Both the position numbers and the translations under genes were made by a program. Shown here in pieces: positions 1 through 64,000 of a stretch of DNA of 64,000 nt; positions within the stretch are counted from its first letter, which is position 1; every line of letters begins with the position of its first letter. The DNA is from Ruania halotolerans. GTDB lineage: Bacteria; Actinomycetota; Actinomycetes; Actinomycetales; Beutenbergiaceae. Under the pieces are notes generated by a model that had not been told where the DNA came from, ran no database searches, and worked only from the letters and a program-made list of their open reading frames with translations. Location of the stretch: positions 3,359,380-3,423,379 of the forward strand of contig NZ_CP088017.1 of the NCBI RefSeq assembly GCF_021049285.1. Reading direction: 5' to 3'.

Positions 1-380
1 GTCCTCGATCGGTGGGGTCGGCCTCACCGACGACGGCCGTGAACGCGGCGTCTGCGTGCCAACCATCGACGATCGCGCCAGCGTCCACTGAGACCACATC
101 ACCCTCAGCGAGCACTCGTTCCCCAGGGATCCCGTGCACCACTTCGTCGTTCACGGAGACGCAGATGACGCCCGGAAAACCGTGATATCCGAGAAAATTC
201 GACGCAGCCCCGGCCCTCTCGAGAACGGCCGCCGCGACATCGTTCAACTCCCGCGTACGCGCACCGGGATCGAGAGCGGTTCGCACCGCGTCGTGAACAT
301 CGGCCACGACGAGTCCCGCCCGCCGCATCACTCGAATCTGATCGTGAGTCTTCAGCTCGATTCGTCGCTGCCCGAACATC
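1..380 (-). CDS. map: Methionine aminopeptidase type I, N-terminal part
   Basis: Removes the initiator methionine from new proteins. The minus strand reads from ATG at 380 to the window edge without a stop (about 126 residues): it begins MFGQRRIELKTHDQI and contains NDEVVHGIP and a stretch with VSVDAGAIVDGWHADAA, which carries the first metal-binding Asp of the M24 family. The C-terminal metal ligands lie outside the window. It starts 11 bases after the adk stop, so secY-adk-map form one unit, the usual end of the actinobacterial spc cluster. Family assignment is secure; only completeness is unknown. Confidence 0.95.
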
Positions 381-391
381 TGGGGCGCCCG

Positions 392-961
392 CTACGCGAG
401 CGCGGTGCTCAGGCGCTCGGTGACCTCGTCGACGGCGCCCATGCCGTCGACCTGAACCAGCAGGCCACGCTGGGAATAGACGTCCACCAGCGGCGCCGTC
501 TGCTCGGCGTACACCTCCAGGCGGCGTCGGATCACCGATTCGGTGTCATCTGCACGCCCTTGATCCTGCGCGCGTGCGAGCAGACGCTGCACGACTTCGT
601 CGGTATCAGCAGTCAGTTCGACCACATGGCTCAGCTCCCGGCCCTGGGCTGCCAGGATCGAGTCGAGCTCATCCACCTGTGCAGCGGTGCGCGGGTACCC
701 ATCCAGCAAGAACCCGTCCGCCGCATCAGGCTGGGCGAGCCGTGCCGCCACCATGTGATTGGTGACCTCGTCGGGCACGTACTCTCCCGCATCCATGTAC
801 TTCTGGGCGAGCTGACCCAGCTCCGTCCCGTCCGAGACGTTCTGTCGGAAGATATCGCCGGTGGAGATGGCCGGCACGTCGAGCCGCTCGGCCAACCTCG
901 CGGCCTGGGTCCCCTTACCTGCTCCGGGAGGACCGAGGAGGATCAGCCGTACGCGCGTCAT
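392..961 (-). CDS. adk: Adenylate kinase
   Basis: Cytosolic enzyme interconverting ATP + AMP and 2 ADP. 189 residues. Walker [10 protein letters not shown] at residues 10-18, DGYPRT at 87-92 (AMP-binding/CORE region) and [13 protein letters not shown] at 136-148. The LID between these is short and lacks the Cys4 zinc motif, the short form common in actinobacteria. The start ATG overlaps the secY stop by four bases (ATGA), indicating translational coupling. Confidence 0.97.
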
Positions 962-2256
962 CTCAGGAACCCTTCGTAGTGCCTTTGCTGCAGCTGCGAG
1001 TCGATCTGCTTGACGGTTTCCAGGCCCACGCTCACGAGGATGAGCAACGAGGTCCCGCCGAACGGAATCGTGGTGCTGATCCCCATCAGCTTGAATGCGA
1101 TGGTCGGGATCAGGGCCACGATGGCTAGATAGATCGAGCCGGCCGTGGTGATTCGCGTGATCACGTACTGGAGGTATTCAGCAGTGGGACGACCTGCGCG
1201 GATGCCTGGGATGAAGCCACCGTACCGCTTCATATTGTCCGCGACCTCGTCCGGGTTGAACGTGATCGAGGTGTAGAAGTGCGCGAAGAAGATGATCAGT
1301 ACCACATAGACAGCGATGTAGACGTTCTGCCCCGGGTCAGCCAGGTTCAGGCTCACCCACTGCACCCACGGCGTGGTCTGATCGTCCACGAACTGCGCTG
1401 CCAGCACTGGCAGCGCCATCAACGAGGACGCGAAGATCACCGGGATCACACCGGACATATTGATCTTGATCGGGATGTACGTGCTCGAACCGCCGTACAT
1501 CCGCCGGCCGACCATGCGCTTGGCGTATTGCACCGGGATCCGGCGCTGGGACTGTTCCACGAACACGATCAGCCCGATCACCAGCAGCGAGATCGCCACG
1601 AAGATCGCAAGCTTGACCACACCGTTGTCGGCAAGCTGGATCTGCCGGAACGCCGAGGGGAAGCTCGAGGCGATCGAGGTGAAGATCAGCAGCGACATCC
1701 CGTTGCCGACCCCCTTCTCGGTGATCAGCTCACCCATCCACATGACCAGTCCGGTACCAGCGGTCATGGTGAGGATCATCAGCAGGATCGTCAACACGGA
1801 GTCGTCGACGAGGATATCCAGGCCGCAGTTCTCATACAGGTTGCCGCTGCGAGCCACGGTGATGATGGTGGTTGCCTGCAGGATCGCGAGGCCGATGGTC
1901 AGGTACCGGGTGTACTGCGTCAGGACGGCAGTCCCGGACTGGCCCTCCTTGTGCAGGTCATCGAAGCGTGGGATGACCACTCGCAGCAACTGCGTGATGA
2001 TGCTCGCCGTGATGTAGGGCATCACACCGAGGGCGAACACCGACAGTTGCAGCAGTGCCCCGCCGCTGAACAGGTTCACCAGGCCGAGCATGCTGTTGTC
2101 CGTGCCCGGCTCAAGGCACGTCCGTACGTTCACATAGTCGACGCCCGGAGTCGGAACGAACGAGCCGAACCGGAAGATGGCCATGATCCCGAGCGTGAAG
2201 AGCAGCTTCCGCCGCAGATCCGGCGTGCGGAACGCGCGGACGAATGCGCTGAGCAA
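958..2256 (-). CDS. secY: Preprotein translocase subunit SecY
   Basis: Channel-forming subunit of the Sec translocon in the cytoplasmic membrane; partner of SecE (encoded at 31636-32115). 432 residues with ten hydrophobic segments; the N-terminus ([20 protein letters not shown]) and the conserved loop near [11 protein letters not shown] are typical. It starts at TTG (2256), chosen because AGGAGG sits four bases upstream and no ATG/GTG fits. A strong hairpin separates it from rplO, so it may be expressed partly independently of the upstream ribosomal genes. Confidence 0.97.
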
Positions 2257-2411
2257 TGGTCCTCCTGGGAGGGATCAGTGGGTGGCTCGGCCGGTGAGAA
2301 CCGACGCACAGATGGAAGTTACCGGTTACCTACGTTACGGCATCGGGCCGTCGCGCCGGGCGTCGTCGTGAGACGGAATCGACCAGTGCGCGATGCCCCC
2401 GCCCGTAGACG

Positions 2412-2451
2412 GCTCACGGCGGCGCAGGAGGATTCCTGCACCGCCGTGAGC
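2412..2451 (-). terminator. Hairpin between rplO and secY
   Basis: Inverted repeat with about 17-bp arms (GCTCACGGCGGCGCAGG / CCTGCACCGCCGTGAGC, one non-Watson-Crick pair) and a 6-nt loop, beginning 17 bases after the rplO stop on the minus strand. No U-run follows, as is common in high-GC actinobacteria. It may be a partial terminator, attenuator or RNA-processing site within the spc cluster. The rest of the 211-bp gap (2257-2411) shows no clear promoter to me. Confidence 0.7.
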
Positions 2452-2467
2452 ATGGTCAAAACGAGCC

Positions 2468-2965
2468 TCAGGCCTGCTCGACGCTGCCACCGGCAGCGAC
2501 GATCTTCTCCTTGGCGGACGCCGAGACGGCGTCCACGGTCACGTCGAGCTTGACGCTCACGTCACCGGTCCCGAGGAGCTTGACCGGCCGCCCATCGCGG
2601 ACGGCGCCCTTGGCGACCAGATCCGCGACCGTCACGGCGCCACCCTTGGGGTAGAGGTCCGCGAGCTTGGTCAGGTTCACCACTTGGTACTCGGTGCGGA
2701 ACGGGTTCTTGAACCCGCGCAGCTTCGGCAGGCGCATGTGCAACGGCGTCTGACCGCCCTCGAACCTCGCCGGCACCTGGTAGCGCGCCTTCGTGCCCTT
2801 CGTGCCTCGACCGGCCGTCTTACCCTTGGACGCCTCACCGCGACCCACGCGGGTCTTCGAGGTGTGGGCCCCAGGAGCCGGACGCAGGTGATGCACCTTC
2901 AACGGAGCAACATTGGTGGAGTCGGCCGTACCTTCGGCCGCTCCCTGACTCTTCTTCTCGGCCAT
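2468..2965 (-). CDS. rplO: 50S ribosomal protein L15
   Basis: Large-subunit protein. 165 residues; conserved basic core [19 protein letters not shown] and [12 protein letters not shown]. The start at ATG 2965 ([12 protein letters not shown]) lies one base after the rpmD stop. An N-terminal extension of about 17 residues precedes the usual L15 beginning ([15 protein letters not shown]), a frequent actinobacterial trait. Confidence 0.96.
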
Positions 2966-2966
2966 G

Positions 2967-3149
2967 TCAGTCAACCTCCTCGACGGTGACGAGATGCGCC
3001 ACCGTGGTGACCATGCCACGGACCTCGGGCCGGTCGTCCTTGACGACTGTGTCGCCAATTCGCTTCAGGCCGAGGGAACGCAGTGTGTCACGCTGGTTCT
3101 GCTTGCCGCCGATGGCGGACTTCTTCTGAGTCACCTTGAGTTGGCTCAT
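2967..3149 (-). CDS. rpmD: 50S ribosomal protein L30
   Basis: 60 residues, beginning [16 protein letters not shown] with the motif [17 protein letters not shown] typical of bacterial L30. The start overlaps the last base of the rpsE stop (TGATG arrangement), so it is probably translated by reinitiation after rpsE. Normal length for the family. Confidence 0.96.
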
Positions 3150-3826
3150 CAGGCGACCCCCGCCTTCGTTGCCGACTCAGCACCGCTCTCGGCCGCACTG
3201 TCCTTGGCACGACCCTCTGCCTGCGCGCGCAGTAGCGCTCGCGGAACAACGTGGTCGAGCGGAAGTCCGCGACGCGCGGCGACAGCCTCCGGCTGCTCGA
3301 GCGCCCGCAGACCCGCCACTGTGGCGTGGACGATGTTGATGGCGTTGGCCGAACCCAGCGACTTGGTGAGAACGTCGTGGATCCCGGCGCAGTCCAGCAC
3401 GGCGCGCACCGGACCACCGGCGATAACCCCGGTACCCGGGGAGGCGGGACGCAGCAGCACGACTCCGGCTGCCTCCTCACCCTGCACGGTGTGCGGGATG
3501 GTCTTCTGAATCATCGGAACCTTGAAGAAGTTCTTCTTGGCCTCTTCGACGCCCTTGGCAATGGCCGCAGGTACTTCCTTGGCCTTGCCGTATCCGACGC
3601 CGACCGTGCCTTCACCGTCGCCGACGACGACAAGAGCCGTGAAGGAGAACCGCCGTCCACCCTTGACGACCTTGGAGACGCGGTTGATCATCACCACGCG
3701 CTCGACGTAGGTGTTGCGGTCTGCGTCACGACGGTTGTCACCGCCGCGGCGGTCACGGCGCTCGTTCGAGCGCTCGCCACCGGCGCCGGCGGACGAACCT
3801 GTCCTGCTGCGCTGCGGTGCAGCCAT
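3149..3826 (-). CDS. rpsE: 30S ribosomal protein S5
   Basis: Small-subunit protein involved in decoding fidelity. About 225 residues: an N-terminal Arg/Gly-rich extension (residues 1-35), the dsRBD-like core ([21 protein letters not shown]), then [14 protein letters not shown] and the C-terminal S5 domain, with an Ala/Ser-rich tail. Two adjacent ATG codons exist (3829 and 3826). I chose 3826 because AAGGA is then seven bases upstream; the other start adds one residue. Confidence 0.95.
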
Positions 3827-3863
3827 CATGCGATCCTTTGCTCGTTGGTCTGCTGGACGGAGG

Positions 3864-4235
3864 TCACAGGGACAGCCCTCCCTCGCGGGCGCCGTCGGCG
3901 ACTGCCGCAACCCGTCCGTGGTACTTGTTGCCGCCACGGTCGAACACTGCAGCGGCGAAACCTGCCGACTTCGCCCGCTCAGCGACGAGTTCGCCGACCC
4001 GGCGGGCCTTGGCGGTCTTGTCGCCATCAGCAGCTCGTACGTCGGCCTCTAGAGTGGAAGCGGACGCCACGGTGACTCCTGCGGTGTCGTCAACCAGCTG
4101 GGCGACGATGTGCCGCGCCGACCGGTTCACCACCAGACGGGGGCGCTCGGTGGTGCCGTTGATGCGCTTGCGCACCCGCAGGTGACGACGCGCACGTGCG
4201 ACGCGCTTGCCTGACCCCTTAATGGACACAGCCAT
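3864..4235 (-). CDS. rplR: 50S ribosomal protein L18
   Basis: 5S rRNA-binding protein. 123 residues; contains [20 protein letters not shown] and the C-terminal [20 protein letters not shown] that is diagnostic of L18. Starts two bases after the rplF stop and precedes rpsE, the standard spc order. Confidence 0.96.
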
Positions 4236-4237
4236 GG

Positions 4238-4777
4238 CTACTTACCAGCCTTTCCGACCTTGCGGCGGACCTGCTCGCCCGCGTAACGCACACCCTTGCC
4301 CTTGTAGGGCTCAGGCTTGCGGATCTTCCTGATGTTCGCCGCGACCTCACCGACCACCTGCTTGTCGATTCCCGAGACGGAGAACTTGGTAGCCGACTCG
4401 ACCTGGAAGGTGATTCCCTCCGGCGGACTGACCACGACAGGGTGTGAGAAGCCGAGCGAGAACTCGAGATCGGAGCCCTTGGGCACCACGCGGAACCCTG
4501 TTCCGACGATCTCCAGCTTCTTCTCGTACCCCTGCGTCACGCCCTGGACACAGTTGGCGATGAGCGTCCGGGTCAGACCGTGCAGAGAGCGTGACTCACG
4601 CTCTTCGTTCGGTCGGCTCACCACAATGGCGCCGTCGTCGTCACGGGAGACCGTGATCGGCGAGGCAACAGTGTGGGAAAGCGTGCCCTTCGGCCCCTTG
4701 ACAGTGACGGCCTGGCCGTCGATGTTCACGTCGACACCGCTGGGCACGGCGACGGGGATCTTGCCAATTCGAGACAT
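4238..4777 (-). CDS. rplF: 50S ribosomal protein L6
   Basis: 179 residues, start [15 protein letters not shown] at ATG 4777 preceded by a near-perfect ribosome-binding site (AAGGAG). Two L6 repeats are visible; the C-terminus ([20 protein letters not shown]) is the conserved rRNA-contacting segment. In-frame codons upstream of 4777 exist but lie inside rpsH and lack a binding site. Confidence 0.97.
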
Positions 4778-4802
4778 GGTGTGGCTCCTTTCGATCCCTC
4801 GA

Positions 4803-5201
4803 TCACCAGACGTAGGCGAGGACTTCCCCACCCACGCCCTTCTTGGCCGCCTGCTTGTCGGTGAGCAGACCGGAGGAAGTGGACAGAATGGCCACTCCCA
4901 GTCCGCCGAGCACCTTGGGCAGGTTGGTTGACTTCGCGTAGACACGCAGGCCCGGCTTCGATACCCGGCGCACTCCCGCGAGCGAACGCTCGCGATTCGG
5001 GCCGAACTTCAACTGCAGGGTCAGCGTCTTGCCCACCTCAGCGTCCTCGACGGTCCAGCCACTGATGTAGCCCTCCGCCTCGAGGATCTCCGCGATGTGG
5101 GACTTCAACTTCGAGTACGGCATGGCTGCCGACTCATGGAACGCCGAGTTCGCGTTGCGCAGGCGCGTCAACATGTCGGCGATGGGGTCTGTCATTGTCA
5201 T
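4803..5201 (-). CDS. rpsH: 30S ribosomal protein S8
   Basis: 132 residues, [18 protein letters not shown] at the N-terminus and [20 protein letters not shown] at the C-terminus, both conserved in S8. The known S8 autoregulatory target in enterobacteria lies in the spc mRNA; no equivalent can be recognised by eye here. An ATG two codons downstream is possible but less well spaced from the purine-rich site. Confidence 0.96.
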
Positions 5202-5256
5202 CGGGCTGCTGCCCTTCCTCGTCGCGGTTTCCTCGCGGACCTGCGACGTAGTCGAT

Positions 5257-5442
5257 TTACCAGCTGCTCTTGGTCACGCCGGGGAGCTGACCGGCGAGCG
5301 CCATATCACGCAGGCACACGCGGCACAGGCCGAACTTGCGATACACCGAGTGCGGACGCCCGCACTTGGCGCACCGGGTGTAGGCGCGCACCGCGAACTT
5401 CGGCTTGCGGTTGGCCTTCTGGATCAGTGCAGTCTTCGCCAC
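5257..5442 (-). CDS. rpsN: 30S ribosomal protein S14 type Z
   Basis: 61 residues with a complete zinc ribbon, CAKC-12 residues-CRVC, so this is the zinc-containing short S14. GTG start with AAGGAG seven bases upstream; it begins one base after the rplE stop. Many actinobacteria carry a zinc-independent paralogue under Zur control elsewhere; none is in this window. Confidence 0.96.
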
Positions 5443-5443
5443 G

Positions 5444-6025
5444 TCAGTTCTCCTTGAACGGGAAGCCGAGGCGACGCAGCAGCGAGCGACCCTCGTCGTC
5501 GGTAGTGGCCGTGGTCACGACCGTGATGTCCATACCGCGCACGCGGTCGATCTTGTCCTGATCGATCTCGTGGAACATCGACTGTTCCACCAGGCCGAAG
5601 GTGTAGTTGCCGTGACCGTCGAACTGCTTCGAGGAGAGCCCGCGGAAGTCGCGGATTCGCGGGAGAGCAAGGGTGAGCAAGCGGTCCAGGAACTCCCACA
5701 TCCGGTCTCCCCGCAGTGTCACGTGCGTACCGATCGGCTGCCCCTCACGGAGCTTGAACTGCGCAATCGAGCGCCGTGCCTTGGTGACACTGGGCTTCTG
5801 TCCGGTGATCAGGGTGAGGTCACGAATCGCACCCTCGATCAGCTTCGAGTCACGCGCCGCATCGCCCACACCCATGTTGACCACGATCTTGGTCAGGCCG
5901 GCGACCTGGTGCACGTTCGTGTGCTCGAACTCCTCGCGCAGCCCCGGGAGGATCTCCTCGCGGTACTTTGCCTTGAGGCGCGGAATGGCTGCAGCGGTTG
6001 TCGCTTCACTGGTCGCAGTGCTCAT
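5444..6025 (-). CDS. rplE: 50S ribosomal protein L5
   Basis: 193 residues; binds 5S rRNA. Conserved [39 protein letters not shown] and the C-terminal [19 protein letters not shown] short Ala/Thr-rich N-terminal extension precedes the domain. The start overlaps the rplX stop by four bases (ATGA). Confidence 0.97.
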
Positions 6026-6366
6026 GAGATGTCCTTACCGGAGCGCTTGGCCACCCGGACCCGCTGGGTTCGTGTGCGTCCGTCACGCTCGACGTCCTCG
6101 GTGCGGTAGCCGACGCGCGTGCCCTTCTTGGTCTCCGGGTCCACGAGCATCACATTGCTGATATGGATCGGGGCCTCGACGGTCTCGATTCCACCGGTCC
6201 GGGAGCCTCGCTGGCTCTGCGAGACCTTCGTGTGCCGCTGCACACGCTGGACGCCTTCGACGACCACCCGGTCGCTCTCGGGCTGAACCGAGAGGACGCG
6301 GCCCTGCTGGCCCTTGTCCCGTCCGGCGATGACGACGACGAGGTCGCCCTTCTTGATCTTTGCCAT
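6022..6366 (-). CDS. rplX: 50S ribosomal protein L24
   Basis: 114 residues: a KOW motif at the N-terminus ([20 protein letters not shown]) followed by [12 protein letters not shown] and [19 protein letters not shown]. An assembly initiator of the 50S subunit. It lies two bases from rplN. Confidence 0.96.
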
Positions 6367-6368
6367 GG

Positions 6369-6737
6369 TTACAGCACCTCCGGGGCGAGCGAGACGATGC
6401 GCATGAACCGCTTGTCGCGCAGCTCACGGCCTACCGGTCCGAAGATGCGGGTACCGCGGGGCTCGCCGTCGTTCTTGAGGATGACGGCGGCGTTCTCGTC
6501 GAAGCGGATGTACGAGCCGTCCGGCCGACGGCGCTGCTTGCGCGTGCGCACGATGACCGCCTTGACGACGTCGCCCTTCTTCACGTTGCCGCCGGGGATC
6601 GCATCCTTCACGGTGGCGACGATGGTGTCGCCGATGCCGGCGTAGCGACGCCCAGAACCGCCGAGCACCCGGATGCACAAGATCTCCTTGGCACCCGTGT
6701 TGTCGGCGACCTTGAGTCGCGACTCCTGCTGGATCAT
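6369..6737 (-). CDS. rplN: 50S ribosomal protein L14
   Basis: 122 residues, exactly the family length: [20 protein letters not shown] and the C-terminal [16 protein letters not shown]-type ending (here [16 protein letters not shown]). A 103-bp gap separates it from rpsQ, with no clear promoter or terminator seen. Confidence 0.97.
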
Positions 6738-6840
6738 TCGATCTACTCCTGTCGTCGTGCCGGTTCTCGCATTCCGCGAGCCTGGCCGAACGGATGATGG
6801 TCGTCATCCGGGTCCATCGTGGTGACGGCCCCGGCGGTGG

Positions 6841-7122
6841 TCACTTGGCCTTTTCGAGGATCTCCACGACGCGCCAGCGCTTGGTGGCGGCGAGCGGGCG
6901 CGTCTCCATGATGGAGACGAGATCGCCGACGCCCACGGTGTTCTCCTCGTCGTGCGCCTTCACCTTGGTGGTCCGCCGCATGACCTTGCCGTAGAGCGCG
7001 TGCTTCACGCGATCCTCGACCTCGACCACGACGGTCTTGTCCATCTTGTCGCTGACCACATAACCGCGACGGGTCTTGCGGTAGTTGCGCTCCAGCGCAT
7101 CAGTGGTGTTCTCGGTGCTCAT
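6841..7122 (-). CDS. rpsQ: 30S ribosomal protein S17
   Basis: 93 residues from ATG 7122 ([18 protein letters not shown]), with the S17 OB-fold signature [24 protein letters not shown] lies eight bases upstream of this ATG. A longer form from GTG 7140 would overlap the rpmC stop by four bases (GTGA) and add six residues; I prefer the ATG because of its ribosome-binding site. Confidence 0.95.
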
Positions 7123-7136
7123 CGTGTTCGCCTCGT

Positions 7137-7379
7137 TCACTTCGCGTCCGCGGTGGGCGCGGTCCGGATACCGAGCTCACGCTCCCGCAGGATCGTGTAG
7201 ATGCGGGCGATGTCGCGCCGCACGGTCTTCAGTCGCCCGTGGTCCTCCAGCTGGCCCGTGGCCGAGGAGAACCGCAGGTTGAACAGCTCCTGCTTGGCCT
7301 TCTTCAGCTCCGCAGCCAACCGCTCGGTGTCCATGCCGTCCAGGTCGGCCGGCATCAAATCCTTCGACCCGATTGCCAT
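7137..7379 (-). CDS. rpmC: 50S ribosomal protein L29
   Basis: 80 residues, with the two-helix coiled-coil core ([20 protein letters not shown], then [17 protein letters not shown]). Located beside the nascent-peptide exit on the mature ribosome. Its ATG overlaps the rplP stop by one base. Confidence 0.96.
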
Positions 7380-7798
7380 CAGAGGTCACCGCCCTCGCGA
7401 CGCACGAATCGCGTCTTCATCGGGAGCTTGTGCTGCGCGCGGCGCAATGCCTCGCGAGCCAGCTCTTCATTGACTCCGGCCAGTTCGAACATGATCCGAC
7501 CGGGCTTGACGTTGGCCACCCACCACTCAGGGGAACCCTTACCGGAACCCATGCGGGTCTCAGCCGGCTTCTTGGTCAGCGGACGATCCGGGAAGATGTT
7601 GATCCACACCTTGCCGCCACGCTTGATGTGCCGCGTCATGGCGATACGCGCCGCCTCGATCTGCCGGTTCGTGACGTAGGCGGGCTCAAGAGCCTGAATG
7701 CCGTAGTCGCCGAAGGAGATCGTGGTGCCGCCCTTCGCCACACCACTGCGCTTGGGGTGGTGCTGCTTACGGTGCTTGGTGCGCCGGGGGATGAGCAT
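7379..7798 (-). CDS. rplP: 50S ribosomal protein L16
   Basis: 139 residues, the usual length. [19 protein letters not shown] at the N-terminus and [20 protein letters not shown] in the middle are strongly conserved; L16 lies near the A-site of the peptidyl-transferase centre. Three bases separate it from the rpsC stop. Confidence 0.97.
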
Positions 7799-7801
7799 GG
7801 C

Positions 7802-8650
7802 TCAGGCCTCCGTCTCGGAGCCGGTGGCGCTGGACGCGTCACCGGACGTGGTTGCGGGAGCATCGGTCGAGGCCGCCGGAGCGGCGCTCTGTCCACCTTG
7901 GGCGCCCGACCGTGCTTCCGGTCGGCGGCCACGGCCGCCGCGGTCGCTGCGCTCGCCGCGGCCACGAGGTGCCCTCGGGCCGGCGGACGCCTGCTCGCGA
8001 GCGAACTCACGCTCGGTCTGGTCGCCCTTGTAGATCCACACCTTCACGCCGATCCGGCCGAAGGTGGTGCGAGCCTCGAAGAAGCCGTAGTCCACGTAGG
8101 CACGCAACGTGTGCAACGGAACGCGACCCTCGCGGTAGAACTCACTCCGGCTCATCTCGGCACCGCCGAGTCGGCCAGAGCACTGCACGCGGATGCCCTT
8201 GGCGCCGGCGCGCTGCGCGGACTGCATGCCCTTACGCATCGCACGGCGGAACGACACACGCGAGGCGAGCTGCTCGGCGATGCCTTGGGCGACGAGCTGA
8301 GCATCGATCTCGGGGTTCTTCACCTCGAGAATGTTCAGCTGCACCTGCTTGCCGGTGAGCTTCTCCAGCTCGCCACGCAGGCGGTCGGCCTCGGCGCCAC
8401 GGCGCCCGATGACGATTCCCGGACGAGCGGTGTGCAGATCGACACGCACCCGGTCACGGGTCCGCTCGATCTCCACCTTGGAGATGCCTGCACGCTCGAG
8501 GCCGGTGGCCATCAGCTTGCGGATCTGCACATCCTCGCGGACGTAGTCGCGGTAGCGCTGACCGTCCTTGGTGGAATCGGCGAACCAGCGGGACCGGTGG
8601 TCGGTCGTGATGCCGAGCCGGAACCCTGTGGGGTTGACCTTCTGGCCCAT
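7802..8650 (-). CDS. rpsC: 30S ribosomal protein S3
   Basis: 282 residues. N-terminal [17 protein letters not shown] domain with GRRG at residues 82-85, and the conserved S3 C-domain ([18 protein letters not shown]). From about residue 218 there is an Arg/Gly-rich then Ala/Ser/Thr-rich tail of about 65 residues, longer than in model bacteria but common in high-GC actinobacteria. Confidence 0.96.
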
Positions 8651-9018
8651 CAGCGAGCCCCTCCCTTGGTCTGTCGCTCGGCCACGATCACGGTGATGTG
8701 GCTGGTGCGCTTGAGAATCCGGTTCGCCCGACCCTGCGCACGGGGACGGAATCGCTTCAGCGTGGGACCTTCGTCCACGTACGCCTCTGCGATCACCAGA
8801 TCGTCACTGTTGAAAGCAACCGAGGCCTTGTCCGCCTTCACACGGGCGTTGGCTACCGCGCTCTCGACTACCTTGCGGACGGTCTCTGCCGCCGCCTGCG
8901 GGGCGTACGTCAGCACGGCCACAGCCTCATCGGCCTGCTTGCCGCGGATAATGTCCACGACGCGCCGGGCCTTCTGGGGCGTGACGCGCACGAATCGCGC
9001 CTGCGCCTTGGCTTCCAT
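8650..9018 (-). CDS. rplV: 50S ribosomal protein L22
   Basis: 122 residues: [20 protein letters not shown] near the N-terminus, and the hairpin loop region with [18 protein letters not shown] at the C-terminus, which lines the exit tunnel in the family. The last base of its stop overlaps the rpsC start. Confidence 0.96.
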
Positions 9019-9062
9019 CGATGTCCTGCCTTCTCAGAGTTCGGGTGGTGTGTTCGCTCAGG

Positions 9063-9344
9063 TCAGCGACGACGCGCTTTGCGGTCGTCCTTCTCATGCC
9101 CACGGAACGTGCGGGTCGGGGCGAACTCCCCGAGCTTGTGGCCGACCATCGACTCGGTGACGAACACCGGGACGTGCTTGCGACCGTCATGTACCGCGAA
9201 GGTGTGGCCCAGGAAGTCCGGCGTGATAACCGAGCGACGGGACCATGTCTTGATGACGTTCTTGGTGCCCTTATCGTTCTGGTCGTCCACCTTCTTCTGC
9301 AGGTGGCCATCCACGAAGGGGCCCTTCTTCAGACTGCGAGGCAT
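9063..9344 (-). CDS. rpsS: 30S ribosomal protein S19
   Basis: 93 residues; begins [19 protein letters not shown] and carries [20 protein letters not shown] and [18 protein letters not shown], all diagnostic of S19 in the 30S head. Confidence 0.97.
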
Positions 9345-9362
9345 CTCGTCGTCTTCTCCCTA

Positions 9363-10199
9363 TCAGCGCTTCTTGCCGGTACGGCGACGGCGCACGATGA
9401 GCTTGTCGCTCGGCTTGTTCGGACGGCGGGTACGACCCTCGGTCTGGCCCCAGGGGCTCACCGGGTGACGGCCACCAGAGGTCTTGCCCTCACCACCACC
9501 GTGTGGGTGGTCGACAGGGTTCATGGCCACACCGCGCACAGTCGGGCGCTTGCCCTTCCAACGCATGCGGCCTGCCTTGCCCCAGTTGATGTTGGACTGC
9601 TCGGCATTGCCGACCTCACCGATCGAGGCGCGGCAGCGCAGGTCAACATTGCGGATCTCACCCGAAGGCATCCGCAACTGGGCGTAAGGACCATCCTTGG
9701 CCACGAGCTGCACAGAGGCCCCGGCCGATCGCGCGATCTTCGCGCCACCGCCCGGCTTGAGCTCAACGGCGTGGATGACAGTACCGACCGGGATGTGCCG
9801 CATCGGCAGGTTGTTTCCCGGCTTGATGTCCGCGCCAGGGCCGTTCTCGATCCGGTCGCCCTGCTTGAGCTTGACCGGGGCGAGGATGTACCGCTTCTCG
9901 CCGTCGGCGTAGTGCAGCAGCGCGATCCGCGCGGTCCGATTCGGGTCGTACTCGATGTGCGCGACCTTCGCCGGGACCCCGTCCTTGTCATGACGACGGA
10001 AGTCGATCACGCGGTAGGCCCGCTTGTGGCCACCACCGATGTGACGAGCCGTGATCCGGCCCGAGCTGTTACGGCCGCCACTCTTGGTGAGCGGACGGAT
10101 CAGCGACTTCTCCGGCGTCGTGCGGGTGATCTCGACGAAGTCGGCGACGGACGAACCGCGGCGGCCCGGCGTCGTCGGCTTGTACTTACGGATTCCCAT
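9363..10199 (-). CDS. rplB: 50S ribosomal protein L2
   Basis: 278 residues. [18 protein letters not shown] at the N-terminus, [20 protein letters not shown] in the middle and [20 protein letters not shown], the peptidyl-transferase-proximal loop with the conserved His, near the C-terminus. Normal length. Confidence 0.97.
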
Positions 10200-10235
10200 G
10201 AGATTCGATCCTCAATCTGTACTCTGCGGACCGGC

Positions 10236-10538
10236 TCAGCCGGTCGGCCCGCCGAAGATGTCGATGGTTCCCTCGCGAAGGGTGACGATGGCGCGCTTGG
10301 TGTCCTTGCGCTTGCCGAGCCCGAAGCGGGTCCGGCGCGTCTTGCCCTTGCGATTGATCGTGTTGACCGAGGCGACCTTGACGTCAAAGATCTGCTCGAT
10401 CGCGATCTTGATCTCGGTCTTATTCGAGCGAGTGTCCACGATGAACGTGTACTTGCCCTCGTCGAGCAGGTTGTAGCTCTTCTCGGAGACGACCGGGGCG
10501 ATGACGACCTCGCGCGGGTCCTTGGTGAGTGCGCTCAC
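10236..10538 (-). CDS. rplW: 50S ribosomal protein L23
   Basis: 100 residues; binds near the exit tunnel and docks trigger factor and SRP. Contains [21 protein letters not shown] and [23 protein letters not shown] start overlapping the rplD stop by four bases (GTGA). Confidence 0.96.
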
Positions 10539-11218
10539 TTCTGCTCCTCCTGAGCCTGGGCTGCGCCGGTCGCCGACGCAAGGAAAGCCTCAAACGCGGT
10601 CGAGGTGAAGACCACATCGTCGCTGACCAGCACGTCGTAGGTGTTCAGCTGATCGGGGTGGATCAGGTGCACAGTCGGCACATTCCGCAGACTCATCCAG
10701 CTCAGCTCATCGTCACGGTCGATGACCACGAGGACGTGCCGGCTCAGCGCCACCTTGGCGAGCACCGCAGTGGCGGTGGCCGTGGAGGGCGTCTCGTTGG
10801 AGACGAAGGATTCGACCACGTGCACTCGGTCCGCGCGAGCGCGGTCCGACAGCGCGCCACGCAATGCGGCCTGCTTCATCTTCTTGGGCGTGCGCTGGGA
10901 GTAGTCGCGCGGTACTGGACCGTGCACGACGCCACCACCGGCGTACTGCGGCGCGCGGATCGAACCCTGGCGGGCGCGTCCGGTGCCCTTCTGCTTGTAC
11001 GGCTTGGCGCCACCACCACGCACCTCGGCGCGCGTCTTCGCCTTGTGGGTACCCTGGCGCGCCGCGGCGAGCTGGGCAACCACGACCTGGTGGATCAGTG
11101 GCACGTTCGTCGTCACACCGAAAACCGCGGCGGGCAGCTCGACAGTTCCGGCCTTCTTACCGGTGGCGTCGAGGACGTCGATGGATGCGTTTTGAGCGTT
11201 ATCAACCACAGTGCTCAT
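10535..11218 (-). CDS. rplD: 50S ribosomal protein L4
   Basis: 227 residues from ATG 11218 ([20 protein letters not shown]). The extended loop [20 protein letters not shown] and [20 protein letters not shown] are typical. In enterobacteria L4 also represses its own S10 operon by attenuation; whether this holds here is unknown. The start lies four bases after the rplC stop. Confidence 0.96.
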
Positions 11219-11222
11219 GGAT

Positions 11223-11888
11223 TCAGGCCCCCTTTGCGGCGGTACGAACCACGACCAGGCCGCCCTTGGGGCCCGGAACGGCACCAGAGACGAGCAACAG
11301 GCCCTTCTCAGCGTCCACACCGTGGATGGTCAGGTTCTGGGTGGTCTGGCGTTCGTGGCCCATTCGACCGGCCATCCGCAGGCCCTTGAACACGCGCGAT
11401 GGCGTGGCGGCCCCTCCGATGGATCCCGGCTTGCGGTGGTTCCGGTGCGCACCGTGCGAGGCGCCCACACCGTGGAAGCCGTGACGCTTCATCACACCGG
11501 CGAAGCCCTTGCCCTTCGTGGTACCCACCACGTCCACCACGGCACCGGCGTCGAACGTCTCCGCGGTCAATTCCTGACCGAGTGCGTACTCGCCGGCATC
11601 GGCCGTGCGGATCTCGGCGACGTGACGACGGGGCGTCACACCTGCCTTGGCGAAGTGGCCCTTGAGCGGCTGGGTCACCTTGCGCGGGTCGATCTGCCCG
11701 AAGCCGAGCTGGACGGCCGAGTAGCCGTCCACATCGGCGGTGCGGATCTGGGTCACGACGTTGGTGCCCACCCGCACGACGGTGACCGGCACGAGACGAC
11801 CATCGTCGTCCCACACCTGGGTCATGCCGAGCTTCGTGCCGAGCACCGCCTTGACGACGCGCTCGGACTGCTGGGGAAGTGAAGTCAT
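11223..11888 (-). CDS. rplC: 50S ribosomal protein L3
   Basis: 221 residues; [20 protein letters not shown] at the start and the core loop [17 protein letters not shown] with [20 protein letters not shown]. The glutamine modified by PrmB homologues in some bacteria is not obvious here. Eleven bases downstream of rpsJ in the transcript. Confidence 0.96.
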
Positions 11889-11898
11889 GACTGGGTCC

Positions 11899-12207
11899 TC
11901 AGAGCTTGATCTCGATGTTGACGTCAGCCGGAAGGTCGAGCCGCATGAGCGAGTCGACCGCCTTCGGCGTCGGGTCCACGATGTCGATCAGCCGCTTGTG
12001 CGTCCGCATCTCGAAATGCTCACGGCTGTCCTTGTACTTGTGCGGAGAACGGATGACGCAGAACACGTTCTTCTCGGTTGGCAGCGGCACCGGGCCCACG
12101 ACCGTTGCACCAGCGCGTGTCACCGTGTCGACGATCTTGCGTGCCGAACTGTCGATGACTTCGTGGTCGTAGGACTTGAGCCGGATGCGGATCTTCTGTC
12201 CCGCCAT
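11899..12207 (-). CDS. rpsJ: 30S ribosomal protein S10
   Basis: 102 residues from ATG 12207 ([19 protein letters not shown]); also NusE, a NusB partner in antitermination. [20 protein letters not shown] and [19 protein letters not shown] are diagnostic. First gene of the S10 cluster, so the upstream 424-bp gap should hold the operon promoter and leader. Confidence 0.97.
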
Positions 12208-12248
12208 GGCGTCGTCTGACTCTCTCTCTTCGTACCGCAACTGACCGA

Positions 12249-12270
12249 CCCCCGCGCTCGGGCGTGTCGC
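12249..12270 (-). promoter_or_regulatory. Leader element shared with rpsL (copy 1)
   Basis: A 22-base sequence (minus-strand core GACACGCCCGAGCGCGGGG) lies 42 bases upstream of the rpsJ start. The identical 22 bases occur once more, upstream of rpsL at 17096-17117, same orientation. It lies in the presumed 5' leader of the S10 operon. An exact repeat in two ribosomal-protein leaders suggests an RNA or DNA regulatory site; function is inferred only. The remainder of the leader (12208-12480) shows no gene. Confidence 0.6.
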
Positions 12271-12483
12271 GACTTTCGGACACGTACCCACCGGCGTACA
12301 CCCTCAGGTGCCGGTCGGAAGATGACTTTGTGTGGTTCCCCCGCCTGCTCACAGTGGAGCAGTCAGGATCGAACCGAACAGGATGGTTGCCTGGCCCGGC
12401 GGGATCGTGCGCCTGCACTCAGACCGATCAAGATCGGGTGATGCACACGTTCGTCCGCACCTCGTGCACGAGGCAACCTGGTT

Positions 12484-12513
12484 AGTCTGCCACACCTGCC
12501 CGCATTTACCCAA
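12484..12513 (-). promoter_or_regulatory. rpsJ: Possible S10-operon promoter
   Basis: On the minus strand TTGGGT and CAGACT are separated by 18 bases, about 280 bases upstream of rpsJ. The -10 box is imperfect. It lies between the tuf terminator and the S10 leader, the expected place, but the match is weak. Confidence 0.35.
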
Positions 12514-12559
12514 GTCCGCAGAGGGTGGGATGGGCCACAGCGGCCGGCGGGCGGGGCGT

Positions 12560-12596
12560 GGAGAAGGCCCGTCGGCGCGGCCGACGGGCCTTCTCC
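12560..12596 (-). terminator. Terminator downstream of tuf
   Basis: A perfect 17-bp stem (GGAGAAGGCCCGTCGGC and its complement) with a 3-nt GCG loop, 35 bases after the tuf stop on the minus strand. No U-tract, typical of high-GC intrinsic terminators. It separates the str operon from the S10 operon. Confidence 0.85.
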
Positions 12597-12631
12597 TGTG
12601 CCGGGCAGAACCCGACGAGATCAGCTCAAGG

Positions 12632-13822
12632 TCACTTGAGGATCTTGGTCACACGGCCGGAACCGACGGTACGTCCACCCTCACGGATGGCGAAGCCGAG
12701 GCCCTCCTCCATGGCGATCGGCTGGATCAGCTCGACCGTCATCTCGGTGTTGTCACCCGGCATGACCATCTCGGTGCCCTCGGGCAGCTCGATGACGCCC
12801 GTGACGTCCGTGGTACGGAAGTAGAACTGCGGACGGTAGTTCGAGTAGAACGGGTTGTGTCGGCCGCCCTCGTCCTTGGCCAGGATGTAGACCTGGGCCT
12901 CGAAGTTGGTGTGCGGGGTGATCGACCCGGTCTTCACAACGACCTGACCGCGCTCGACGTCCTCACGCTTGGTCCCGCGCAGGAGCAGACCGACGTTCTC
13001 GCCGGCGTCGGCGGTGTCGAGCAGCTTGCGGAACATCTCGATACCCGTCACGGTCGTCTTCTGCGACGGACGGATACCGACGATCTCCACCTCCTCGTTC
13101 ACCTTGAGCTGACCGCGCTCCACACGACCGGTGACGACGGTGCCGCGACCGGTGATGGTGAAGACGTCCTCGATCGGCATCAGGAACGGCTTCTCGATGT
13201 CACGCACCGGGTCCGGCACGTTCTCATCGACAGCCTCCATGAGGTCTTCGATGGACTTGACCCATTCGGCGTCGCCCTCGAGCGCTTTCAGCGCGGAGAC
13301 GCGGATGACCGGCAGATCATCGCCCGGGAACTCCTGGCTGGAGAGCAGCTCGCGGACCTCCATCTCGACGAGCTCGAGGATCTCCTCATCGTCGACCATG
13401 TCGGCCTTGTTCAAGGCGACGAGCAGGTACGGCACGCCGACCTGACGTGCGAGCAGGACGTGCTCACGCGTCTGCGCCATCGGGCCATCCGTGGCCGCGA
13501 CCACGAGGATTGCGCCGTCCATCTGCGCAGCACCGGTGATCATGTTCTTGATGTAGTCCGCGTGCCCGGGAGCGTCGACGTGCGCGTAGTGGCGCTTCTC
13601 CGTCTGGTACTCCTGGTGCGAGACGTTGATGGTGATACCACGCTGACGCTCTTCCGGAGCGTTGTCGATCGCGTCGAACGCGGCCGCGGTGTTCACCTCG
13701 GGGTACTTGTCAGCCAGCACCTTCGAGATGGCAGCGGTCAGCGTCGTCTTGCCGTGGTCGACGTGACCGATCGTGCCGATGTTGACGTGCGGCTTGTTCC
13801 GCTCGAACTTGGCCTTCGCCAC
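12632..13822 (-). CDS. tuf: Translation elongation factor Tu
   Basis: GTPase that delivers aminoacyl-tRNA to the ribosome. 396 residues: G1 GHVDHGKT (19-26), G3 DAPGH (83-87), G4 NKAD (138-141), then domains II and III with the conserved [15 protein letters not shown] start with AGGAGG seven bases upstream. Last gene of the str operon; a 123-bp gap to fusA contains a small hairpin but no convincing promoter. Confidence 0.98.
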
Positions 13823-13945
13823 TGGTGTTCCTCCTGGAACTCGGGTAGTTGTACGCAGCGTGGGGGTGACCTTCGATCACCCACTCGGAGCTGGTGCGTC
13901 CTACGGGTCGGTTGGTGATTGGTGAAGCAGGTCGACCTGTGGGAC

Positions 13946-16060
13946 TCACTCGCCCCGGGTCTTCTTGATGATCTCCTCGGAAACGTTCCGAGGAACTTCG
14001 GCGTAGTTGCTGAACTGCATCGAGTACACCGCACGACCCTGGGTCCGAGACCGCAGGTCGCCGATGTATCCGAACATCTCGGACAACGGCACCAAGGCGC
14101 GAACTACCTTAACGCCACTGGCGTCCTCCATCGACTGGATATGTCCACGCCGCGAGTTCAGGTCGCCGATCACGTCCCCCATGTACTCCTCCGGGGTCCG
14201 CACCTCGACGTCCATGACCGGCTCGAGCAGCACAGGGTCGGCACGCTTGACGCCTTCCTTGAATGCGATCGAGCCAGCAATCTTGAATGCCATTTCCGAG
14301 GAGTCGACATCGTGGTAGGCGCCGTCAAGAAGGATCGCCTTGACGCCCACCACCGGGTAGCCGGCGAGAATACCGGTTCCCATCGCATCCTGCACGCCGG
14401 CGTCGACGCTGGGGATGTACTCACGCGGGATCCGGCCACCGGTGACCTTGTTCTCGAATTCGTACATCTCGCCCTCGGCCGAGTCCAGCGGCTCGAACGT
14501 GATCTGCACCTTGGCGAACTGTCCGGACCCACCGGTCTGCTTCTTGTGGGTGTAGTCGAACTTCTCGACTGCGCGGCGGATCGTCTCGCGGTAGGCCACC
14601 TGCGGCTTACCGACGTTCGCCTCAACCTTGAACTCGCGCTTCATGCGGTCCACCAGGATGTCCAGGTGGAGCTCGCCCATGCCGCCGATCTCGGTCTGGC
14701 CAGTCTCGTCGTTCAGGTTCACCGTGAACGTCGGGTCCTCGGCCGAGAGTTTCTGGATCGCCGTGGAGAGCTTGTCCTGGTCGCCCTTGGTCTTCGGCTC
14801 GATCGCCACGAAGATCACCGGATCCGGGAAGGACATCGACTCCAGGATGACGGGAGCGTCGGCCGCGGTGAGCGTGTCACCGGTCGTCGTGTCCTTCAGA
14901 CCGATCACCGCGTAGATGTGCCCGGCGTGCAACTCCTCGACCGGGTTCTCCTTGTTGGCGTGCATCTGGAACAGCTTCCCGATGCGCTCCTTCTTCCCCT
15001 TGGTGGAGTTCAGGACCTGCGTACCGGGCTTACAGGTGCCGGAGTACACGCGGATGAAGGTGAGCTGCCCGAAGAACGGGTGTGCTGCGACCTTGAATGC
15101 CAGTGCGGAGAACGGCTCGTCCTCGGCAGGCTTGCGGATGACCTCAGTCTCCTCATCGTTCGGAGCGTGACCGATCATCGGCGGCACATCCAACGGCGAG
15201 GGGAGGTAGGAGATCACGGCGTCCAGCATCGGCTGGACACCACGGTTCTTGAAGGCCGAGCCGCAGAACACCGGGTACGCCTGCGAAGTGATGGTCAGCT
15301 CGCGAATACCCGCGATGAGTTCGTCGTTGGTGATCTCCTCACCTTCGAGGTACTTCTCCATCAGCTCTTCGGTGGACTCAGCCACCTGCTCGACGAGCTT
15401 GGCGCGGTACTCCTCGGCCCGTTCCTGCAGATCCGCCGGAATCTCCTGGACCTCGTACTCGGCGCCCATGGTCACGTCACCCTTGGCGTCACCGGGCCAG
15501 ACCAGCGCCTTCATCCAGATCAGATCCACCACACCGACGAACTCGCTCTCGGCGCCGATCGGCAGCTGCATCACCAGCGGCGTGGCGCCTAGGCGGCTGA
15601 CGATCGTGTCGACCGTGAAGTAGAAGTCCGCACCGAGCTTGTCCATCTTGTTGACGAAGCAGATGCGCGGCACGTCGTACTTGTCGGCCTGGCGCCAGAC
15701 CGTCTCCGACTGTGGCTCCACGCCTTCCTTGCCGTCGAACACCGCGACCGCACCGTCGAGCACACGCAGGGACCGCTCCACCTCGACGGTGAAATCGACG
15801 TGCCCGGGAGTGTCGATGATGTTGATCTGGTTGTTGTCCCAGAAACAGGTCACCGCGGCGGAGGTGATGGTGATGCCGCGTTCCTTCTCCTGGTCCATCC
15901 AGTCAGTCGTGGAGGCACCATCGTGGGTCTCACCGATCTTGTAGTTGACCCCGGTGTAGAACAGGATCCGCTCGGTGGTGGTGGTCTTGCCTGCATCGAT
16001 GTGCGCCATGATGCCGATGTTGCGGACCTTGTTCAGGTCAGTCAGCACGTCCTGTGCCAC
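13946..16060 (-). CDS. fusA: Translation elongation factor G
   Basis: GTPase catalysing ribosomal translocation. 704 residues, full length: AHIDAGKTT at 19-27, [20 protein letters not shown], and domains III-V ending near [23 protein letters not shown] start. The usual fusidic-acid target; no resistance-type change was evaluated. Middle gene of the str operon. Confidence 0.98.
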
Positions 16061-16148
16061 AGTTGCTCTCTTCTGGTCGGTGCGAGCGTGGTCAGTGGGT
16101 GAATCGCGCCGAGGGCCGCGCCGGTAGCCGGTGCCCGTCGGCGAACGA

Positions 16149-16619
16149 TCACCAGCGGTAGTGCGCGAAGGCCTTGTTGGACTCAGCCATCTTGTGGGTG
16201 TCCTCGCGTCGCTTGACCGCGGCGCCGAGACCGTTGGACGCGTCCAAGATCTCGTTCATGAGCCGCTCGGTCATCGTCTTCTCGCGGCGCGCGCGGGCAT
16301 AGTCCACGAGCCACCGCAGGGCGAGGGTCGTCTGGCGCGAGGTGCGCACCTCGACCGGAACCTGGTACGTGGCGCCACCGACGCGACGAGACCGCACCTC
16401 GAGGGTGGGTCGCACGTTCTCCAGCGCACGCTTGAGCACCACGGCCGGCTCGGTCTGGGTCTTCTCACGGACGCCCTCGAGGGCGCCGTACACGATCCGC
16501 TCCGCGGTCGACTTCTTACCGTCGAGCAAGACGCGGTTCACGAGCTGGGTGACGGTGGTCGACCCGTAGACAGGATCAACGACGAGCGGCCGCTTCGGGG
16601 CCGGGCCCTTACGAGGCAT
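16149..16619 (-). CDS. rpsG: 30S ribosomal protein S7
   Basis: 156 residues, the standard length; [40 protein letters not shown] and the C-terminal [19 protein letters not shown]. Its start overlaps the rpsL stop by one base. An 88-bp gap to fusA follows. Confidence 0.97.
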
Positions 16620-16993
16620 TACTTCTTCTCCTTCTTCGCGCCGTAACGGCTGCGAGCCTGCTGGCGGCCGCGGACGCCCTGGGTGTCGAGGGCGCCGCGC
16701 ACGATCTTGTAGCGCACACCAGGCAAGTCCTTCACACGACCACCGCGAACCAGCACGATGGAGTGCTCCTGGAGGTTGTGACCCACGCCGGGAATGTACG
16801 CGGTGACCTCAATGCCGCTGGAGAGCTTCACACGCGCCACCTTCCGCAGAGCCGAGTTCGGCTTCTTCGGGGTGGTGGTGTACACACGCGTGCACACGCC
16901 GCGGCGCTGGGGGCTCCCCTTGAGGGCCGGCGTCTTCTGCTTTCCGGCCTTGGGGCTGCGGCCCTTACGGACCAGCTGCTGAATGGTGGGCAC
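16619..16993 (-). CDS. rpsL: 30S ribosomal protein S12
   Basis: 124 residues, GTG start with GGAG five bases upstream. The decoding-centre motifs [11 protein letters not shown] and [14 protein letters not shown] are present with the lysines that are commonly replaced in streptomycin-resistant mutants, so this looks wild type. First gene of the str operon. Confidence 0.97.
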
Positions 16994-17095
16994 TACATCT
17001 CCGTCTCGAACGATCTGACTGCTCTGTGATCTGGTTGAAAAGCGATCGGGGTCGATCCTGTCGGCGTATGGCGCCGGATGAACCCCCCGATCAGT

Positions 17096-17117
17096 CCCCC
17101 GCGCTCGGGCGTGTCGC
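17096..17117 (-). promoter_or_regulatory. Leader element shared with rpsJ (copy 2)
   Basis: Exact 22-base copy of the element at 12249-12270, here 103 bases upstream of rpsL and about 165 bases downstream of the proposed transcription start. The flanking sequences differ, so the identity is confined to this block. The surrounding leader (16994-17280) has no gene; it includes a small inverted repeat around 17186-17199 (GGTGG-TTTT-CCACC). Confidence 0.6.
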
Positions 17118-17286
17118 CACCTCCTGGATCACTGCACGACCGCACACCGCTACACAAGGGAGTAAGTCGTGCTCGCGTCCACGTGGTGGAAAACCACCGC
17201 ACGCCCCCCGGCCAGCATCCCCTTGCAGGGACAGCGAGTCGGTTCGGCGCGCACGCGAGGGCCCGACAGAGCGGGCACTGCCGACC

Positions 17287-17316
17287 AGAGTACTCCGGGC
17301 GAGCCAACCAGGTCAA
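17287..17316 (-). promoter_or_regulatory. rpsL: str-operon promoter (rpsL)
   Basis: Minus-strand TTGACC and TACTCT separated by 18 bases, a good sigma-70-type (HrdB/SigA) match. The start of transcription would be near 17280, giving a leader of roughly 285 bases before rpsL. Confidence 0.65.
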
Positions 17317-17385
17317 AGGCACCGGGGCCGGATGTGGCGGGAAACACTACCGTGCGCGGACGCCAGTGGCATCCATGGGTGGCTC

Positions 17386-17414
17386 TTGACCGCGCTGAGC
17401 GCTGGCGGTAAGTT
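17386..17414 (+). promoter_or_regulatory. Promoter of the ABC exporter cassette
   Basis: TTGACC (17386-17391), 17-base spacer, TAAGTT (17409-17414): a strong SigA-type promoter. GTG codons at 17418 and 17424 follow almost immediately, so the transcript is probably leaderless. It diverges from the rpsL promoter about 70 bases away. Confidence 0.65.
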
Positions 17415-17423
17415 CTCGTGCTT

Positions 17424-18218
17424 GTGGCCGCGCTGCTCCAGTACGCCGTGCTGGGCTTTCGTCGATGGTCATCTTATCGCCTCGCCGCCGCCGCCGGGGC
17501 GTTCACCAACAGCGTGTTCGGGCTCATCAAAGCGGCGATCACGATGGGTGCCATTGGCGCCGCCGGTGGCACGCTCGCCGGGTACGACCCACTCACCGGT
17601 GCGACCTACGCCTGGCTGGCCCAGGCTTTCCTCTCCACCGTGCACCTCTTCGGATGGTCCGATTTCGCGTTGCGTATCCGAAGCGGGGACGTGGCGATCG
17701 ACCTGGCCCGCCCGATCGATCCTCAGTGGGGCTACCTCGCCGCTGACCTGGGCCGCGCGGCCTTCCAGCTCGTGCCACGCGGTGCGCCACCTGTACTCGC
17801 GGGCGCACTGGTGACCGGGCTGGCCTTACCCACCCACCCGCAGCCATACCTGATCGGGCTGGCCAGCCTGACCCTCGCCGTCGTCGTCTCCTTCGCGTGC
17901 CGTTGGCTGCTCAACCTGGCGGCCTTCTGGTTGATGGAGTTGCGCGGGCTGAACACGCTCTATCTCGTCTCCTCCAACGTTCTGTGCGGACTCGTGGTCC
18001 CCGTGCACTGGTTCCCGGACTGGCTCGCCACCCTCGCATCCTGTGCACCCTTCCCAGCGATGCTCCAGTACCCGATCGACATCGTCACCGGCCGTGCCAC
18101 CGCAACGGACGCAGCGTGGCTACTCCTCGAGCAGGCGTCCTGGGCTGTGGGCCTGCTGCTCGTCGGACGACTGATATTCGCGGCCGGCGTCCGGCGTGTG
18201 GTGGTCCAGGGTGGCTGA
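17424..18218 (+). CDS. ABC-2 type exporter permease (DUF990-like), first subunit
   Basis: About 264 residues with roughly six hydrophobic segments; the N-terminus (LGFRRWSSYRLAAAAGAFTN) and the DFALRIRSGDVAIDLARPID region resemble the ABC2_membrane_6/DUF990 permeases (COG4587/COG3694 group). Such permeases pair with a COG4586 ATPase; some relatives are annotated as viologen exporters. Substrate unknown. I prefer GTG 17424 because the -10 box ends nine bases before it, suggesting leaderless translation; GTG 17418 is an in-frame alternative. Overlaps the next gene by eight bases. Confidence 0.8.
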   Translation: MAALLQYAVLGFRRWSSYRLAAAAGAFTNSVFGLIKAAITMGAIGAAGGTLAGYDPLTGATYAWLAQAFLSTVHLFGWSDFALRIRSGDVAIDLARPIDPQWGYLAADLGRAAFQLVPRGAPPVLAGALVTGLALPTHPQPYLIGLASLTLAVVVSFACRWLLNLAAFWLMELRGLNTLYLVSSNVLCGLVVPVHWFPDWLATLASCAPFPAMLQYPIDIVTGRATATDAAWLLLEQASWAVGLLLVGRLIFAAGVRRVVVQGG

Positions 18219-19011
18219 CCTCGCTCCGTACCGCGTGCTGCTCGGATCACGCCTTCGAGCCCAACTCACCTACCGCCGTTCCTTCGTGCTCGACGTCCTC
18301 GGCTCGGTGGCGATCGGCGCGCTCGAGTTTGCCGAGGTGTACGTGATTTTCTCCTCCATCACCGTGCTCGGTGAACTCGACTTCGCCGGTGCGGCTCTGC
18401 TGTTCGCACTGGCCAACATCTCGTTCTCGATCGCGGATATGGTGGTCGGCCACGTGGACACACTTCCCCAGTACATTCGTACCGGAACGCTGGATGCCTT
18501 CCTGCTGCGCCCGCTACCGGTGCTCGCCCAGCTGATCACGAGCGATCTGCAGCTACGACGCCTCGGGCGCACCGCGTTCGCCCTCGTGATCGGCGTGGTG
18601 GCTCTCGCTCAGGCCGACATCGCGTGGACGCCGGCGCTGGCGCTGCTGGCTGCACTCACGCCGGTGACCGGGGCAGCGATCTTCGCCGCCCTGTTCGTCT
18701 GCGCCGCCGCAGTGCAGTTCTGGCTTGTCGAGGGCGGCGAGTTCGCCAACGCATTCACCTATGGTGGGTCCTACGCCGCGTCCTACCCGACGTCGATCTT
18801 CACCCTTCCGATGCGGGTGCTGTTCACGTTCGTGATCCCGGCCGCGTTCACCGCCTACCTGCCCACCTTAGTGCTGCTCGGGCACGCCGGACCTGCGCTG
18901 ACCCCCGCCGTACTTGGTTGGTTCGCCCCACTGGCAGCCGCACTCGCGTGGACCGTGGCCCTCCTCGGCTGGCGCGCGGGCCTGCGCCACTACACGGGAA
19001 CTGGATCATGA
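18211..19011 (+). CDS. ABC-2 type exporter permease (DUF990-like), second subunit
   Basis: About 266 residues from GTG 18211 (overlapping the preceding stop), with about six hydrophobic segments. It has the motif RTGTLDAFLLRPLPVLAQLI, typical of the second permease of this family (the stretch parallels DVAIDLARPID in the first). Its stop overlaps the ATPase start (ATGA). An upstream GTG at 18196 would add five residues. Together the three genes encode a complete exporter. Confidence 0.8.
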   Translation: MADLAPYRVLLGSRLRAQLTYRRSFVLDVLGSVAIGALEFAEVYVIFSSITVLGELDFAGAALLFALANISFSIADMVVGHVDTLPQYIRTGTLDAFLLRPLPVLAQLITSDLQLRRLGRTAFALVIGVVALAQADIAWTPALALLAALTPVTGAAIFAALFVCAAAVQFWLVEGGEFANAFTYGGSYAASYPTSIFTLPMRVLFTFVIPAAFTAYLPTLVLLGHAGPALTPAVLGWFAPLAAALAWTVALLGWRAGLRHYTGTGS

Positions 19012-19985
19012 CCGCATCAGCAGACGAACCGATGATCATCACCGAAGGGCTCAGCCGGGACTTCGTGGTGCGCCACGGCCGCGGGCTGCGCCGCACCCGC
19101 CGGATCACCCACGCGGTCACCGACCTGACCGTACAGATCGAGCGAGGTTCCGCCGTCGGCTATATCGGCGCCAATGGTGCCGGGAAGTCGACCACCATCA
19201 AGATGCTCACCGGGATTCTGGTGCCCACCCACGGCACGGTACGTACATGCGGGCTGAACCCGGTGACGCGGCGGCGTGAGCTCGCGAGACGAATCGGGGT
19301 GGTCTTCGGCCAACGCTCGCAACTGTGGTGGGATCTGCCGTTGTCGGAGTCGTACACGGCGCTCGGCGCGATTCATCGGCTCAGCAGGAGCGCGCGAGAG
19401 ACGCGGATGGCTGAGCTTGCCGATCGCCTCGACCTGAGTACCTTCCTGGACACCCCAGTGCGTCAGCTCAGCCTCGGGCAGCGCATCCGCGGGGAGATCG
19501 CGGCTGCCCTGCTGCACTCCCCCGAGCTGCTCATTTTGGATGAACCAACCATCGGGCTGGATGTGCTCAGCAAGGAGCGCCTGCGGCAGTTCCTCATCGC
19601 CGAACGGGCCGCCCACGGCACCACCTTGCTGCTGACGACGCACGACATGGACGATGTGGACCGGCTCACCGAGCGAGTGCTGGTGGTGGACGCAGGCACG
19701 CTCGTCTTCGACGGCACACTGGCGGGGCTCGTGGAGCGGGTGGGAGCGCACCGCGAACTGGTCCTGGACCTCGCCGCACCTACTCCCCCGCTCACCGGCA
19801 TCCCCGGGACCACACTGGTGCGGCAGGAGGATGACGGGCTGCGGCAGCGGCTGGCGCTGCTGCCAGGGCAGACCACTGCGGCGGCCGTGCTCGCAGCTGT
19901 CTCCGCCCGCACCGAGGTGCGGGACCTCTCCATCGAGGAGCCGGATATCGAGCACGTCGTCCGGCGCCTGTACACCGGCGCGTGA
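19008..19985 (+). CDS. ABC transporter ATP-binding protein (COG4586-like)
   Basis: 325 residues. Walker A GANGAGKST (54-62), Q-loop Gln102 within the family-specific RIGVVFGQRSQLWWDLP, signature LSLGQR (154-159), Walker B LLILDEP (174-180), H-loop His212. The RSQLWWDLP block is characteristic of ATPases paired with DUF990 permeases. A C-terminal domain of about 90 residues follows. Cytoplasmic energiser of the two permeases encoded just upstream. Substrate cannot be deduced. Confidence 0.9.
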   Translation: MTASADEPMIITEGLSRDFVVRHGRGLRRTRRITHAVTDLTVQIERGSAVGYIGANGAGKSTTIKMLTGILVPTHGTVRTCGLNPVTRRRELARRIGVVFGQRSQLWWDLPLSESYTALGAIHRLSRSARETRMAELADRLDLSTFLDTPVRQLSLGQRIRGEIAAALLHSPELLILDEPTIGLDVLSKERLRQFLIAERAAHGTTLLLTTHDMDDVDRLTERVLVVDAGTLVFDGTLAGLVERVGAHRELVLDLAAPTPPLTGIPGTTLVRQEDDGLRQRLALLPGQTTAAAVLAAVSARTEVRDLSIEEPDIEHVVRRLYTGA

Positions 19986-19990
19986 TCTTC

Positions 19991-20125
19991 TCACCCCAAG
20001 GCGTCGAGCAGCCCGACGGCGTCCGCGGGTCTGCGTAGCAGCAGCACCGGCGGGGCGCTCGGGTCAGCAAACCTGGCACGCATCCGCCACCGCTTGGGTC
20101 CTGCACCCTCCCCTGGGCTCACCAT
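19991..20125 (-). CDS. Possible 44-residue protein of unknown function
   Basis: Minus-strand ATG at 20125 to TGA at 19991. The product is Arg-rich then hydrophobic (RWRMRARFADPSAPPVLLLR, then RPADAVGLLDALG), with protein-like composition. It lies 36 bases beyond the rpoC terminator hairpin and convergent with the ATPase gene. No good ribosome-binding site or promoter is visible, so this is only a candidate. I do not recognise the family. Confidence 0.3.
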   Translation of the reverse strand: MVSPGEGAGPKRWRMRARFADPSAPPVLLLRRPADAVGLLDALG

Positions 20126-20160
20126 GCCGCACGGTACCGGCCCCAGCGGTGCCACAGACG

Positions 20161-20199
20161 CCGACGGCCCGGCACCCTGTGCGGGTGCCGGGCCGTCGG
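20161..20199 (-). terminator. Terminator downstream of rpoC
   Basis: Perfect 17-bp stem (CCGACGGCCCGGCACCC and complement) with a 5-nt loop TGTGC, 29 bases after the rpoC stop. Probably bidirectional, also bounding the convergent ABC cassette. Confidence 0.85.
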
Positions 20200-20228
20200 T
20201 CAGCGCTGATCGCTCAGCGGCGGTTCGC

Positions 20229-23200
20229 TCAGCGGAAGTCCGCCTCGAAGCCTCGACCGAGGTCGAGCTCTTCAAGGGCGATCGACTCACCGCCGTCGGC
20301 AACAGGGCCGTAGTCGATCTCGTCGTACCCGAAGCTCGGGTAGATCTCCGCCTTGGCCGCCTCGGTGGGCTCCACCCGGACGTTGCGGTACCGGGGAAGG
20401 CCCGTTCCGGCAGGGATGAGCTTACCGAGGATGACGTTCTCCTTGAGGCCCAGCAACGAGTCGGAACGACCGCTCATCGCAGCCTCGGTGAGTACCTTGG
20501 TGGTTTCCTGGAACGAGGCCGCGGACAACCACGACTCCGTCGCCAGGGAGGCCTTGGTGATACCCATGAGCTCGGGACGCCCTGAGGCCGGCTGACCGCC
20601 CTCGGACACCACGCGACGGTTCTCGTCTTCGAACCGGCCACGTTCGGCGAGCTCACCCGGCAGGAGTTTGGACTCACCCGAATCGAGCACGGTCACGCGG
20701 CGCAGCATCTGCCGCACGATGACCTCGATGTGCTTGTCGTGGATGTCCACACCCTGGCTGCGGTAGGTCTCCTGCACCTCGTCGACCAGGTGCTTCTGCA
20801 CGGCACGCGGGCCGAGGATACGCAGCACCTTCTTCGGGTCGACGGCACCGGCCACGAGCTGCTGCCCGACGGTCACCCGGTCTCCGTCGCGCACCATCAG
20901 CCGGGAACGCTTGGTCACCGGATAGGTGAACTCCTCACTGCCGTCGTCGGGCGTGACGACGATCCGACGAGCCCGATCGGTGTCTTCGATGGCGACCCGG
21001 CCGGCCACCTCAGTGATCGGGGCCTCACCCTTGGGCGTGCGGGCCTCGAACAACTCGGCCACGCGGGGTAGACCCTGCGTGATGTCCTCCGCGCTCGCCA
21101 CACCACCGGTGTGGAAGGTCCGCATCGTCAGCTGCGTACCGGGCTCACCGATCGACTGAGCGGCGATGATGCCGACGGCTTCACCGATATCCACGAGCAG
21201 TCCAGTGGCGAGGGAGCGGCCGTAGCACTTGGCACACGTGCCAACGCGCGACTCGCAGGTGAGCACGGAGCGCACCTTGAGCTGCTCCACACCGGCACTC
21301 AGCAGAGTCTCGATCAGCACGTCACCGACGTCCTGACCGCCCTCACCGAGCACCGTACCGTCCGGGCCCTCGACCGGTCCGGCCAGCGTCCGCCCGTACA
21401 CGCTGGTCTCCACCGTGTCCGCACGCCGCACATCCCCGGCAGGGGACTTCTCGGCGATGGGCAGGGTGAGACCACGCTCAGTGCCGCAGTCCTCCTCACG
21501 AATGATGACGTCCTGGGAGACGTCCACCAGACGCCGAGTGAGGTACCCGGAGTCGGCGGTCCGCAGGGCGGTGTCCGCCAGCCCCTTACGGGCACCGTGC
21601 GAGGCGATGAAGTACTCCAGAACAGAGAGGCCTTCACGGTAGTTCGACTTGATCGGACGCGGGATGATCTCACCCTTCGGGTTGGCCACGAGGCCACGCA
21701 TACCCGCGATCTGCCGCACCTGCATCCAGTTACCACGGGCACCGGACTTGACCATCCGGTTCACCGGGTTCTGCGAGGTGAAGTTCTCCCGCATCGCCGT
21801 GGCGACCTGGTCCGTTGCCTGGTTCCAGATCTCCACGAGCTCCTGACGGCGTTCGTCGTCAGTGAGCAGTCCGCGGTCGAACTGGCCCTGCACCTTGGCC
21901 GCCTTGCCCTCGAACTCAGCGAGAATCGCGGCCTTGCCCTCTGGAGCCTCGACATCGGAAATCGAGATGGTCAGACCCGAGCGCGTGGCCCAGTAGTAGC
22001 CGGCGTCCTTGAGCGCGTCCAGGCTGGCTGCCACGACCGCCTTCGGGTACCGCTCGGCGAGATCGTTGACGATCGCAGAGATCGACTTCTTGTCAGCCAC
22101 CTCGTTGAAGAACGGGTAGTCCACCGGGAGCGTCTCGTTGAACAGCACTCGGCCGAGCGTGGTCTTGACCACGGCGGACTGACCGGGCTCCCATCCCTCC
22201 GGCGCCTCCCACTCCGGGTGAGGCACGAAGCCCTCCAGCCGGATGGTGATCTGAGCGTTCAGGTCCAGTTGCTTCGCGTCGAAGGCCATCATGCCCTCGG
22301 CCACCGACGTGAACGAGCGATCGGTTCCGAGAACCTCGCCCTCCTTGTCGGAGGTGAGGTGGTACAGGCCAATGATCATGTCCTGTGAGGGCATGGTCAC
22401 CGGGCGACCGTCGGACGGCTTGAGGATGTTGTTCGAGGACAGCATCAGGATGCGCGCCTCGGCCTGTGCCTCCGCCGAGAGCGGCAGGTGCACAGCCATC
22501 TGGTCACCATCGAAGTCGGCGTTGAACGCGCCGCACACGAGCGGGTGCAGGTGGACGGCCTTACCCTCGACGAGCTGCGGTTCGAATGCCTGGATGCCCA
22601 GGCGGTGCAGCGTGGGTGCACGGTTGAGCAGCACGGGGTGCTCGGTGATGACCTCTTCGAGGACGTCCCACACCACGGACCGCGCTCGCTCGACCATCCG
22701 CTTGGCGGACTTGATGTTCTGCGCGTGGTTGAGGTCCACGAGACGCTTCATCACGAACGGCTTGAACAGCTCCAACGCCATCTGCTTCGGCAGACCACAC
22801 TGGTGCAGCTTCAGCTGCGGTCCGACGACGATGACGCTACGGCCGGAGTAGTCGACGCGCTTACCGAGCAGGTTCTGCCGGAACCGTCCCTGCTTGCCCT
22901 TGAGCATGTCGGAGATCGACTTCAGCGGCCGGTTGCCCGGTCCAGTCACCGGGCGGCCACGGCGGCCGTTGTCGAACAGCGAGTCCACGGCCTCCTGCAG
23001 CATTCGCTTCTCGTTGGCGACGATGATCTCCGGCGCCCCCAGGTCGAGCAGGCGCTTGAGCCGGTTGTTCCGGTTGATCACGCGGCGGTAGAGGTCGTTC
23101 AGGTCACTGGTGGCGAATCGACCACCGTCGAGCTGCACCATCGGGCGCAGATCAGGCGGGATCACGGGAATGCAGTCGAGCACCATCCCCAGCGGGGAGT

Positions 23201-24119
23201 TGTTCGTGGTGAGGAACGCGTTCACGACCTTGAGGCGCTTGAGTGCGCGCGTCTTGCGCTGCCCCTTGCCGGAGCGGATGGTCTCGCGCAGCGAGTCCGC
23301 CTCCGCCGCCAGGTCGAAGGTCTCCAAGCGCTTCTGGATCGCGCCGGCACCCATCGAGCCCTCGAAGTAGTTGCCATAGCGGTCCTGGAGCTGGCGGTAC
23401 AGCAGTTCGTCGCCTTCAAGGTCGGAGACCTTGAGGTTCTTGAAGCGGTCCCACACCTGTTCGAGGCGGTCGAGCTCGGCGTCGGCGCGCTTACGCAGTT
23501 GCGCCATCTCCCGCTCGGCCGAGTCCTTCACCTTGCGACGGGCGTCGGCCTTGGCTCCCTCAGCCTCCAGCTCCGCCAGGTCGGCTTCAAGCCGCTCGGC
23601 CCGCTGCGCGATGTCCAGATCGCGCTTCTTCGTGATCTCGTCCTTCTCCAGGTCGATCTCGTTCTGCAGGCTCGGCAGGTCGTCGTGACGACCGTCCTGG
23701 TCAACCCAGGTGATCATGTGGGCGGCGAAGTAGATGACCTTCTCCAGGTCCTTCGGCGCCAGGTCGAGCAGGTAGCCCAGCCGGGACGGGACACCCTTGA
23801 AGTACCAGATGTGCGTGACAGGTGCAGCCAGTTCGATGTGCCCCATCCGCTCGCGGCGGACCTTGGAGCGAGTGACCTCCACACCGCAGCGCTCGCAGAT
23901 GATGCCCTTGAAGCGGACGCGCTTGTACTTTCCGCAGTAGCACTCCCAGTCCCGAGTGGGGCCGAAGATCTTCTCGCAGAAGAGGCCGTCCTTCTCAGGC
24001 TTGAGGGTGCGGTAGTTGATGGTCTCCGGCTTCTTCACCTCACCGTGCGACCAAGCGCGGACCTCGTCCGCGGTCGCGAGACCGATACGCAGCTCGTCGA
24101 AGACGTTGACGTCGAGCAA
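20229..24119 (-). CDS. rpoC: RNA polymerase subunit beta'
   Basis: 1296 residues. N-terminal zinc ribbon with Cys60, Cys62, Cys75 and Cys78; a long coiled-coil clamp region near residues 155-225; the catalytic magnesium loop NADFDGDQ at 533-540; and a second zinc site (EEDCG and [15 protein letters not shown]) in the C-terminal third. TTG start at 24119 with GAAGGA/AGGA just upstream, typical for actinobacterial rpoC. It lacks the large insertion found in proteobacterial beta'. Second gene of rpoBC. Confidence 0.98.
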
Positions 24120-24179
24120 TTTTCCTACTTCCTTCGGTGGAGCACCGTGTGGAACGAATCAGGTCGAGTTCGGCTGGTT

Positions 24180-24214
24180 CACTGCGGTGCCGTCTCAGTG
24201 ACGGCACCGCAGTG
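24180..24214 (-). terminator. Hairpin in the rpoB-rpoC gap
   Basis: A perfect 15-bp inverted repeat (arms at 24180-24194 and 24200-24214, loop TCAGT) lies 14 bases after the rpoB stop and about 60 bases before the rpoC start. No U-tract. It could be an attenuator or RNase processing site that tunes the rpoB:rpoC ratio, rather than a full terminator. Confidence 0.6.
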
Positions 24215-24227
24215 CCTCAGCGGCCAC

Positions 24228-27746
<3,519 letters not shown>

Positions 27747-27900
27747 GAGGGGTCCTTCCCTACGAATTGTGAGCACACGCGCTCACGCCCGCCAAGAGCA
27801 CCACTTCCGACCCTGACGCCGATGCCCGGTCTACCGACCGGCATGGCACAGCGAGAGGTTCTGGAGAGGGTGGGCTGGGCAGACGACAGCGCAAAGCGAC

Positions 27901-27929
27901 AGCATACCCGCTGGGCGGGGCGCTGTCCA
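27901..27929 (-). promoter_or_regulatory. rpoB: rpoBC promoter
   Basis: Minus-strand TGGACA (27924-27929) and TATGCT (27901-27906) with a 17-base spacer: five of six matches in the -35 and a TAnnnT -10. Transcription would start near 27894, about 150 bases before rpoB. The 373-bp gap 27747-28119 otherwise holds only the rplL terminator. Confidence 0.75.
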
Positions 27930-28021
27930 GGAGCAGGCTGGAGCGCGGATCGATCCGGGTGGTTCGTCCACGCAGAACGCAGGGCACCTGGGCCCTGGTG
28001 CGGACCGACACTAGACGCCAA

Positions 28022-28054
28022 ACGAGGCCCGCACCCCACAGGTGCGGGCCTCGT
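28022..28054 (-). terminator. Terminator downstream of rplL
   Basis: Perfect 14-bp stem (ACGAGGCCCGCACC and complement) with loop CCACA, 65 bases after the rplL stop. It precedes the rpoBC promoter, so rpoBC may be transcribed largely independently of rplJL. Confidence 0.8.
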
Positions 28055-28119
28055 CGTCGCGGCAGGTCAGCCCGATGTGCCGGTGCGAGCGGGCCGGCGA
28101 ACCGGGCCGCTCGCCCTGA

Positions 28120-28512
28120 TCACTTGAGGGAGACGGTCGCCCCGGCGCCCTCGAGGGCCTCCTTGGCCTTGTCGGCGGCGTCCTTGTCCACGCCCTCGAC
28201 GACGGGCTTGGGAGCGCCGTCCACCAGGTCCTTGGCCTCCTTCAGGCCGAGGCTCGTGAGGGCGCGCACCTCCTTGATGACCTGGATCTTCTTGTCGCCG
28301 ACGCTCTCGAGGATGACGTCGAACTCGGTCTTCTCCTCTTCAGCGGCAGCCTCGCCACCACCGGCGGCGGCGCCACCGGCAACGGCCACGGCGGCCGGCG
28401 CAGCGGCGGTGACCTCGAAGGTCTCCTCGAACTGCTTCACGAACTCCGAGAGCTCGATGAGGGTCAGATCCTTGAAAGCATCGATGAGCTCGTCAGTGCT
28501 GAGCTTCGCCAT
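28120..28512 (-). CDS. rplL: 50S ribosomal protein L7/L12
   Basis: 130 residues: N-terminal dimerisation domain ([20 protein letters not shown]), an Ala/Gly-rich hinge at about 45-55, and the factor-binding C-domain ([20 protein letters not shown]). Forms the stalk with L10; recruits EF-G and EF-Tu. Start MAKLSTDE at ATG 28512. Confidence 0.97.
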
Positions 28513-28590
28513 GAGGGGCGTTCCTTCCTGTTGTGCCTGCTTGCGCGAGACGCGAGAAGCAGTGGGGTGGGGGTGGTGAGGATGAGGCCG

Positions 28591-29118
28591 TCAGGCCGCA
28601 ACCTCGCTCGCCTGCTTCTCACGCAGGGCTTCGATAGTGCGCACCGCCTTGGAGGCCGGAGCGTTGAAGACGTAGGCCGCCTGGTGCAGCTTGGCCTTCA
28701 TGGCGCCCGCGGCCTTGGCCAGGAGCACCTCACGGGACTCAAGGTCCGCGAGCTTGGTGATGTCCTCGGCGCTCAGGGCGCGCCCATCGAGGACGCCCCC
28801 CTTGACGACGAGGTTGGGGTGCGCCTTGGCGAAGTCGCGCAGACCCTTGGCCGCCTCGACCGGGTCGCCTTCGACGAAGGCGATGGCCGTTGGTCCGGAG
28901 AGCTGGCCGTCGAACGCGTCGACCCCGGCTTCCTTGGCGGCAAGGTTGGTCAGCGTGTTCTTCACCACGGCGTAGCTGGTGGTGCTGCCGAGCGTCGTGC
29001 GCAGCTCCTGGAGCTGGGCAACGGTGAGCCCGCGGTACTCCGTCAGGACCGCTGCCGGTGACTGGCGGAACTTCGTTGCCAGTTCGGCGACAGCCGCAGC
29101 TTTGTCAGGCCGTGCCAT
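28591..29118 (-). CDS. rplJ: 50S ribosomal protein L10
   Basis: 175 residues from ATG 29118 ([20 protein letters not shown]), preceded by a very strong binding site GGAAGGAGG. Contains [20 protein letters not shown] and [15 protein letters not shown]. The C-terminal helix that binds L12 dimers follows. L10 in complex with L12 usually represses its own mRNA through the leader that precedes this gene. Confidence 0.96.
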
Positions 29119-29310
29119 GAGCCCTCCTTCCGTGATGTGCCGCCGGCCAGGTTCACACATGACGAAGGCCCCGCGCAGATGCACGGGGCCTGAGATTCCT
29201 CCGCATACGAGGATGCGGGGTTGTTCTGCAGATCACGGTACACCTGCGCTGGCTCCGCTTGTGCGGACTTAACCCCTGCCATAGTGACGGGGGACCTGCG
29301 GTCTAAGGCA
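29119..29310 (-). ncRNA. Candidate L10 (rplJL) ribosomal-protein leader
   Basis: The region between the proposed transcription start (about 29310) and rplJ has two well-formed hairpins: an 11-bp stem with loop (arms 29166-29176 and 29181-29191, AGGCCCCGCGC / GCACGGGGCCT) and a smaller one (29200-29218, CCGCAT-ATGCGG). Position, length (about 190 bases) and neighbour fit the autoregulatory L10 leader (Rfam L10_leader). A covariance-model match was not run. Confidence 0.6.
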
Positions 29311-29316
29311 AAGACC

Positions 29317-29345
29317 ACAGTAGCGCCTGGGCCGGCAGAGTCCAA
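29317..29345 (-). promoter_or_regulatory. rplJ: rplJL promoter
   Basis: Minus-strand TTGGAC (29340-29345), 17-base spacer, TACTGT (29317-29322). It follows the rplKA terminator directly and would start a leader of about 190 bases before rplJ. Confidence 0.7.
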
Positions 29346-29401
29346 GTTCACTGTCGGTGAGGTGGAGCACAGTCGCGTCGATCCGGTCGCCGGTATGACG
29401 A

Positions 29402-29437
29402 ACGGCCCAGGCCCCGCCGTAGCGGAACCTGGGCCGT
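29402..29437 (-). terminator. Terminator downstream of rplA
   Basis: Stem of 10 plus 4 base pairs interrupted by two mismatches (arms ACGGCCCAGGCCCCGC and GCGGAACCTGGGCCGT) with a 4-nt loop, 21 bases after the rplA stop. Separates rplKA from rplJL. Confidence 0.75.
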
Positions 29438-29458
29438 CGAAGGCTCAGCTGGGTCTGG

Positions 29459-30142
29459 TCAGCTGGCATCCAGCGGGATACCGGGCCCCATCGTGGTGCT
29501 CAGCACTGCCCTGGTGATGTAGCGCCCCTTGGACGAGGACGGCTTGAGTCGCAGGATCTCCTCCAGTGCGGCCGCATAGTTCTCCTCCAGCTGGTCCTGA
29601 GAGAACGAGGCCTTACCGATGATGAACTGCAAGTTGGCGTGCTTGTCGACGCGGAAGTCGATCTTGCCACCCTTGATGTCCGTGACAGCCTTGGTCACGT
29701 CCATCGTCACGGTGCCGGTCTTGGGGTTCGGCATGAGCCCGCGGGGGCCGAGGACGCGGCCCAGCCGACCGACCTTGCCCATCAGATCGGGCGTGGCCAC
29801 GGCTGCGTCGAAGGCGGTGTAGCCGCCGGCCACCTTTTCGATGAGTTCGTCTCCACCCACCTCGTCGGCCCCGGCGGCAATCGCCTGCTCGGCCCGGTCG
29901 CCGGTGGCGAAGACGATCACTCGCGCGGTCTTACCCGTGCCATGCGGCAGGTTGACAGTGCCGCGGACCATCTGGTCGGCCTTACGGGGGTCCACCCCGA
30001 GCCGGAAGGAGACCTCGACGGTCTCGTCGAACTTGGCGCTGGCGGTCTTCTTCGCGAGTTGCACGGCCTCAGTGGGCGTGTACAACTCGGAACGGTCGAC
30101 CAGTTCGGTCGCCTTGCGGTAGCTCTTGCTGCGCGTTGCCAT
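29459..30142 (-). CDS. rplA: 50S ribosomal protein L1
   Basis: 227 residues; binds 23S rRNA at the L1 stalk. [20 protein letters not shown] at the N-terminus, [20 protein letters not shown] centrally and [19 protein letters not shown]-like text near the C-terminus. AAGGAG six bases before ATG 30142. Slightly short of the 230-240 usual length, otherwise intact. Confidence 0.97.
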
Positions 30143-30173
30143 CTGCTTCTCCTTGTATCAGCAGTCGTGGTAG

Positions 30174-30189
30174 GGGTCCGCGCGGACCC
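30174..30189 (-). promoter_or_regulatory. 16-bp perfect palindrome between rplK and rplA
   Basis: GGGTCCGCGCGGACCC lies 32 bases upstream of rplA in the 121-bp rplK-rplA gap. As RNA it makes a 6-bp GC stem with a 4-nt loop. In other bacteria L1 represses by binding near rplK/rplA; this could be part of such a target, but that is inference. Confidence 0.4.
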
Positions 30190-30263
30190 TCCCACTGGGA
30201 ACCTCCGGGCAGTGCGCCAGGAGGGGTGAGCCGTCATCACGGACAGCCCGAGTTCGAATGATC

Positions 30264-30695
30264 TCAGCCGGAGACGGTGATCCCCATCGACCGTGCGGTG
30301 CCGGCAATGATCTTCGCGGCCGCATCGATGTCGCGGGCGTTCAGGTCCACCATCTTGCCCTCGGCAATCTCGCGGACCTGGGCCTGGGTGAGGGTTCCGA
30401 CCTTCGTGGTGTGCGGAGTTCCGGAGCCCTTGGCCACACCAGCGGCCTTCTTGATGAGCTCTGCAGCCGGCGGCGTCTTGGTGATGAAGGTGAACGAGCG
30501 GTCCTCATACACCGTGATCTCCACGGGGATGACGTTGCCGCGCTGGGATTCCGTGGCCGCGTTGTAGGCCTTGCAGAACTCCATGATGTTCACGCCGTGC
30601 TGACCGAGCGCGGGCCCGATCGGCGGGGCCGGGTTGGCGGCACCGGCCTGGATCTGGAGCTTGATGAGGCCGGAGACCTTCTTCTTGGGAGGCAT
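30264..30695 (-). CDS. rplK: 50S ribosomal protein L11
   Basis: 143 residues; forms the GTPase-associated centre and thiostrepton site with 23S rRNA. Contains [20 protein letters not shown] and [22 protein letters not shown] precedes ATG 30695. Upstream gene is nusG, the standard secE-nusG-rplK-rplA order. Confidence 0.97.
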
Positions 30696-30768
30696 ATCAA
30701 TTCACTTTCCTGTGGTGGGCCGACGCCGTGGGCGATGACCCGGTTGCACGACCTTGCGGTCCGGATGA

Positions 30769-30790
30769 CGGTGCCCCGTGCGGGGCACCG
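30769..30790 (-). terminator. Hairpin in the nusG-rplK gap
   Basis: 9-bp perfect stem (CGGTGCCCC / GGGGCACCG, loop GTGC) 12 bases after the nusG stop. Short and without a U-tract, so it may be an attenuator rather than a complete terminator. Confidence 0.5.
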
Positions 30791-30802
30791 CGTTGAGCAC
30801 GA

Positions 30803-31555
30803 TCAGATCTTGGCGACCTGATTGAACGAGAGTTCGACCGGAGTCTCCCGGCCGAAGATCGAGACCAGTACCTTGAGCTTCTGGTTCTCGGCGTTGATCT
30901 CGGAGATCGTGGCCGGCAGCGTGTCGAAGGGACCGTCGGTGACGGTCACGGACTCGCCGACGGTGAAGTCCACCTGCACAGCAGGAGATGCGGACTTGCC
31001 GCCGGAGGTCTGTGCCGGAGATGTCTTGGATTCGATATTCGTGGCCAGCATGGACATCACCTCGTCCACGGTGAGCGGGACCGGTGAATGCGAGTTCCCC
31101 ACGAACCCGGTGACGCCCGGCGTGTGCCGCACTGCACCCCAGGATTCGTCGGTGAGGTCCATCCGCACGAGGACATAACTGGGCACCCGGACGCGCCGGA
31201 CGACCTTGCGCACGGAGTTCTTGATCTCGACGACTTCCTCCATCGGCACCTCGACGCCGAAGATGTAGTCCTCCATGTTGAGGGACTGGATGCGCGATTC
31301 CAGGTTGGCCTTCACCCGGTTCTCGTAGCCCGCGTAGGAGTGAATCACGTACCAGTCACCGGGCAGCGAACGCAGTTCGGAGCGGAAGGCCGCGACCGGG
31401 TCCTCCGGCACCTCTTCGGCGGAGCCGGGAGCGTCGGTGGTCGCGTCCTCGGCCACAGCCTCGCCGGCACCGGCCACGGCGTTCTCGCCGTCCGTGACGT
31501 CCGTCGGCACGTCAGCCGCCGTCACGTCCCCGGTGGGGTGAGTCTCTTCAGACAC
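30803..31555 (-). CDS. nusG: Transcription termination/antitermination factor NusG
   Basis: 250 residues. NGN domain from about residue 65 ([20 protein letters not shown]), then the C-terminal KOW domain ([20 protein letters not shown]). The first 60 residues are an acidic, low-complexity extension seen in many actinobacterial NusG proteins. GTG start at 31555. Binds RNA polymerase and can couple it to S10 (rpsJ here). Confidence 0.96.
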
Positions 31556-31635
31556 GTCCTGACCTGCTTCCTTCAGTCTCGTTCAGTGTGCGAGCTCTTC
31601 GCTCAAATCGTTGATCGTTCGCGGCCGGGATCTGC

Positions 31636-32115
31636 TCAACCGCCGAATGCCCAGAGCACCAACTGGCCGAAGCCGTAGTCCAGCACGCCAACGTAGGCCA
31701 TCATCACAATCAAGAACACGATGACGACGGCCACGTAGGTGAGCAACTCGGTACGGGTGGGCGTGACCACCTTGCGCAGCTCGGCGATCACCTGGCGGAT
31801 GAAGCGCCAGATCCGTGCGAATGCGTTCGGTTCGGCGGTCCGGGCCGCTTCGGCCTCGGACCTGGAGGCGGTGCGTCGACCCTTACCGCCCTCGGAGGCG
31901 CGCACCGACGAGGGGGTGCGCTTCTCCCGCGGCGGTCGGGGCGCTACCGCGGCCGCCTCCTCGTCCGACGAGGACTCCGACTGCTCACGGGAATCAGTCG
32001 CGCCGGTGTCCGCAGCAGCGTTCTCGCGCTCGCTCGCATCGTCACCGTTGCGTGCATCGTCACCGCGACCGACGTCGTCGGGCTCGCCCGAATCGGCGTT
32101 GGTGGAATTGCTCAC
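31636..32115 (-). CDS. secE: Preprotein translocase subunit SecE
   Basis: 159 residues with a single C-terminal membrane helix (TYVAVVIVFLIVMMAYVGVL) preceded by the conserved amphipathic segment FIRQVIAELRKVVTPTRTEL. The first 95 residues are a disordered acidic/Ser/Ala extension, so the protein is about twice the length of a minimal SecE. GTG start with AAGGA eight bases upstream. Only 46 bases from tRNA-Trp. Confidence 0.95.
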   Translation of the reverse strand: MSNSTNADSGEPDDVGRGDDARNGDDASERENAAADTGATDSREQSESSSDEEAAAVAPRPPREKRTPSSVRASEGGKGRRTASRSEAEAARTAEPNAFARIWRFIRQVIAELRKVVTPTRTELLTYVAVVIVFLIVMMAYVGVLDYGFGQLVLWAFGG

Positions 32116-32161
32116 GGAAGTGTCCTTGGATCGGCCGGTCTACGTGGAGGCGGGTACTGAG

Positions 32162-32234
32162 CAGGGCAGGAGGGACTCGAACCCACAACCGCCGGTTTTG
32201 GAGACCGGTGCGCTACCAATTGCGCCACTGCCCT
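32162..32234 (-). tRNA. tRNA-Trp (anticodon CCA)
   Basis: 73-base cloverleaf: acceptor AGGGCAG/CTGCCCT, D-arm with AATTGGTAG, anticodon loop CTCCAAA giving CCA, T-arm with GGTTCGAGTCC. No encoded CCA end. Upstream of secE and probably co-transcribed with it, a common actinobacterial arrangement. Confidence 0.95.
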
Positions 32235-32318
32235 TCGACGATCGACACCGCCCGAACAGGTCCGTGGACCGGGAACCGGGCACGAACCAGCATGGCGGAT
32301 GTCAACCACCCGGCGACG

Positions 32319-32348
32319 AGTCTACGGGACGAGTGCGACTGAGTCGAA
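32319..32348 (-). promoter_or_regulatory. Promoter of tRNA-Trp/secE-nusG
   Basis: Minus-strand TTCGAC (32343-32348) and TAGACT (32319-32324), 18-base spacer; predicted start near 32312, about 78 bases before the tRNA. A second perfect TTGACA box at 32300-32305 has no -10 partner at the right distance. Confidence 0.5.
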
Positions 32349-32386
32349 CTGCCCCGTAATGATCCCCGCTGTGGACGACCGGCGAG

Positions 32387-32392
32387 GATACT
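32387..32392 (+). promoter_or_regulatory. -10 box of a leaderless histidine-kinase transcript
   Basis: GATACT ends six bases before the GTG at 32399 and no ribosome-binding site is present, which is the layout of actinobacterial leaderless genes. No clear -35 box. Confidence 0.45.
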
Positions 32393-32398
32393 GGCACA

Positions 32399-33901
32399 GT
32401 GCCCACGCGCGTCTCCCGCCTCCGTAGCAGCGTTCGTTCACGTGCCCTCGCCGCCCTGACGATCCTCTCGGCACTCGCGCTTGCGGCAGCCGGAGTGAGT
32501 GCGTATTCCCTGGAGCGGGACCGCAGTCTGATCCGCCTGGACGACTCCCTCAGTCGGTCGGCGGCAGAGATCCGCACGCTCGCCGAGGAAGGGGTGGACC
32601 CCAGCACCGGTCAGCCGTTCAACTCGGTCTCGGCAGTGCTGCGCACAGCCTTGAGCCGGGTGGTGCCGGCCACGAACGAGGCGCTGGCAGGGTTCATCGA
32701 TGGGGACGTCTCACACGTGCCTGAGATTGCCACATCGTTCCGGATCGAGGACGATCCCGAACTCGTGACCGCTCTAGCTCCCGTCTCCGAGTGGGACGAG
32801 GCCGACCTGTTCACAGTCGAGACATCCCAACGCACGTACCGCGTTCTCGCCCTCCCGGTGACGACCGATCCGCCCAGCGAGCGGGGGGCGATGGTTCTCG
32901 CCTTCGACGTCGATGCCGAGTACGACCAGATCGAGGGGACCTTTCGGACCTACGCCCTGGTCTCGGTGGCCGCACTGGCGTGGATCACGCTGATCGGTTG
33001 GTTCGTGGTGGGCCAACTGCTCGCTCCACTGAAAGTGCTGCGCAACACCGCGGAGGAGATCAACTCCTCGGATGACCTGAGCCGTCGCATCCCAGTCGCG
33101 GGCAATGACGACTTGGCCTTGTTGAGCGCCACGTTCAACGCGATGCTGGCCCGGCTGGACCAGGCATTCGGGTCCCAGCGCCAACTCTTGGACGACGCCG
33201 GGCACGAACTGCGCACGCCGCTGACCATCATCCGTGGCCACCTCGAGCTGATGGACCCCACCGACTCCGAGGATGCTGCGAGCACCCGAGCACTCGCCCT
33301 GGACGAGATCGACCGAATGAACCTGCTGATCGACGATCTGATGACGCTGGCAAAATCTCGCCGCCCCGACTTCGTCACGCCCACCGACGTTGATGTCGCC
33401 CTGCTCACCGATGATGTGCTGGCCAAGGCGGCCACGCTGGGCCATCGGCGGTGGGTGCTCGACTCCCTGACCGATGTGCGCATCCAGGCAGACCCGCGCC
33501 GGCTCACGCAGGCACTGCTGCAACTGGCGAGCAACGCGGTGAAGTTCTCTGCCGAGGGGACCACTGTGGGCATCGGCTCGGCACTGTCCGCCGACGGCTC
33601 CACCGTGTCATTGTGGGTGCGGGACGAGGGCGTGGGCATCCCCGCCACCGACCAACAGCGCGTGTTCGGCCGGTTCGAAAGACTCGATCCCACAGTGGAG
33701 GGCATCGGGCTCGGGCTACCGATCGTGGCATCGATCGCTGAGGCGCATGGCGGGCACACAACGGTCGCATCCGCCCCCGGCGCAGGGAGCACGATCACGA
33801 TCCACTTGCCACGCACACCACCACTGGACGACGCCGCAACCACTCAGTACGGGGTCTCGGCCGAGGCGTCAGTGCACGTAGACCAGAAGGAGCAACGATG
33901 A
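32399..33901 (+). CDS. Sensor histidine kinase (HAMP-containing)
   Basis: 500 residues. Membrane helix about 17-37, extracellular sensor region about 38-182, second helix about 184-206, HAMP about 206-258, HisKA with His269 in DDAGHELRTPLTII, then HATPase_c with N-box LLQLASNAVKFS, G1 DEGVGIP, F-box VFGRFERLD and G2 GIGLGLPIV. All catalytic motifs are intact. Autophosphorylates and passes phosphate to the regulator encoded next (4-nt overlap). Signal unknown; the sensor region matches nothing I recognise. GTG start, probably leaderless. Confidence 0.93.
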   Translation: MPTRVSRLRSSVRSRALAALTILSALALAAAGVSAYSLERDRSLIRLDDSLSRSAAEIRTLAEEGVDPSTGQPFNSVSAVLRTALSRVVPATNEALAGFIDGDVSHVPEIATSFRIEDDPELVTALAPVSEWDEADLFTVETSQRTYRVLALPVTTDPPSERGAMVLAFDVDAEYDQIEGTFRTYALVSVAALAWITLIGWFVVGQLLAPLKVLRNTAEEINSSDDLSRRIPVAGNDDLALLSATFNAMLARLDQAFGSQRQLLDDAGHELRTPLTIIRGHLELMDPTDSEDAASTRALALDEIDRMNLLIDDLMTLAKSRRPDFVTPTDVDVALLTDDVLAKAATLGHRRWVLDSLTDVRIQADPRRLTQALLQLASNAVKFSAEGTTVGIGSALSADGSTVSLWVRDEGVGIPATDQQRVFGRFERLDPTVEGIGLGLPIVASIAEAHGGHTTVASAPGAGSTITIHLPRTPPLDDAATTQYGVSAEASVHVDQKEQR

Positions 33902-34557
33902 GCCAGATCCTGATCGCCGAGGATGAGGCACGGATCGCGTCGTTCGTCGCCAAGGGCCTGCGCGCAGCCGGGTACACGCCGACGACAGTCGGTACTGCCG
34001 CCGACACCGTCGACCTGGCAAGCACGGGAGACTTCGACCTGCTGATCCTCGATCTGGGCCTGCCGGACCAGGACGGATTCGAGGTGCTGCGTGCGGTGCG
34101 ATCGCTCGGCGTGACGATCCCGGTGATCATTCTCACCGCGCGCTCGTCAGTGACCGACACGGTCGCTGGCCTTGAGGGCGGTGCCGACGACTACATGGCC
34201 AAGCCGTTCCGGTTCGAGGAACTGCTCGCGCGTGTGCGGCTCCGGCTCCGCAGCGACATCACCAGTTCGGAACCGACCGTGCTCAGCCACGGCGGCCTGT
34301 CTCTCGACCTGCGTACGCGACGGGCCCGGGTGAATGAGCGAGACGTCGACCTGTCCGCCCGTGAGTTCACCCTCACCGAGACGTTCCTACGCAGCCCGGG
34401 ACAGGTACTCAGCCGCGAACAACTGCTGTCCCGGGTGTGGGGGTATGACTTCGATCCCGGTTCGAATGTGGTGGACGTCTACGTGCGCTACCTGCGCAAG
34501 AAGCTCGGGGCGCACCGTTTCGAGACCGTGCGTGGGATGGGCTACCGACTCAGCTGA
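33898..34557 (+). CDS. OmpR-family response regulator
   Basis: 219 residues. Receiver domain with phospho-acceptor Asp52 and Lys102, followed by a winged-helix effector domain (about 128-218) with SAREFTLTETFLRSPGQVLS and DVYVRYLRKKLG. Start overlaps the kinase stop (ATGA). Targets are unknown. Its stop is 14 bases from the stop of the convergent NarL-type regulator. Confidence 0.95.
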   Translation: MSQILIAEDEARIASFVAKGLRAAGYTPTTVGTAADTVDLASTGDFDLLILDLGLPDQDGFEVLRAVRSLGVTIPVIILTARSSVTDTVAGLEGGADDYMAKPFRFEELLARVRLRLRSDITSSEPTVLSHGGLSLDLRTRRARVNERDVDLSAREFTLTETFLRSPGQVLSREQLLSRVWGYDFDPGSNVVDVYVRYLRKKLGAHRFETVRGMGYRLS

Positions 34558-34571
34558 CCTCGCGGGAGTGT

Positions 34572-35228
34572 TCAGCCATCGGCATCGTGTACCAGGAGCG
34601 CGAGCTGCGTCCGGTTCCCCAGGCCCAGCTCGGACAGCATGCGTGAGATGTGCGCCTTCACTGTCGCGATTGACATCCCCAGTGTGCGAGCAATCTCGGC
34701 GTTCGAGGCGCCGAGGGAGACCTCCCGGGCGACGTCGCGCTCCCGCACAGTCAGAGTGTTCACTGCGCGACGCGCCCGGGCGGCCGAGTCCGCACGAGTC
34801 CTCGCCCGATCGAGCAGACCCCGCAGAACAGCGACGGAGAAGACCGGTTCCCCGGCCGCGACCCGGCGGACAGCCTCGACAACCCGTTCTGGTTCGGTGT
34901 CCTTGAGCAGGAAGCCGGCGGCCCCTGCGCGTAGCGCGGCGAGAACATTCTCGTCGGCATCGAAGGTGGTCAACACGAGGACTTCGGGAGGGTCGGTCCG
35001 CGCCCTCACTCGCCGGGTGGCCTCGATCCCGTCCATCCGCGGCATCCGCAGGTCCATCACCACCACATCGACCTGGCGGGAATCCAGGACCTCACGAACC
35101 TGGCTGCCATCGCCCGCATCAGCCACGACGTCGATGCCCTCTGCCCCGTCGAGCATCAGGGTGAGCGCTCCGCGCACCAACGGATCGTCATCGACCACCA
35201 GGAGACGGATTCGTGGCGACTCACTCAT
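34572..35228 (-). CDS. NarL/LuxR-family response regulator
   Basis: 218 residues from ATG 35228. Receiver with Asp59 (VVVMDLRMPRMDG) and the conserved Lys in GFLLKD, then a LuxR-type HTH of about 60 residues (LTVRERDVAREVSLGASNAE and MSIATVKAHISRML). The start overlaps the kinase stop by eight bases. NarL-type regulators bind inverted heptamers; a matching 7-2-7 palindrome occurs at 37630 and 39357, but the link is inference. Confidence 0.94.
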   Translation of the reverse strand: MSESPRIRLLVVDDDPLVRGALTLMLDGAEGIDVVADAGDGSQVREVLDSRQVDVVVMDLRMPRMDGIEATRRVRARTDPPEVLVLTTFDADENVLAALRAGAAGFLLKDTEPERVVEAVRRVAAGEPVFSVAVLRGLLDRARTRADSAARARRAVNTLTVRERDVAREVSLGASNAEIARTLGMSIATVKAHISRMLSELGLGNRTQLALLVHDADG

Positions 35229-36390
35229 CCGGCCACGGTATCCGGGCCCTGAGCCGGAACACGCCGCCGCCGGTCTCGATCTCGATCGCACCACCGGCGA
35301 GCTCCGCTCGCTCCGCCAGGCCAACCAGACCGGCGCCCGAGCCCGGCACGTCTGCTGAGCGAGCGCGCAGCGGATTGCTGATTTCGACGCTCAGCGATCC
35401 GCCCGCGATCCCGGTCAGCTGGACGTGGACCGGGCACCCGGCGGCATGCTTGCGAGCGTTCGTCAGTCCTTCCTGGATGATCCGGTAGACCGGCCGGCCG
35501 ACAGCGGTCGGGACGGGACCGTCCACCTCGATCTGCGTCGTCACCGTGCTGCCGGCCGCCCTGGCCTCATCGACCAGTGTCGGCAGGTCGGCGACACCCG
35601 GGTCCGGAGGCCTTCGCCGGCTGAGCGGCCCTGAGTCCACCACCTCGTCCGCGCGAAGCACCCCAATCACCTCACGCAACTCCTCGAGGGCCTCGTGCAC
35701 ACCGCGGCGGACCGTCCCTGCCGCGATCGCCATCTGCTCGGGCGGGCCATCCGGGCGGTACTCCAAGGCACCGGCCGCCGTGGCGACGAGCGAGAGGCGA
35801 TGCGCGAGGACATCGTGCATCTCCCGCGCGATCCGAGTGCGCTCCGCGAGCCGTGCGTCGGCTAGGCGCCGTTCCGCGTCGAGTTCAGCACGACGGGCAC
35901 GCTCGCGCAGTGAGCCCATCAGTGCCCAGCGGGCCTGTGCGAACGCTCCCCACGCGATCAGGGCCGCATACGCCGTCAGCGTCAGGAGCACCCACCAGGT
36001 CATCGTGATCCCCGCAACGGGGCGCGCCACCGCCTGGACCACGTGCGCCAGCACACCGGCGGCGCCGATCAGGGCAGCCGGCACCAGGCGGTGACGCTGT
36101 GCCACCACCAGCGTGGCAATGGTCGAGGCAGCCGTCGCAGCCGGAGAGGCCGCTGCCAGGCAGGCGATCACGACCGCTCCCGCCGCCGGATAGCGCAGCG
36201 CAAGAGCGAGCGCCATCAGGGCCAGTACACCGACCACGCCGTCAAGAACCGTCCAGGCCGCGCCTCCGCCTGCGGACGCCGATCGAGCGAGCACTGTGGC
36301 CGTCGTCAGCACCGTGGCCACGCCGAGCACGGCGAACGTCCAGGTGGTCCCCAGGTGGGATCGGATCGGGGTGTCCTCGGTGTGACCCAT
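35221..36390 (-). CDS. NarL-type sensor histidine kinase (HisKA_3)
   Basis: 389 residues from ATG 36390. The first 150 residues contain about five to six hydrophobic segments with little extracellular sequence. HisKA_3 follows with His192 (REMHDVLAHRLSL) and a HATPase domain with Asn311 (RIIQEGLTNARKHA) and GAGLVGLAERAELAGG. This architecture typically senses membrane or cell-envelope signals. A TACGGT -10-like box ends eight bases before the ATG, so it may be leaderless. Confidence 0.93.
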   Translation of the reverse strand: MGHTEDTPIRSHLGTTWTFAVLGVATVLTTATVLARSASAGGGAAWTVLDGVVGVLALMALALALRYPAAGAVVIACLAAASPAATAASTIATLVVAQRHRLVPAALIGAAGVLAHVVQAVARPVAGITMTWWVLLTLTAYAALIAWGAFAQARWALMGSLRERARRAELDAERRLADARLAERTRIAREMHDVLAHRLSLVATAAGALEYRPDGPPEQMAIAAGTVRRGVHEALEELREVIGVLRADEVVDSGPLSRRRPPDPGVADLPTLVDEARAAGSTVTTQIEVDGPVPTAVGRPVYRIIQEGLTNARKHAAGCPVHVQLTGIAGGSLSVEISNPLRARSADVPGSGAGLVGLAERAELAGGAIEIETGGGVFRLRARIPWPDE

Positions 36391-36577
36391 GATCAGCCAC
36401 CGTACGGCCGAGGCACCATCACACCACAGACGAAAGTCGGGGGGCGGTCCGACCATCGGGGGTTCGGCGCAGTCCAGGTGGCCGATGTGCTAGGTCAGCA
36501 CCGGAGTGGACTCTGGTGATCGGCCGCCGACATGGCGCCCCTCGCGATTGCGGGGCAACGATCTGAAAGGACTTCTG

Positions 36578-37009
36578 ATGACCGCTATCAGCGTTGATTC
36601 CACGACCCCCACCCAGACGAACCGACGTGCCCAGCTGCTGACCGTGATCGCGACGCCACTGCTGGCCGCCGTCGTCTGGATCCTCGCGGTCCCGATCGCC
36701 GGTGTCGAACTGGTGGCACAGCCGGGAGGGCAGCAATCATCGGCGATCACCATCTCGATAGCGTCCGTCCTCGCCGCCGGGCTGACCGCAGCCCTGCTGG
36801 GATGGGCAGCCTGGGCCGTGCTGGATCGCCTCAGTGGGCACGCCCGCAGCATCTGGAGAGTCCTCGCGGTCGTCGTGCTGGCTGGCTCGATGGTCAGCCC
36901 CGTCACAGCGGCCGACGGCGCAGCCTCAGTTGTCCTGATCGCCCTGCATCTGGTGGTGGGAGCCACCCTGATCGTCGGACTGCCGGTCCGGCCACGCCGT
37001 GTGGCGTGA
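36578..37009 (+). CDS. DUF6069-like four-helix membrane protein
   Basis: 143 residues from ATG 36578 with AAAGGA six bases upstream. About four hydrophobic segments: TVIATPLLAAVVWILAVPI, TISIASVLAAGLTAALLGWA, VLAVVVLAGSMVSPVTA and SVVLIALHLVVGATLIVGL. Layout resembles DUF6069 proteins, function unknown. Divergent from the NarL-type kinase (187-bp gap), as many such small membrane proteins are. Family match is by memory of layout, not a search. Confidence 0.65.
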   Translation: MTAISVDSTTPTQTNRRAQLLTVIATPLLAAVVWILAVPIAGVELVAQPGGQQSSAITISIASVLAAGLTAALLGWAAWAVLDRLSGHARSIWRVLAVVVLAGSMVSPVTAADGAASVVLIALHLVVGATLIVGLPVRPRRVA

Positions 37010-37024
37010 CCGGACCGGCAGTCC
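36977..37024. terminator. Bidirectional terminator at the end of the DUF6069-like gene
   Basis: 22-bp arms (36977-36998 and 37003-37024) with one mismatch and a GTGT loop. The gene's stop codon lies inside the right arm. The arms begin GGACTGCCGGTCCGG. It also sits nine bases from the stop of the convergent exported-protein gene, so it serves both strands. Confidence 0.85.
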
Positions 37025-37032
37025 AGGCCAGG

Positions 37033-37542
37033 TCAGTCGCCCGAGTCGGCAGAGGGTGCACTGTCCGCGGACTCCGGGCTCTGCGCACTGGCCGGGCTCG
37101 GGGCGCTGACCGGACTCGGCGCACTGGCTGGGCTCGGTGGCGTCTGAGCACTCACCGGGCTGACCGGACTCGGCGCACTCGCCGGACTCGGTGGCGTCTG
37201 AGCACTCACCGGGCTGACCGGACTCGGCGCACTCGCCGGACTCGGTGGCGTCTGAGCACTCACCGGGCTCACCGGACTCGGCGCACTCGCCGGTGTCATC
37301 GGGGAAGCGGTAGGCGACGCAGCCGTCACCGACGAGATCGCACTTTCCGCGGCCACGGCGGCAGGGTTCGCCGTCACAGCCTCGGACGCGAGGGAGAGCT
37401 TCACGGCTTCGTCGGCGCCCGCCACCTGAACGGCAGGCTGGCTGAAATCCTCACCTGGTTCGGCGGCCGCGCTGACCGCGCCAGCGGTCACGGCCACCAC
37501 ACCGAGGGCGCCGGTGGTGATCCATACCTTGCGTGTGATCAT
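37033..37542 (-). CDS. Exported Ser/Ala/Pro-rich repeat protein
   Basis: 169 residues, family unrecognised. N-terminal signal-like segment (ITRKVWITTGALGVVAVTAG then AVSAAA, a plausible signal-peptidase I site), a short ordered stretch to about residue 70, then low-complexity sequence built of 18-residue repeats around PSPASAPSPVSPVSAQTP, and an acidic end (SPESADSAPSADSGD). The N-terminus and tail resemble the protein encoded at 37645-38073, so the two are paralogues. Probably secreted or surface-associated. A TTGACA box lies about 40 bases upstream of the start, without a clear -10. Confidence 0.75.
   Translation of the reverse strand: MITRKVWITTGALGVVAVTAGAVSAAAEPGEDFSQPAVQVAGADEAVKLSLASEAVTANPAAVAAESAISSVTAASPTASPMTPASAPSPVSPVSAQTPPSPASAPSPVSPVSAQTPPSPASAPSPVSPVSAQTPPSPASAPSPVSAPSPASAQSPESADSAPSADSGD
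37132..37293. repeat. 54-bp tandem repeat, three units
   Basis: Units at 37132-37185, 37186-37239 and 37240-37293, nearly identical (single-base differences). 54 bp is a multiple of three, so unit gain or loss keeps the reading frame. Degenerate half-units continue toward 37080. It encodes the 18-residue repeats of the exported protein. Confidence 0.9.
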
Positions 37543-37629
37543 GATGTCTCCAGTGATCGTCCCCAGGCGGGGTTCGTTGGTGTCAAGGCCGAGCCTGGCC
37601 CTCGGAGATGAGAACGGCGGGAACCGGCG

Positions 37630-37645
37630 ATGAGAGGCCTCTCAT
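37630..37645. promoter_or_regulatory. 7-2-7 palindrome, copy 1
   Basis: ATGAGAG-GC-CTCTCAT, extended by one further base pair on each side (37629-37646). It lies 88 bases upstream of the exported-protein gene starting at 37542 and touches the stop codon of the upstream paralogue. A further half-site ATGAGA is at 37608-37613. Same heptamers as at 39357-39372. Confidence 0.7.
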
Positions 37646-38073
37646 CAATCGTCTGCCGACTCGGCTGACGGCGGGCTGTCCGGGCTGTCATCGGGGCTAG
37701 CGGGCGCATTCGGACTGTCAGCGCTCACCGGTGCAGCGAGCGATACCCGCTCCGGAGAGTCACCTCCCTCGGTCGCGGAAGTCCCGCCCGACGCGGCCGG
37801 CGGATCCGCCGGCGAGACGGCCGTCCGCACGGAGCTGTCTGTCGTGCCGGGGCCGTCGGTCCTGTCACGGCCGTCCGTGTCCCGGCCCGTCTCCGGGGTG
37901 GCCACCGATACCGCACGCTCCGACGCGGCCCGCGGAGCGGTCGTTGGCCCAGAGACGACGATGGCCTCGCCCATCGAAGGGGCGGTGAGCCCGGGTCCCG
38001 TCGCCAGCACCGCTGCGACCACGCCAGCCACGCCCAGTGCACCGGTGGCCATCCATGCACCACTGCGACTCAT
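37645..38073 (-). CDS. Exported low-complexity acidic protein, paralogue of 37033-37542
   Basis: 142 residues from ATG 38073 with GGAGG five bases upstream. N-terminal SGAWMATGALGVAGVVAAVL parallels VWITTGALGVVAVTAG of its neighbour, then Thr/Ser/Pro/Gly-rich sequence and an acidic end (SPDDSPDSPPSAESADD). No tandem repeats. The start overlaps the stop of the APH-like gene (ATGA), so the two are co-expressed. Function unknown; could be a secreted or wall-associated protein, or a lipid-anchored one, although no lipobox Cys is present. Confidence 0.75.
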   Translation of the reverse strand: MSRSGAWMATGALGVAGVVAAVLATGPGLTAPSMGEAIVVSGPTTAPRAASERAVSVATPETGRDTDGRDRTDGPGTTDSSVRTAVSPADPPAASGGTSATEGGDSPERVSLAAPVSADSPNAPASPDDSPDSPPSAESADD

Positions 38074-39320
38074 GGTTTCCTCCCGGCTCGTTCGTTCCGT
38101 GCACGGGTGAGCCAACGATCCGCGACCGCCAGTCGAGCCCGCCCCTGGTCCGCAGCCGTCCCGGCCACCAGCGAGAGCACCACCGCGGCCACTCTCGCGG
38201 CAAGAGCCGCCGGGTCCACACGCTCGGAGAACACGGCGAACCAGTCATCAGTGATCTCATCAACGTGGTGGTAACGCTCCGGGGCGAGCGCGGGGAGCAC
38301 ACTGAGGTGCCCGAGCATCGTGGCCAGGTCGTCCTCCCGCGCTCCCGGACCGAGTGAGTCCAGATCGATGGCTCCGTGCACCTTGCCTGCGGCGGTGAAC
38401 ACGTTGGCCTCGTAGAAGTCTCCGTGGGTGGGCACCTGAGCCGGAGCGGGCAGCTCGGACAGGAGATCGGCGACACCCCGCTCGATTGCGGTGATCCCGG
38501 CCATCGACGCGGGTTGCGCTGCCCGGGCAGCGCTCGCGTGGAAGTCGATCCGATCGACCCAGGACTGACGCCGAGGGAGTGCCCGGACGGCATCCGGAAG
38601 CGCGTCCAGCCAGGCCACCAGTTCCTCGGCGGCGGGCAGGTCCTCCGGGTGGCTGCGCGCGCCGGCAATGGCATTCGTCAGGGCGGTGCCGGTCATCACA
38701 GAGAGCACCACCACACCGGGAACCGGTTCACCCACGACCCGAGGGGCTGGCACACCTGTCTGCTCCAGCACCTGGTGGCGCCGGACCAGCCGCGAGGTGC
38801 GCGCCGGGGGCAGGATCTTGAGGTACGCCACGGGACCACCAGGGCCCATGACCCGGACCACTGCGCGGCGTGTCGGCCGATAGCCGAGGAGTTCCACCCC
38901 GATCGGGGTGGGATCTGAGGCACTGCTGCGGCCGCCATGGGCAGTGAGAGAGGGACGCAACCAGCCCGCAACCACACGAGGATCAAGCGCCGCTCGCAGG
39001 CCGGGAAGCGCAGGGTCATCTGCACGCCGCCATACGCGCACTCGATGCACGCCGTTGTCGAGCACGGCGACCGAGGGCGCATCGGGAACTGCGGCAGTGC
39101 TGGCAACCAGGTGTTCCCGGACCGGACGCCCCGCCACCCGGTAGTCGACGGCGTAGACCGCGCTCACGCCCAGACCTGGCCGGTGATGCACGGCGTCGAC
39201 CTCGACCACGAGGCCAGCCAGCGCCTCATCCACACCGATCGCGGCCCGCACCAAGTCGCCGGCGTCCGAACCCGTCAACAGGGTCAGCTCTTCGGGCACG
39301 AGGGTGGTCATGATGCTCAT
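38070..39320 (-). CDS. APH-family phosphotransferase-like protein
   Basis: 416 residues. Kinase-like fold of the aminoglycoside phosphotransferase/choline kinase superfamily: Lys168 in AYLKIL (ATP-binding candidate), catalytic loop HGDFYEAN (His299-Asp301-Asn306) and IDLDSLG (metal-binding Asp319/321). The N-terminal 150 residues are a separate alpha/beta-like region. Substrate unknown; chromosomal members of this group often act on metabolites such as sugars, homoserine or choline, so drug resistance should not be assumed. ATG 39320 or 39311 possible. Confidence 0.85.
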   Translation of the reverse strand: MSIMTTLVPEELTLLTGSDAGDLVRAAIGVDEALAGLVVEVDAVHHRPGLGVSAVYAVDYRVAGRPVREHLVASTAAVPDAPSVAVLDNGVHRVRVWRRADDPALPGLRAALDPRVVAGWLRPSLTAHGGRSSASDPTPIGVELLGYRPTRRAVVRVMGPGGPVAYLKILPPARTSRLVRRHQVLEQTGVPAPRVVGEPVPGVVVLSVMTGTALTNAIAGARSHPEDLPAAEELVAWLDALPDAVRALPRRQSWVDRIDFHASAARAAQPASMAGITAIERGVADLLSELPAPAQVPTHGDFYEANVFTAAGKVHGAIDLDSLGPGAREDDLATMLGHLSVLPALAPERYHHVDEITDDWFAVFSERVDPAALAARVAAVVLSLVAGTAADQGRARLAVADRWLTRARNERAGRKP

Positions 39321-39356
39321 TCCATCGGCCCTTGATGGTGTCGGTGTGAGAGGAAG

Positions 39357-39372
39357 ATGAGAGAACTCTCAT
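39357..39372. promoter_or_regulatory. 7-2-7 palindrome, copy 2
   Basis: ATGAGAG-AA-CTCTCAT lies between the divergent APH-like gene and adenosine deaminase gene, 36 bases from the former's start and directly before the TACAGT -10-like box (39372-39377) of the latter. An extra TGAGAG half-site lies 11 bases upstream (39347-39352), one helical turn away. Confidence 0.75.
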
Positions 39373-39384
39373 ACAGTGACAATC

Positions 39385-40431
39385 GTGGCCCGTGATCTGC
39401 GAACGCTTCCCAAGGCACATCTGCATCTGCACTTCACCGGCTCGATGAGTGCGCTGACCCTCAGCGAGCTCGCCATCGAAGCAGGAGTGCGGATCCCGGA
39501 GACGCTCCGCGAGACGGTCGCCTCCGCGGACCCGCTGCGGCTGCCTGCGAACGAACGCGGTTGGTTCCGGTTCCAGCGCATGTACGACGCCGCCCGGGCC
39601 GTGGTGCGCTCCGAAGCGGCGATGCGCCGGCTCATCCACGAAGCGGCGCAGGCCGACGCCGACGAAGGCTCTCGACGCCTGGAGATTCAGGTGGACCCGA
39701 CCTCCTACGCCCCGTTCGTCGGCGGCATCACCCCGGCGCTGGAGATCATCACCGATGCGGCGCGGGAGGCCAGCGCAACCACCGGCGTCGAGACGGGCAT
39801 CATCGTGGCCTCCTCACGCACGCGCCACCCGCTGGACGCCCGGACCTTGGCACGCCTCGCGGTCCGGCACGCCGGGGACGGTGCCGGTGACGTGATCGGC
39901 TTCGGTCTGAGCAACGATGAGCGCCGCGGGAACACCGCGGATTTCGGGCCGGCGTTCCGGATCGCCGCTCGTGCAGGTCTGCTGCTCGCCCCGCACGGCG
40001 GGGAGCTGCTCGGACCGGACCACGTGGCCGAGGTGGTGGCCCATCTGCACCCGCACCGTCTCGGGCATGGGGTCCGAGCCGCCGAGGATCCGGCCCTCTT
40101 GGATCGGATCGTGGCAGAGAGGATCGCACTCGAGGTGTGCCCGGCGTCGAATGTCTCCCTCGGTGTCTTCCCCACGGCGCAGGAACTGCCCCTGCGCCGA
40201 CTCCTGGCTGCGGGCGCCGATATCGCTCTCGGAGCCGACGATCCGCTCCTGTTCGGCTCCCGGTTGCTGGCCCAGTACGAGACCGCCCGGCATGTGCACG
40301 GCATGACGGATGCCGAGCTTGCCGAACTGGCCCGAGGTTCGATCCGCGCCAGCCGCGCCAGCACCGCCTCGAAGGCGGCAATGCTCGCAGATGTCGGCGC
40401 CTGGCTCACCGGACCTGGCCTCCGCGAGTGA
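39385..40431 (+). CDS. add: Adenosine deaminase family protein
   Basis: 348 residues from GTG 39385. Zinc and catalytic motifs intact: HLHLH (12-16), PHGGE (His204, Glu207), HRLGHG (224-229) and ADDP (284-287). Deaminates adenosine/deoxyadenosine to inosine in purine salvage; adenine deaminase activity is a less likely alternative because these families share motifs. The -10-like box TACAGT ends seven bases before GTG 39385, favouring leaderless translation there; GTG 39376 would add three residues. Confidence 0.88.
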   Translation: MARDLRTLPKAHLHLHFTGSMSALTLSELAIEAGVRIPETLRETVASADPLRLPANERGWFRFQRMYDAARAVVRSEAAMRRLIHEAAQADADEGSRRLEIQVDPTSYAPFVGGITPALEIITDAAREASATTGVETGIIVASSRTRHPLDARTLARLAVRHAGDGAGDVIGFGLSNDERRGNTADFGPAFRIAARAGLLLAPHGGELLGPDHVAEVVAHLHPHRLGHGVRAAEDPALLDRIVAERIALEVCPASNVSLGVFPTAQELPLRRLLAAGADIALGADDPLLFGSRLLAQYETARHVHGMTDAELAELARGSIRASRASTASKAAMLADVGAWLTGPGLRE

Positions 40432-40446
40432 CCCTGCGGGACCAGT

Positions 40447-40471
40447 CGGCACGTGCATCGACACCGTGCCG
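40447..40471. terminator. Weak hairpin between convergent add and murB
   Basis: 7-bp stem CGGCACG/CGTGCCG with an 11-nt loop, 16 bases after the add stop. A modest candidate terminator for both convergent genes. Confidence 0.35.
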
Positions 40472-40510
40472 CGCCACTGTGCGGCGACTACGACCCGCGT
40501 GAACCGGGCA

Positions 40511-41605
40511 CTACAGACGCATACCGAGTAGCACCGGCTCCGGTACCAGCTCGATCTCGAACTGTTCCCATACCCCGTTGCGTACCTCGCGGGCCAACGC
40601 GAGCAGGTCCGCCGCCCTCGCGCCGCCTCGATTGGTCAACGCGAGAACGTGCTTGGTCGAGAGCGCCGCAGGCCCAGGCTGGCCGTATCCCTTGGTAAAC
40701 CCCGAGCGGGCGATCAACCACGCGGCACTGGTCTTGACTCGTTCCCCTGCGGCGAACCTCGGAGCCTCGGGCGGCAGTAATGCGGCGCGCGAGGCGCTGA
40801 GTACGGGGTTGGTGAAGAACGATCCAGCGCTCCAGGTGTCATGGTCGGTCTCCTCGAGAACCATGCCCTTGCCGCGACGCAGACCGAGCACAGCCTCGCG
40901 CACCTCCGCGGCTGCCGCGCGCTCGCCCACGGCAACACCGAGAGCGGCCGCCAACTCGGGGTAGCGCACCGGAGCGCTGGACTCGGACAGCACAAACTGG
41001 AAGCCGACCTCGAGCACCACATAGCGAGGGCTCGGGCTCCACGCGGTGCCGGTGCCGTCATCAACGAAGGAGTCCTTGAGCACAGACCTGCGGTACCCGA
41101 AGCCGAGCTCAGCCCGGGCCATCGTGCGGATGCGACCGGTCGCCCGGTCCCAGGTGCGCACCGACGAGATCACCTCGGCGACCTCCTGCCCATAGGCGCC
41201 GACATTCTGTACCGGGGTGGCGCCGCTGGAGCCGGGGATCCCGGACAGTGCTTCCACACCGCGCCACCCCTGCGCCACGGCCCGGAGCACGACGTCATCC
41301 CACGGCTGGCCGGCGGGAACCCGCACTGAGGCCCCACCGCAGGCGTCCTGGCTCTCTACAGTGATCCCGCGGCGGGCGTCGCGCACCACCACGCCGTCGA
41401 AGCCCTCGTCGGCCACCAGCACGTTCGAGCCGCCGCCGAGTACGAGCACCGGTTCACCGCTGCGGTCGGCCGAGGAGACGGTCTCAACCAGCTCTTCTTC
41501 GGACGTGGCCTCCACAAACCTGCCGACCGGTCCCCCCACCCGGAACGTCGTCAGATCGGCCAGCAGCGGCAACTCGGTACCAGTAGTCGCAGGCTGGGAG
41601 GTCAT
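40511..41605 (-). CDS. murB: UDP-N-acetylenolpyruvoylglucosamine reductase
   Basis: FAD enzyme reducing UDP-GlcNAc-enolpyruvate to UDP-MurNAc in peptidoglycan synthesis. 364 residues from ATG 41605. FAD motifs GGGSNVLVAD (57-66) and GIPGSSGATPVQNVGAYG (122-139), catalytic Ser262 in SAGSFFTNP and Glu356 near the C-terminus (LVPEPVLLG). Presence of the Tyr-loop region makes it type I. A TAGAGT box ends nine bases before the ATG, so it may be leaderless. Often adjacent to the MaoC pair in actinobacteria; here separated by the LacI/MFS pair. Confidence 0.96.
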   Translation of the reverse strand: MTSQPATTGTELPLLADLTTFRVGGPVGRFVEATSEEELVETVSSADRSGEPVLVLGGGSNVLVADEGFDGVVVRDARRGITVESQDACGGASVRVPAGQPWDDVVLRAVAQGWRGVEALSGIPGSSGATPVQNVGAYGQEVAEVISSVRTWDRATGRIRTMARAELGFGYRRSVLKDSFVDDGTGTAWSPSPRYVVLEVGFQFVLSESSAPVRYPELAAALGVAVGERAAAAEVREAVLGLRRGKGMVLEETDHDTWSAGSFFTNPVLSASRAALLPPEAPRFAAGERVKTSAAWLIARSGFTKGYGQPGPAALSTKHVLALTNRGGARAADLLALAREVRNGVWEQFEIELVPEPVLLGMRL

Positions 41606-41651
41606 GGGCGTCCACTCTACGCAGGCGAGGCACACTTGGGGGGCTGACTGA

Positions 41652-42884
41652 TCAACGAGATTCCACCTCGGCCTCGACGGCTGGCAGCGGACGGGCAGCC
41701 GGGATCACCAGCAAGCCGACCACCAGCGGCACCATGATCGCGAGCAAGGCATGCCGGATGCCGATCACGTCGGCCAGGAGGCCGATGAACCCAGGCCCGA
41801 TCAGGAACGCGGCGTACCCGATGGTGGAGACCACGGACAACCGGGCCGCCGCTTGAGCCGGCTCGTCGGAGGCAGCGCTCATCCCGACCGGGAATCCCAG
41901 CGCCGCGCCCATCCCCCACAGCACCGCTCCCGCGAGCGCCACCGGCAACGAGGGCACGAGGGTGAACACACCGAGGCCGATGATTGCCAAGGTGGTGCAC
42001 AGTCGAAGGACGGCGACCCGGCCGAACCGGTTCAGCAGGGCGGTCCCGAGGAACCGCATCGCCGTCATTCCCACGAGGAAGATCGCCAGGCCAATGGCGC
42101 CGACCTCGTTCGGAGCCTCGAAACCGTCGACGACGGCGAGGGCCAGCCAGTCATTGGCGGCGCCCTCGGTGAGCGCGGCCGCCAGCACCACCAGGCCCAC
42201 CAACAGGGTGCGCGGCTCGAACCAGACGCGCAGGTAGGAGACGCCTGGGCCCCGCCTAGCTGCGACGTCAGGAGTTTCCAGGCCTCCAGATTCAGGCGAT
42301 GCAGGTTCGGTCAGGTACCCGCGGGTGCAGACGATCACTGCCACCAGGACCGCGCCAATCACGGTGAGCACGTGCAGTGGCACACCGATCCCCGCACGAA
42401 TCACCAGCGCGCCGACTCCGGCACCCAAGACCGTGCCGATGGAGAACCCACCGTGGAACCAGGGCATGATCGCGCGATCGAGAGCACGCTCGACCATCGT
42501 TCCTGCGTAGTTCATGGACACGTCCCAGCCACCGATTCCCATCGTGGCCACGAACAGCCCGCCGACGAGCAGCCACACCGTCCCCGTGGCCACGCCCGTC
42601 ACCGCAACCGTCAGACCCAGGGCAGCGACGATGGCGGCAATCGCCACGCAGGCGCGCGCGCCGAGGCCCCCGATCAGCCGGCCGGTGAGCGGCATCGCCA
42701 CGAGCGAGCCGAGCGAGCCGAACAGAATGATCAGACCCAACTGCCCCTCGGACAGGTCCAGCTCGTCGCGGATCGTCGGGATACGAGAGAGCCAGTTCGC
42801 GAACGTGAAGCCATTCAGCGCGAAGGTGGTGAAGACCAGGGCGGCGGCCCGGCGCGCACGTACCGCGTCGGCAGGAGGAATCAT
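41652..42884 (-). CDS. Major facilitator superfamily transporter (YbjJ-like)
   Basis: 410 residues, about 12 hydrophobic segments with the A-type motif between helices 2 and 3 (SLVAMPLTGRLIGGLGARAC) and NYAGTMVERALDRAIMPWFHG, a feature of the YbjJ/FsrC-like MFS group. Polytopic membrane protein, substrate unknown. Divergent from a LacI-type regulator gene 186 bases away, which suggests sugar or related-compound regulation. Confidence 0.9.
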   Translation of the reverse strand: MIPPADAVRARRAAALVFTTFALNGFTFANWLSRIPTIRDELDLSEGQLGLIILFGSLGSLVAMPLTGRLIGGLGARACVAIAAIVAALGLTVAVTGVATGTVWLLVGGLFVATMGIGGWDVSMNYAGTMVERALDRAIMPWFHGGFSIGTVLGAGVGALVIRAGIGVPLHVLTVIGAVLVAVIVCTRGYLTEPASPESGGLETPDVAARRGPGVSYLRVWFEPRTLLVGLVVLAAALTEGAANDWLALAVVDGFEAPNEVGAIGLAIFLVGMTAMRFLGTALLNRFGRVAVLRLCTTLAIIGLGVFTLVPSLPVALAGAVLWGMGAALGFPVGMSAASDEPAQAAARLSVVSTIGYAAFLIGPGFIGLLADVIGIRHALLAIMVPLVVGLLVIPAARPLPAVEAEVESR

Positions 42885-43070
42885 GAACGGCTCTCAGCGA
42901 TGGTCTCGAAGGGACACCAGGTATACGCGCGGGGCGGCCCGGATGTGAGGTGGTGATTCTCCGGGATGATGGCGTGATCCACCGATGATGCTCAGGAACG
43001 TGCCTGCACGCGCCTAGGCTATGGTGCGCACCTGCTCAGGCCTGGTCAAACTGCGACGAAGGGAGCCGAC

Positions 43071-44123
43071 GTGAGCACTCGTGCCACGTTGACCGACGTC
43101 GCCCGCACGGCCAACGTTTCCCTGTCGACGGCGTCCATCGCCTTCTCCGGTGCCGGTCCGATCGCCGCCGCCACCCGCGAGCGGGTCTTGGCAGCGGCCG
43201 CCGCGCTCGGATACGCCGGTCCGAACCCGGTGGCCGCCTCATTGCGGCGGGGCCACAGCAAGATCATCGGCGTTCTGGTGGGGCAGGACCTGCGGGTGAA
43301 CTTCCGTGACCCCGTGGCCGTGCAGACACTCGCCGGGGTGGCCTCCACACTCGGCGATGCCGCCCGAGGGATGTTGCTCGTGCCGTCCGGCAGCGATGCG
43401 GGCCAGGATCGCACCGGTGTGGACTTGGTGCGGCACGGGCCGATGGATGCCGCCGTGGTGTTGCACCAGATCACTCCGGAGACGGCCCGCATCCTGCGGG
43501 AGCGTCAGGTGCCGCTGGTCTGGGTGGATCGGCCCCGGCGCGGCGAGATATCGGTGCGGGTGCAGGACAGGGCCGGTATGGCCGCACTGGGTGAGCATCT
43601 GCTGGGGTTGGGGCATCGCCACGTGGGACTCGCCACGATGCCGTGGTCGCCGAAACGACAGCGGGGCCCGATAGATCCCCGTGGCGGCAGCAGCCCCCGT
43701 GAGCGATATGTCACCGACCGGCTCGCGGGAATCCGCGACGCCGGGCTGATGCCAGCCGCGATCGAGACGACCGCGCGGTCCCTGGTGGAAGAGGGGATCC
43801 GAGCAGGACATGCGCTACTGGACCGCGCGCCACAGGTGACGGCGTTGGTCGGATTCAGCGATCTGATCGCAGCCGGGCTGTTGCTTGCCGCGCAGGAGCG
43901 GGGTCTGCGTGTCCCGGAGGATGTCTCGGTGGCGGGGTTCGACGGCGTCGATCTGCCATGGCTCGGCGAGCATCGACTGACCTCCATCGTTCAGCCGATC
44001 CAGGAGAAGGGTGAGTACGCCGCTCAGGCGGCAATCATGCTGGCCGACGGTGGCCGGCCCACGTCGGTGGCGCTGGAATGTGACCTGCGGATCGGAACGA
44101 CCACGGGCCCGGCCCCGACCTGA
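43071..44123 (+). CDS. LacI-family transcriptional regulator
   Basis: 350 residues, GTG start with GGGAG eight bases upstream. N-terminal HTH (TLTDVARTANVSLSTASIAF, residues 7-26), hinge helix PVAASLRRG, then periplasmic-binding-like core (KIIGVLVGQDL; ending DVSVAGFDGVDLPWLGEHRL). A basic, Pro-rich insert (SPKRQRGPIDPRGGSS) is seen near residue 195, as in many actinobacterial LacI proteins. Probable regulator of the divergent MFS gene. Ligand unknown. Confidence 0.92.
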   Translation: MSTRATLTDVARTANVSLSTASIAFSGAGPIAAATRERVLAAAAALGYAGPNPVAASLRRGHSKIIGVLVGQDLRVNFRDPVAVQTLAGVASTLGDAARGMLLVPSGSDAGQDRTGVDLVRHGPMDAAVVLHQITPETARILRERQVPLVWVDRPRRGEISVRVQDRAGMAALGEHLLGLGHRHVGLATMPWSPKRQRGPIDPRGGSSPRERYVTDRLAGIRDAGLMPAAIETTARSLVEEGIRAGHALLDRAPQVTALVGFSDLIAAGLLLAAQERGLRVPEDVSVAGFDGVDLPWLGEHRLTSIVQPIQEKGEYAAQAAIMLADGGRPTSVALECDLRIGTTTGPAPT

Positions 44124-44186
44124 GCGCATCTCCGCAGTTCCCGGGACCCCGCCCAGCCCACCCGGCCGAAGGGTGCGGGAGTGGTA

Positions 44187-44621
44187 TCAGTGCAGGCGGA
44201 TGTGCGCCTGGCTCTTGCCCAGGACGGCAGCGCCGTCGAGCGTGACGGAAAGGTCCACCCGGGCCGTGCCGGCATCGGCGTCGACGGCACCCAGCTTCGC
44301 GACGATCTCGAGCTCCGCGACGCCGGGGTCGGGCACCGGCACGGGGCGGGTGAATCGGACGGCATAGGAGAGGAGAGCCCCCGGATCACCCAGCCAGTCA
44401 GTGAGTGCGGACGCGGCGACACCCATGGTGAGCATGCCGTGCGCGATCACCCCTGGCAGGCCCACCTCGACGGCGAACCGGTCGTTCCAGTGGATCGGGT
44501 TGAAATCGCCACTGGCACCGGCGTAACGGACCAGTCGAGTGCGGTCCACAGCGACCGTGGTCCGGAACAGCTCAGCGCCGATCTCGGTGGCGGCGCTGAC
44601 GGCGTTCTCGCTCGTGGTCAT
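44187..44621 (-). CDS. MaoC-family dehydratase (HadB-like)
   Basis: 144 residues from ATG 44621. Carries the complete hydratase-2 motif ASGDFNPIHWNDRFAVEVG followed by LPGVIAHGM, so it is the catalytic partner (Asp and His in this motif). The start overlaps the upstream gene's stop (ATGA). The order rpmG-hadA-hadB matches mycobacterial (3R)-hydroxyacyl-ACP dehydratase, but mycolic acids are not expected in this lineage, so a general fatty-acid or related function is likelier. Confidence 0.9.
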   Translation of the reverse strand: MTTSENAVSAATEIGAELFRTTVAVDRTRLVRYAGASGDFNPIHWNDRFAVEVGLPGVIAHGMLTMGVAASALTDWLGDPGALLSYAVRFTRPVPVPDPGVAELEIVAKLGAVDADAGTARVDLSVTLDGAAVLGKSQAHIRLH

Positions 44622-45070
44622 GAGCTCTCCCCGCGCACGGCGAGCGTGGAGGTGACGGTGCAGACCGGCTGACCTGCGCCGTCGGCAATCTCGCACCGCG
44701 TGGTGACCATCGCGATACCCGCGCGTTCAGTGACCGAGTCCACATGGACAGCGGCGTGCAGTTCGTCTCCGGCCACGATCGGTCGGTGGTGGGTGAAGCC
44801 TTCGTTGGCGTGCACCACGCGGGAGAAGTCGATCCCGGCGCTGGGGTCCTCGATGTACTCGGCCTCAGCCTGTTGGGCGATCAGCACCGCGAACGTGGCA
44901 GGGGCCACGACGTTGGTGTAGCCGAGTTCGCGGGCCGCAGCCGGATCGGTGTGCACGGGCGCGGTGGCCCCGACAGCCGATGCGAACTCGGCGATCTTGG
45001 CGCGGGACACGCCATAGGGCGGGGTTCCGGTGAACACCCGCCCTATGAAGTCCGCATTGACTGCGCTCAT
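44618..45070 (-). CDS. MaoC-like N-terminal dehydratase subunit (HadA/UPF0336-like)
   Basis: 150 residues with the hotdog-fold features HTDPAAARELGYTNVVAPAT and FTHHRPIVAGDELHA. The acidic catalytic residue of the hydratase motif is not conserved, consistent with a non-catalytic partner forming a heterodimer with the HadB-like protein encoded next. Starts 11 bases after rpmG, with which it is probably co-transcribed. Confidence 0.9.
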   Translation of the reverse strand: MSAVNADFIGRVFTGTPPYGVSRAKIAEFASAVGATAPVHTDPAAARELGYTNVVAPATFAVLIAQQAEAEYIEDPSAGIDFSRVVHANEGFTHHRPIVAGDELHAAVHVDSVTERAGIAMVTTRCEIADGAGQPVCTVTSTLAVRGESS

Positions 45071-45081
45071 CGCTGCAGCGA

Positions 45082-45252
45082 TCAGCGAGTCTCGCGGTGG
45101 TTGGTCTTGGCGTTACAGCGCGGGCAGTACTTCGCCAGCTCGAGCCGGTCGGGGTTGTTCCGCCGGTTCTTCTTGGTGATGTAGTTGCGCTCCTTGCATG
45201 CGTCGCAGGCAAGGGTGATCTTGGGACGGACGTCCGCGGACTTGCTGGCCAT
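45082..45252 (-). CDS. rpmG: 50S ribosomal protein L33, zinc-binding form
   Basis: 56 residues, short and easily missed: [20 protein letters not shown], then [19 protein letters not shown] and [10 protein letters not shown]. Two CxxC pairs (CDAC and CPRC) form a zinc ribbon, so it is the C+ type. Read from ATG 45252 to TGA 45082. Downstream of tRNA-Met and upstream of the MaoC pair. Confidence 0.95.
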
Positions 45253-45309
45253 TGGTCTTCCTCACGAGTTGCCCGCCCGGTCCGGGCTGGGATTGCGGCG
45301 CTGATTGTG

Positions 45310-45383
45310 TAGCGGGAGCGGGGATCGAACCCGCGACCTCACGATTATGAGTCGTGCGCTCTGACCGTCTGAGCTACCCCGCC
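45310..45383 (-). tRNA. tRNA-Met (anticodon CAT)
   Basis: 74-base cloverleaf: acceptor GGCGGGG paired with TCCCGCT (G-U at the ends), D-arm GCTCAGACGGTCAGAGC, anticodon loop CTCATAA giving CAT, T-arm GCGGGTTCGATCCCCGC. The acceptor pairs at position 1-72, and it lacks the three G-C pairs I would expect in the initiator's anticodon stem, so elongator Met is likelier. Confidence 0.9.
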
Positions 45384-45437
45384 GCGTCTTGCCTCAAGGC
45401 CCGCGACCCGGCGGGTCGCAGACCAGGCACAGACCAG

Positions 45438-45510
45438 AGCCCCGAAAGGGAATCGAACCCTTGACCTTCTCCTTACCATGGAGACGCTCTGCCGACTGAG
45501 CTATCGGGGC
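45438..45510 (-). tRNA. tRNA-Thr (anticodon GGT)
   Basis: 73-base cloverleaf: acceptor GCCCCGA/TCGGGGC, anticodon stem TCTCC/GGAGA with loop ATGGTAA giving GGT, T-arm AGGGTTCGATTCCCT. 54 bases upstream of tRNA-Met on the same strand, so probably co-transcribed. Confidence 0.93.
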
Positions 45511-45605
45511 AGCGGGATCGAGGGTACATGCTCTGGCGGCCCAAGGTGAAATCGGCAGGAGATCTGTGGTGCGGACCACGTTCCCGAGACCGCCACAGTC
45601 CGTGG

Positions 45606-45632
45606 GGACGGCACGTTCCGGTGGTGCCGTCC
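45606..45632 (-). terminator. Terminator of the 57-residue protein gene
   Basis: 9-bp perfect stem GGACGGCAC/GTGCCGTCC, loop of nine bases, two bases after the stop at 45635. It lies before tRNA-Thr, so the tRNA probably has its own promoter in 45511-45605, where none is obvious. Confidence 0.65.
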
Positions 45633-45634
45633 GG

Positions 45635-45808
45635 TCAGAATCCACCACCGGTACCGCCCATGTGCCGGCCGCGGTAGTTCTGCGCCGGGTGCATCCGATC
45701 GTGAAACCGATCCACCTGGTCGGTGACAGAGGAATCGGTGAGGCCGGCGAAGAAGCTTCTCAGCGCGGCTGCGATGCGCGCCCGTCGGCTGCGTGACTTG
45801 CCGGCCAT
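45635..45808 (-). CDS. Small basic protein of unknown function
   Basis: 57 residues from ATG 45808, with AGGAGGG eight bases upstream. Basic N-terminus (MAGKSRSRRARIAAALRSFF), a central acidic/polar part (GLTDSSVTDQVDRFHDRMHP) and a Gly-rich C-terminus (GRHMGGTGGGF). A strong ribosome-binding site plus a terminator right after the stop argue it is a real gene. No known domain recognised. Located between tRNA-Thr and tRNA-Tyr. Confidence 0.6.
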   Translation of the reverse strand: MAGKSRSRRARIAAALRSFFAGLTDSSVTDQVDRFHDRMHPAQNYRGRHMGGTGGGF

Positions 45809-45924
45809 CGTGACCACCCTCCTCCAAGCGATCGCACGCTGCGACCGGCGGTCGATCTCACGCTACCCGCCCTCGTGCGATGGCGCACGAGCGCCAGCAA
45901 GTCTCCTCAGGTGGCGCCGGACGC

Positions 45925-45961
45925 CGAATGGGGCGCCTCCCCGAAGGAGACACCCCATTCG
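45925..45961 (-). terminator. Terminator downstream of tRNA-Tyr
   Basis: Hairpin with 16-base arms, 14 of 16 pairing (CGAATGGGGCGCCTCC and GGAGACACCCCATTCG), loop CCGAA, beginning 10 bases after the tRNA end on the minus strand. Confidence 0.75.
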
Positions 45962-45970
45962 CGCAGCTGG

Positions 45971-46052
45971 TGGCGGGTGCAGGATTCGAACCTGCGAAGC
46001 ATTCCGCGGCTGATTTACAGTCAGCTCCCTTTGGCCGCTCGGGCAACCCGCC
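45971..46052 (-). tRNA. tRNA-Tyr (anticodon GTA)
   Basis: 82 bases with a class II long variable arm: acceptor GGCGGGT/ACCCGCC, D-loop GAGCGGCCAAAGGGA, anticodon stem CTGA/TCAG with loop CTGTAAA giving GTA, T-arm CAGGTTCGAATCCTG. No encoded CCA. It precedes the divergent yajQ gene. Confidence 0.93.
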
Positions 46053-46151
46053 GTATGGTCGAAGGACCGGATGGAACAATACCAAGTTCAGCGGGACTTC
46101 GTGACCACCGGCTGCCGCCAGGCGGCCGCCGCAGCCGAGAAGGAGACCAGC

Positions 46152-46649
46152 GTGGCGAGTGATTCCTCGTTCGACGTCGTGAGCAAAGTGGACCGACAGG
46201 AGGTCGACAACGCCCTGAACCAGGCGGCGAAGGAGATCTCCCAGCGGTATGACTTCCGCAATGTCGGAGCCTCCATCGCCTGGAGCGGCGAGTCGATCGT
46301 GATGGCGGCGAACACCGCCGAGCGCGTCCTCGCCATCCTGGACGTGTTCCAGTCCAAGCTGATCCGCCGCGGTGTGTCGCTGAAGGCGATCGACACCGGC
46401 GAGGATGAGCCGCAGCCGTCAGGCAAGGAGTACCGCCTGGCCGGCACCCTCAAGGAGGGCCTGTCCAGCGAGAATGCGAAGAAGATCACCAAGCTGATCC
46501 GGGACGAGGGCCCCAAGGGTGTCAAGACCCAGATCACCGGTGACGAGGTGCGGGTCAGTTCGAAGAAGCGGGACGACCTGCAGGTGATCATCGCGATGCT
46601 CAAGGATGCCGATATCGACGCGGCGCTGCAGTTCGTGAACTACCGCTGA
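46152..46649 (+). CDS. yajQ: YajQ family nucleotide-binding protein
   Basis: 165 residues from GTG 46152 with AAGGAG six bases upstream ([20 protein letters not shown]). Two ferredoxin-like domains; the family has been reported to bind cyclic di-GMP or RNA in some bacteria, role here unknown. Conserved [14 protein letters not shown] and [18 protein letters not shown] are present. The last five codons, including the stop, are duplicated in the DNA just after the gene (46653-46669). Confidence 0.94.
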
Positions 46650-46681
46650 CCGCGTGAACTACCGCTGACTGGAGATCTGCG

Positions 46682-46714
46682 GGCGGTGAGCCACGTCGCC
46701 ACGTGGTCGCCGCC
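46682..46714. terminator. Bidirectional terminator between yajQ and htpX
   Basis: Imperfect hairpin with arms GGCGGTGAGCCACGT and ACGTGGTCGCCGCC (one bulge) and loop CGCC, between two convergent genes, 9 bases from the htpX stop. Confidence 0.65.
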
Positions 46715-46723
46715 GTCGGGGTA

Positions 46724-47611
46724 TCAGCGCTCCCAGCCGCCCCGGGCCATCTCCTCCAGGCGGGAAATCCGCTGTGCCATCGGCGGGTGAGAGGCGAACA
46801 GCTTCGAGACCGCCCCGGCCTTGAACGGGTTGGCGATCATCAGGTGTGAGACATCGGCCAGGTCACCGTCCGGGCGCAACGGGCGTGCCGCCGTCCCGCT
46901 CTCCAGCTTGCGCAACGCCGAGGCCAGGGCGAGCGGGTCCCCGGAGAGCGTGGCACCGTCGGCGTCGGCGTCGTACTCCCTGGTGCGGGAGATGGCCAGC
47001 TGGATCAGTGTGGCCGCGAAGGGTGCCAGCAGCGCCATCGCGAGCATCCCGATGACGCCCAGCGGGCCCGCGTCCCGGCCCCGCCCTCCCCCACCGAAGA
47101 ACAGCAGGAACTGCGCCACCGAGGTGATCACCCCTGCCATCGCGGCAGCCACCGACGAGGTGAGGATGTCGCGGTTGTAGACGTGGGAGAGTTCGTGCGC
47201 GAGCACCCCGCGCAGTTCCCGCTCATCGAGCAGCCGCAGGATCCCCACCGTGCAGCACACGGCCGCGTTGCGCGGATTGCGCCCGGTCGCAAAAGCGTTC
47301 GGCGCCTCCGTAGGCGAGATGTACAGGCGTGGCATCGGCTGCTGCGCCTTCGTGGACAACTCACGCACGATGGCGTACATGGCCGGCGCCTCGGCCTCGC
47401 TCACCGGCTGGGCGCGCATGGCCCGGATCGCGATGGTGTCCGAGCGCCAGTATGAGACGAACGTGGCCACCACGCCCACGCCTGCGAACACCCAGATCCA
47501 GATCGAGCTCCCGGTGCCGGAGGCCACCAATGCCCCGAGGCCGAGTACCACAAGCCAGAGCACACCGAACAGTGCGGCGGTCTTCACGCCGTTCATCCAC
47601 GTGCGCGTCAC
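46724..47611 (-). CDS. htpX: HtpX family membrane zinc metalloprotease
   Basis: 295 residues. Two N-terminal membrane helices (about 10-30 and 35-55), zinc motif HELSH (His139, Glu140, His143) and third ligand Glu212 in REYDAD, with two more hydrophobic segments between. Degrades misfolded membrane proteins in quality control together with FtsH in model bacteria. GTG start with GGAGG seven bases upstream. Intact. Confidence 0.95.
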
Positions 47612-47650
47612 AGACGTCCTCCCTGCTTCCGAATCGGAGCAGGGCCGCGA

Positions 47651-49042
47651 TCACGCGCGGGCTGTCACTCCACGGGAGATCTCGGTCATCTCCGCGCGGG
47701 GTACCACCTTGATGCGCTCGCGTCCTTGCTCCTCACCCAAGGAACGCTCGTAGGAGTCGAGGAGTTCCCAGCCTTCCCACGTGGTGTACGGCACACCGTC
47801 GCTCTCGAGCCGGTCCAGGATTGCTTGTGGATCCCGCACCTCGGCCCCGGTGAGAGACCCTGCCTCGATCGCACTGGTGAGGTCCTCGACCAGGTGCCGG
47901 ATGGTCTCCGCGGCGTCAGACTTCGTGTGCCCGATCAGGCCGACCGGACCTCGCTTGATCCACCCGGTCGTGTACAGGCCCGGGATGTGCTCGCCGTCGG
48001 CACCGAGCACTCGACCGCCGGCGTTCGGGATCACCCCGGCCACGTCATCGAAGGGGACGTCCGGCAGCGGTGAACCGAAGTAGCCCACCGCACGATAGAC
48101 GGCCTGCACATCGAAGTCCTCGTAGGTGCCGGTCCCGCGTACGTTCCCGTCACCGGTGAGTTCGGTGCGCTCCGTACGCAGTCCAACCACCTTTCCATCC
48201 TCACCGAGCACCTCATGCGGGGCGTGCAGGAAGTGCAGGTGGATCCGGCGCGAAGCGGTGAGCTCACTCGGATCCCGCAGCGTCCAGTCCGTGAGGGTCT
48301 TCACCACCTGCTTGGTCTGGTTGGACGAGCGGATCGCCTCCTCTGAGCCCTCGTCGAAGTCGAAGTCCTCCGGGTAGACCACGATGTCCACATCGGGCAC
48401 ATGGCCAAGCTCGCGCAACTCCAGTGGAGTGAATTTCACCTGTGCCGGGCCGCGTCGCCCGAAGACGTGCACATCGGTGACCGGGCTCTTTGCGAGGCCC
48501 TCGACCACGTTCTCTGGGATCTCGGTGGGCATCAGATCCTCGACATGCTTGGCCAGGATGCGCGCCACATCGAGAGCCACATTGCCAACGCCGAGCACGG
48601 CCACATGCTGCGCCTCCAGCGGCCAGGTCCGCGGCACATCGGGGTGCCCGTCGAACCAGGACACGAAGTCTGCAGCACCGTAGCTACCGTCGAGATCGAT
48701 GCCGGGGATGTTCAGATCGGCATCGCGGATCGCACCCGTGGAGAAGATCACGGCATCGTAGTAGCGGCGCACCTCCTCCAACGACAGGTCGCTACCGAAG
48801 TCGACATTGCCGATCAGGCGGATGTCACCACGCTGCAGCACCTTGTACAGCGCCGTAATGATGCCCTTGATGCGCGGGTGATCCGGCGCGACGCCGTAGC
48901 GCACCAGGCCGTACGGCGCCGGCAGGCGCTCGAACAGATCGACCGAGACCTCAAGGTCCGTCTTGGACAGGATGTCGGCAGCGTAGATGCCGGCGGGGCC
49001 GGCACCGACGATAGCGACGCGGAGGGGGGTGGTGGTAGGCAC
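47651..49042 (-). CDS. fprA: Ferredoxin-NADP reductase of the FprA type
   Basis: 463 residues, FAD and NADPH Rossmann folds: GAGPAG (13-18) near the N-terminus and GVGNVALDVAR (151-161) for NADP. LPAPYGLVRYGVAPDHPRIK and GWIKRGPVGLIGHTKSDA are typical of adrenodoxin-reductase-like FprA. Electron donor is NADPH, acceptor ferredoxin. GTG start at 49042 chosen because the preceding frame contains no better site; it is followed by a lysine-poor linker. Confidence 0.9.
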   Translation of the reverse strand: MPTTTPLRVAIVGAGPAGIYAADILSKTDLEVSVDLFERLPAPYGLVRYGVAPDHPRIKGIITALYKVLQRGDIRLIGNVDFGSDLSLEEVRRYYDAVIFSTGAIRDADLNIPGIDLDGSYGAADFVSWFDGHPDVPRTWPLEAQHVAVLGVGNVALDVARILAKHVEDLMPTEIPENVVEGLAKSPVTDVHVFGRRGPAQVKFTPLELRELGHVPDVDIVVYPEDFDFDEGSEEAIRSSNQTKQVVKTLTDWTLRDPSELTASRRIHLHFLHAPHEVLGEDGKVVGLRTERTELTGDGNVRGTGTYEDFDVQAVYRAVGYFGSPLPDVPFDDVAGVIPNAGGRVLGADGEHIPGLYTTGWIKRGPVGLIGHTKSDAAETIRHLVEDLTSAIEAGSLTGAEVRDPQAILDRLESDGVPYTTWEGWELLDSYERSLGEEQGRERIKVVPRAEMTEISRGVTARA

Positions 49043-49262
49043 GGTGACGAGATGCCTCTTTCGATGACGTTGGCGGGGGCACGATGATGCCTGGGCGAGT
49101 ACCAACGACCAGTGTAAGGCTGACCTCACCGTCGGCGCCGCTTGGCGCAGTCGTCTCACGTTTCGGGAGCGGCCTCCCCGCGCCCGGCGCTCAACCGCCC
49201 CGCCACCGGCCCGCCAGAGCGCCCCGATCACTCGGAACGAATGGTTCGGCCGGACTGCGCGG

Positions 49263-49268
49263 TACGTT
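49263..49268 (+). promoter_or_regulatory. rarD: -10 box of a leaderless rarD transcript
   Basis: TACGTT ends six bases before the GTG at 49275 with no ribosome-binding site. Leaderless layout as at 32399; no clear -35 box. Confidence 0.45.
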
Positions 49269-49274
49269 GGGCGG

Positions 49275-50228
49275 GTGCCTGCCCCCACCGATCGAGCCTC
49301 GGATCGGCTCGATCCGCGAGGGATCGCGGCTGGCTTCGCGGGATACGCATGGTTCGGGCTGCTCCCGTTGTACTTCCCGCTGCTCGCACCCGCGGGGCCG
49401 CTCGAGATCACCGCGCATCGAGTGGTCTGGTCGGTGGTGGCTTGCCTGGCCCTGCTGGCGATCCTGGGCCGGCTGGGCGCCTTCACGAGCCTGCTGCGGC
49501 AACCACGGCTGACCGCGCGGCTGGCACTCGCGGCCACTTTGCTGTGCGCGAACTGGACCGTCTACGTGTTCGCGGTGATCACCGGTCACGTGGTGGACGG
49601 CGCACTCGGCTACTACATCAATCCACTGGTCACGGTCGTGCTCGCCGTGCTGGTACTCGGTGAACGGCTGCGGCGGGCCCAGTGGGTGGCGGTCGGTTTC
49701 GCCGCAGCCGGGGTGCTGGTGATCGCCATCGGGTTCGGGTCCTTCCCGTGGATCGCGATCGTGCTCGCCCTCAGCTTCGGTGGATACGGGCTGATGAAGA
49801 AGCAGGTAGGTGCACGGGTGGAGGCCCTGCCGGGGTTGGCGGTGGAGACGCTGGTCCTGACGCCGGTGGCGCTGGCCTTCCTCGTGGTGCTCGCCGTCCG
49901 GGGAGAAGGAACCTTCGGGAGCCCCGGCTCCGGTGCAATGCCGGCTGCGGGGCTCGCCGCCCTGTTGATCGCTGCCGGGATCGTCACCTCAGTGCCACTC
50001 GTGCTGTTCGCGACGGCGTCACGTCGCCTCCCGCTCGCGATGATGGGGCTCCTGCAGTACGTCACCCCCACGATGCAGTTCCTCACCGGGGTGCTGATCT
50101 ACCGCGAAGCCATGGACTCCAGCCGGTGGGCGGGCTTCGCCCTCGTCTGGGTGGCATTGGTGCTGCTCACCTGGGACATGTTCCGGGCCGGACGCCGCAT
50201 GCCGCGACTGGCCCCACCGGACCAGTAG
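49275..50228 (+). CDS. rarD: EamA/RarD-type transporter
   Basis: 317 residues with about ten hydrophobic segments of the EamA fold. Conserved RarD features: YAWFGLLPLYFPLL, AHRVVWSVVACLALL, NWTVYVFAVITGHVVDGALG with YYINPLVTV, and QYVTPTMQFLTGV. Family is described as chloramphenicol-sensitivity protein RarD, but the natural substrate is unclear. GTG start, probably leaderless. Confidence 0.9.
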   Translation: MPAPTDRASDRLDPRGIAAGFAGYAWFGLLPLYFPLLAPAGPLEITAHRVVWSVVACLALLAILGRLGAFTSLLRQPRLTARLALAATLLCANWTVYVFAVITGHVVDGALGYYINPLVTVVLAVLVLGERLRRAQWVAVGFAAAGVLVIAIGFGSFPWIAIVLALSFGGYGLMKKQVGARVEALPGLAVETLVLTPVALAFLVVLAVRGEGTFGSPGSGAMPAAGLAALLIAAGIVTSVPLVLFATASRRLPLAMMGLLQYVTPTMQFLTGVLIYREAMDSSRWAGFALVWVALVLLTWDMFRAGRRMPRLAPPDQ

Positions 50229-50277
50229 CACGCGCCTAGGTCCCCTCACGCGGGCACACCCCGTGGGAATCCAGTTC

Positions 50278-50303
50278 CGGGGTTCGAATCCCCGCCCGGG
50301 TAC
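50278..50303 (+). other. T-arm-like sequence, possible tRNA 3'-end remnant
   Basis: CGGGG-TTCGAAT-CCCCG (50278-50294) is a canonical T-arm, followed by CCCGGGTAC like an acceptor 3' strand. The 5' acceptor, D-arm and anticodon arm are missing: only 49 bases separate it from the rarD stop and no partner for CCCGGGT is present. It is not a functional tRNA. It may be a tRNA 3' end left by an integration event, or a chance hairpin. The rest of 50229-50359 contains a bulged hairpin near 50247-50265. Confidence 0.35.
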
Positions 50304-50359
50304 CCGCAGATGGATTCGAGTGAACGCCGTGGATTCCTACGCTCGGGTAGGGGGTTGGG

Positions 50360-51364
50360 CTAAGCCATCCGGTCCACGAGGAGCCCGGCGAACACTTCGA
50401 GTGCGTCACGGGCTGCGGACTCGGGCAGCGGTGCCAGTTCGGCGATGGCGTCGCTGGACCACCGGCGGGCCATCTCGCGTGCTTCGTCGAGCACGTCATG
50501 AACACGTAGCCGAGCGAGCACATCGGCGACCGCCTCGTCCGTGCTCAAGTCGCCATCCAGATCAGCGAGCAACTGCTCACCCTCGGCATCCAACGTTCCG
50601 GCCGCCGCGCGAGCCCGAAGTAGCAGCACCGGCATCGTGGCCACTCCCTCGCGTAGATCCGTTCCGGGTGTCTTGCCGGTGGTCTCTGCATCGGAGATCA
50701 GATCGATCACATCGTCGGCGAGCTGGAACGCCACCCCCACCTTCTCACCGTAGGAGATTACGGCTTCCTGGGCCGATTCCGCAGCTCCGCTGAGCATCGT
50801 GCCGTAGCACGCGGCGGCCGCGATCAGCGAGCCAGTCTTGTCGGCGAGCACCTGTAAGTAGTGTGCGATCGGATCGCCGCCCTCACCTGGCCCGAGGGTC
50901 TCGTGCAACTGACCCATCACCAACCGCTCGAATGCTTCCGCCTGCACGCGCACTGCGATCGGGCCGAGGTCCGAGACGAGCCTCGAGGCCCGCGCGAAGA
51001 GCAGATCTCCGGTGAGGATGGCCACCGAGTTGCCCCACAGCTCGTGTGCGCTCGGCGCTCCGCGGCGCATCGGCGCGGAGTCCATCACGTCATCGTGGTA
51101 CAGCGTGGCCAGGTGCGTGAGTTCCGTGGCCACGGCCGCTTGCAGCACCTGTTCGTTCACCCCATCGCCGAACTGGCTGGTCAGCAGAACCAGCACCGGC
51201 CGGATCCGCTTGCCTCCGGCAGCGAGCAGGTGACGTGACGTCTCGTCGACAATGCTCTCGCTGTGACGCGCGGCCTCCACGAGGCGACGCTCGATCTCGT
51301 CGAGATCGGCGGCGAGCCGAGACTCGAGCTCAGAATCGTCCAGGCCGGGCAGGGGGGAGGTCAC
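50360..51364 (-). CDS. Polyprenyl diphosphate synthase
   Basis: 334 residues. Trans-prenyltransferase with first Asp-rich motif DDVMD (91-95) and second DDVID (217-221), and GGKRIRPVLVLLTSQ near the N-terminus. Makes a long-chain all-trans polyprenyl diphosphate, most likely the menaquinone side chain. GTG start overlaps the nuoN stop by four bases (GTGA), so the enzyme making the quinone tail is co-translated with the quinone-reducing complex. Chain length cannot be read reliably. Confidence 0.93.
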   Translation of the reverse strand: MTSPLPGLDDSELESRLAADLDEIERRLVEAARHSESIVDETSRHLLAAGGKRIRPVLVLLTSQFGDGVNEQVLQAAVATELTHLATLYHDDVMDSAPMRRGAPSAHELWGNSVAILTGDLLFARASRLVSDLGPIAVRVQAEAFERLVMGQLHETLGPGEGGDPIAHYLQVLADKTGSLIAAAACYGTMLSGAAESAQEAVISYGEKVGVAFQLADDVIDLISDAETTGKTPGTDLREGVATMPVLLLRARAAAGTLDAEGEQLLADLDGDLSTDEAVADVLARLRVHDVLDEAREMARRWSSDAIAELAPLPESAARDALEVFAGLLVDRMA

Positions 51365-52980
51365 GGAATGAACTTAGCCGCTTCAGCCGCGAGGGACAGA
51401 ATCGGCGTCGGAAGCACACCGAGAACGACAGTCCCCACGGCGCACACGATCACGGCGACCGCGGTCAGACCCTCGGTCTTGACCACCGCGGCCTCGGGAA
51501 TACCTGCCACGACAGCGCTGCCTGTCTCCACACCCTCGGCGCTCTCCGCTGCGGCTTCACCGGGGTCGGTGAAGAACATCAGCACGATCACGCGGACGTA
51601 GAAGAACGCGGCGGCCGCACTGGCCAGCACCGCAACCACCACCAGCGGCCAGGCGCCACCCTCGACCGCCGCTGCGAACACGGCGAACTTACCGATGAAT
51701 CCCGCGGTCAGCGGGATACCGGCGAAGGAGAGCAGGAACAGGGTGAAGCACATAGCGAGCACCGGGTGCCGGCGCCCGAGGCCGGCCCATTGGCTCAACC
51801 TGGTCGCCTCACCGGTGATGTTGCCTTCGGCGTCCTTCTCCCGGACCATGCTCACCAGGGCGAACGCACCCACCGTGGCCAGCCCGTAGACGAGCAGGTA
51901 GACGAACACTGAACTGATTCCACTGCTGGTCAGGGCGAGCACACCCAGCAGGACGAACCCGGCATGCGCCACCGAGGAGTAGGCGAGCATCCGCTTGATG
52001 TCGGTCTGCACGATCGCAAGTACCGTGCCCACACCCATGGTGAGGATCGCGATCCCCCAGAGCAGCGGGCTCAGATCCCATTCCAGGCCGGGCGCGACCA
52101 CGTAAACGAACCGCACCATGGCCGCGAAAGCAGCGATCTTCGTACAGGCGGCCATGAACCCGGTAATCGAGGTGGGCGAGCCCTGGTAGACGTCCGGAAC
52201 CCAGGAGTGGAACGGCACGGCGCCCACTTTGAACAGCAGTCCGACGAGCACGAACACCACACCGGCGAGCAGCACGGTATCCATTCCCACCATCGCCGGT
52301 ACGGCGGCGGCGAGGTCGGCGAAGCGCACTGAGCCGGAGTACCCGTACAGCAGTGCCACGCCCATCAGGAAGAACGCGGAGGAGAAGGCGCCGAGGAGGA
52401 AGTACTTCAGTGACGCCTCCTGAGAGAGCAGGCGACGGCGCCGCGAGAGACCGACCAGCAGGTACAGCGGGAGGGAGAGCACCTCCAGCGCAATGAAAAG
52501 GGTCAGGAGGTCACCGGCCGCCGGGAACACGAGCATGCCTGCCACGGAGAACAGCACCAGCGGATAGACCTCGGTCTGTACCAGACCGAGCCGGCGCGCC
52601 TGGGCCTCGTAGGCCGAGCCCGGCACTGCCGCCGCCACCGGGGTGAAGGCGTCCTCGCCACCAGAGCGATCAGCGATCACGAGCATTCCCACGAAGGCGC
52701 AGATCAGCACGATGCCCTGGGCCAGCAACGCCGGCCCGTCCTCAAGCATCGCCCCGCCGACCAGTTCAGCAGGACCCTGGGACTGCACCACGGTCCAGCG
52801 CCAGGCCACGCTCACCAGTGCCGCACCGAGGGCGAGGACGGCGAGCGAGACCTGGACCGCCCGGCGTACCGAGTCCTTCACGAAGGCCTCGATCAGCACG
52901 CCGAGCACGGCAGCGCCGAGCACGATGATCAGCGGAGACAGGGCTGCCCAGTCGATCGACGGTGGGATGAACGGGTTCAT
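51361..52980 (-). CDS. nuoN: NADH-quinone oxidoreductase subunit N
   Basis: 539 residues, about 14 hydrophobic segments; antiporter-like membrane-arm subunit of complex I (Mrp/proton pumping). Conserved KVGAVPFHSWVPDVYQGSPT with the functional Lys is present, also YSSVAHAGFVLLG. The start overlaps the nuoM stop (ATGA). Slightly longer than E. coli NuoN (485), with extra residues around the SAEGVETGSAVVAG loop near the C-terminus. Confidence 0.95.
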   Translation of the reverse strand: MNPFIPPSIDWAALSPLIIVLGAAVLGVLIEAFVKDSVRRAVQVSLAVLALGAALVSVAWRWTVVQSQGPAELVGGAMLEDGPALLAQGIVLICAFVGMLVIADRSGGEDAFTPVAAAVPGSAYEAQARRLGLVQTEVYPLVLFSVAGMLVFPAAGDLLTLFIALEVLSLPLYLLVGLSRRRRLLSQEASLKYFLLGAFSSAFFLMGVALLYGYSGSVRFADLAAAVPAMVGMDTVLLAGVVFVLVGLLFKVGAVPFHSWVPDVYQGSPTSITGFMAACTKIAAFAAMVRFVYVVAPGLEWDLSPLLWGIAILTMGVGTVLAIVQTDIKRMLAYSSVAHAGFVLLGVLALTSSGISSVFVYLLVYGLATVGAFALVSMVREKDAEGNITGEATRLSQWAGLGRRHPVLAMCFTLFLLSFAGIPLTAGFIGKFAVFAAAVEGGAWPLVVVAVLASAAAAFFYVRVIVLMFFTDPGEAAAESAEGVETGSAVVAGIPEAAVVKTEGLTAVAVIVCAVGTVVLGVLPTPILSLAAEAAKFIP

Positions 52981-54581
52981 GAGGCGCTCCCGAGGATCGC
53001 GGCGAACTGGTCAGCGGCCGGAGTGAGCAGGTCCAGGACAGGGCCGGGGAAGAACCCGAGGGCGATCATCGCGATCACCAACGGCGCCATCGTCCACCGC
53101 TCCCGCGCACTCAGATCGGACATCGTAGGCAGTCCCGAGACGGTGGTGTCCTCGATCGCCGGGCCGGTGAAGATCTTCTGGTAGGCGAGCAGGATGTACA
53201 GCGCCGAGAGCACCACACCGACCACGGCGAACACACCGGCCGCCGCATTCGCTTCGAAGCTGCCGAGCAGCACCAGATACTCGGGCACGAATCCGCTCAG
53301 CCCGGGTAGGGCGAGCGTGGCGAGTCCAGAGATCAGGAAGACTCCCGCCAGCACAGGCACCACTCGCTGCATCCCGGAGTACGCGGACATCTGCTGGGAG
53401 CCACCGCGCTGAGTGAGGAACCCTGCCACCAGGAACAGGGCGGCGGTGGAGACGCCGTGGGCGACCATGTAGATCATCGAGCCGGTCATCGCCGTCTGCG
53501 TCCCCACGAAGATGCCCAACACGATCAGCCCGAAGTGCGAGACCGAGGTGAAGGCGATCAACCGCATCACATCGCGCTGGCCGATGGCCAGGATGCCGCC
53601 GTAGATGATCGAGATGATCGCCAGCACCACCAGGTAGGGAGCGGCGTTGGCCACGGCATCGGGGAAGAGCGGCAGGCAGATCGCGATCATCGCGAATGTA
53701 CCGACTTTGTCCAGTACCCCCACGAGCAACGCGGAGGTTCCTGGGGGTGCCTGCGACGCCGCATCCGGGAGCCACGTGTGCACGGGCACCATCGGAGCCT
53801 TGATGGCGAAAGCGAGCAGGAAGCTGAGGAACACCCACAACTGCGCGGTGTCGTTCCCTTCGAGCGTGCCCGCCAGGTTGTCCAGGAGGAGGGCCTGTGC
53901 CCCGCCTCCGGTCTGCACCAGCAGGTAGATCACGCCGGCGAGCATCACCAGACCACCGGCCAGGGAGTACAACAAGAACTTGATCGCCGCAGGGCGCCGG
54001 TTCGGACCGCCGAAGACGCCGATCATGAAATAGACCGGGATCAACATGGCCTCGAAGACCACGTAGAACGAGAACAGGTCCCGCACGGCGAAGATGGCAA
54101 TCATCATCGCCTCGAGCAGCAGCACCAAGGCCACATACCCCGCCCGACGGCGGTCCAGGGCCTTCGTACGGGCGTCGCCATTGGCAACGCCGTCAGTGCC
54201 ATCAGTGCCATCAGTGCCCTCGGTGCCGACTGTCGCCACGATGGTCGGCGGCTTCACCTCGTTCCAGGCCGCTGCGATCACGATCGGAACGAGCGCAACC
54301 GCGAGCAGGATCATCACCAGCCCGAGGCCGTTGATACCCAGCGCCCAGGAGGCCCCGATCGCGGGAATCCAGGAGTAGCTCTCGGCGAACTGATACCCGC
54401 CGCTCGCGTCGAAGCCCGGCACCATCGCCACCGCACCGGCAAGCACCAGCAGGCTCACCACGAGAGCGAGCGGTCGAGCCACTTTCTGCAGACCCGGCAC
54501 CAGCCAGATCAGGGCAGCAGCGGCCACCGGGACGGCCACGAGCACAGAGAGCCAGGGCAGATCGGCAATAGGGGTAGTCAT
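52977..54581 (-). CDS. nuoM: NADH-quinone oxidoreductase subunit M
   Basis: 534 residues from ATG 54581 with GGAGG five bases upstream. Antiporter-like subunit: about 14 hydrophobic segments, LFSFYVVFEAMLIPVYFMIG with the conserved Glu and KAPMVPVHTWLPDAASQAPP with the key Lys. A low-complexity loop (GTEGTDGTDGTDG) between helices at about residues 118-130 is encoded by 9-bp repeats and is unusual for the family. Confidence 0.95.
   Translation of the reverse strand: MTTPIADLPWLSVLVAVPVAAAALIWLVPGLQKVARPLALVVSLLVLAGAVAMVPGFDASGGYQFAESYSWIPAIGASWALGINGLGLVMILLAVALVPIVIAAAWNEVKPPTIVATVGTEGTDGTDGTDGVANGDARTKALDRRRAGYVALVLLLEAMMIAIFAVRDLFSFYVVFEAMLIPVYFMIGVFGGPNRRPAAIKFLLYSLAGGLVMLAGVIYLLVQTGGGAQALLLDNLAGTLEGNDTAQLWVFLSFLLAFAIKAPMVPVHTWLPDAASQAPPGTSALLVGVLDKVGTFAMIAICLPLFPDAVANAAPYLVVLAIISIIYGGILAIGQRDVMRLIAFTSVSHFGLIVLGIFVGTQTAMTGSMIYMVAHGVSTAALFLVAGFLTQRGGSQQMSAYSGMQRVVPVLAGVFLISGLATLALPGLSGFVPEYLVLLGSFEANAAAGVFAVVGVVLSALYILLAYQKIFTGPAIEDTTVSGLPTMSDLSARERWTMAPLVIAMIALGFFPGPVLDLLTPAADQFAAILGSAS
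54192..54227. repeat. 9-bp tandem repeat in nuoM
   Basis: Four units of nine bases (consensus ATCAGTGCC on the plus strand) encode repeated Gly-Thr-Asp in an inter-helix loop. In-frame unit gain or loss would only change loop length. Confidence 0.8.
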
Positions 54582-54594
54582 GGATCCTCCGACT

Positions 54595-56514
54595 CTAAAC
54601 TCGCGTGGCGAGGACGACGACAACGGCGAGTACGACACCGATCACCATGACCGAGGCGTAGCTGCGCACATACCCGTTCTGCAGGCGGCGCCAGCGTTCG
54701 CCCAGACCCACGGCACCTGATCCGAGGCCCCGGGCTGCGCCGTCGACGACTGACGTATCGGCCTCGGTGAGCACCTCGGTGACTCGCTGGCCCGGAGCGG
54801 CAAAGACAGTCTCGTTGACGGCGTCCTGGTACAGATCCACGCGGGCCGCGCGGGTGAGCACGGATCCCTCTGGTGGGCTGAGGGGCACCTCGCGGGCGCC
54901 GTACTGCCGCCAGGCCAGGAAAGCGCCGATCAGGACGATGGCGACGGTGGCGACGATCAGCACCGGGATGGGAATCACCGGGTCGTGGTGCTCGACGTGC
55001 CCAGTCACCGGCTCGAGCCAGTGGGTGAACGTATCCCCGATGGAGAGCAGCCCACCCAGGGCGACGGATCCGATCGCGAGGATGATCATCGGGACGGTCA
55101 TCAGTGCCGGTGACTCGTGCGGATGCTGCACGGGACCGGGCCGGCCATTGTCCCCGTCGTTCCAGCGTGCCTTGCCGTGGAATGTCATGAAGAAGAGCCG
55201 GGACATGTAGAACGCCGTGATCCCGGCACCCAGCAGCGCCACCGGCCCGAACACCCAGGGCTGCCACCCGTCACCGACGAACGCGGCCTCGATGATCTTG
55301 TCTTTCGACCAGAAGCCGGAGAACGGCGGGATACCCAGGATCGCGAGCCAACCGGCCCCGAAAGTGATCCAGGTGATCTGCATCGTCCGGCGCAGTGCGC
55401 CGAAGCTGCGCATGTTCACCTGATCGCCCATCCCGTGCATCACCGACCCGGCACCGAGGAACATCCCGGCCTTGAAGAAGCCGTGGGTGAGGAGGTGGAA
55501 GATGGCGAACGCGTAGCCGATCGGGCCCAGGCCTGCGGCGAGCACCATGTACCCGATCTGGCTCATCGTGGATGCCGCAAGAGTCTTCTTGATGTCATCC
55601 TTCGCGCACCCGACGATCGCCCCGAACAGCAGAGTGACCGCACCGATGATCGCGGCCACCAGCTGAGCTGTCGGCGCCCCCTCGAAGACGGGGCCGGAGC
55701 GGACGATCAGGTACACCCCGGCGGTGACCATGGTGGCTGCGTGGATCAGGGCCGACACGGGGGTGGGGCCAGCCATCGCATCCCCGAGCCAGGCCTGGAG
55801 CGGGAATTGGGCCGACTTACCGCAGGCGGCGAGCACCAGCATCAGACCGGTCGCGGTGAGGATGCCCTCGTTCGTTCCCTCGGCCGCAGCGAAGACGGTC
55901 TCGAAGTCCACCGCACCGATGGAAGCGAACATCAGCATCATCGCGATGAGCAGGCCCATATCACCCACGCGGTTCATCACGAAGGCCTTCTTCGCGGCCA
56001 CGGCGTACTCGGTGCGCTGGTTCCAGAACCCGATCAGCAGGTAGGAGGCCAGACCCACGCCTTCCCAGCCGACGAAGAGCAGGGCGTAGGAGTCGGCCAG
56101 TACCAGCACCAGCATCGCTGCCACGAACAGGTTCAAGTAGGCGAAGAACCGGCGCCGGGCGGGATCGTGCTCCATGTACGCGACCGAGTAGATGTGGATC
56201 AGCGCACCGACGAACGTGATGAGCAGCACGAACGTCATCGAGAGCGGGTCAACCAGCAGACCGGCGTCCACGCTCAGGTCACCTGCGGGGATCCAGGAGA
56301 ACAGGTGCACACCGGCAACCCGGTCCTCACCCGGGAGGCCGAGCAACTCCACCAGGATCGCGATGCCGAGCACGGCCGAGGCGATTGCGGCCAGCACGCC
56401 GAGCCAGTGTCCCCACGCGTCGGTGCGGCGTCCACCGACCAGCAGCACCGCGGCGCTCACCAGTGGGATGGCGATGAGCAGCCAGGCAAGATCGGTCAAG
56501 GGCGTCATTTCCAC
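54595..56514 (-). CDS. nuoL: NADH-quinone oxidoreductase subunit L
   Basis: 639 residues, the largest antiporter-like subunit. About 14-16 hydrophobic segments, [20 protein letters not shown] and [20 protein letters not shown] (functional Lys), [16 protein letters not shown], and the long lateral helix at the C-terminus. GTG start at 56514; an ATG at 56508 is a two-residue-shorter alternative. Gap of 13 bases to nuoM. Confidence 0.95.
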
Positions 56515-56530
56515 AGCTGTCCGGCCCCTA

Positions 56531-56830
56531 TCAGTTCTTCAGCAGGTTGACGTCATCGAGGGACGCAGACCCGCGGGTTCGGTGGATGGACACGATGATC
56601 GCCAATCCGATGACCACTTCGGCCGCGGCAACCACCATCACGAAGAAGGCAATCACCTGCCCCTGCAGGTCGCCGTGCATGCGGGCGAAGGTGACGAGCA
56701 TGAGGTTCGCAGCGTTCAACATGAGCTCCACACCCATGAACGCCACCAGTGCGTTGCGCCGAACGAGCACGGTGATCGCACCGATGGAGAAGAGAATCCC
56801 GGAGAGCACCAGGTAGTTCACCAGGGTCAT
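56531..56830 (-). CDS. nuoK: NADH-quinone oxidoreductase subunit K
   Basis: 99 residues with three hydrophobic helices; the conserved [14 protein letters not shown] carries the Glu needed for proton pumping. The C-terminal polar tail ([15 protein letters not shown]) is standard. The start overlaps the nuoJ stop (ATGA). Confidence 0.96.
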
Positions 56831-57813
56831 CGCTCGTCCCCCTCGTTCTCGGCGGCCTGACGGTCCGGCATATCCGGCAGCGTGTCCTCCGGCAGCGTCT
56901 CTTCGGGCACTGTCTCTTCGGGCACTGTCTCTTCGGGCACTGTCTCTTCGGACACTGTCTCCTCAACCATCCCGTCGGAGGACTCGCGGGACTGCGCATG
57001 AGCGTCGTCGGTCGTGTCGACCACGGGCGCGCCGGAGGCGATCATCGCCACCCGGCCGGTCTCTGTGGTGGCCTCGTCGTCGCGGATCACCTGGCCCCGC
57101 GTTCGCAGCACGGTGGTGATGGAGGCATCGAGTGTCTCGCCGCTCGCACTCATGGCGGGCATGTCCGCGGAGTTCGTTCGCGCGTACACGCCCGGGCCGG
57201 GAGCCGACAGCACCGCGACGTGTCCGCCACTTGCCTTCAGTGCGTTCAGTTTGCGCTCGACAGTCTCCTTCTGCCCCGTCTTGGGGCCGAGGCGACGGCG
57301 GTGGCTGAGTACCAGGGCGCCGAGCGCAGCGGTGATCAGGAGGGCAGCGGTGAGTTCGAACGGGAAAACGTAGTCCCCGAAGATCAGCCGGGCCACCCCG
57401 ACCGGATTCGTGTCTGCATTCGCCGAGGCCAGACCCACCGGGGCTCCGAACGTGGCCCGGGTGACGATCGCCACCACCAAGGCGAGGAGTCCACCACCAC
57501 CAAGAACAGCGATCCAGCGTTGGCCGGCGAGCGTCTCGGTGAGCGATTCGCGTGAGTCCACGCCGATCAGCATGATCACGAAGAGGAAGATCATCATTAC
57601 CGCACCGGTGTAGACGACCACCTGCACGGCCCCGAGGAACGGCGCCTCCAGTGCCACGTACAGCACGGCCAGGGCCACCATCACACCAGCGATGCTCACC
57701 GCGATGTGCACGGGGCGCTTGACGAACAGCAACGCGAGTGCGCCGAGCACCATCAGCGGGGCAAGTACCCAGAACAGCACCGCCTCGCCGGTGGAGAGGA
57801 CGAGCTCGTTCAT
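56827..57813 (-). CDS. nuoJ: NADH-quinone oxidoreductase subunit J with long C-terminal tail
   Basis: 328 residues, about double a minimal NuoJ. Five membrane helices lie in the first 175 residues ([20 protein letters not shown] is the diagnostic pi-bulge helix). The remaining about 150 residues are a soluble, acidic extension that ends in repeats of EETVP encoded by a 15-bp tandem repeat. Cytoplasmic or external side cannot be fixed by eye. Both ends overlap neighbours by four bases. Confidence 0.93.
56891..56965. repeat. 15-bp tandem repeat in nuoJ
   Basis: Five units of 15 bases (consensus GGCACTGTCTCTTCG on the plus strand) encode Glu-Glu-Thr-Val-Pro repeats at the NuoJ C-terminus. Units 2-4 are identical, the outer ones diverged. 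Confidence 0.85.
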
Positions 57814-58550
57814 CGCGAACCTCCCTGCGAGCGGGTCGGCGCACTCGCCGCGCTCGCGGCGTCCTTCAGGCTGGGATCGTCCGGGCGATTCTCCTGTACC
57901 CAGGCCACCTGCTCTTGACTGGGCCCGGTCACAGCGCCGCGGTAGTAGTCACCATCGGTGGTGCCTTCGGCCATCGGGTGGGGGGCGGAGAGCATCCCCG
58001 AGCGCAGCGGAGCCAGCAACTGCTCCTTCTCGAAGATCATTCCGGCGCGTGAGGTATCTGCCAGCTCGTAGTCATTCGTCATCGTCAGCGCACGCGTGGG
58101 GCATGCCTCGATGCACAGCCCGCAGAAGATACACCGCAGGTAATTGATCTGGTAGACCTTGCCGAACCGCTCGCCGGGTGCGTACTGCGCCTCCGGGGTG
58201 TTGTTCCCGGCTTCGACGTAGATCGCATCTGCGGGGCACGCCCAGGCGCACAGTTCGCACCCGATGCACTTCTCCAGTCCGTCCGGGTGCCGGTTCAACT
58301 GGTGGCGTCCGTGGTACCGCGGTGCCGTCGGCTTCTTCTCGAACGGGTACTGCTCGGTCACCACCGGGCGGAACAGCGAGGCCATCGTCACCCCGAAGCC
58401 GGCCACCGGGGCGAACATCTCCTCGATCGCGTTCTTCTCGCTATCGCCGTCAACCTCGAAGTCGTTCACGTCGTAGGTGGCGCCGATCGCGTTCTTCTGC
58501 TTGTCCACGTCCTTGCGCGGGCTCGATCGCTTCCGGTGGGAGTCAGCCAT
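57810..58550 (-). CDS. nuoI: NADH-quinone oxidoreductase subunit I
   Basis: 246 residues from ATG 58550. Two [4Fe-4S] clusters N6a and N6b bound by Cys95/98/101/105 ([12 protein letters not shown]) and Cys140/143/146/150 ([12 protein letters not shown]). The N-terminal 60 residues and a Ser/Pro/Ala-rich tail are extensions. Start overlaps the nuoH stop by eight bases. Confidence 0.96.
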
Positions 58551-59961
58551 CGGTCTTCTCCTTGTCGGTTGCACTCTCGGCCCCGGCGGGAGCGGTCACT
58601 TTCGCCTTGCGGGGTGAGGGAGGAAGGCTCTGCCCGGGCAGCGGGGGCACCGGATATCCGCCTGCGAAGGCGTCGAAGGCGGGCTCCTCATGCGTGCGCG
58701 CTTTTCTGCCCGTGGCCGAGGTCGCCTTGCCTGTGCCGGCCTTGCCTGTGCCGGCCGTGCCTGTGCCGCCTGCCTCGGCTGTGTCGGCTTTCTGCTTCTC
58801 CGGGAGGAGGAGCAGCACCACGGCGAAGGCCACTAGCGCCCCGGCCAGGATGAACAGCAACGTCTGCAGGCTGATGTCGGTGAACTGGCGCACACCTTGG
58901 ATCACGGCGACGCCCACCACCCAGGCCAGGGAGACCGGGATGAGGATCTTCCAGCCGAGGTTCATGAACTGGTCGTAGCGGAACCGCAGCAATGTGGCGC
59001 GCAACCAGACGAAGAAGAACATGAAGCCCCAGAGCTTGATGAGGAACCACAGCAGTGGCCACCAGCCCTCGTTGAACATGCCGTCATTGATGGTCGAGAT
59101 CGGCCAGGGGGCGCGCCAGCCCCCCATGAACAGGGTGGTCGCGATCGCCGAGACGTTCAGCATGTTGATGTACTCGGCGAGGAAGAACCAGGCGAACTTC
59201 ATCGACGAGTACTCGGTGGTGTACCCGGCCACCAGCTCACCCTCGGCCTCGGGCAGGTCGAACGGGAGCCGGTTCACCTCACCGGTCATCGAGATCAGGT
59301 AGATCACGAATGCCGGCGCCAGCGCGACCGACCACCACAGCTGGGTCTGGGAGTCCACGATCTCGGAGGTGGACATGGAGCCGGACACGATCAGCACGCT
59401 GACCAGGGACAGGCTCATCGCCAGTTCGTAGGAGATGATCTGGGCGGTGGACCGCACCGATCCGAGCAGTGGGTAGGTGGAGCCGGAGGACCACCCGCCG
59501 AGCACGATGCCGTACACCCCGAGACCGGCGATGCCGAGGAAGTACAACACGGAGACCGGCAGGTCGGTGAGCTGGAGCGGGGTGACGATGTCGGTGAACG
59601 GGATCTGTACGGCCGGGCCGAACGGGATGATCGCGAAGATCATGAAGGCGCAGAACACCGAGATCAGTGGTGCCAGGAAGTAGATGACCTTGTCCGCGCC
59701 CTTGACCGTGATGTCTTCCTTGAGCAGAAGCTTCAGGGCGTCCGGGATCGACTGCACCAGTCCGAACGGTCCGCGCACATTCGGACCGAGCCGCTGCTGG
59801 AACCGGCCGATGACGCGCCGCTCGAACCACAGCGCGAACAGTACCGAGAGCAGCAGGAAGACCAAGATCGCGGCGGCCTTGATGAACATCAGGCCGATCG
59901 AGTCGCCGGAGAAGTCCGCCGCGCCGGTACTGGCGAGGATCGGCACGTTCGGGGTGTTCAT
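58543..59961 (-). CDS. nuoH: NADH-quinone oxidoreductase subunit H
   Basis: 472 residues. Eight hydrophobic helices with the quinone-site region ([20 protein letters not shown]) and [20 protein letters not shown], which carries the conserved Glu residues. After about residue 385 comes an Ala/Gly/Lys-rich tail with GTGKA repeats (15-bp tandem repeat at 58724-58768), absent from most NuoH. ATGA overlap with nuoG. Confidence 0.95.
58724..58768. repeat. 15-bp tandem repeat in nuoH
   Basis: Three 15-base units (consensus GCCTTGCCTGTGCCG on the plus strand) encode GTGKA-type repeats in the C-terminal tail of NuoH. Confidence 0.8.
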
Positions 59962-62621
59962 CGCTGCACCTCCGTGCTGAGGGCGGTCAAGTCCACCACG
60001 GACCCTGCCCCGGCGCCGAGCATCCGATGGACCGAGGAGCCGGGTGAGTGCTGCGGCAGCCAGACCACGCGGTCGGGCATCGTCGTGATCGCGGCCGGAA
60101 GCTCGATCGATCCGGCGGGTCCGCTCACCCGGACCAGATCGCCGTCCGAGACCCCCACCTCGGCGGCGGTACCTGCCGAGAGCATGGCCACGGGCCGGCG
60201 CGCCGTTCCAGCCAAGTGTGGCTCGCCGTCCTGACCGCGTGCCGAATCGAGCTGCATCCGCCAGGACGCAAGGACTGCGCCACCGGCACCGACCTCGGGC
60301 GCACCCGAGGGCGCGACCTGCGGTGCCGCGGGATGAGTTCCATCCCAGCCGCTGAACTCAGCCAATTCTGCGTGCAGTGCCTCCAGGCTTCGCCCACCGA
60401 GCTGCGCGCCGGCGGCCGTGGCCACCATGTCGAGCACCCGGGAATCGCTGAGCCCGCCTTCGAACACCGGGGCGAACGGGCGGGGCCGCCCTTCCCAGGT
60501 GAGGAAGGTGCCGCCCTTGTGGGTGGGCGGGGCCACGGGGAACACCACGTCCGCGTGGTCGGTCACAGCGGAGCGGCGCACCTCGAGCTGGATGACGGTC
60601 CCGGCGGCGGACAGCGCCTGCTCCGCCAATGCCGGGTCGGGGAGGTCCTCAAGGTCCACACCGCCCACCAGCAATGCACCGAGCTCGCCATCGCGAGCGG
60701 CTTCCAAGATGCCGGTGAGATCGCGACCGCTCGCCTCAGGCAGGGAGTCAACACCCCAGACGGCGCAGACATCCACGCGGGCCTGGGCGTCGGCGACGGG
60801 CCGGCCGCCAGGTAGCAGCCCGGGCAGCAGCCCGGCCTCCACCGCGCCGCGGTCCCCCGCACGCCGGGGCACCCACGCCACCCGCGCACCGGTCTCTGCG
60901 GCCAGCCGCAGGAGGGCAGTGAAGGCACCCGGAACGCCGGCCAGCCGCTCACCGGCGAGGATCACGGTCCCCTCGGTGCGCACGCGCTCACTCAGTGCAG
61001 AAAGCGGCGAGGCGGAACTGTCCTCCTCGCGGGAAGGCGCCGGAACGCCGTCGGCCAGCGAGGCGAGCACCTCGGCCTCACCACCTGGGACGGTGTGCAG
61101 CACCTCGGCGCGCAGTTTGGTGCTGCCACGGCTGGTGAGGGGCGCGATCGCGTTGACGTGCACCGTCCCTGCCAGCACACCCTTACGCAGGCGCAGGAAG
61201 ATCGTGCCCGCTTCCTCTTCGGGCTCGAACCCGACGAGGAGCACTTCCCCCGCCGTCTCGAGGTCAGTGAAGGTCACGTCCATTCCGGTGCCGGCCACGC
61301 GGTGGGCGAGGAAGTCAGCCTCCTCTGCCGAGTGTGCCCGCGCCCGGAAGTCGACATCGTTGGTGCCGAGCACCACGCGGGCGAACTTCGACCAGGCGTA
61401 GGCGTCCTCGACAGTCAGCCGGCCCCCGGGGAGTACGCCCACGCCGGAGCTGTGACGGGCGGCCGTGAGCGCTTGTGCCGCCAGGTGCGCCGCCTCGGAC
61501 CAACTGGTGGGGACCAGTTCACCGGTCTGCTCATCTCGCACCAGCGGGCTGGTGAGCACATCCGGTGCACTCTGCCAGGCGAACGCGAACCGGTCCTTAT
61601 CGGTGATCCACTCCTCGTTCACTCCCGGGTCGTCTCCGGCGAGGCGGCGCATCACTACACCGCGGCGGTGGTCGATCCGGATGGCGCTCCCGCATGCGTC
61701 GTGCTCGCCGATGGAGGGCGTGGAGACCAGATCGAACGGACGGGACCGGAACCGGTAGGCAGCCGAGGTGAGTGCGCCCACGGGGCAGATCTGCACAGTG
61801 TTGCCGGAGAAGTAGGACGCGAACGGGCGGCCCGATGCATCCAGGGCGGCCTCGCCCATCGTCGGAGTGCTCTCCCCAGTACCGGCGATCAGCGCAGCAC
61901 GCCCCCCGGGCCCGACGGTGCCGTCGTCGGTGGCCTGCACCCCACCGGCGAAGCCGAGGATGGCCTCGTCGAAACGGCCGATCTGCTGCGCCGGCAATCC
62001 GTGGTCGTCCCCGTGTGGGGTCCCACCACCCCGGCCTTGCAGGTCGATGAACGTATCGCCGGCGATCTCATCGGAGAACCGGGTGCAGCGTTGGCACAGG
62101 ATGCACCGATCCCGGTCGAGCAGGATCTGGGTGGAGATCTTGATCGGCTTCGGGAAGGTGCGCTTGACCCCAGTGAAGCGGGAGGTGCCGCTGCCGTTGG
62201 AGAGTGCCTGATTCTGCAGTGGGCACTCGCCGCCCTTGTCACAGACCGGGCAGTCCAACGGATGGTTGATCAACAGGAACTCGATCTGCCCGCGCTGCGC
62301 CTTCTCGGCCACCGCCGAGGAGTGCTGGGTACTCACCTGCATCCCCGGCATCACCTCCAGGGTGCAGGAGGTCTGCGGTTTCGGCATGGGGCGCACGTTG
62401 CCCTCACGGTCCGGTGCAGCCACCTCCACCAGACATTGCCGGCAAGCGCCGGCCGGCTTGAGCAGCGGGTGGTCACAGAATCGTGGGATCTGCACACCGA
62501 TCTGCTCGGCCGCGCGGATCACCAGGGTGCCCTTGGGTACGGACACCTCAACGCCGTCGATGGTGAGGGTGACGTCGTCAGGCTTCGTGACGGCGTCGGT
62601 CGTCGTGGCAGGAGCGGTCAT
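59958..62621 (-). CDS. nuoG: NADH-quinone oxidoreductase subunit G
   Basis: 887 residues. Cluster motifs: [2Fe-2S] N1b with Cys49/60/63/86, [4Fe-4S] N5 with His120 and Cys124/127/133, and N6-type with Cys173/176/179 plus a fourth Cys in [10 protein letters not shown]. The C-terminal molybdopterin-like fold is partly degenerate, as usual in complex I. The optional N7 cluster motif is not evident. Start overlaps the nuoF stop (ATGA). Confidence 0.95.
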
Positions 62622-63919
62622 GACGTCACTCCGATAGCGGTGTTGGCTTCGTAGGGGAACAGCTCCCAGGCGGGGGTGTGCAGACCCTGCTCGAACTCGG
62701 AGCGGAAGTACTTGATCGCGCTCTTGACGGGTGTGGCGGCGGCGTCGCCGAGGGCGCAGAACGACCTTCCCTCAATGTTGCCGGCCACATCGAGCAGCAG
62801 GTCGATATCGGATTCGGTGCCCTGGCCGGCCTCGATGCGCTGCAGGATCTGCTTCAACCAGAAGGTCCCCTCGCGGCAGGGCGTGCACTTGCCACAGGAC
62901 TCGTGCTGGTAGAAGTCGATCCATCGGGTCACGCAGCGCACCACTGAGGTGGTCTCGTCAAAGATCTGCAGAGCGCGGGTGGCAAGCATCGAGCCCGCTG
63001 CACCGACCGACTCATAATCGAGCACCACATCGAGGTGCTCATCGGTCAGGATCGGGGTGGAGGATCCACCCGGGGTCCAGAACTTCAAGCGATGGCCATC
63101 ACGGACTCCGCCGGCCATGTCGAGCAGCTCACGGAACGTGATTCCGAGCGGGGCCTCGTACTGCCCCGGCCGGGTGACGTGTCCGGAGAGGGAGAACAGG
63201 CCGTGTCCCTTGGACTTCTCCGTGCCCATGCCCGCGAACCAATCCGCGCCGCGGCGCACGATCTGCGGCACCGAGGCGATGCTCTCCACGTTGTTCACCA
63301 CGGTGGGGCGCGCGTACAGGCCCGCCACCGCGGGGAACGGAGGCTTGAGCCGGGGCTGGCCGCGCCGGCCCTCCAGGGAGTCCAACAGTGCGGTCTCCTC
63401 ACCGCAGATGTAGGCGCCCGCGCCGGCGTGCACGGTGACCTCGAGGTCATAGCCGGTACCGAGGACGTCGTTGCCGAGGAACCCTGCCTCTTTCGCCTCT
63501 CGGACGGCCGCGAGCAGGCGCCGGTAGACGTGCACGACTTCTCCACGCAGGTAGATGAAGGCGTGGTTGCAGCCGATCGCGACGGCGGTGATCGCCACTC
63601 CCTCAAGAAGGGCGTGCGGGTTCGCCAGCATCAGCGGGATGTCCTTGCAGGTCCCAGGTTCGGACTCATCCGCATTGACCACGAGGTAGCGGGGGCCACC
63701 GTCCGGTTTCGGCAGGAAGCTCCACTTCAGGCCCGTCGGGAAGCCGGCTCCGCCGCGACCGCGCAGTCCGGAGTCCTTCACCATGGTGATCAGATCCGCT
63801 GGGTCGGTCGTCATGGCCGTGCGCAGACCGTCATAGCCGTGCCGGGACACATAGGTGTCCAACTTCCACGACTGCGGTGCGTCCCAGATATCGCTCAGGA
63901 TCGGTGCGAGGGTACTCAT
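62618..63919 (-). CDS. nuoF: NADH-quinone oxidoreductase subunit F
   Basis: 433 residues; binds FMN and NADH and carries cluster N3. NADH site [15 protein letters not shown] (54-68), FMN region [16 protein letters not shown] (78-93), cluster Cys342/345/348 ([13 protein letters not shown]) and Cys388. All ligands intact. Entry point of electrons into the complex. Start overlaps the nuoE stop (ATGA). Confidence 0.97.
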
Positions 63920-64000
63920 CGGTCGGTCCCCTTCTCGTCTGTCTCCGCCACGGTCTCGGCCGAGGTGTCCGCCGGCGTGCTCGGCTCGCGCTCGGCGCTG
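63916..64000 (-). CDS. nuoE: NADH-quinone oxidoreductase subunit E, C-terminal end
   Basis: Only the last 28 codons are in the window: an acidic Ser/Glu/Thr-rich tail (SAEREPSTPADTSAETVAET, then DEKGTDR) ending at TGA 63916. Identity rests on position directly upstream of nuoF with the ATGA overlap used throughout this operon. The thioredoxin-like [2Fe-2S] domain lies outside. Confidence 0.75.
   Translation of the reverse strand, partial: SAEREPSTPADTSAETVAETDEKGTDR

Follow-up and report, generated by a model that had tools for sequence, protein, structure and literature searches.

This locus raises the question of which regulator reads a 16-bp perfect palindrome, ATGAGAG-N2-CTCTCAT, that occurs exactly at 37630-37645 and again at 39357-39372 of the window (the whole 64-kb stretch of Ruania halotolerans DNA that was analysed), and which of the surrounding genes it serves. 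A first-pass annotation, accurate for both 16-mers, had linked them to a nearby NarL-type two-component system and had proposed a small regulon of two secreted low-complexity proteins, a kinase-like enzyme and adenosine deaminase. Judged by comparison with related genomes, the palindrome is a conserved operator, and its regulator had been misassigned; with a probability of roughly 0.86, both operators belong to the OmpR/PhoB-type response regulator encoded at 33898-34557, predicted to act as a class-II activator of the gene for the exported protein ExpA and of the operon for the kinase-like protein and a second exported protein, ExpB.

The palindrome pair and its surroundings

The locus begins on the plus strand with a histidine kinase gene (32399-33901; HAMP, HisKA and HATPase_c domain matches), the proposed sensor, which overlaps the gene of the proposed binder of both operators, a response regulator (33898-34557, plus strand) that carries both a Response_reg and a Trans_reg_C domain (PF00072 and PF00486, each above its Pfam cut-off) and is thus of the OmpR/PhoB class. 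The NarL-type regulator and kinase pair follows on the minus strand (34572-36390), then a plus-strand gene for a DUF6069 protein, and then the minus-strand gene for ExpA (37033-37542), an exported protein with W..TGALG in its N-terminal signal and a C-terminus reading SAPSADSGD. Operator 1, ATGAGAGGCCTCTCAT in the direction of ExpA, lies upstream of this gene (37630-37645, minus strand) and shares one base with the stop codon (37645-37647) of the next exported gene, that of ExpB (37645-38073, minus strand). The ATG of ExpB at 38073 overlaps the stop of the kinase-like gene (ATGA; 38070-39311, minus strand, probable leaderless start ATG at 39311), and the two form one overlapping unit. Operator 2, ATGAGAGTTCTCTCAT in the kinase-gene direction (39357-39372, minus strand), separates this unit from the divergent add gene for adenosine deaminase (39385-40431, plus strand; Pfam A_deaminase), which faces the back side of the operator; beyond add, a minus-strand murB and a LacI-type gene (43071-44123) carry labels read from the sequence. 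Going by the kinase gene, the closest named relatives are Ruania rhizosphaerae, R. albidiflava and Ca. R. gallistercoris.

The palindrome is not frequent across the chromosome: at up to one mismatch the whole genome (4,270,413 bp) holds two places, both at this locus, and the reversed control none. No third copy at up to two mismatches was present in the window (0.18 expected; one of 100 shuffles had two), and a motif-free scan for perfect 7-2-7 palindromes accompanied by half-site direct repeats at +11/+22 returned just these two in the window. When RTGAGAGNNCTCTCAY was searched for at up to two mismatches, 30 places were found genome-wide versus 15 for the control; among the 13 of 28 additional places that were inspected, none reached five of six matches at either phased offset, the best having four. 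As had been remarked at the outset, no regulator gene of this genome is preceded by a site of its own at up to one mismatch. Comparison of the intergenic regions across relatives, the check proposed with the original annotation, found operator 1 kept before orthologous exported genes and operator 2 before orthologous kinase genes.

Co-inheritance of sites and regulators

The seven same-genus genomes (G001-G007) each keep, at one locus, the OmpR-type pair (its regulator 82-87 % identical), the kinase gene and one or more sites at up to one mismatch. The NarL-type pair has no match within the 17-18 kb around the locus in these genomes, all of which keep the site and the OmpR-type pair; the nearest NarL-type relative elsewhere is 60 % identical (G002, C2:839753) and far from the sites of that genome. 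The idea that the NarL-type pair binds the palindromes had drawn on its location about 2 kb from the sites and on the 7-2-7 arrangement of heptamers, to which NarP and NarL do bind according to the available sections of the source (PMC7380067); as a diagnostic feature this shape fails, as the OmpR-family regulators CopR, PcoR, CusR and AgrR have it too. The one-sided, 11-bp-phased repeats described below are not explained by NarL either, and we regard a NarL-type binder, not co-inherited with the sites as the OmpR-type pair is, as highly improbable. A speculative link is thereby replaced by a specific regulator-operator pair.

Across 98 relatives (about 362 Mb), 98 sites at up to one mismatch were counted by summing a per-genome table, and 55 of them lie within 7 kb of an orthologue of the OmpR-type regulator, in 35 of 50 regulator regions that together cover 0.66 Mb (0.18 % of the total). 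These 50 regions were taken around regulator matches, with G071 and the second copies of five genomes excluded. The remaining 15 regions contain no site at up to one mismatch within 7 kb (three of them are cut by contig ends). The same association appears when the kinase gene is taken as the starting point: among 80 kinase-gene loci with 6-kb flanks, 72 of which reach at least 4.5 kb past the gene, a site was found in 13 of 17 with the regulator alongside and in none of the 55 that lack it (Fisher 3e-11, uncorrected for shared descent, and with the regulator scored within the locus only). In four of these 17 loci the regulator is present and the site is missing; the five loci with a site and no regulator all end before 4.5 kb past the kinase gene. 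The divergent add-kinase pair occurs with neither regulator nor site in 45 of the 80 loci, so that the pair alone does not require the palindrome. In a phylum-wide search of 30 regulator loci, including the present one and covering up to about 1.5 kb on each side, sites at up to two mismatches were found in six.

A transcription factor encoded elsewhere might bind the sites and merely share the history of the locus, a reading that fits regulator genes without a preceding site in this genome and the 15 of 50 regulator regions without one. It is improbable in view of the joint inheritance of sites and OmpR-type pair across families, the complete lack of sites in the 55 long loci without regulator, and the CusR-like layout, together with sites that precede the sensor-kinase gene itself in at least four loci (L011, L019, L186 and L197); the position of these four sites suggests autoregulation.

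A correlation was noted at the recognition helix of the OmpR-type regulator (the Arg in VYVRYLR) and given little weight. Orthologues with the Arg are accompanied by a site in 32 cases and lack one in four; those with another residue have a site in three cases and lack one in eight (p 2e-4, uncorrected for descent, with three contig-cut loci left out and L179, whose GTGAGAGGCCTCTCAC has two mismatches, scored as lacking a site). Variant operators near site-less regulator orthologues were sought with the motif-free palindrome-plus-repeat scan, which gave mostly chance-like matches (the shuffled control had five perfect palindromes and 44 with at least six of seven pairs in 172 kb); alone among the scanned variant loci, L227, L228, L233, L235 and L243 look like a cop-box array.

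The LacI-type gene at 43071-44123 offers a further candidate binder. Similar palindromes, GTGAGAGCGCTCTCAT, occur in G027 and G045, one of them (L083) beside a gene with 29 % identity to the LacI-type gene, and a central CG is typical of LacI operators. This candidate has next to no likelihood: a CG centre is found in 0 of the 55 regulator-linked sites, and L083, L084 and L095 have no phased repeats. The CG-centred look-alikes without phased repeats (those three loci; G027, G045 and G018) are probably operators of another family. In L199, one CG-centred site does stand before an exported gene, at a distance of 8 kb from the regulator.

Promoter architecture and the place of add

The half-sites that had been seen flanking both palindromes proved to be real, and they are 11-bp-phased direct repeats, at +31 of operator 1 and at +20 of operator 2. 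The first was placed correctly (ATGAGAA, 37608-37614; TTCTCAT on the minus strand, five of six matches, 22 bp past the inner half-site); the second, given as 39347, is corrected to GTGAGAG at 39346-39352 (CTCTCAC on the minus strand, six of six matches, 4 bp past operator 2). The complementary positions are weak in both arrays, with two of six matches at +20 of operator 1 (37619-37625, minus strand) and two of six at +31 of operator 2. The probable -10 element of the ExpA promoter, CAGGCT, was read from the alignment 10 bp past the half-site (37592-37597, minus strand), and a leaderless kinase-ExpB transcript would start from the putative -10 element TGGAAT (39319-39324, minus strand).

Aligned promoters of relatives repeat this arrangement. 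In 33 non-redundant promoters of exported genes, half-site repeats stand out at offsets 20 (z 11.2) and 31 (z 12.9), and in 15 non-redundant kinase promoters at +20 (z 10.8) and +31 (z 4.6); on the back side, at offsets -10 and -21, repeats are at or near background (z 0.6-2.3). The exported genes were picked by a crude composition filter, 2 and 4 exported-gene rows were excluded from the two promoter tables as reverse-strand frames or doubtful, and near-identical rows were removed. An A at offset 49 together with a T at offset 53, resembling a -10 element about 10 bp past the last half-site, occurs in 22 of the 33 exported-gene promoters; the T at offset 53 recurs in 11 of the 15 kinase promoters, and five of the 15 have a start codon at offset 60 or 61 (by a crude caller), as fits leaderless transcripts beginning 6-7 nt after the -10. 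Phased repeats that run on one side only and end about 10 bp short of the -10 are by their spacing and direction the geometry of a class-II activator. Regulator dimers would dock on the inverted repeat, extra monomers would extend the array along the half-sites repeated at +11 and/or +22 bp, to within about 10 bp of the -10, and the bound regulator would activate the ExpA gene from operator 1 and the kinase-ExpB operon from operator 2, in the manner of CusR, CopR and AgrR.

Of the regulon that had been proposed, the ExpA unit and the unit of ExpB and the kinase-like gene are supported as members; add is not a conserved member. The array at operator 2 points away from add, and the site is not adjacent to add in loci of Cellulosimicrobium and Oerskovia (L075, L077, L079 and L082); by conservation, add is a bystander at the back side of operator 2. 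The operator at 39357 could also repress add, with opposite control of kinase and deaminase as the outcome, a possibility compatible with activation by the OmpR-type regulator. Here and in four of the seven same-genus loci, a probable -10 element of add (TACAGT or TAGAGT; TACAGT at 39372-39377, plus strand, read from the sequence and its orthologues) abuts the palindrome, so that a protein on the operator would mask the core promoter of add; in the other three the element is about 20 bp off, and the Cellulosimicrobium and Oerskovia loci, as noted, do not have add next to the site. Repression of add thus appears conceivable, though rather unlikely. The add gene itself is apparently leaderless, with TACAGT followed by a GTG at 39385 (39372-39387), so that the start of a longer add reading frame at 39376 is probably wrong.

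Gene products and comparison with known systems

A profile of the exported N-terminus, run against the genome, had two clear members, ExpA and ExpB, one in each site-led unit, and two further partial matches at E 0.4-0.5. Neither protein matched a Pfam or NCBIfam family. The last 90 residues of ExpA consist of 30 Ser/Thr-x-x triplets with Pro or Ala in second place in 29 and Gly in the last, underlain by a 54-bp tandem DNA repeat at 37105-37293; the triplet period of ExpB was not significant in a shuffle test. In a collection of 57 exported proteins, many of them closely related, from which seven rows had been dropped as reverse-strand frames or doubtful, the triplet period beat 200 of 200 shuffles in 34 and a W..TG.LG-type signature was present in 40. 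Some distant members end in Asp-rich tails instead of triplets, so that what unites the family is export combined with low complexity rather than the triplet by itself. The relative G007 has an unlinked family member with Ser-Ala-Gln triplets (L101:1025-1411, minus strand) behind an operator of its own. In ExpA-like tails, the triplet hydroxyls would all face one side of a polyproline-II helix in a secreted rod; polyproline-II helices with hydroxyls on one face are known from antifreeze glycoproteins or mucins.

The kinase-like protein has the motifs and fold of the APH family (HGD..N as HGDFYEAN, D.D as IDLDS): H296, G297, D298, N303, D316 and D318 are invariant in 22 homologues, 15 of which match Pfam APH, a match that this kinase itself lacks. 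Its predicted structure (pLDDT 92) has the APH fold in common with maltokinase, glucosamine kinase and the aminoglycoside phosphotransferases. The best Foldseek E-value was obtained with the mycobacterial maltokinase 4u94 (8e-11; TM 0.46/0.43; 17 % identity), followed by APH(3') chains with target-normalised TM up to 0.63, and the GlcN kinase 6hwl was also among the matches. A sequence profile against the PDB favoured aminoglycoside phosphotransferases (best E about 1e-4), and the identification as a maltokinase is accordingly not secured.

In relatives, the same array also precedes a GT28-type glycosyltransferase with a GLGHxRRN motif (L104:189-1409, minus strand; L099, L188 and L199; loci L250-L273). 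Nine genomes have a site at up to one mismatch 67-115 bp before the aligned GT28 start, and among the 24 genomes with the gene (E <= 1e-20) RTGAGAGNNCTCTCAY is present in 13 at up to one and in 17 at up to two mismatches, as scored in the 350 bp that precede the conserved motif, with four unanchored genomes counted as misses, against a background of 2.5-3 %. The protein matches Pfam Glyco_tran_28_C (29 bits; cut-off 22), and its NCBIfam and PDB matches are weak; the GT28 query had no match in the present genome, though 24 relatives match. As a separate observation, G010, G017, G020 and G023, all of one genus, each have a single copy of ATGAGACCGCTCTCAT outside the locus.

The comparisons most likely describe a small, operator-linked regulon common to many relatives. 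Through the shared operator, the ExpA/ExpB family is linked with a kinase-like enzyme and with a glycosyltransferase, a first functional lead for these proteins; a kinase that may act on sugars, a glycosyltransferase and a Ser/Thr-rich rod together suggest surface glycan work. More tentatively, and as a whole doubtful, a widespread actinobacterial two-component system may build a glycosylated surface rod, in response to whatever signal its sensor would receive: a CusR-like regulator would switch on secreted Ser/Thr-Pro/Ala-X proteins alongside a sugar-kinase-like enzyme, joined in many relatives by a GT28 enzyme that would decorate the rod or the cell surface. No prior description of the regulon or of the triplet repeat was found in the open-licence literature. 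A CrtR paper that contains CTCTCAT has it, in the accessible text, in primers only. The CutRS system of Streptomyces, likened to the present one as an actinobacterial two-component system that acts on the envelope (secretion stress), has a different motif, TAWATAAA, in the available part of the source (PMC12802291), and a relationship with CutR was set aside on this ground.

Among characterised regulators the closest likeness is to the OmpR-family proteins of the cop-box type. According to the accessible sections of PMC7380067, the inverted repeats recognised by CopR and PcoR lie within 16 bp, and AgrR of Cupriavidus metallidurans, an autoregulated type-II activator, binds an inverted repeat of 16 bp accompanied by direct repeats in phase with it; NarL and NarP share the inverted 7-2-7 heptamers with the present sites but represent a different regulator family. 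The 16-bp inverted repeat ATGA-N8-TCAT of the OmpR-family regulator CusR of Escherichia coli, whose preference is given as AAAATGACAAnnTTGTCATTTT in the available part of the source (PMC11195947), recurs here. In the cusC promoter of E. coli a third half-site, CTGTCAC, lies 4 bp downstream, which is the layout of operator 2; both operators at this locus have the CusR/CopR-type arrangement of a 16-bp inverted repeat and an in-phase direct repeat before the promoter. The best match of CusR in this genome is the OmpR-type regulator at 33898-34557 (a modest lead, with 164 versus 155 bits for the next regulator), and the top NCBIfam model of the latter is cztR_silR_copR (TIGR01387), at 194.2 bits below its cut-off of 279.2, so that formal membership does not follow. 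The half-site of CusR, CopR and PcoR is TTGTCAT, here CTCTCAT, and that of AgrR, a silver-resistance regulator with cop/czc targets, is ATTACA. The cop-box targets of CusR, CopR and PcoR in E. coli and Pseudomonas serve copper efflux, in contrast to the exported low-complexity proteins and kinase-like enzyme at this locus. Metal sensing in the manner of CusRS or CopRS was considered and rejected: no alignment column in residues 30-200 of 51 aligned sensor kinases has at least 50 % Cys, His or Met, and most of the 57 exported proteins have 0-2 such residues after the signal (L182, with 6 His, and L194, with 10, are exceptions). With no conserved ligands in the sensor and nearly none in most exported proteins, the regulator is described as cop-box-like in its working and is not filed as a heavy-metal regulator. 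In a regulon without sign of metal handling, a cop-box-like layout described for proteobacterial metal control thus appears to be in use in Actinomycetota.
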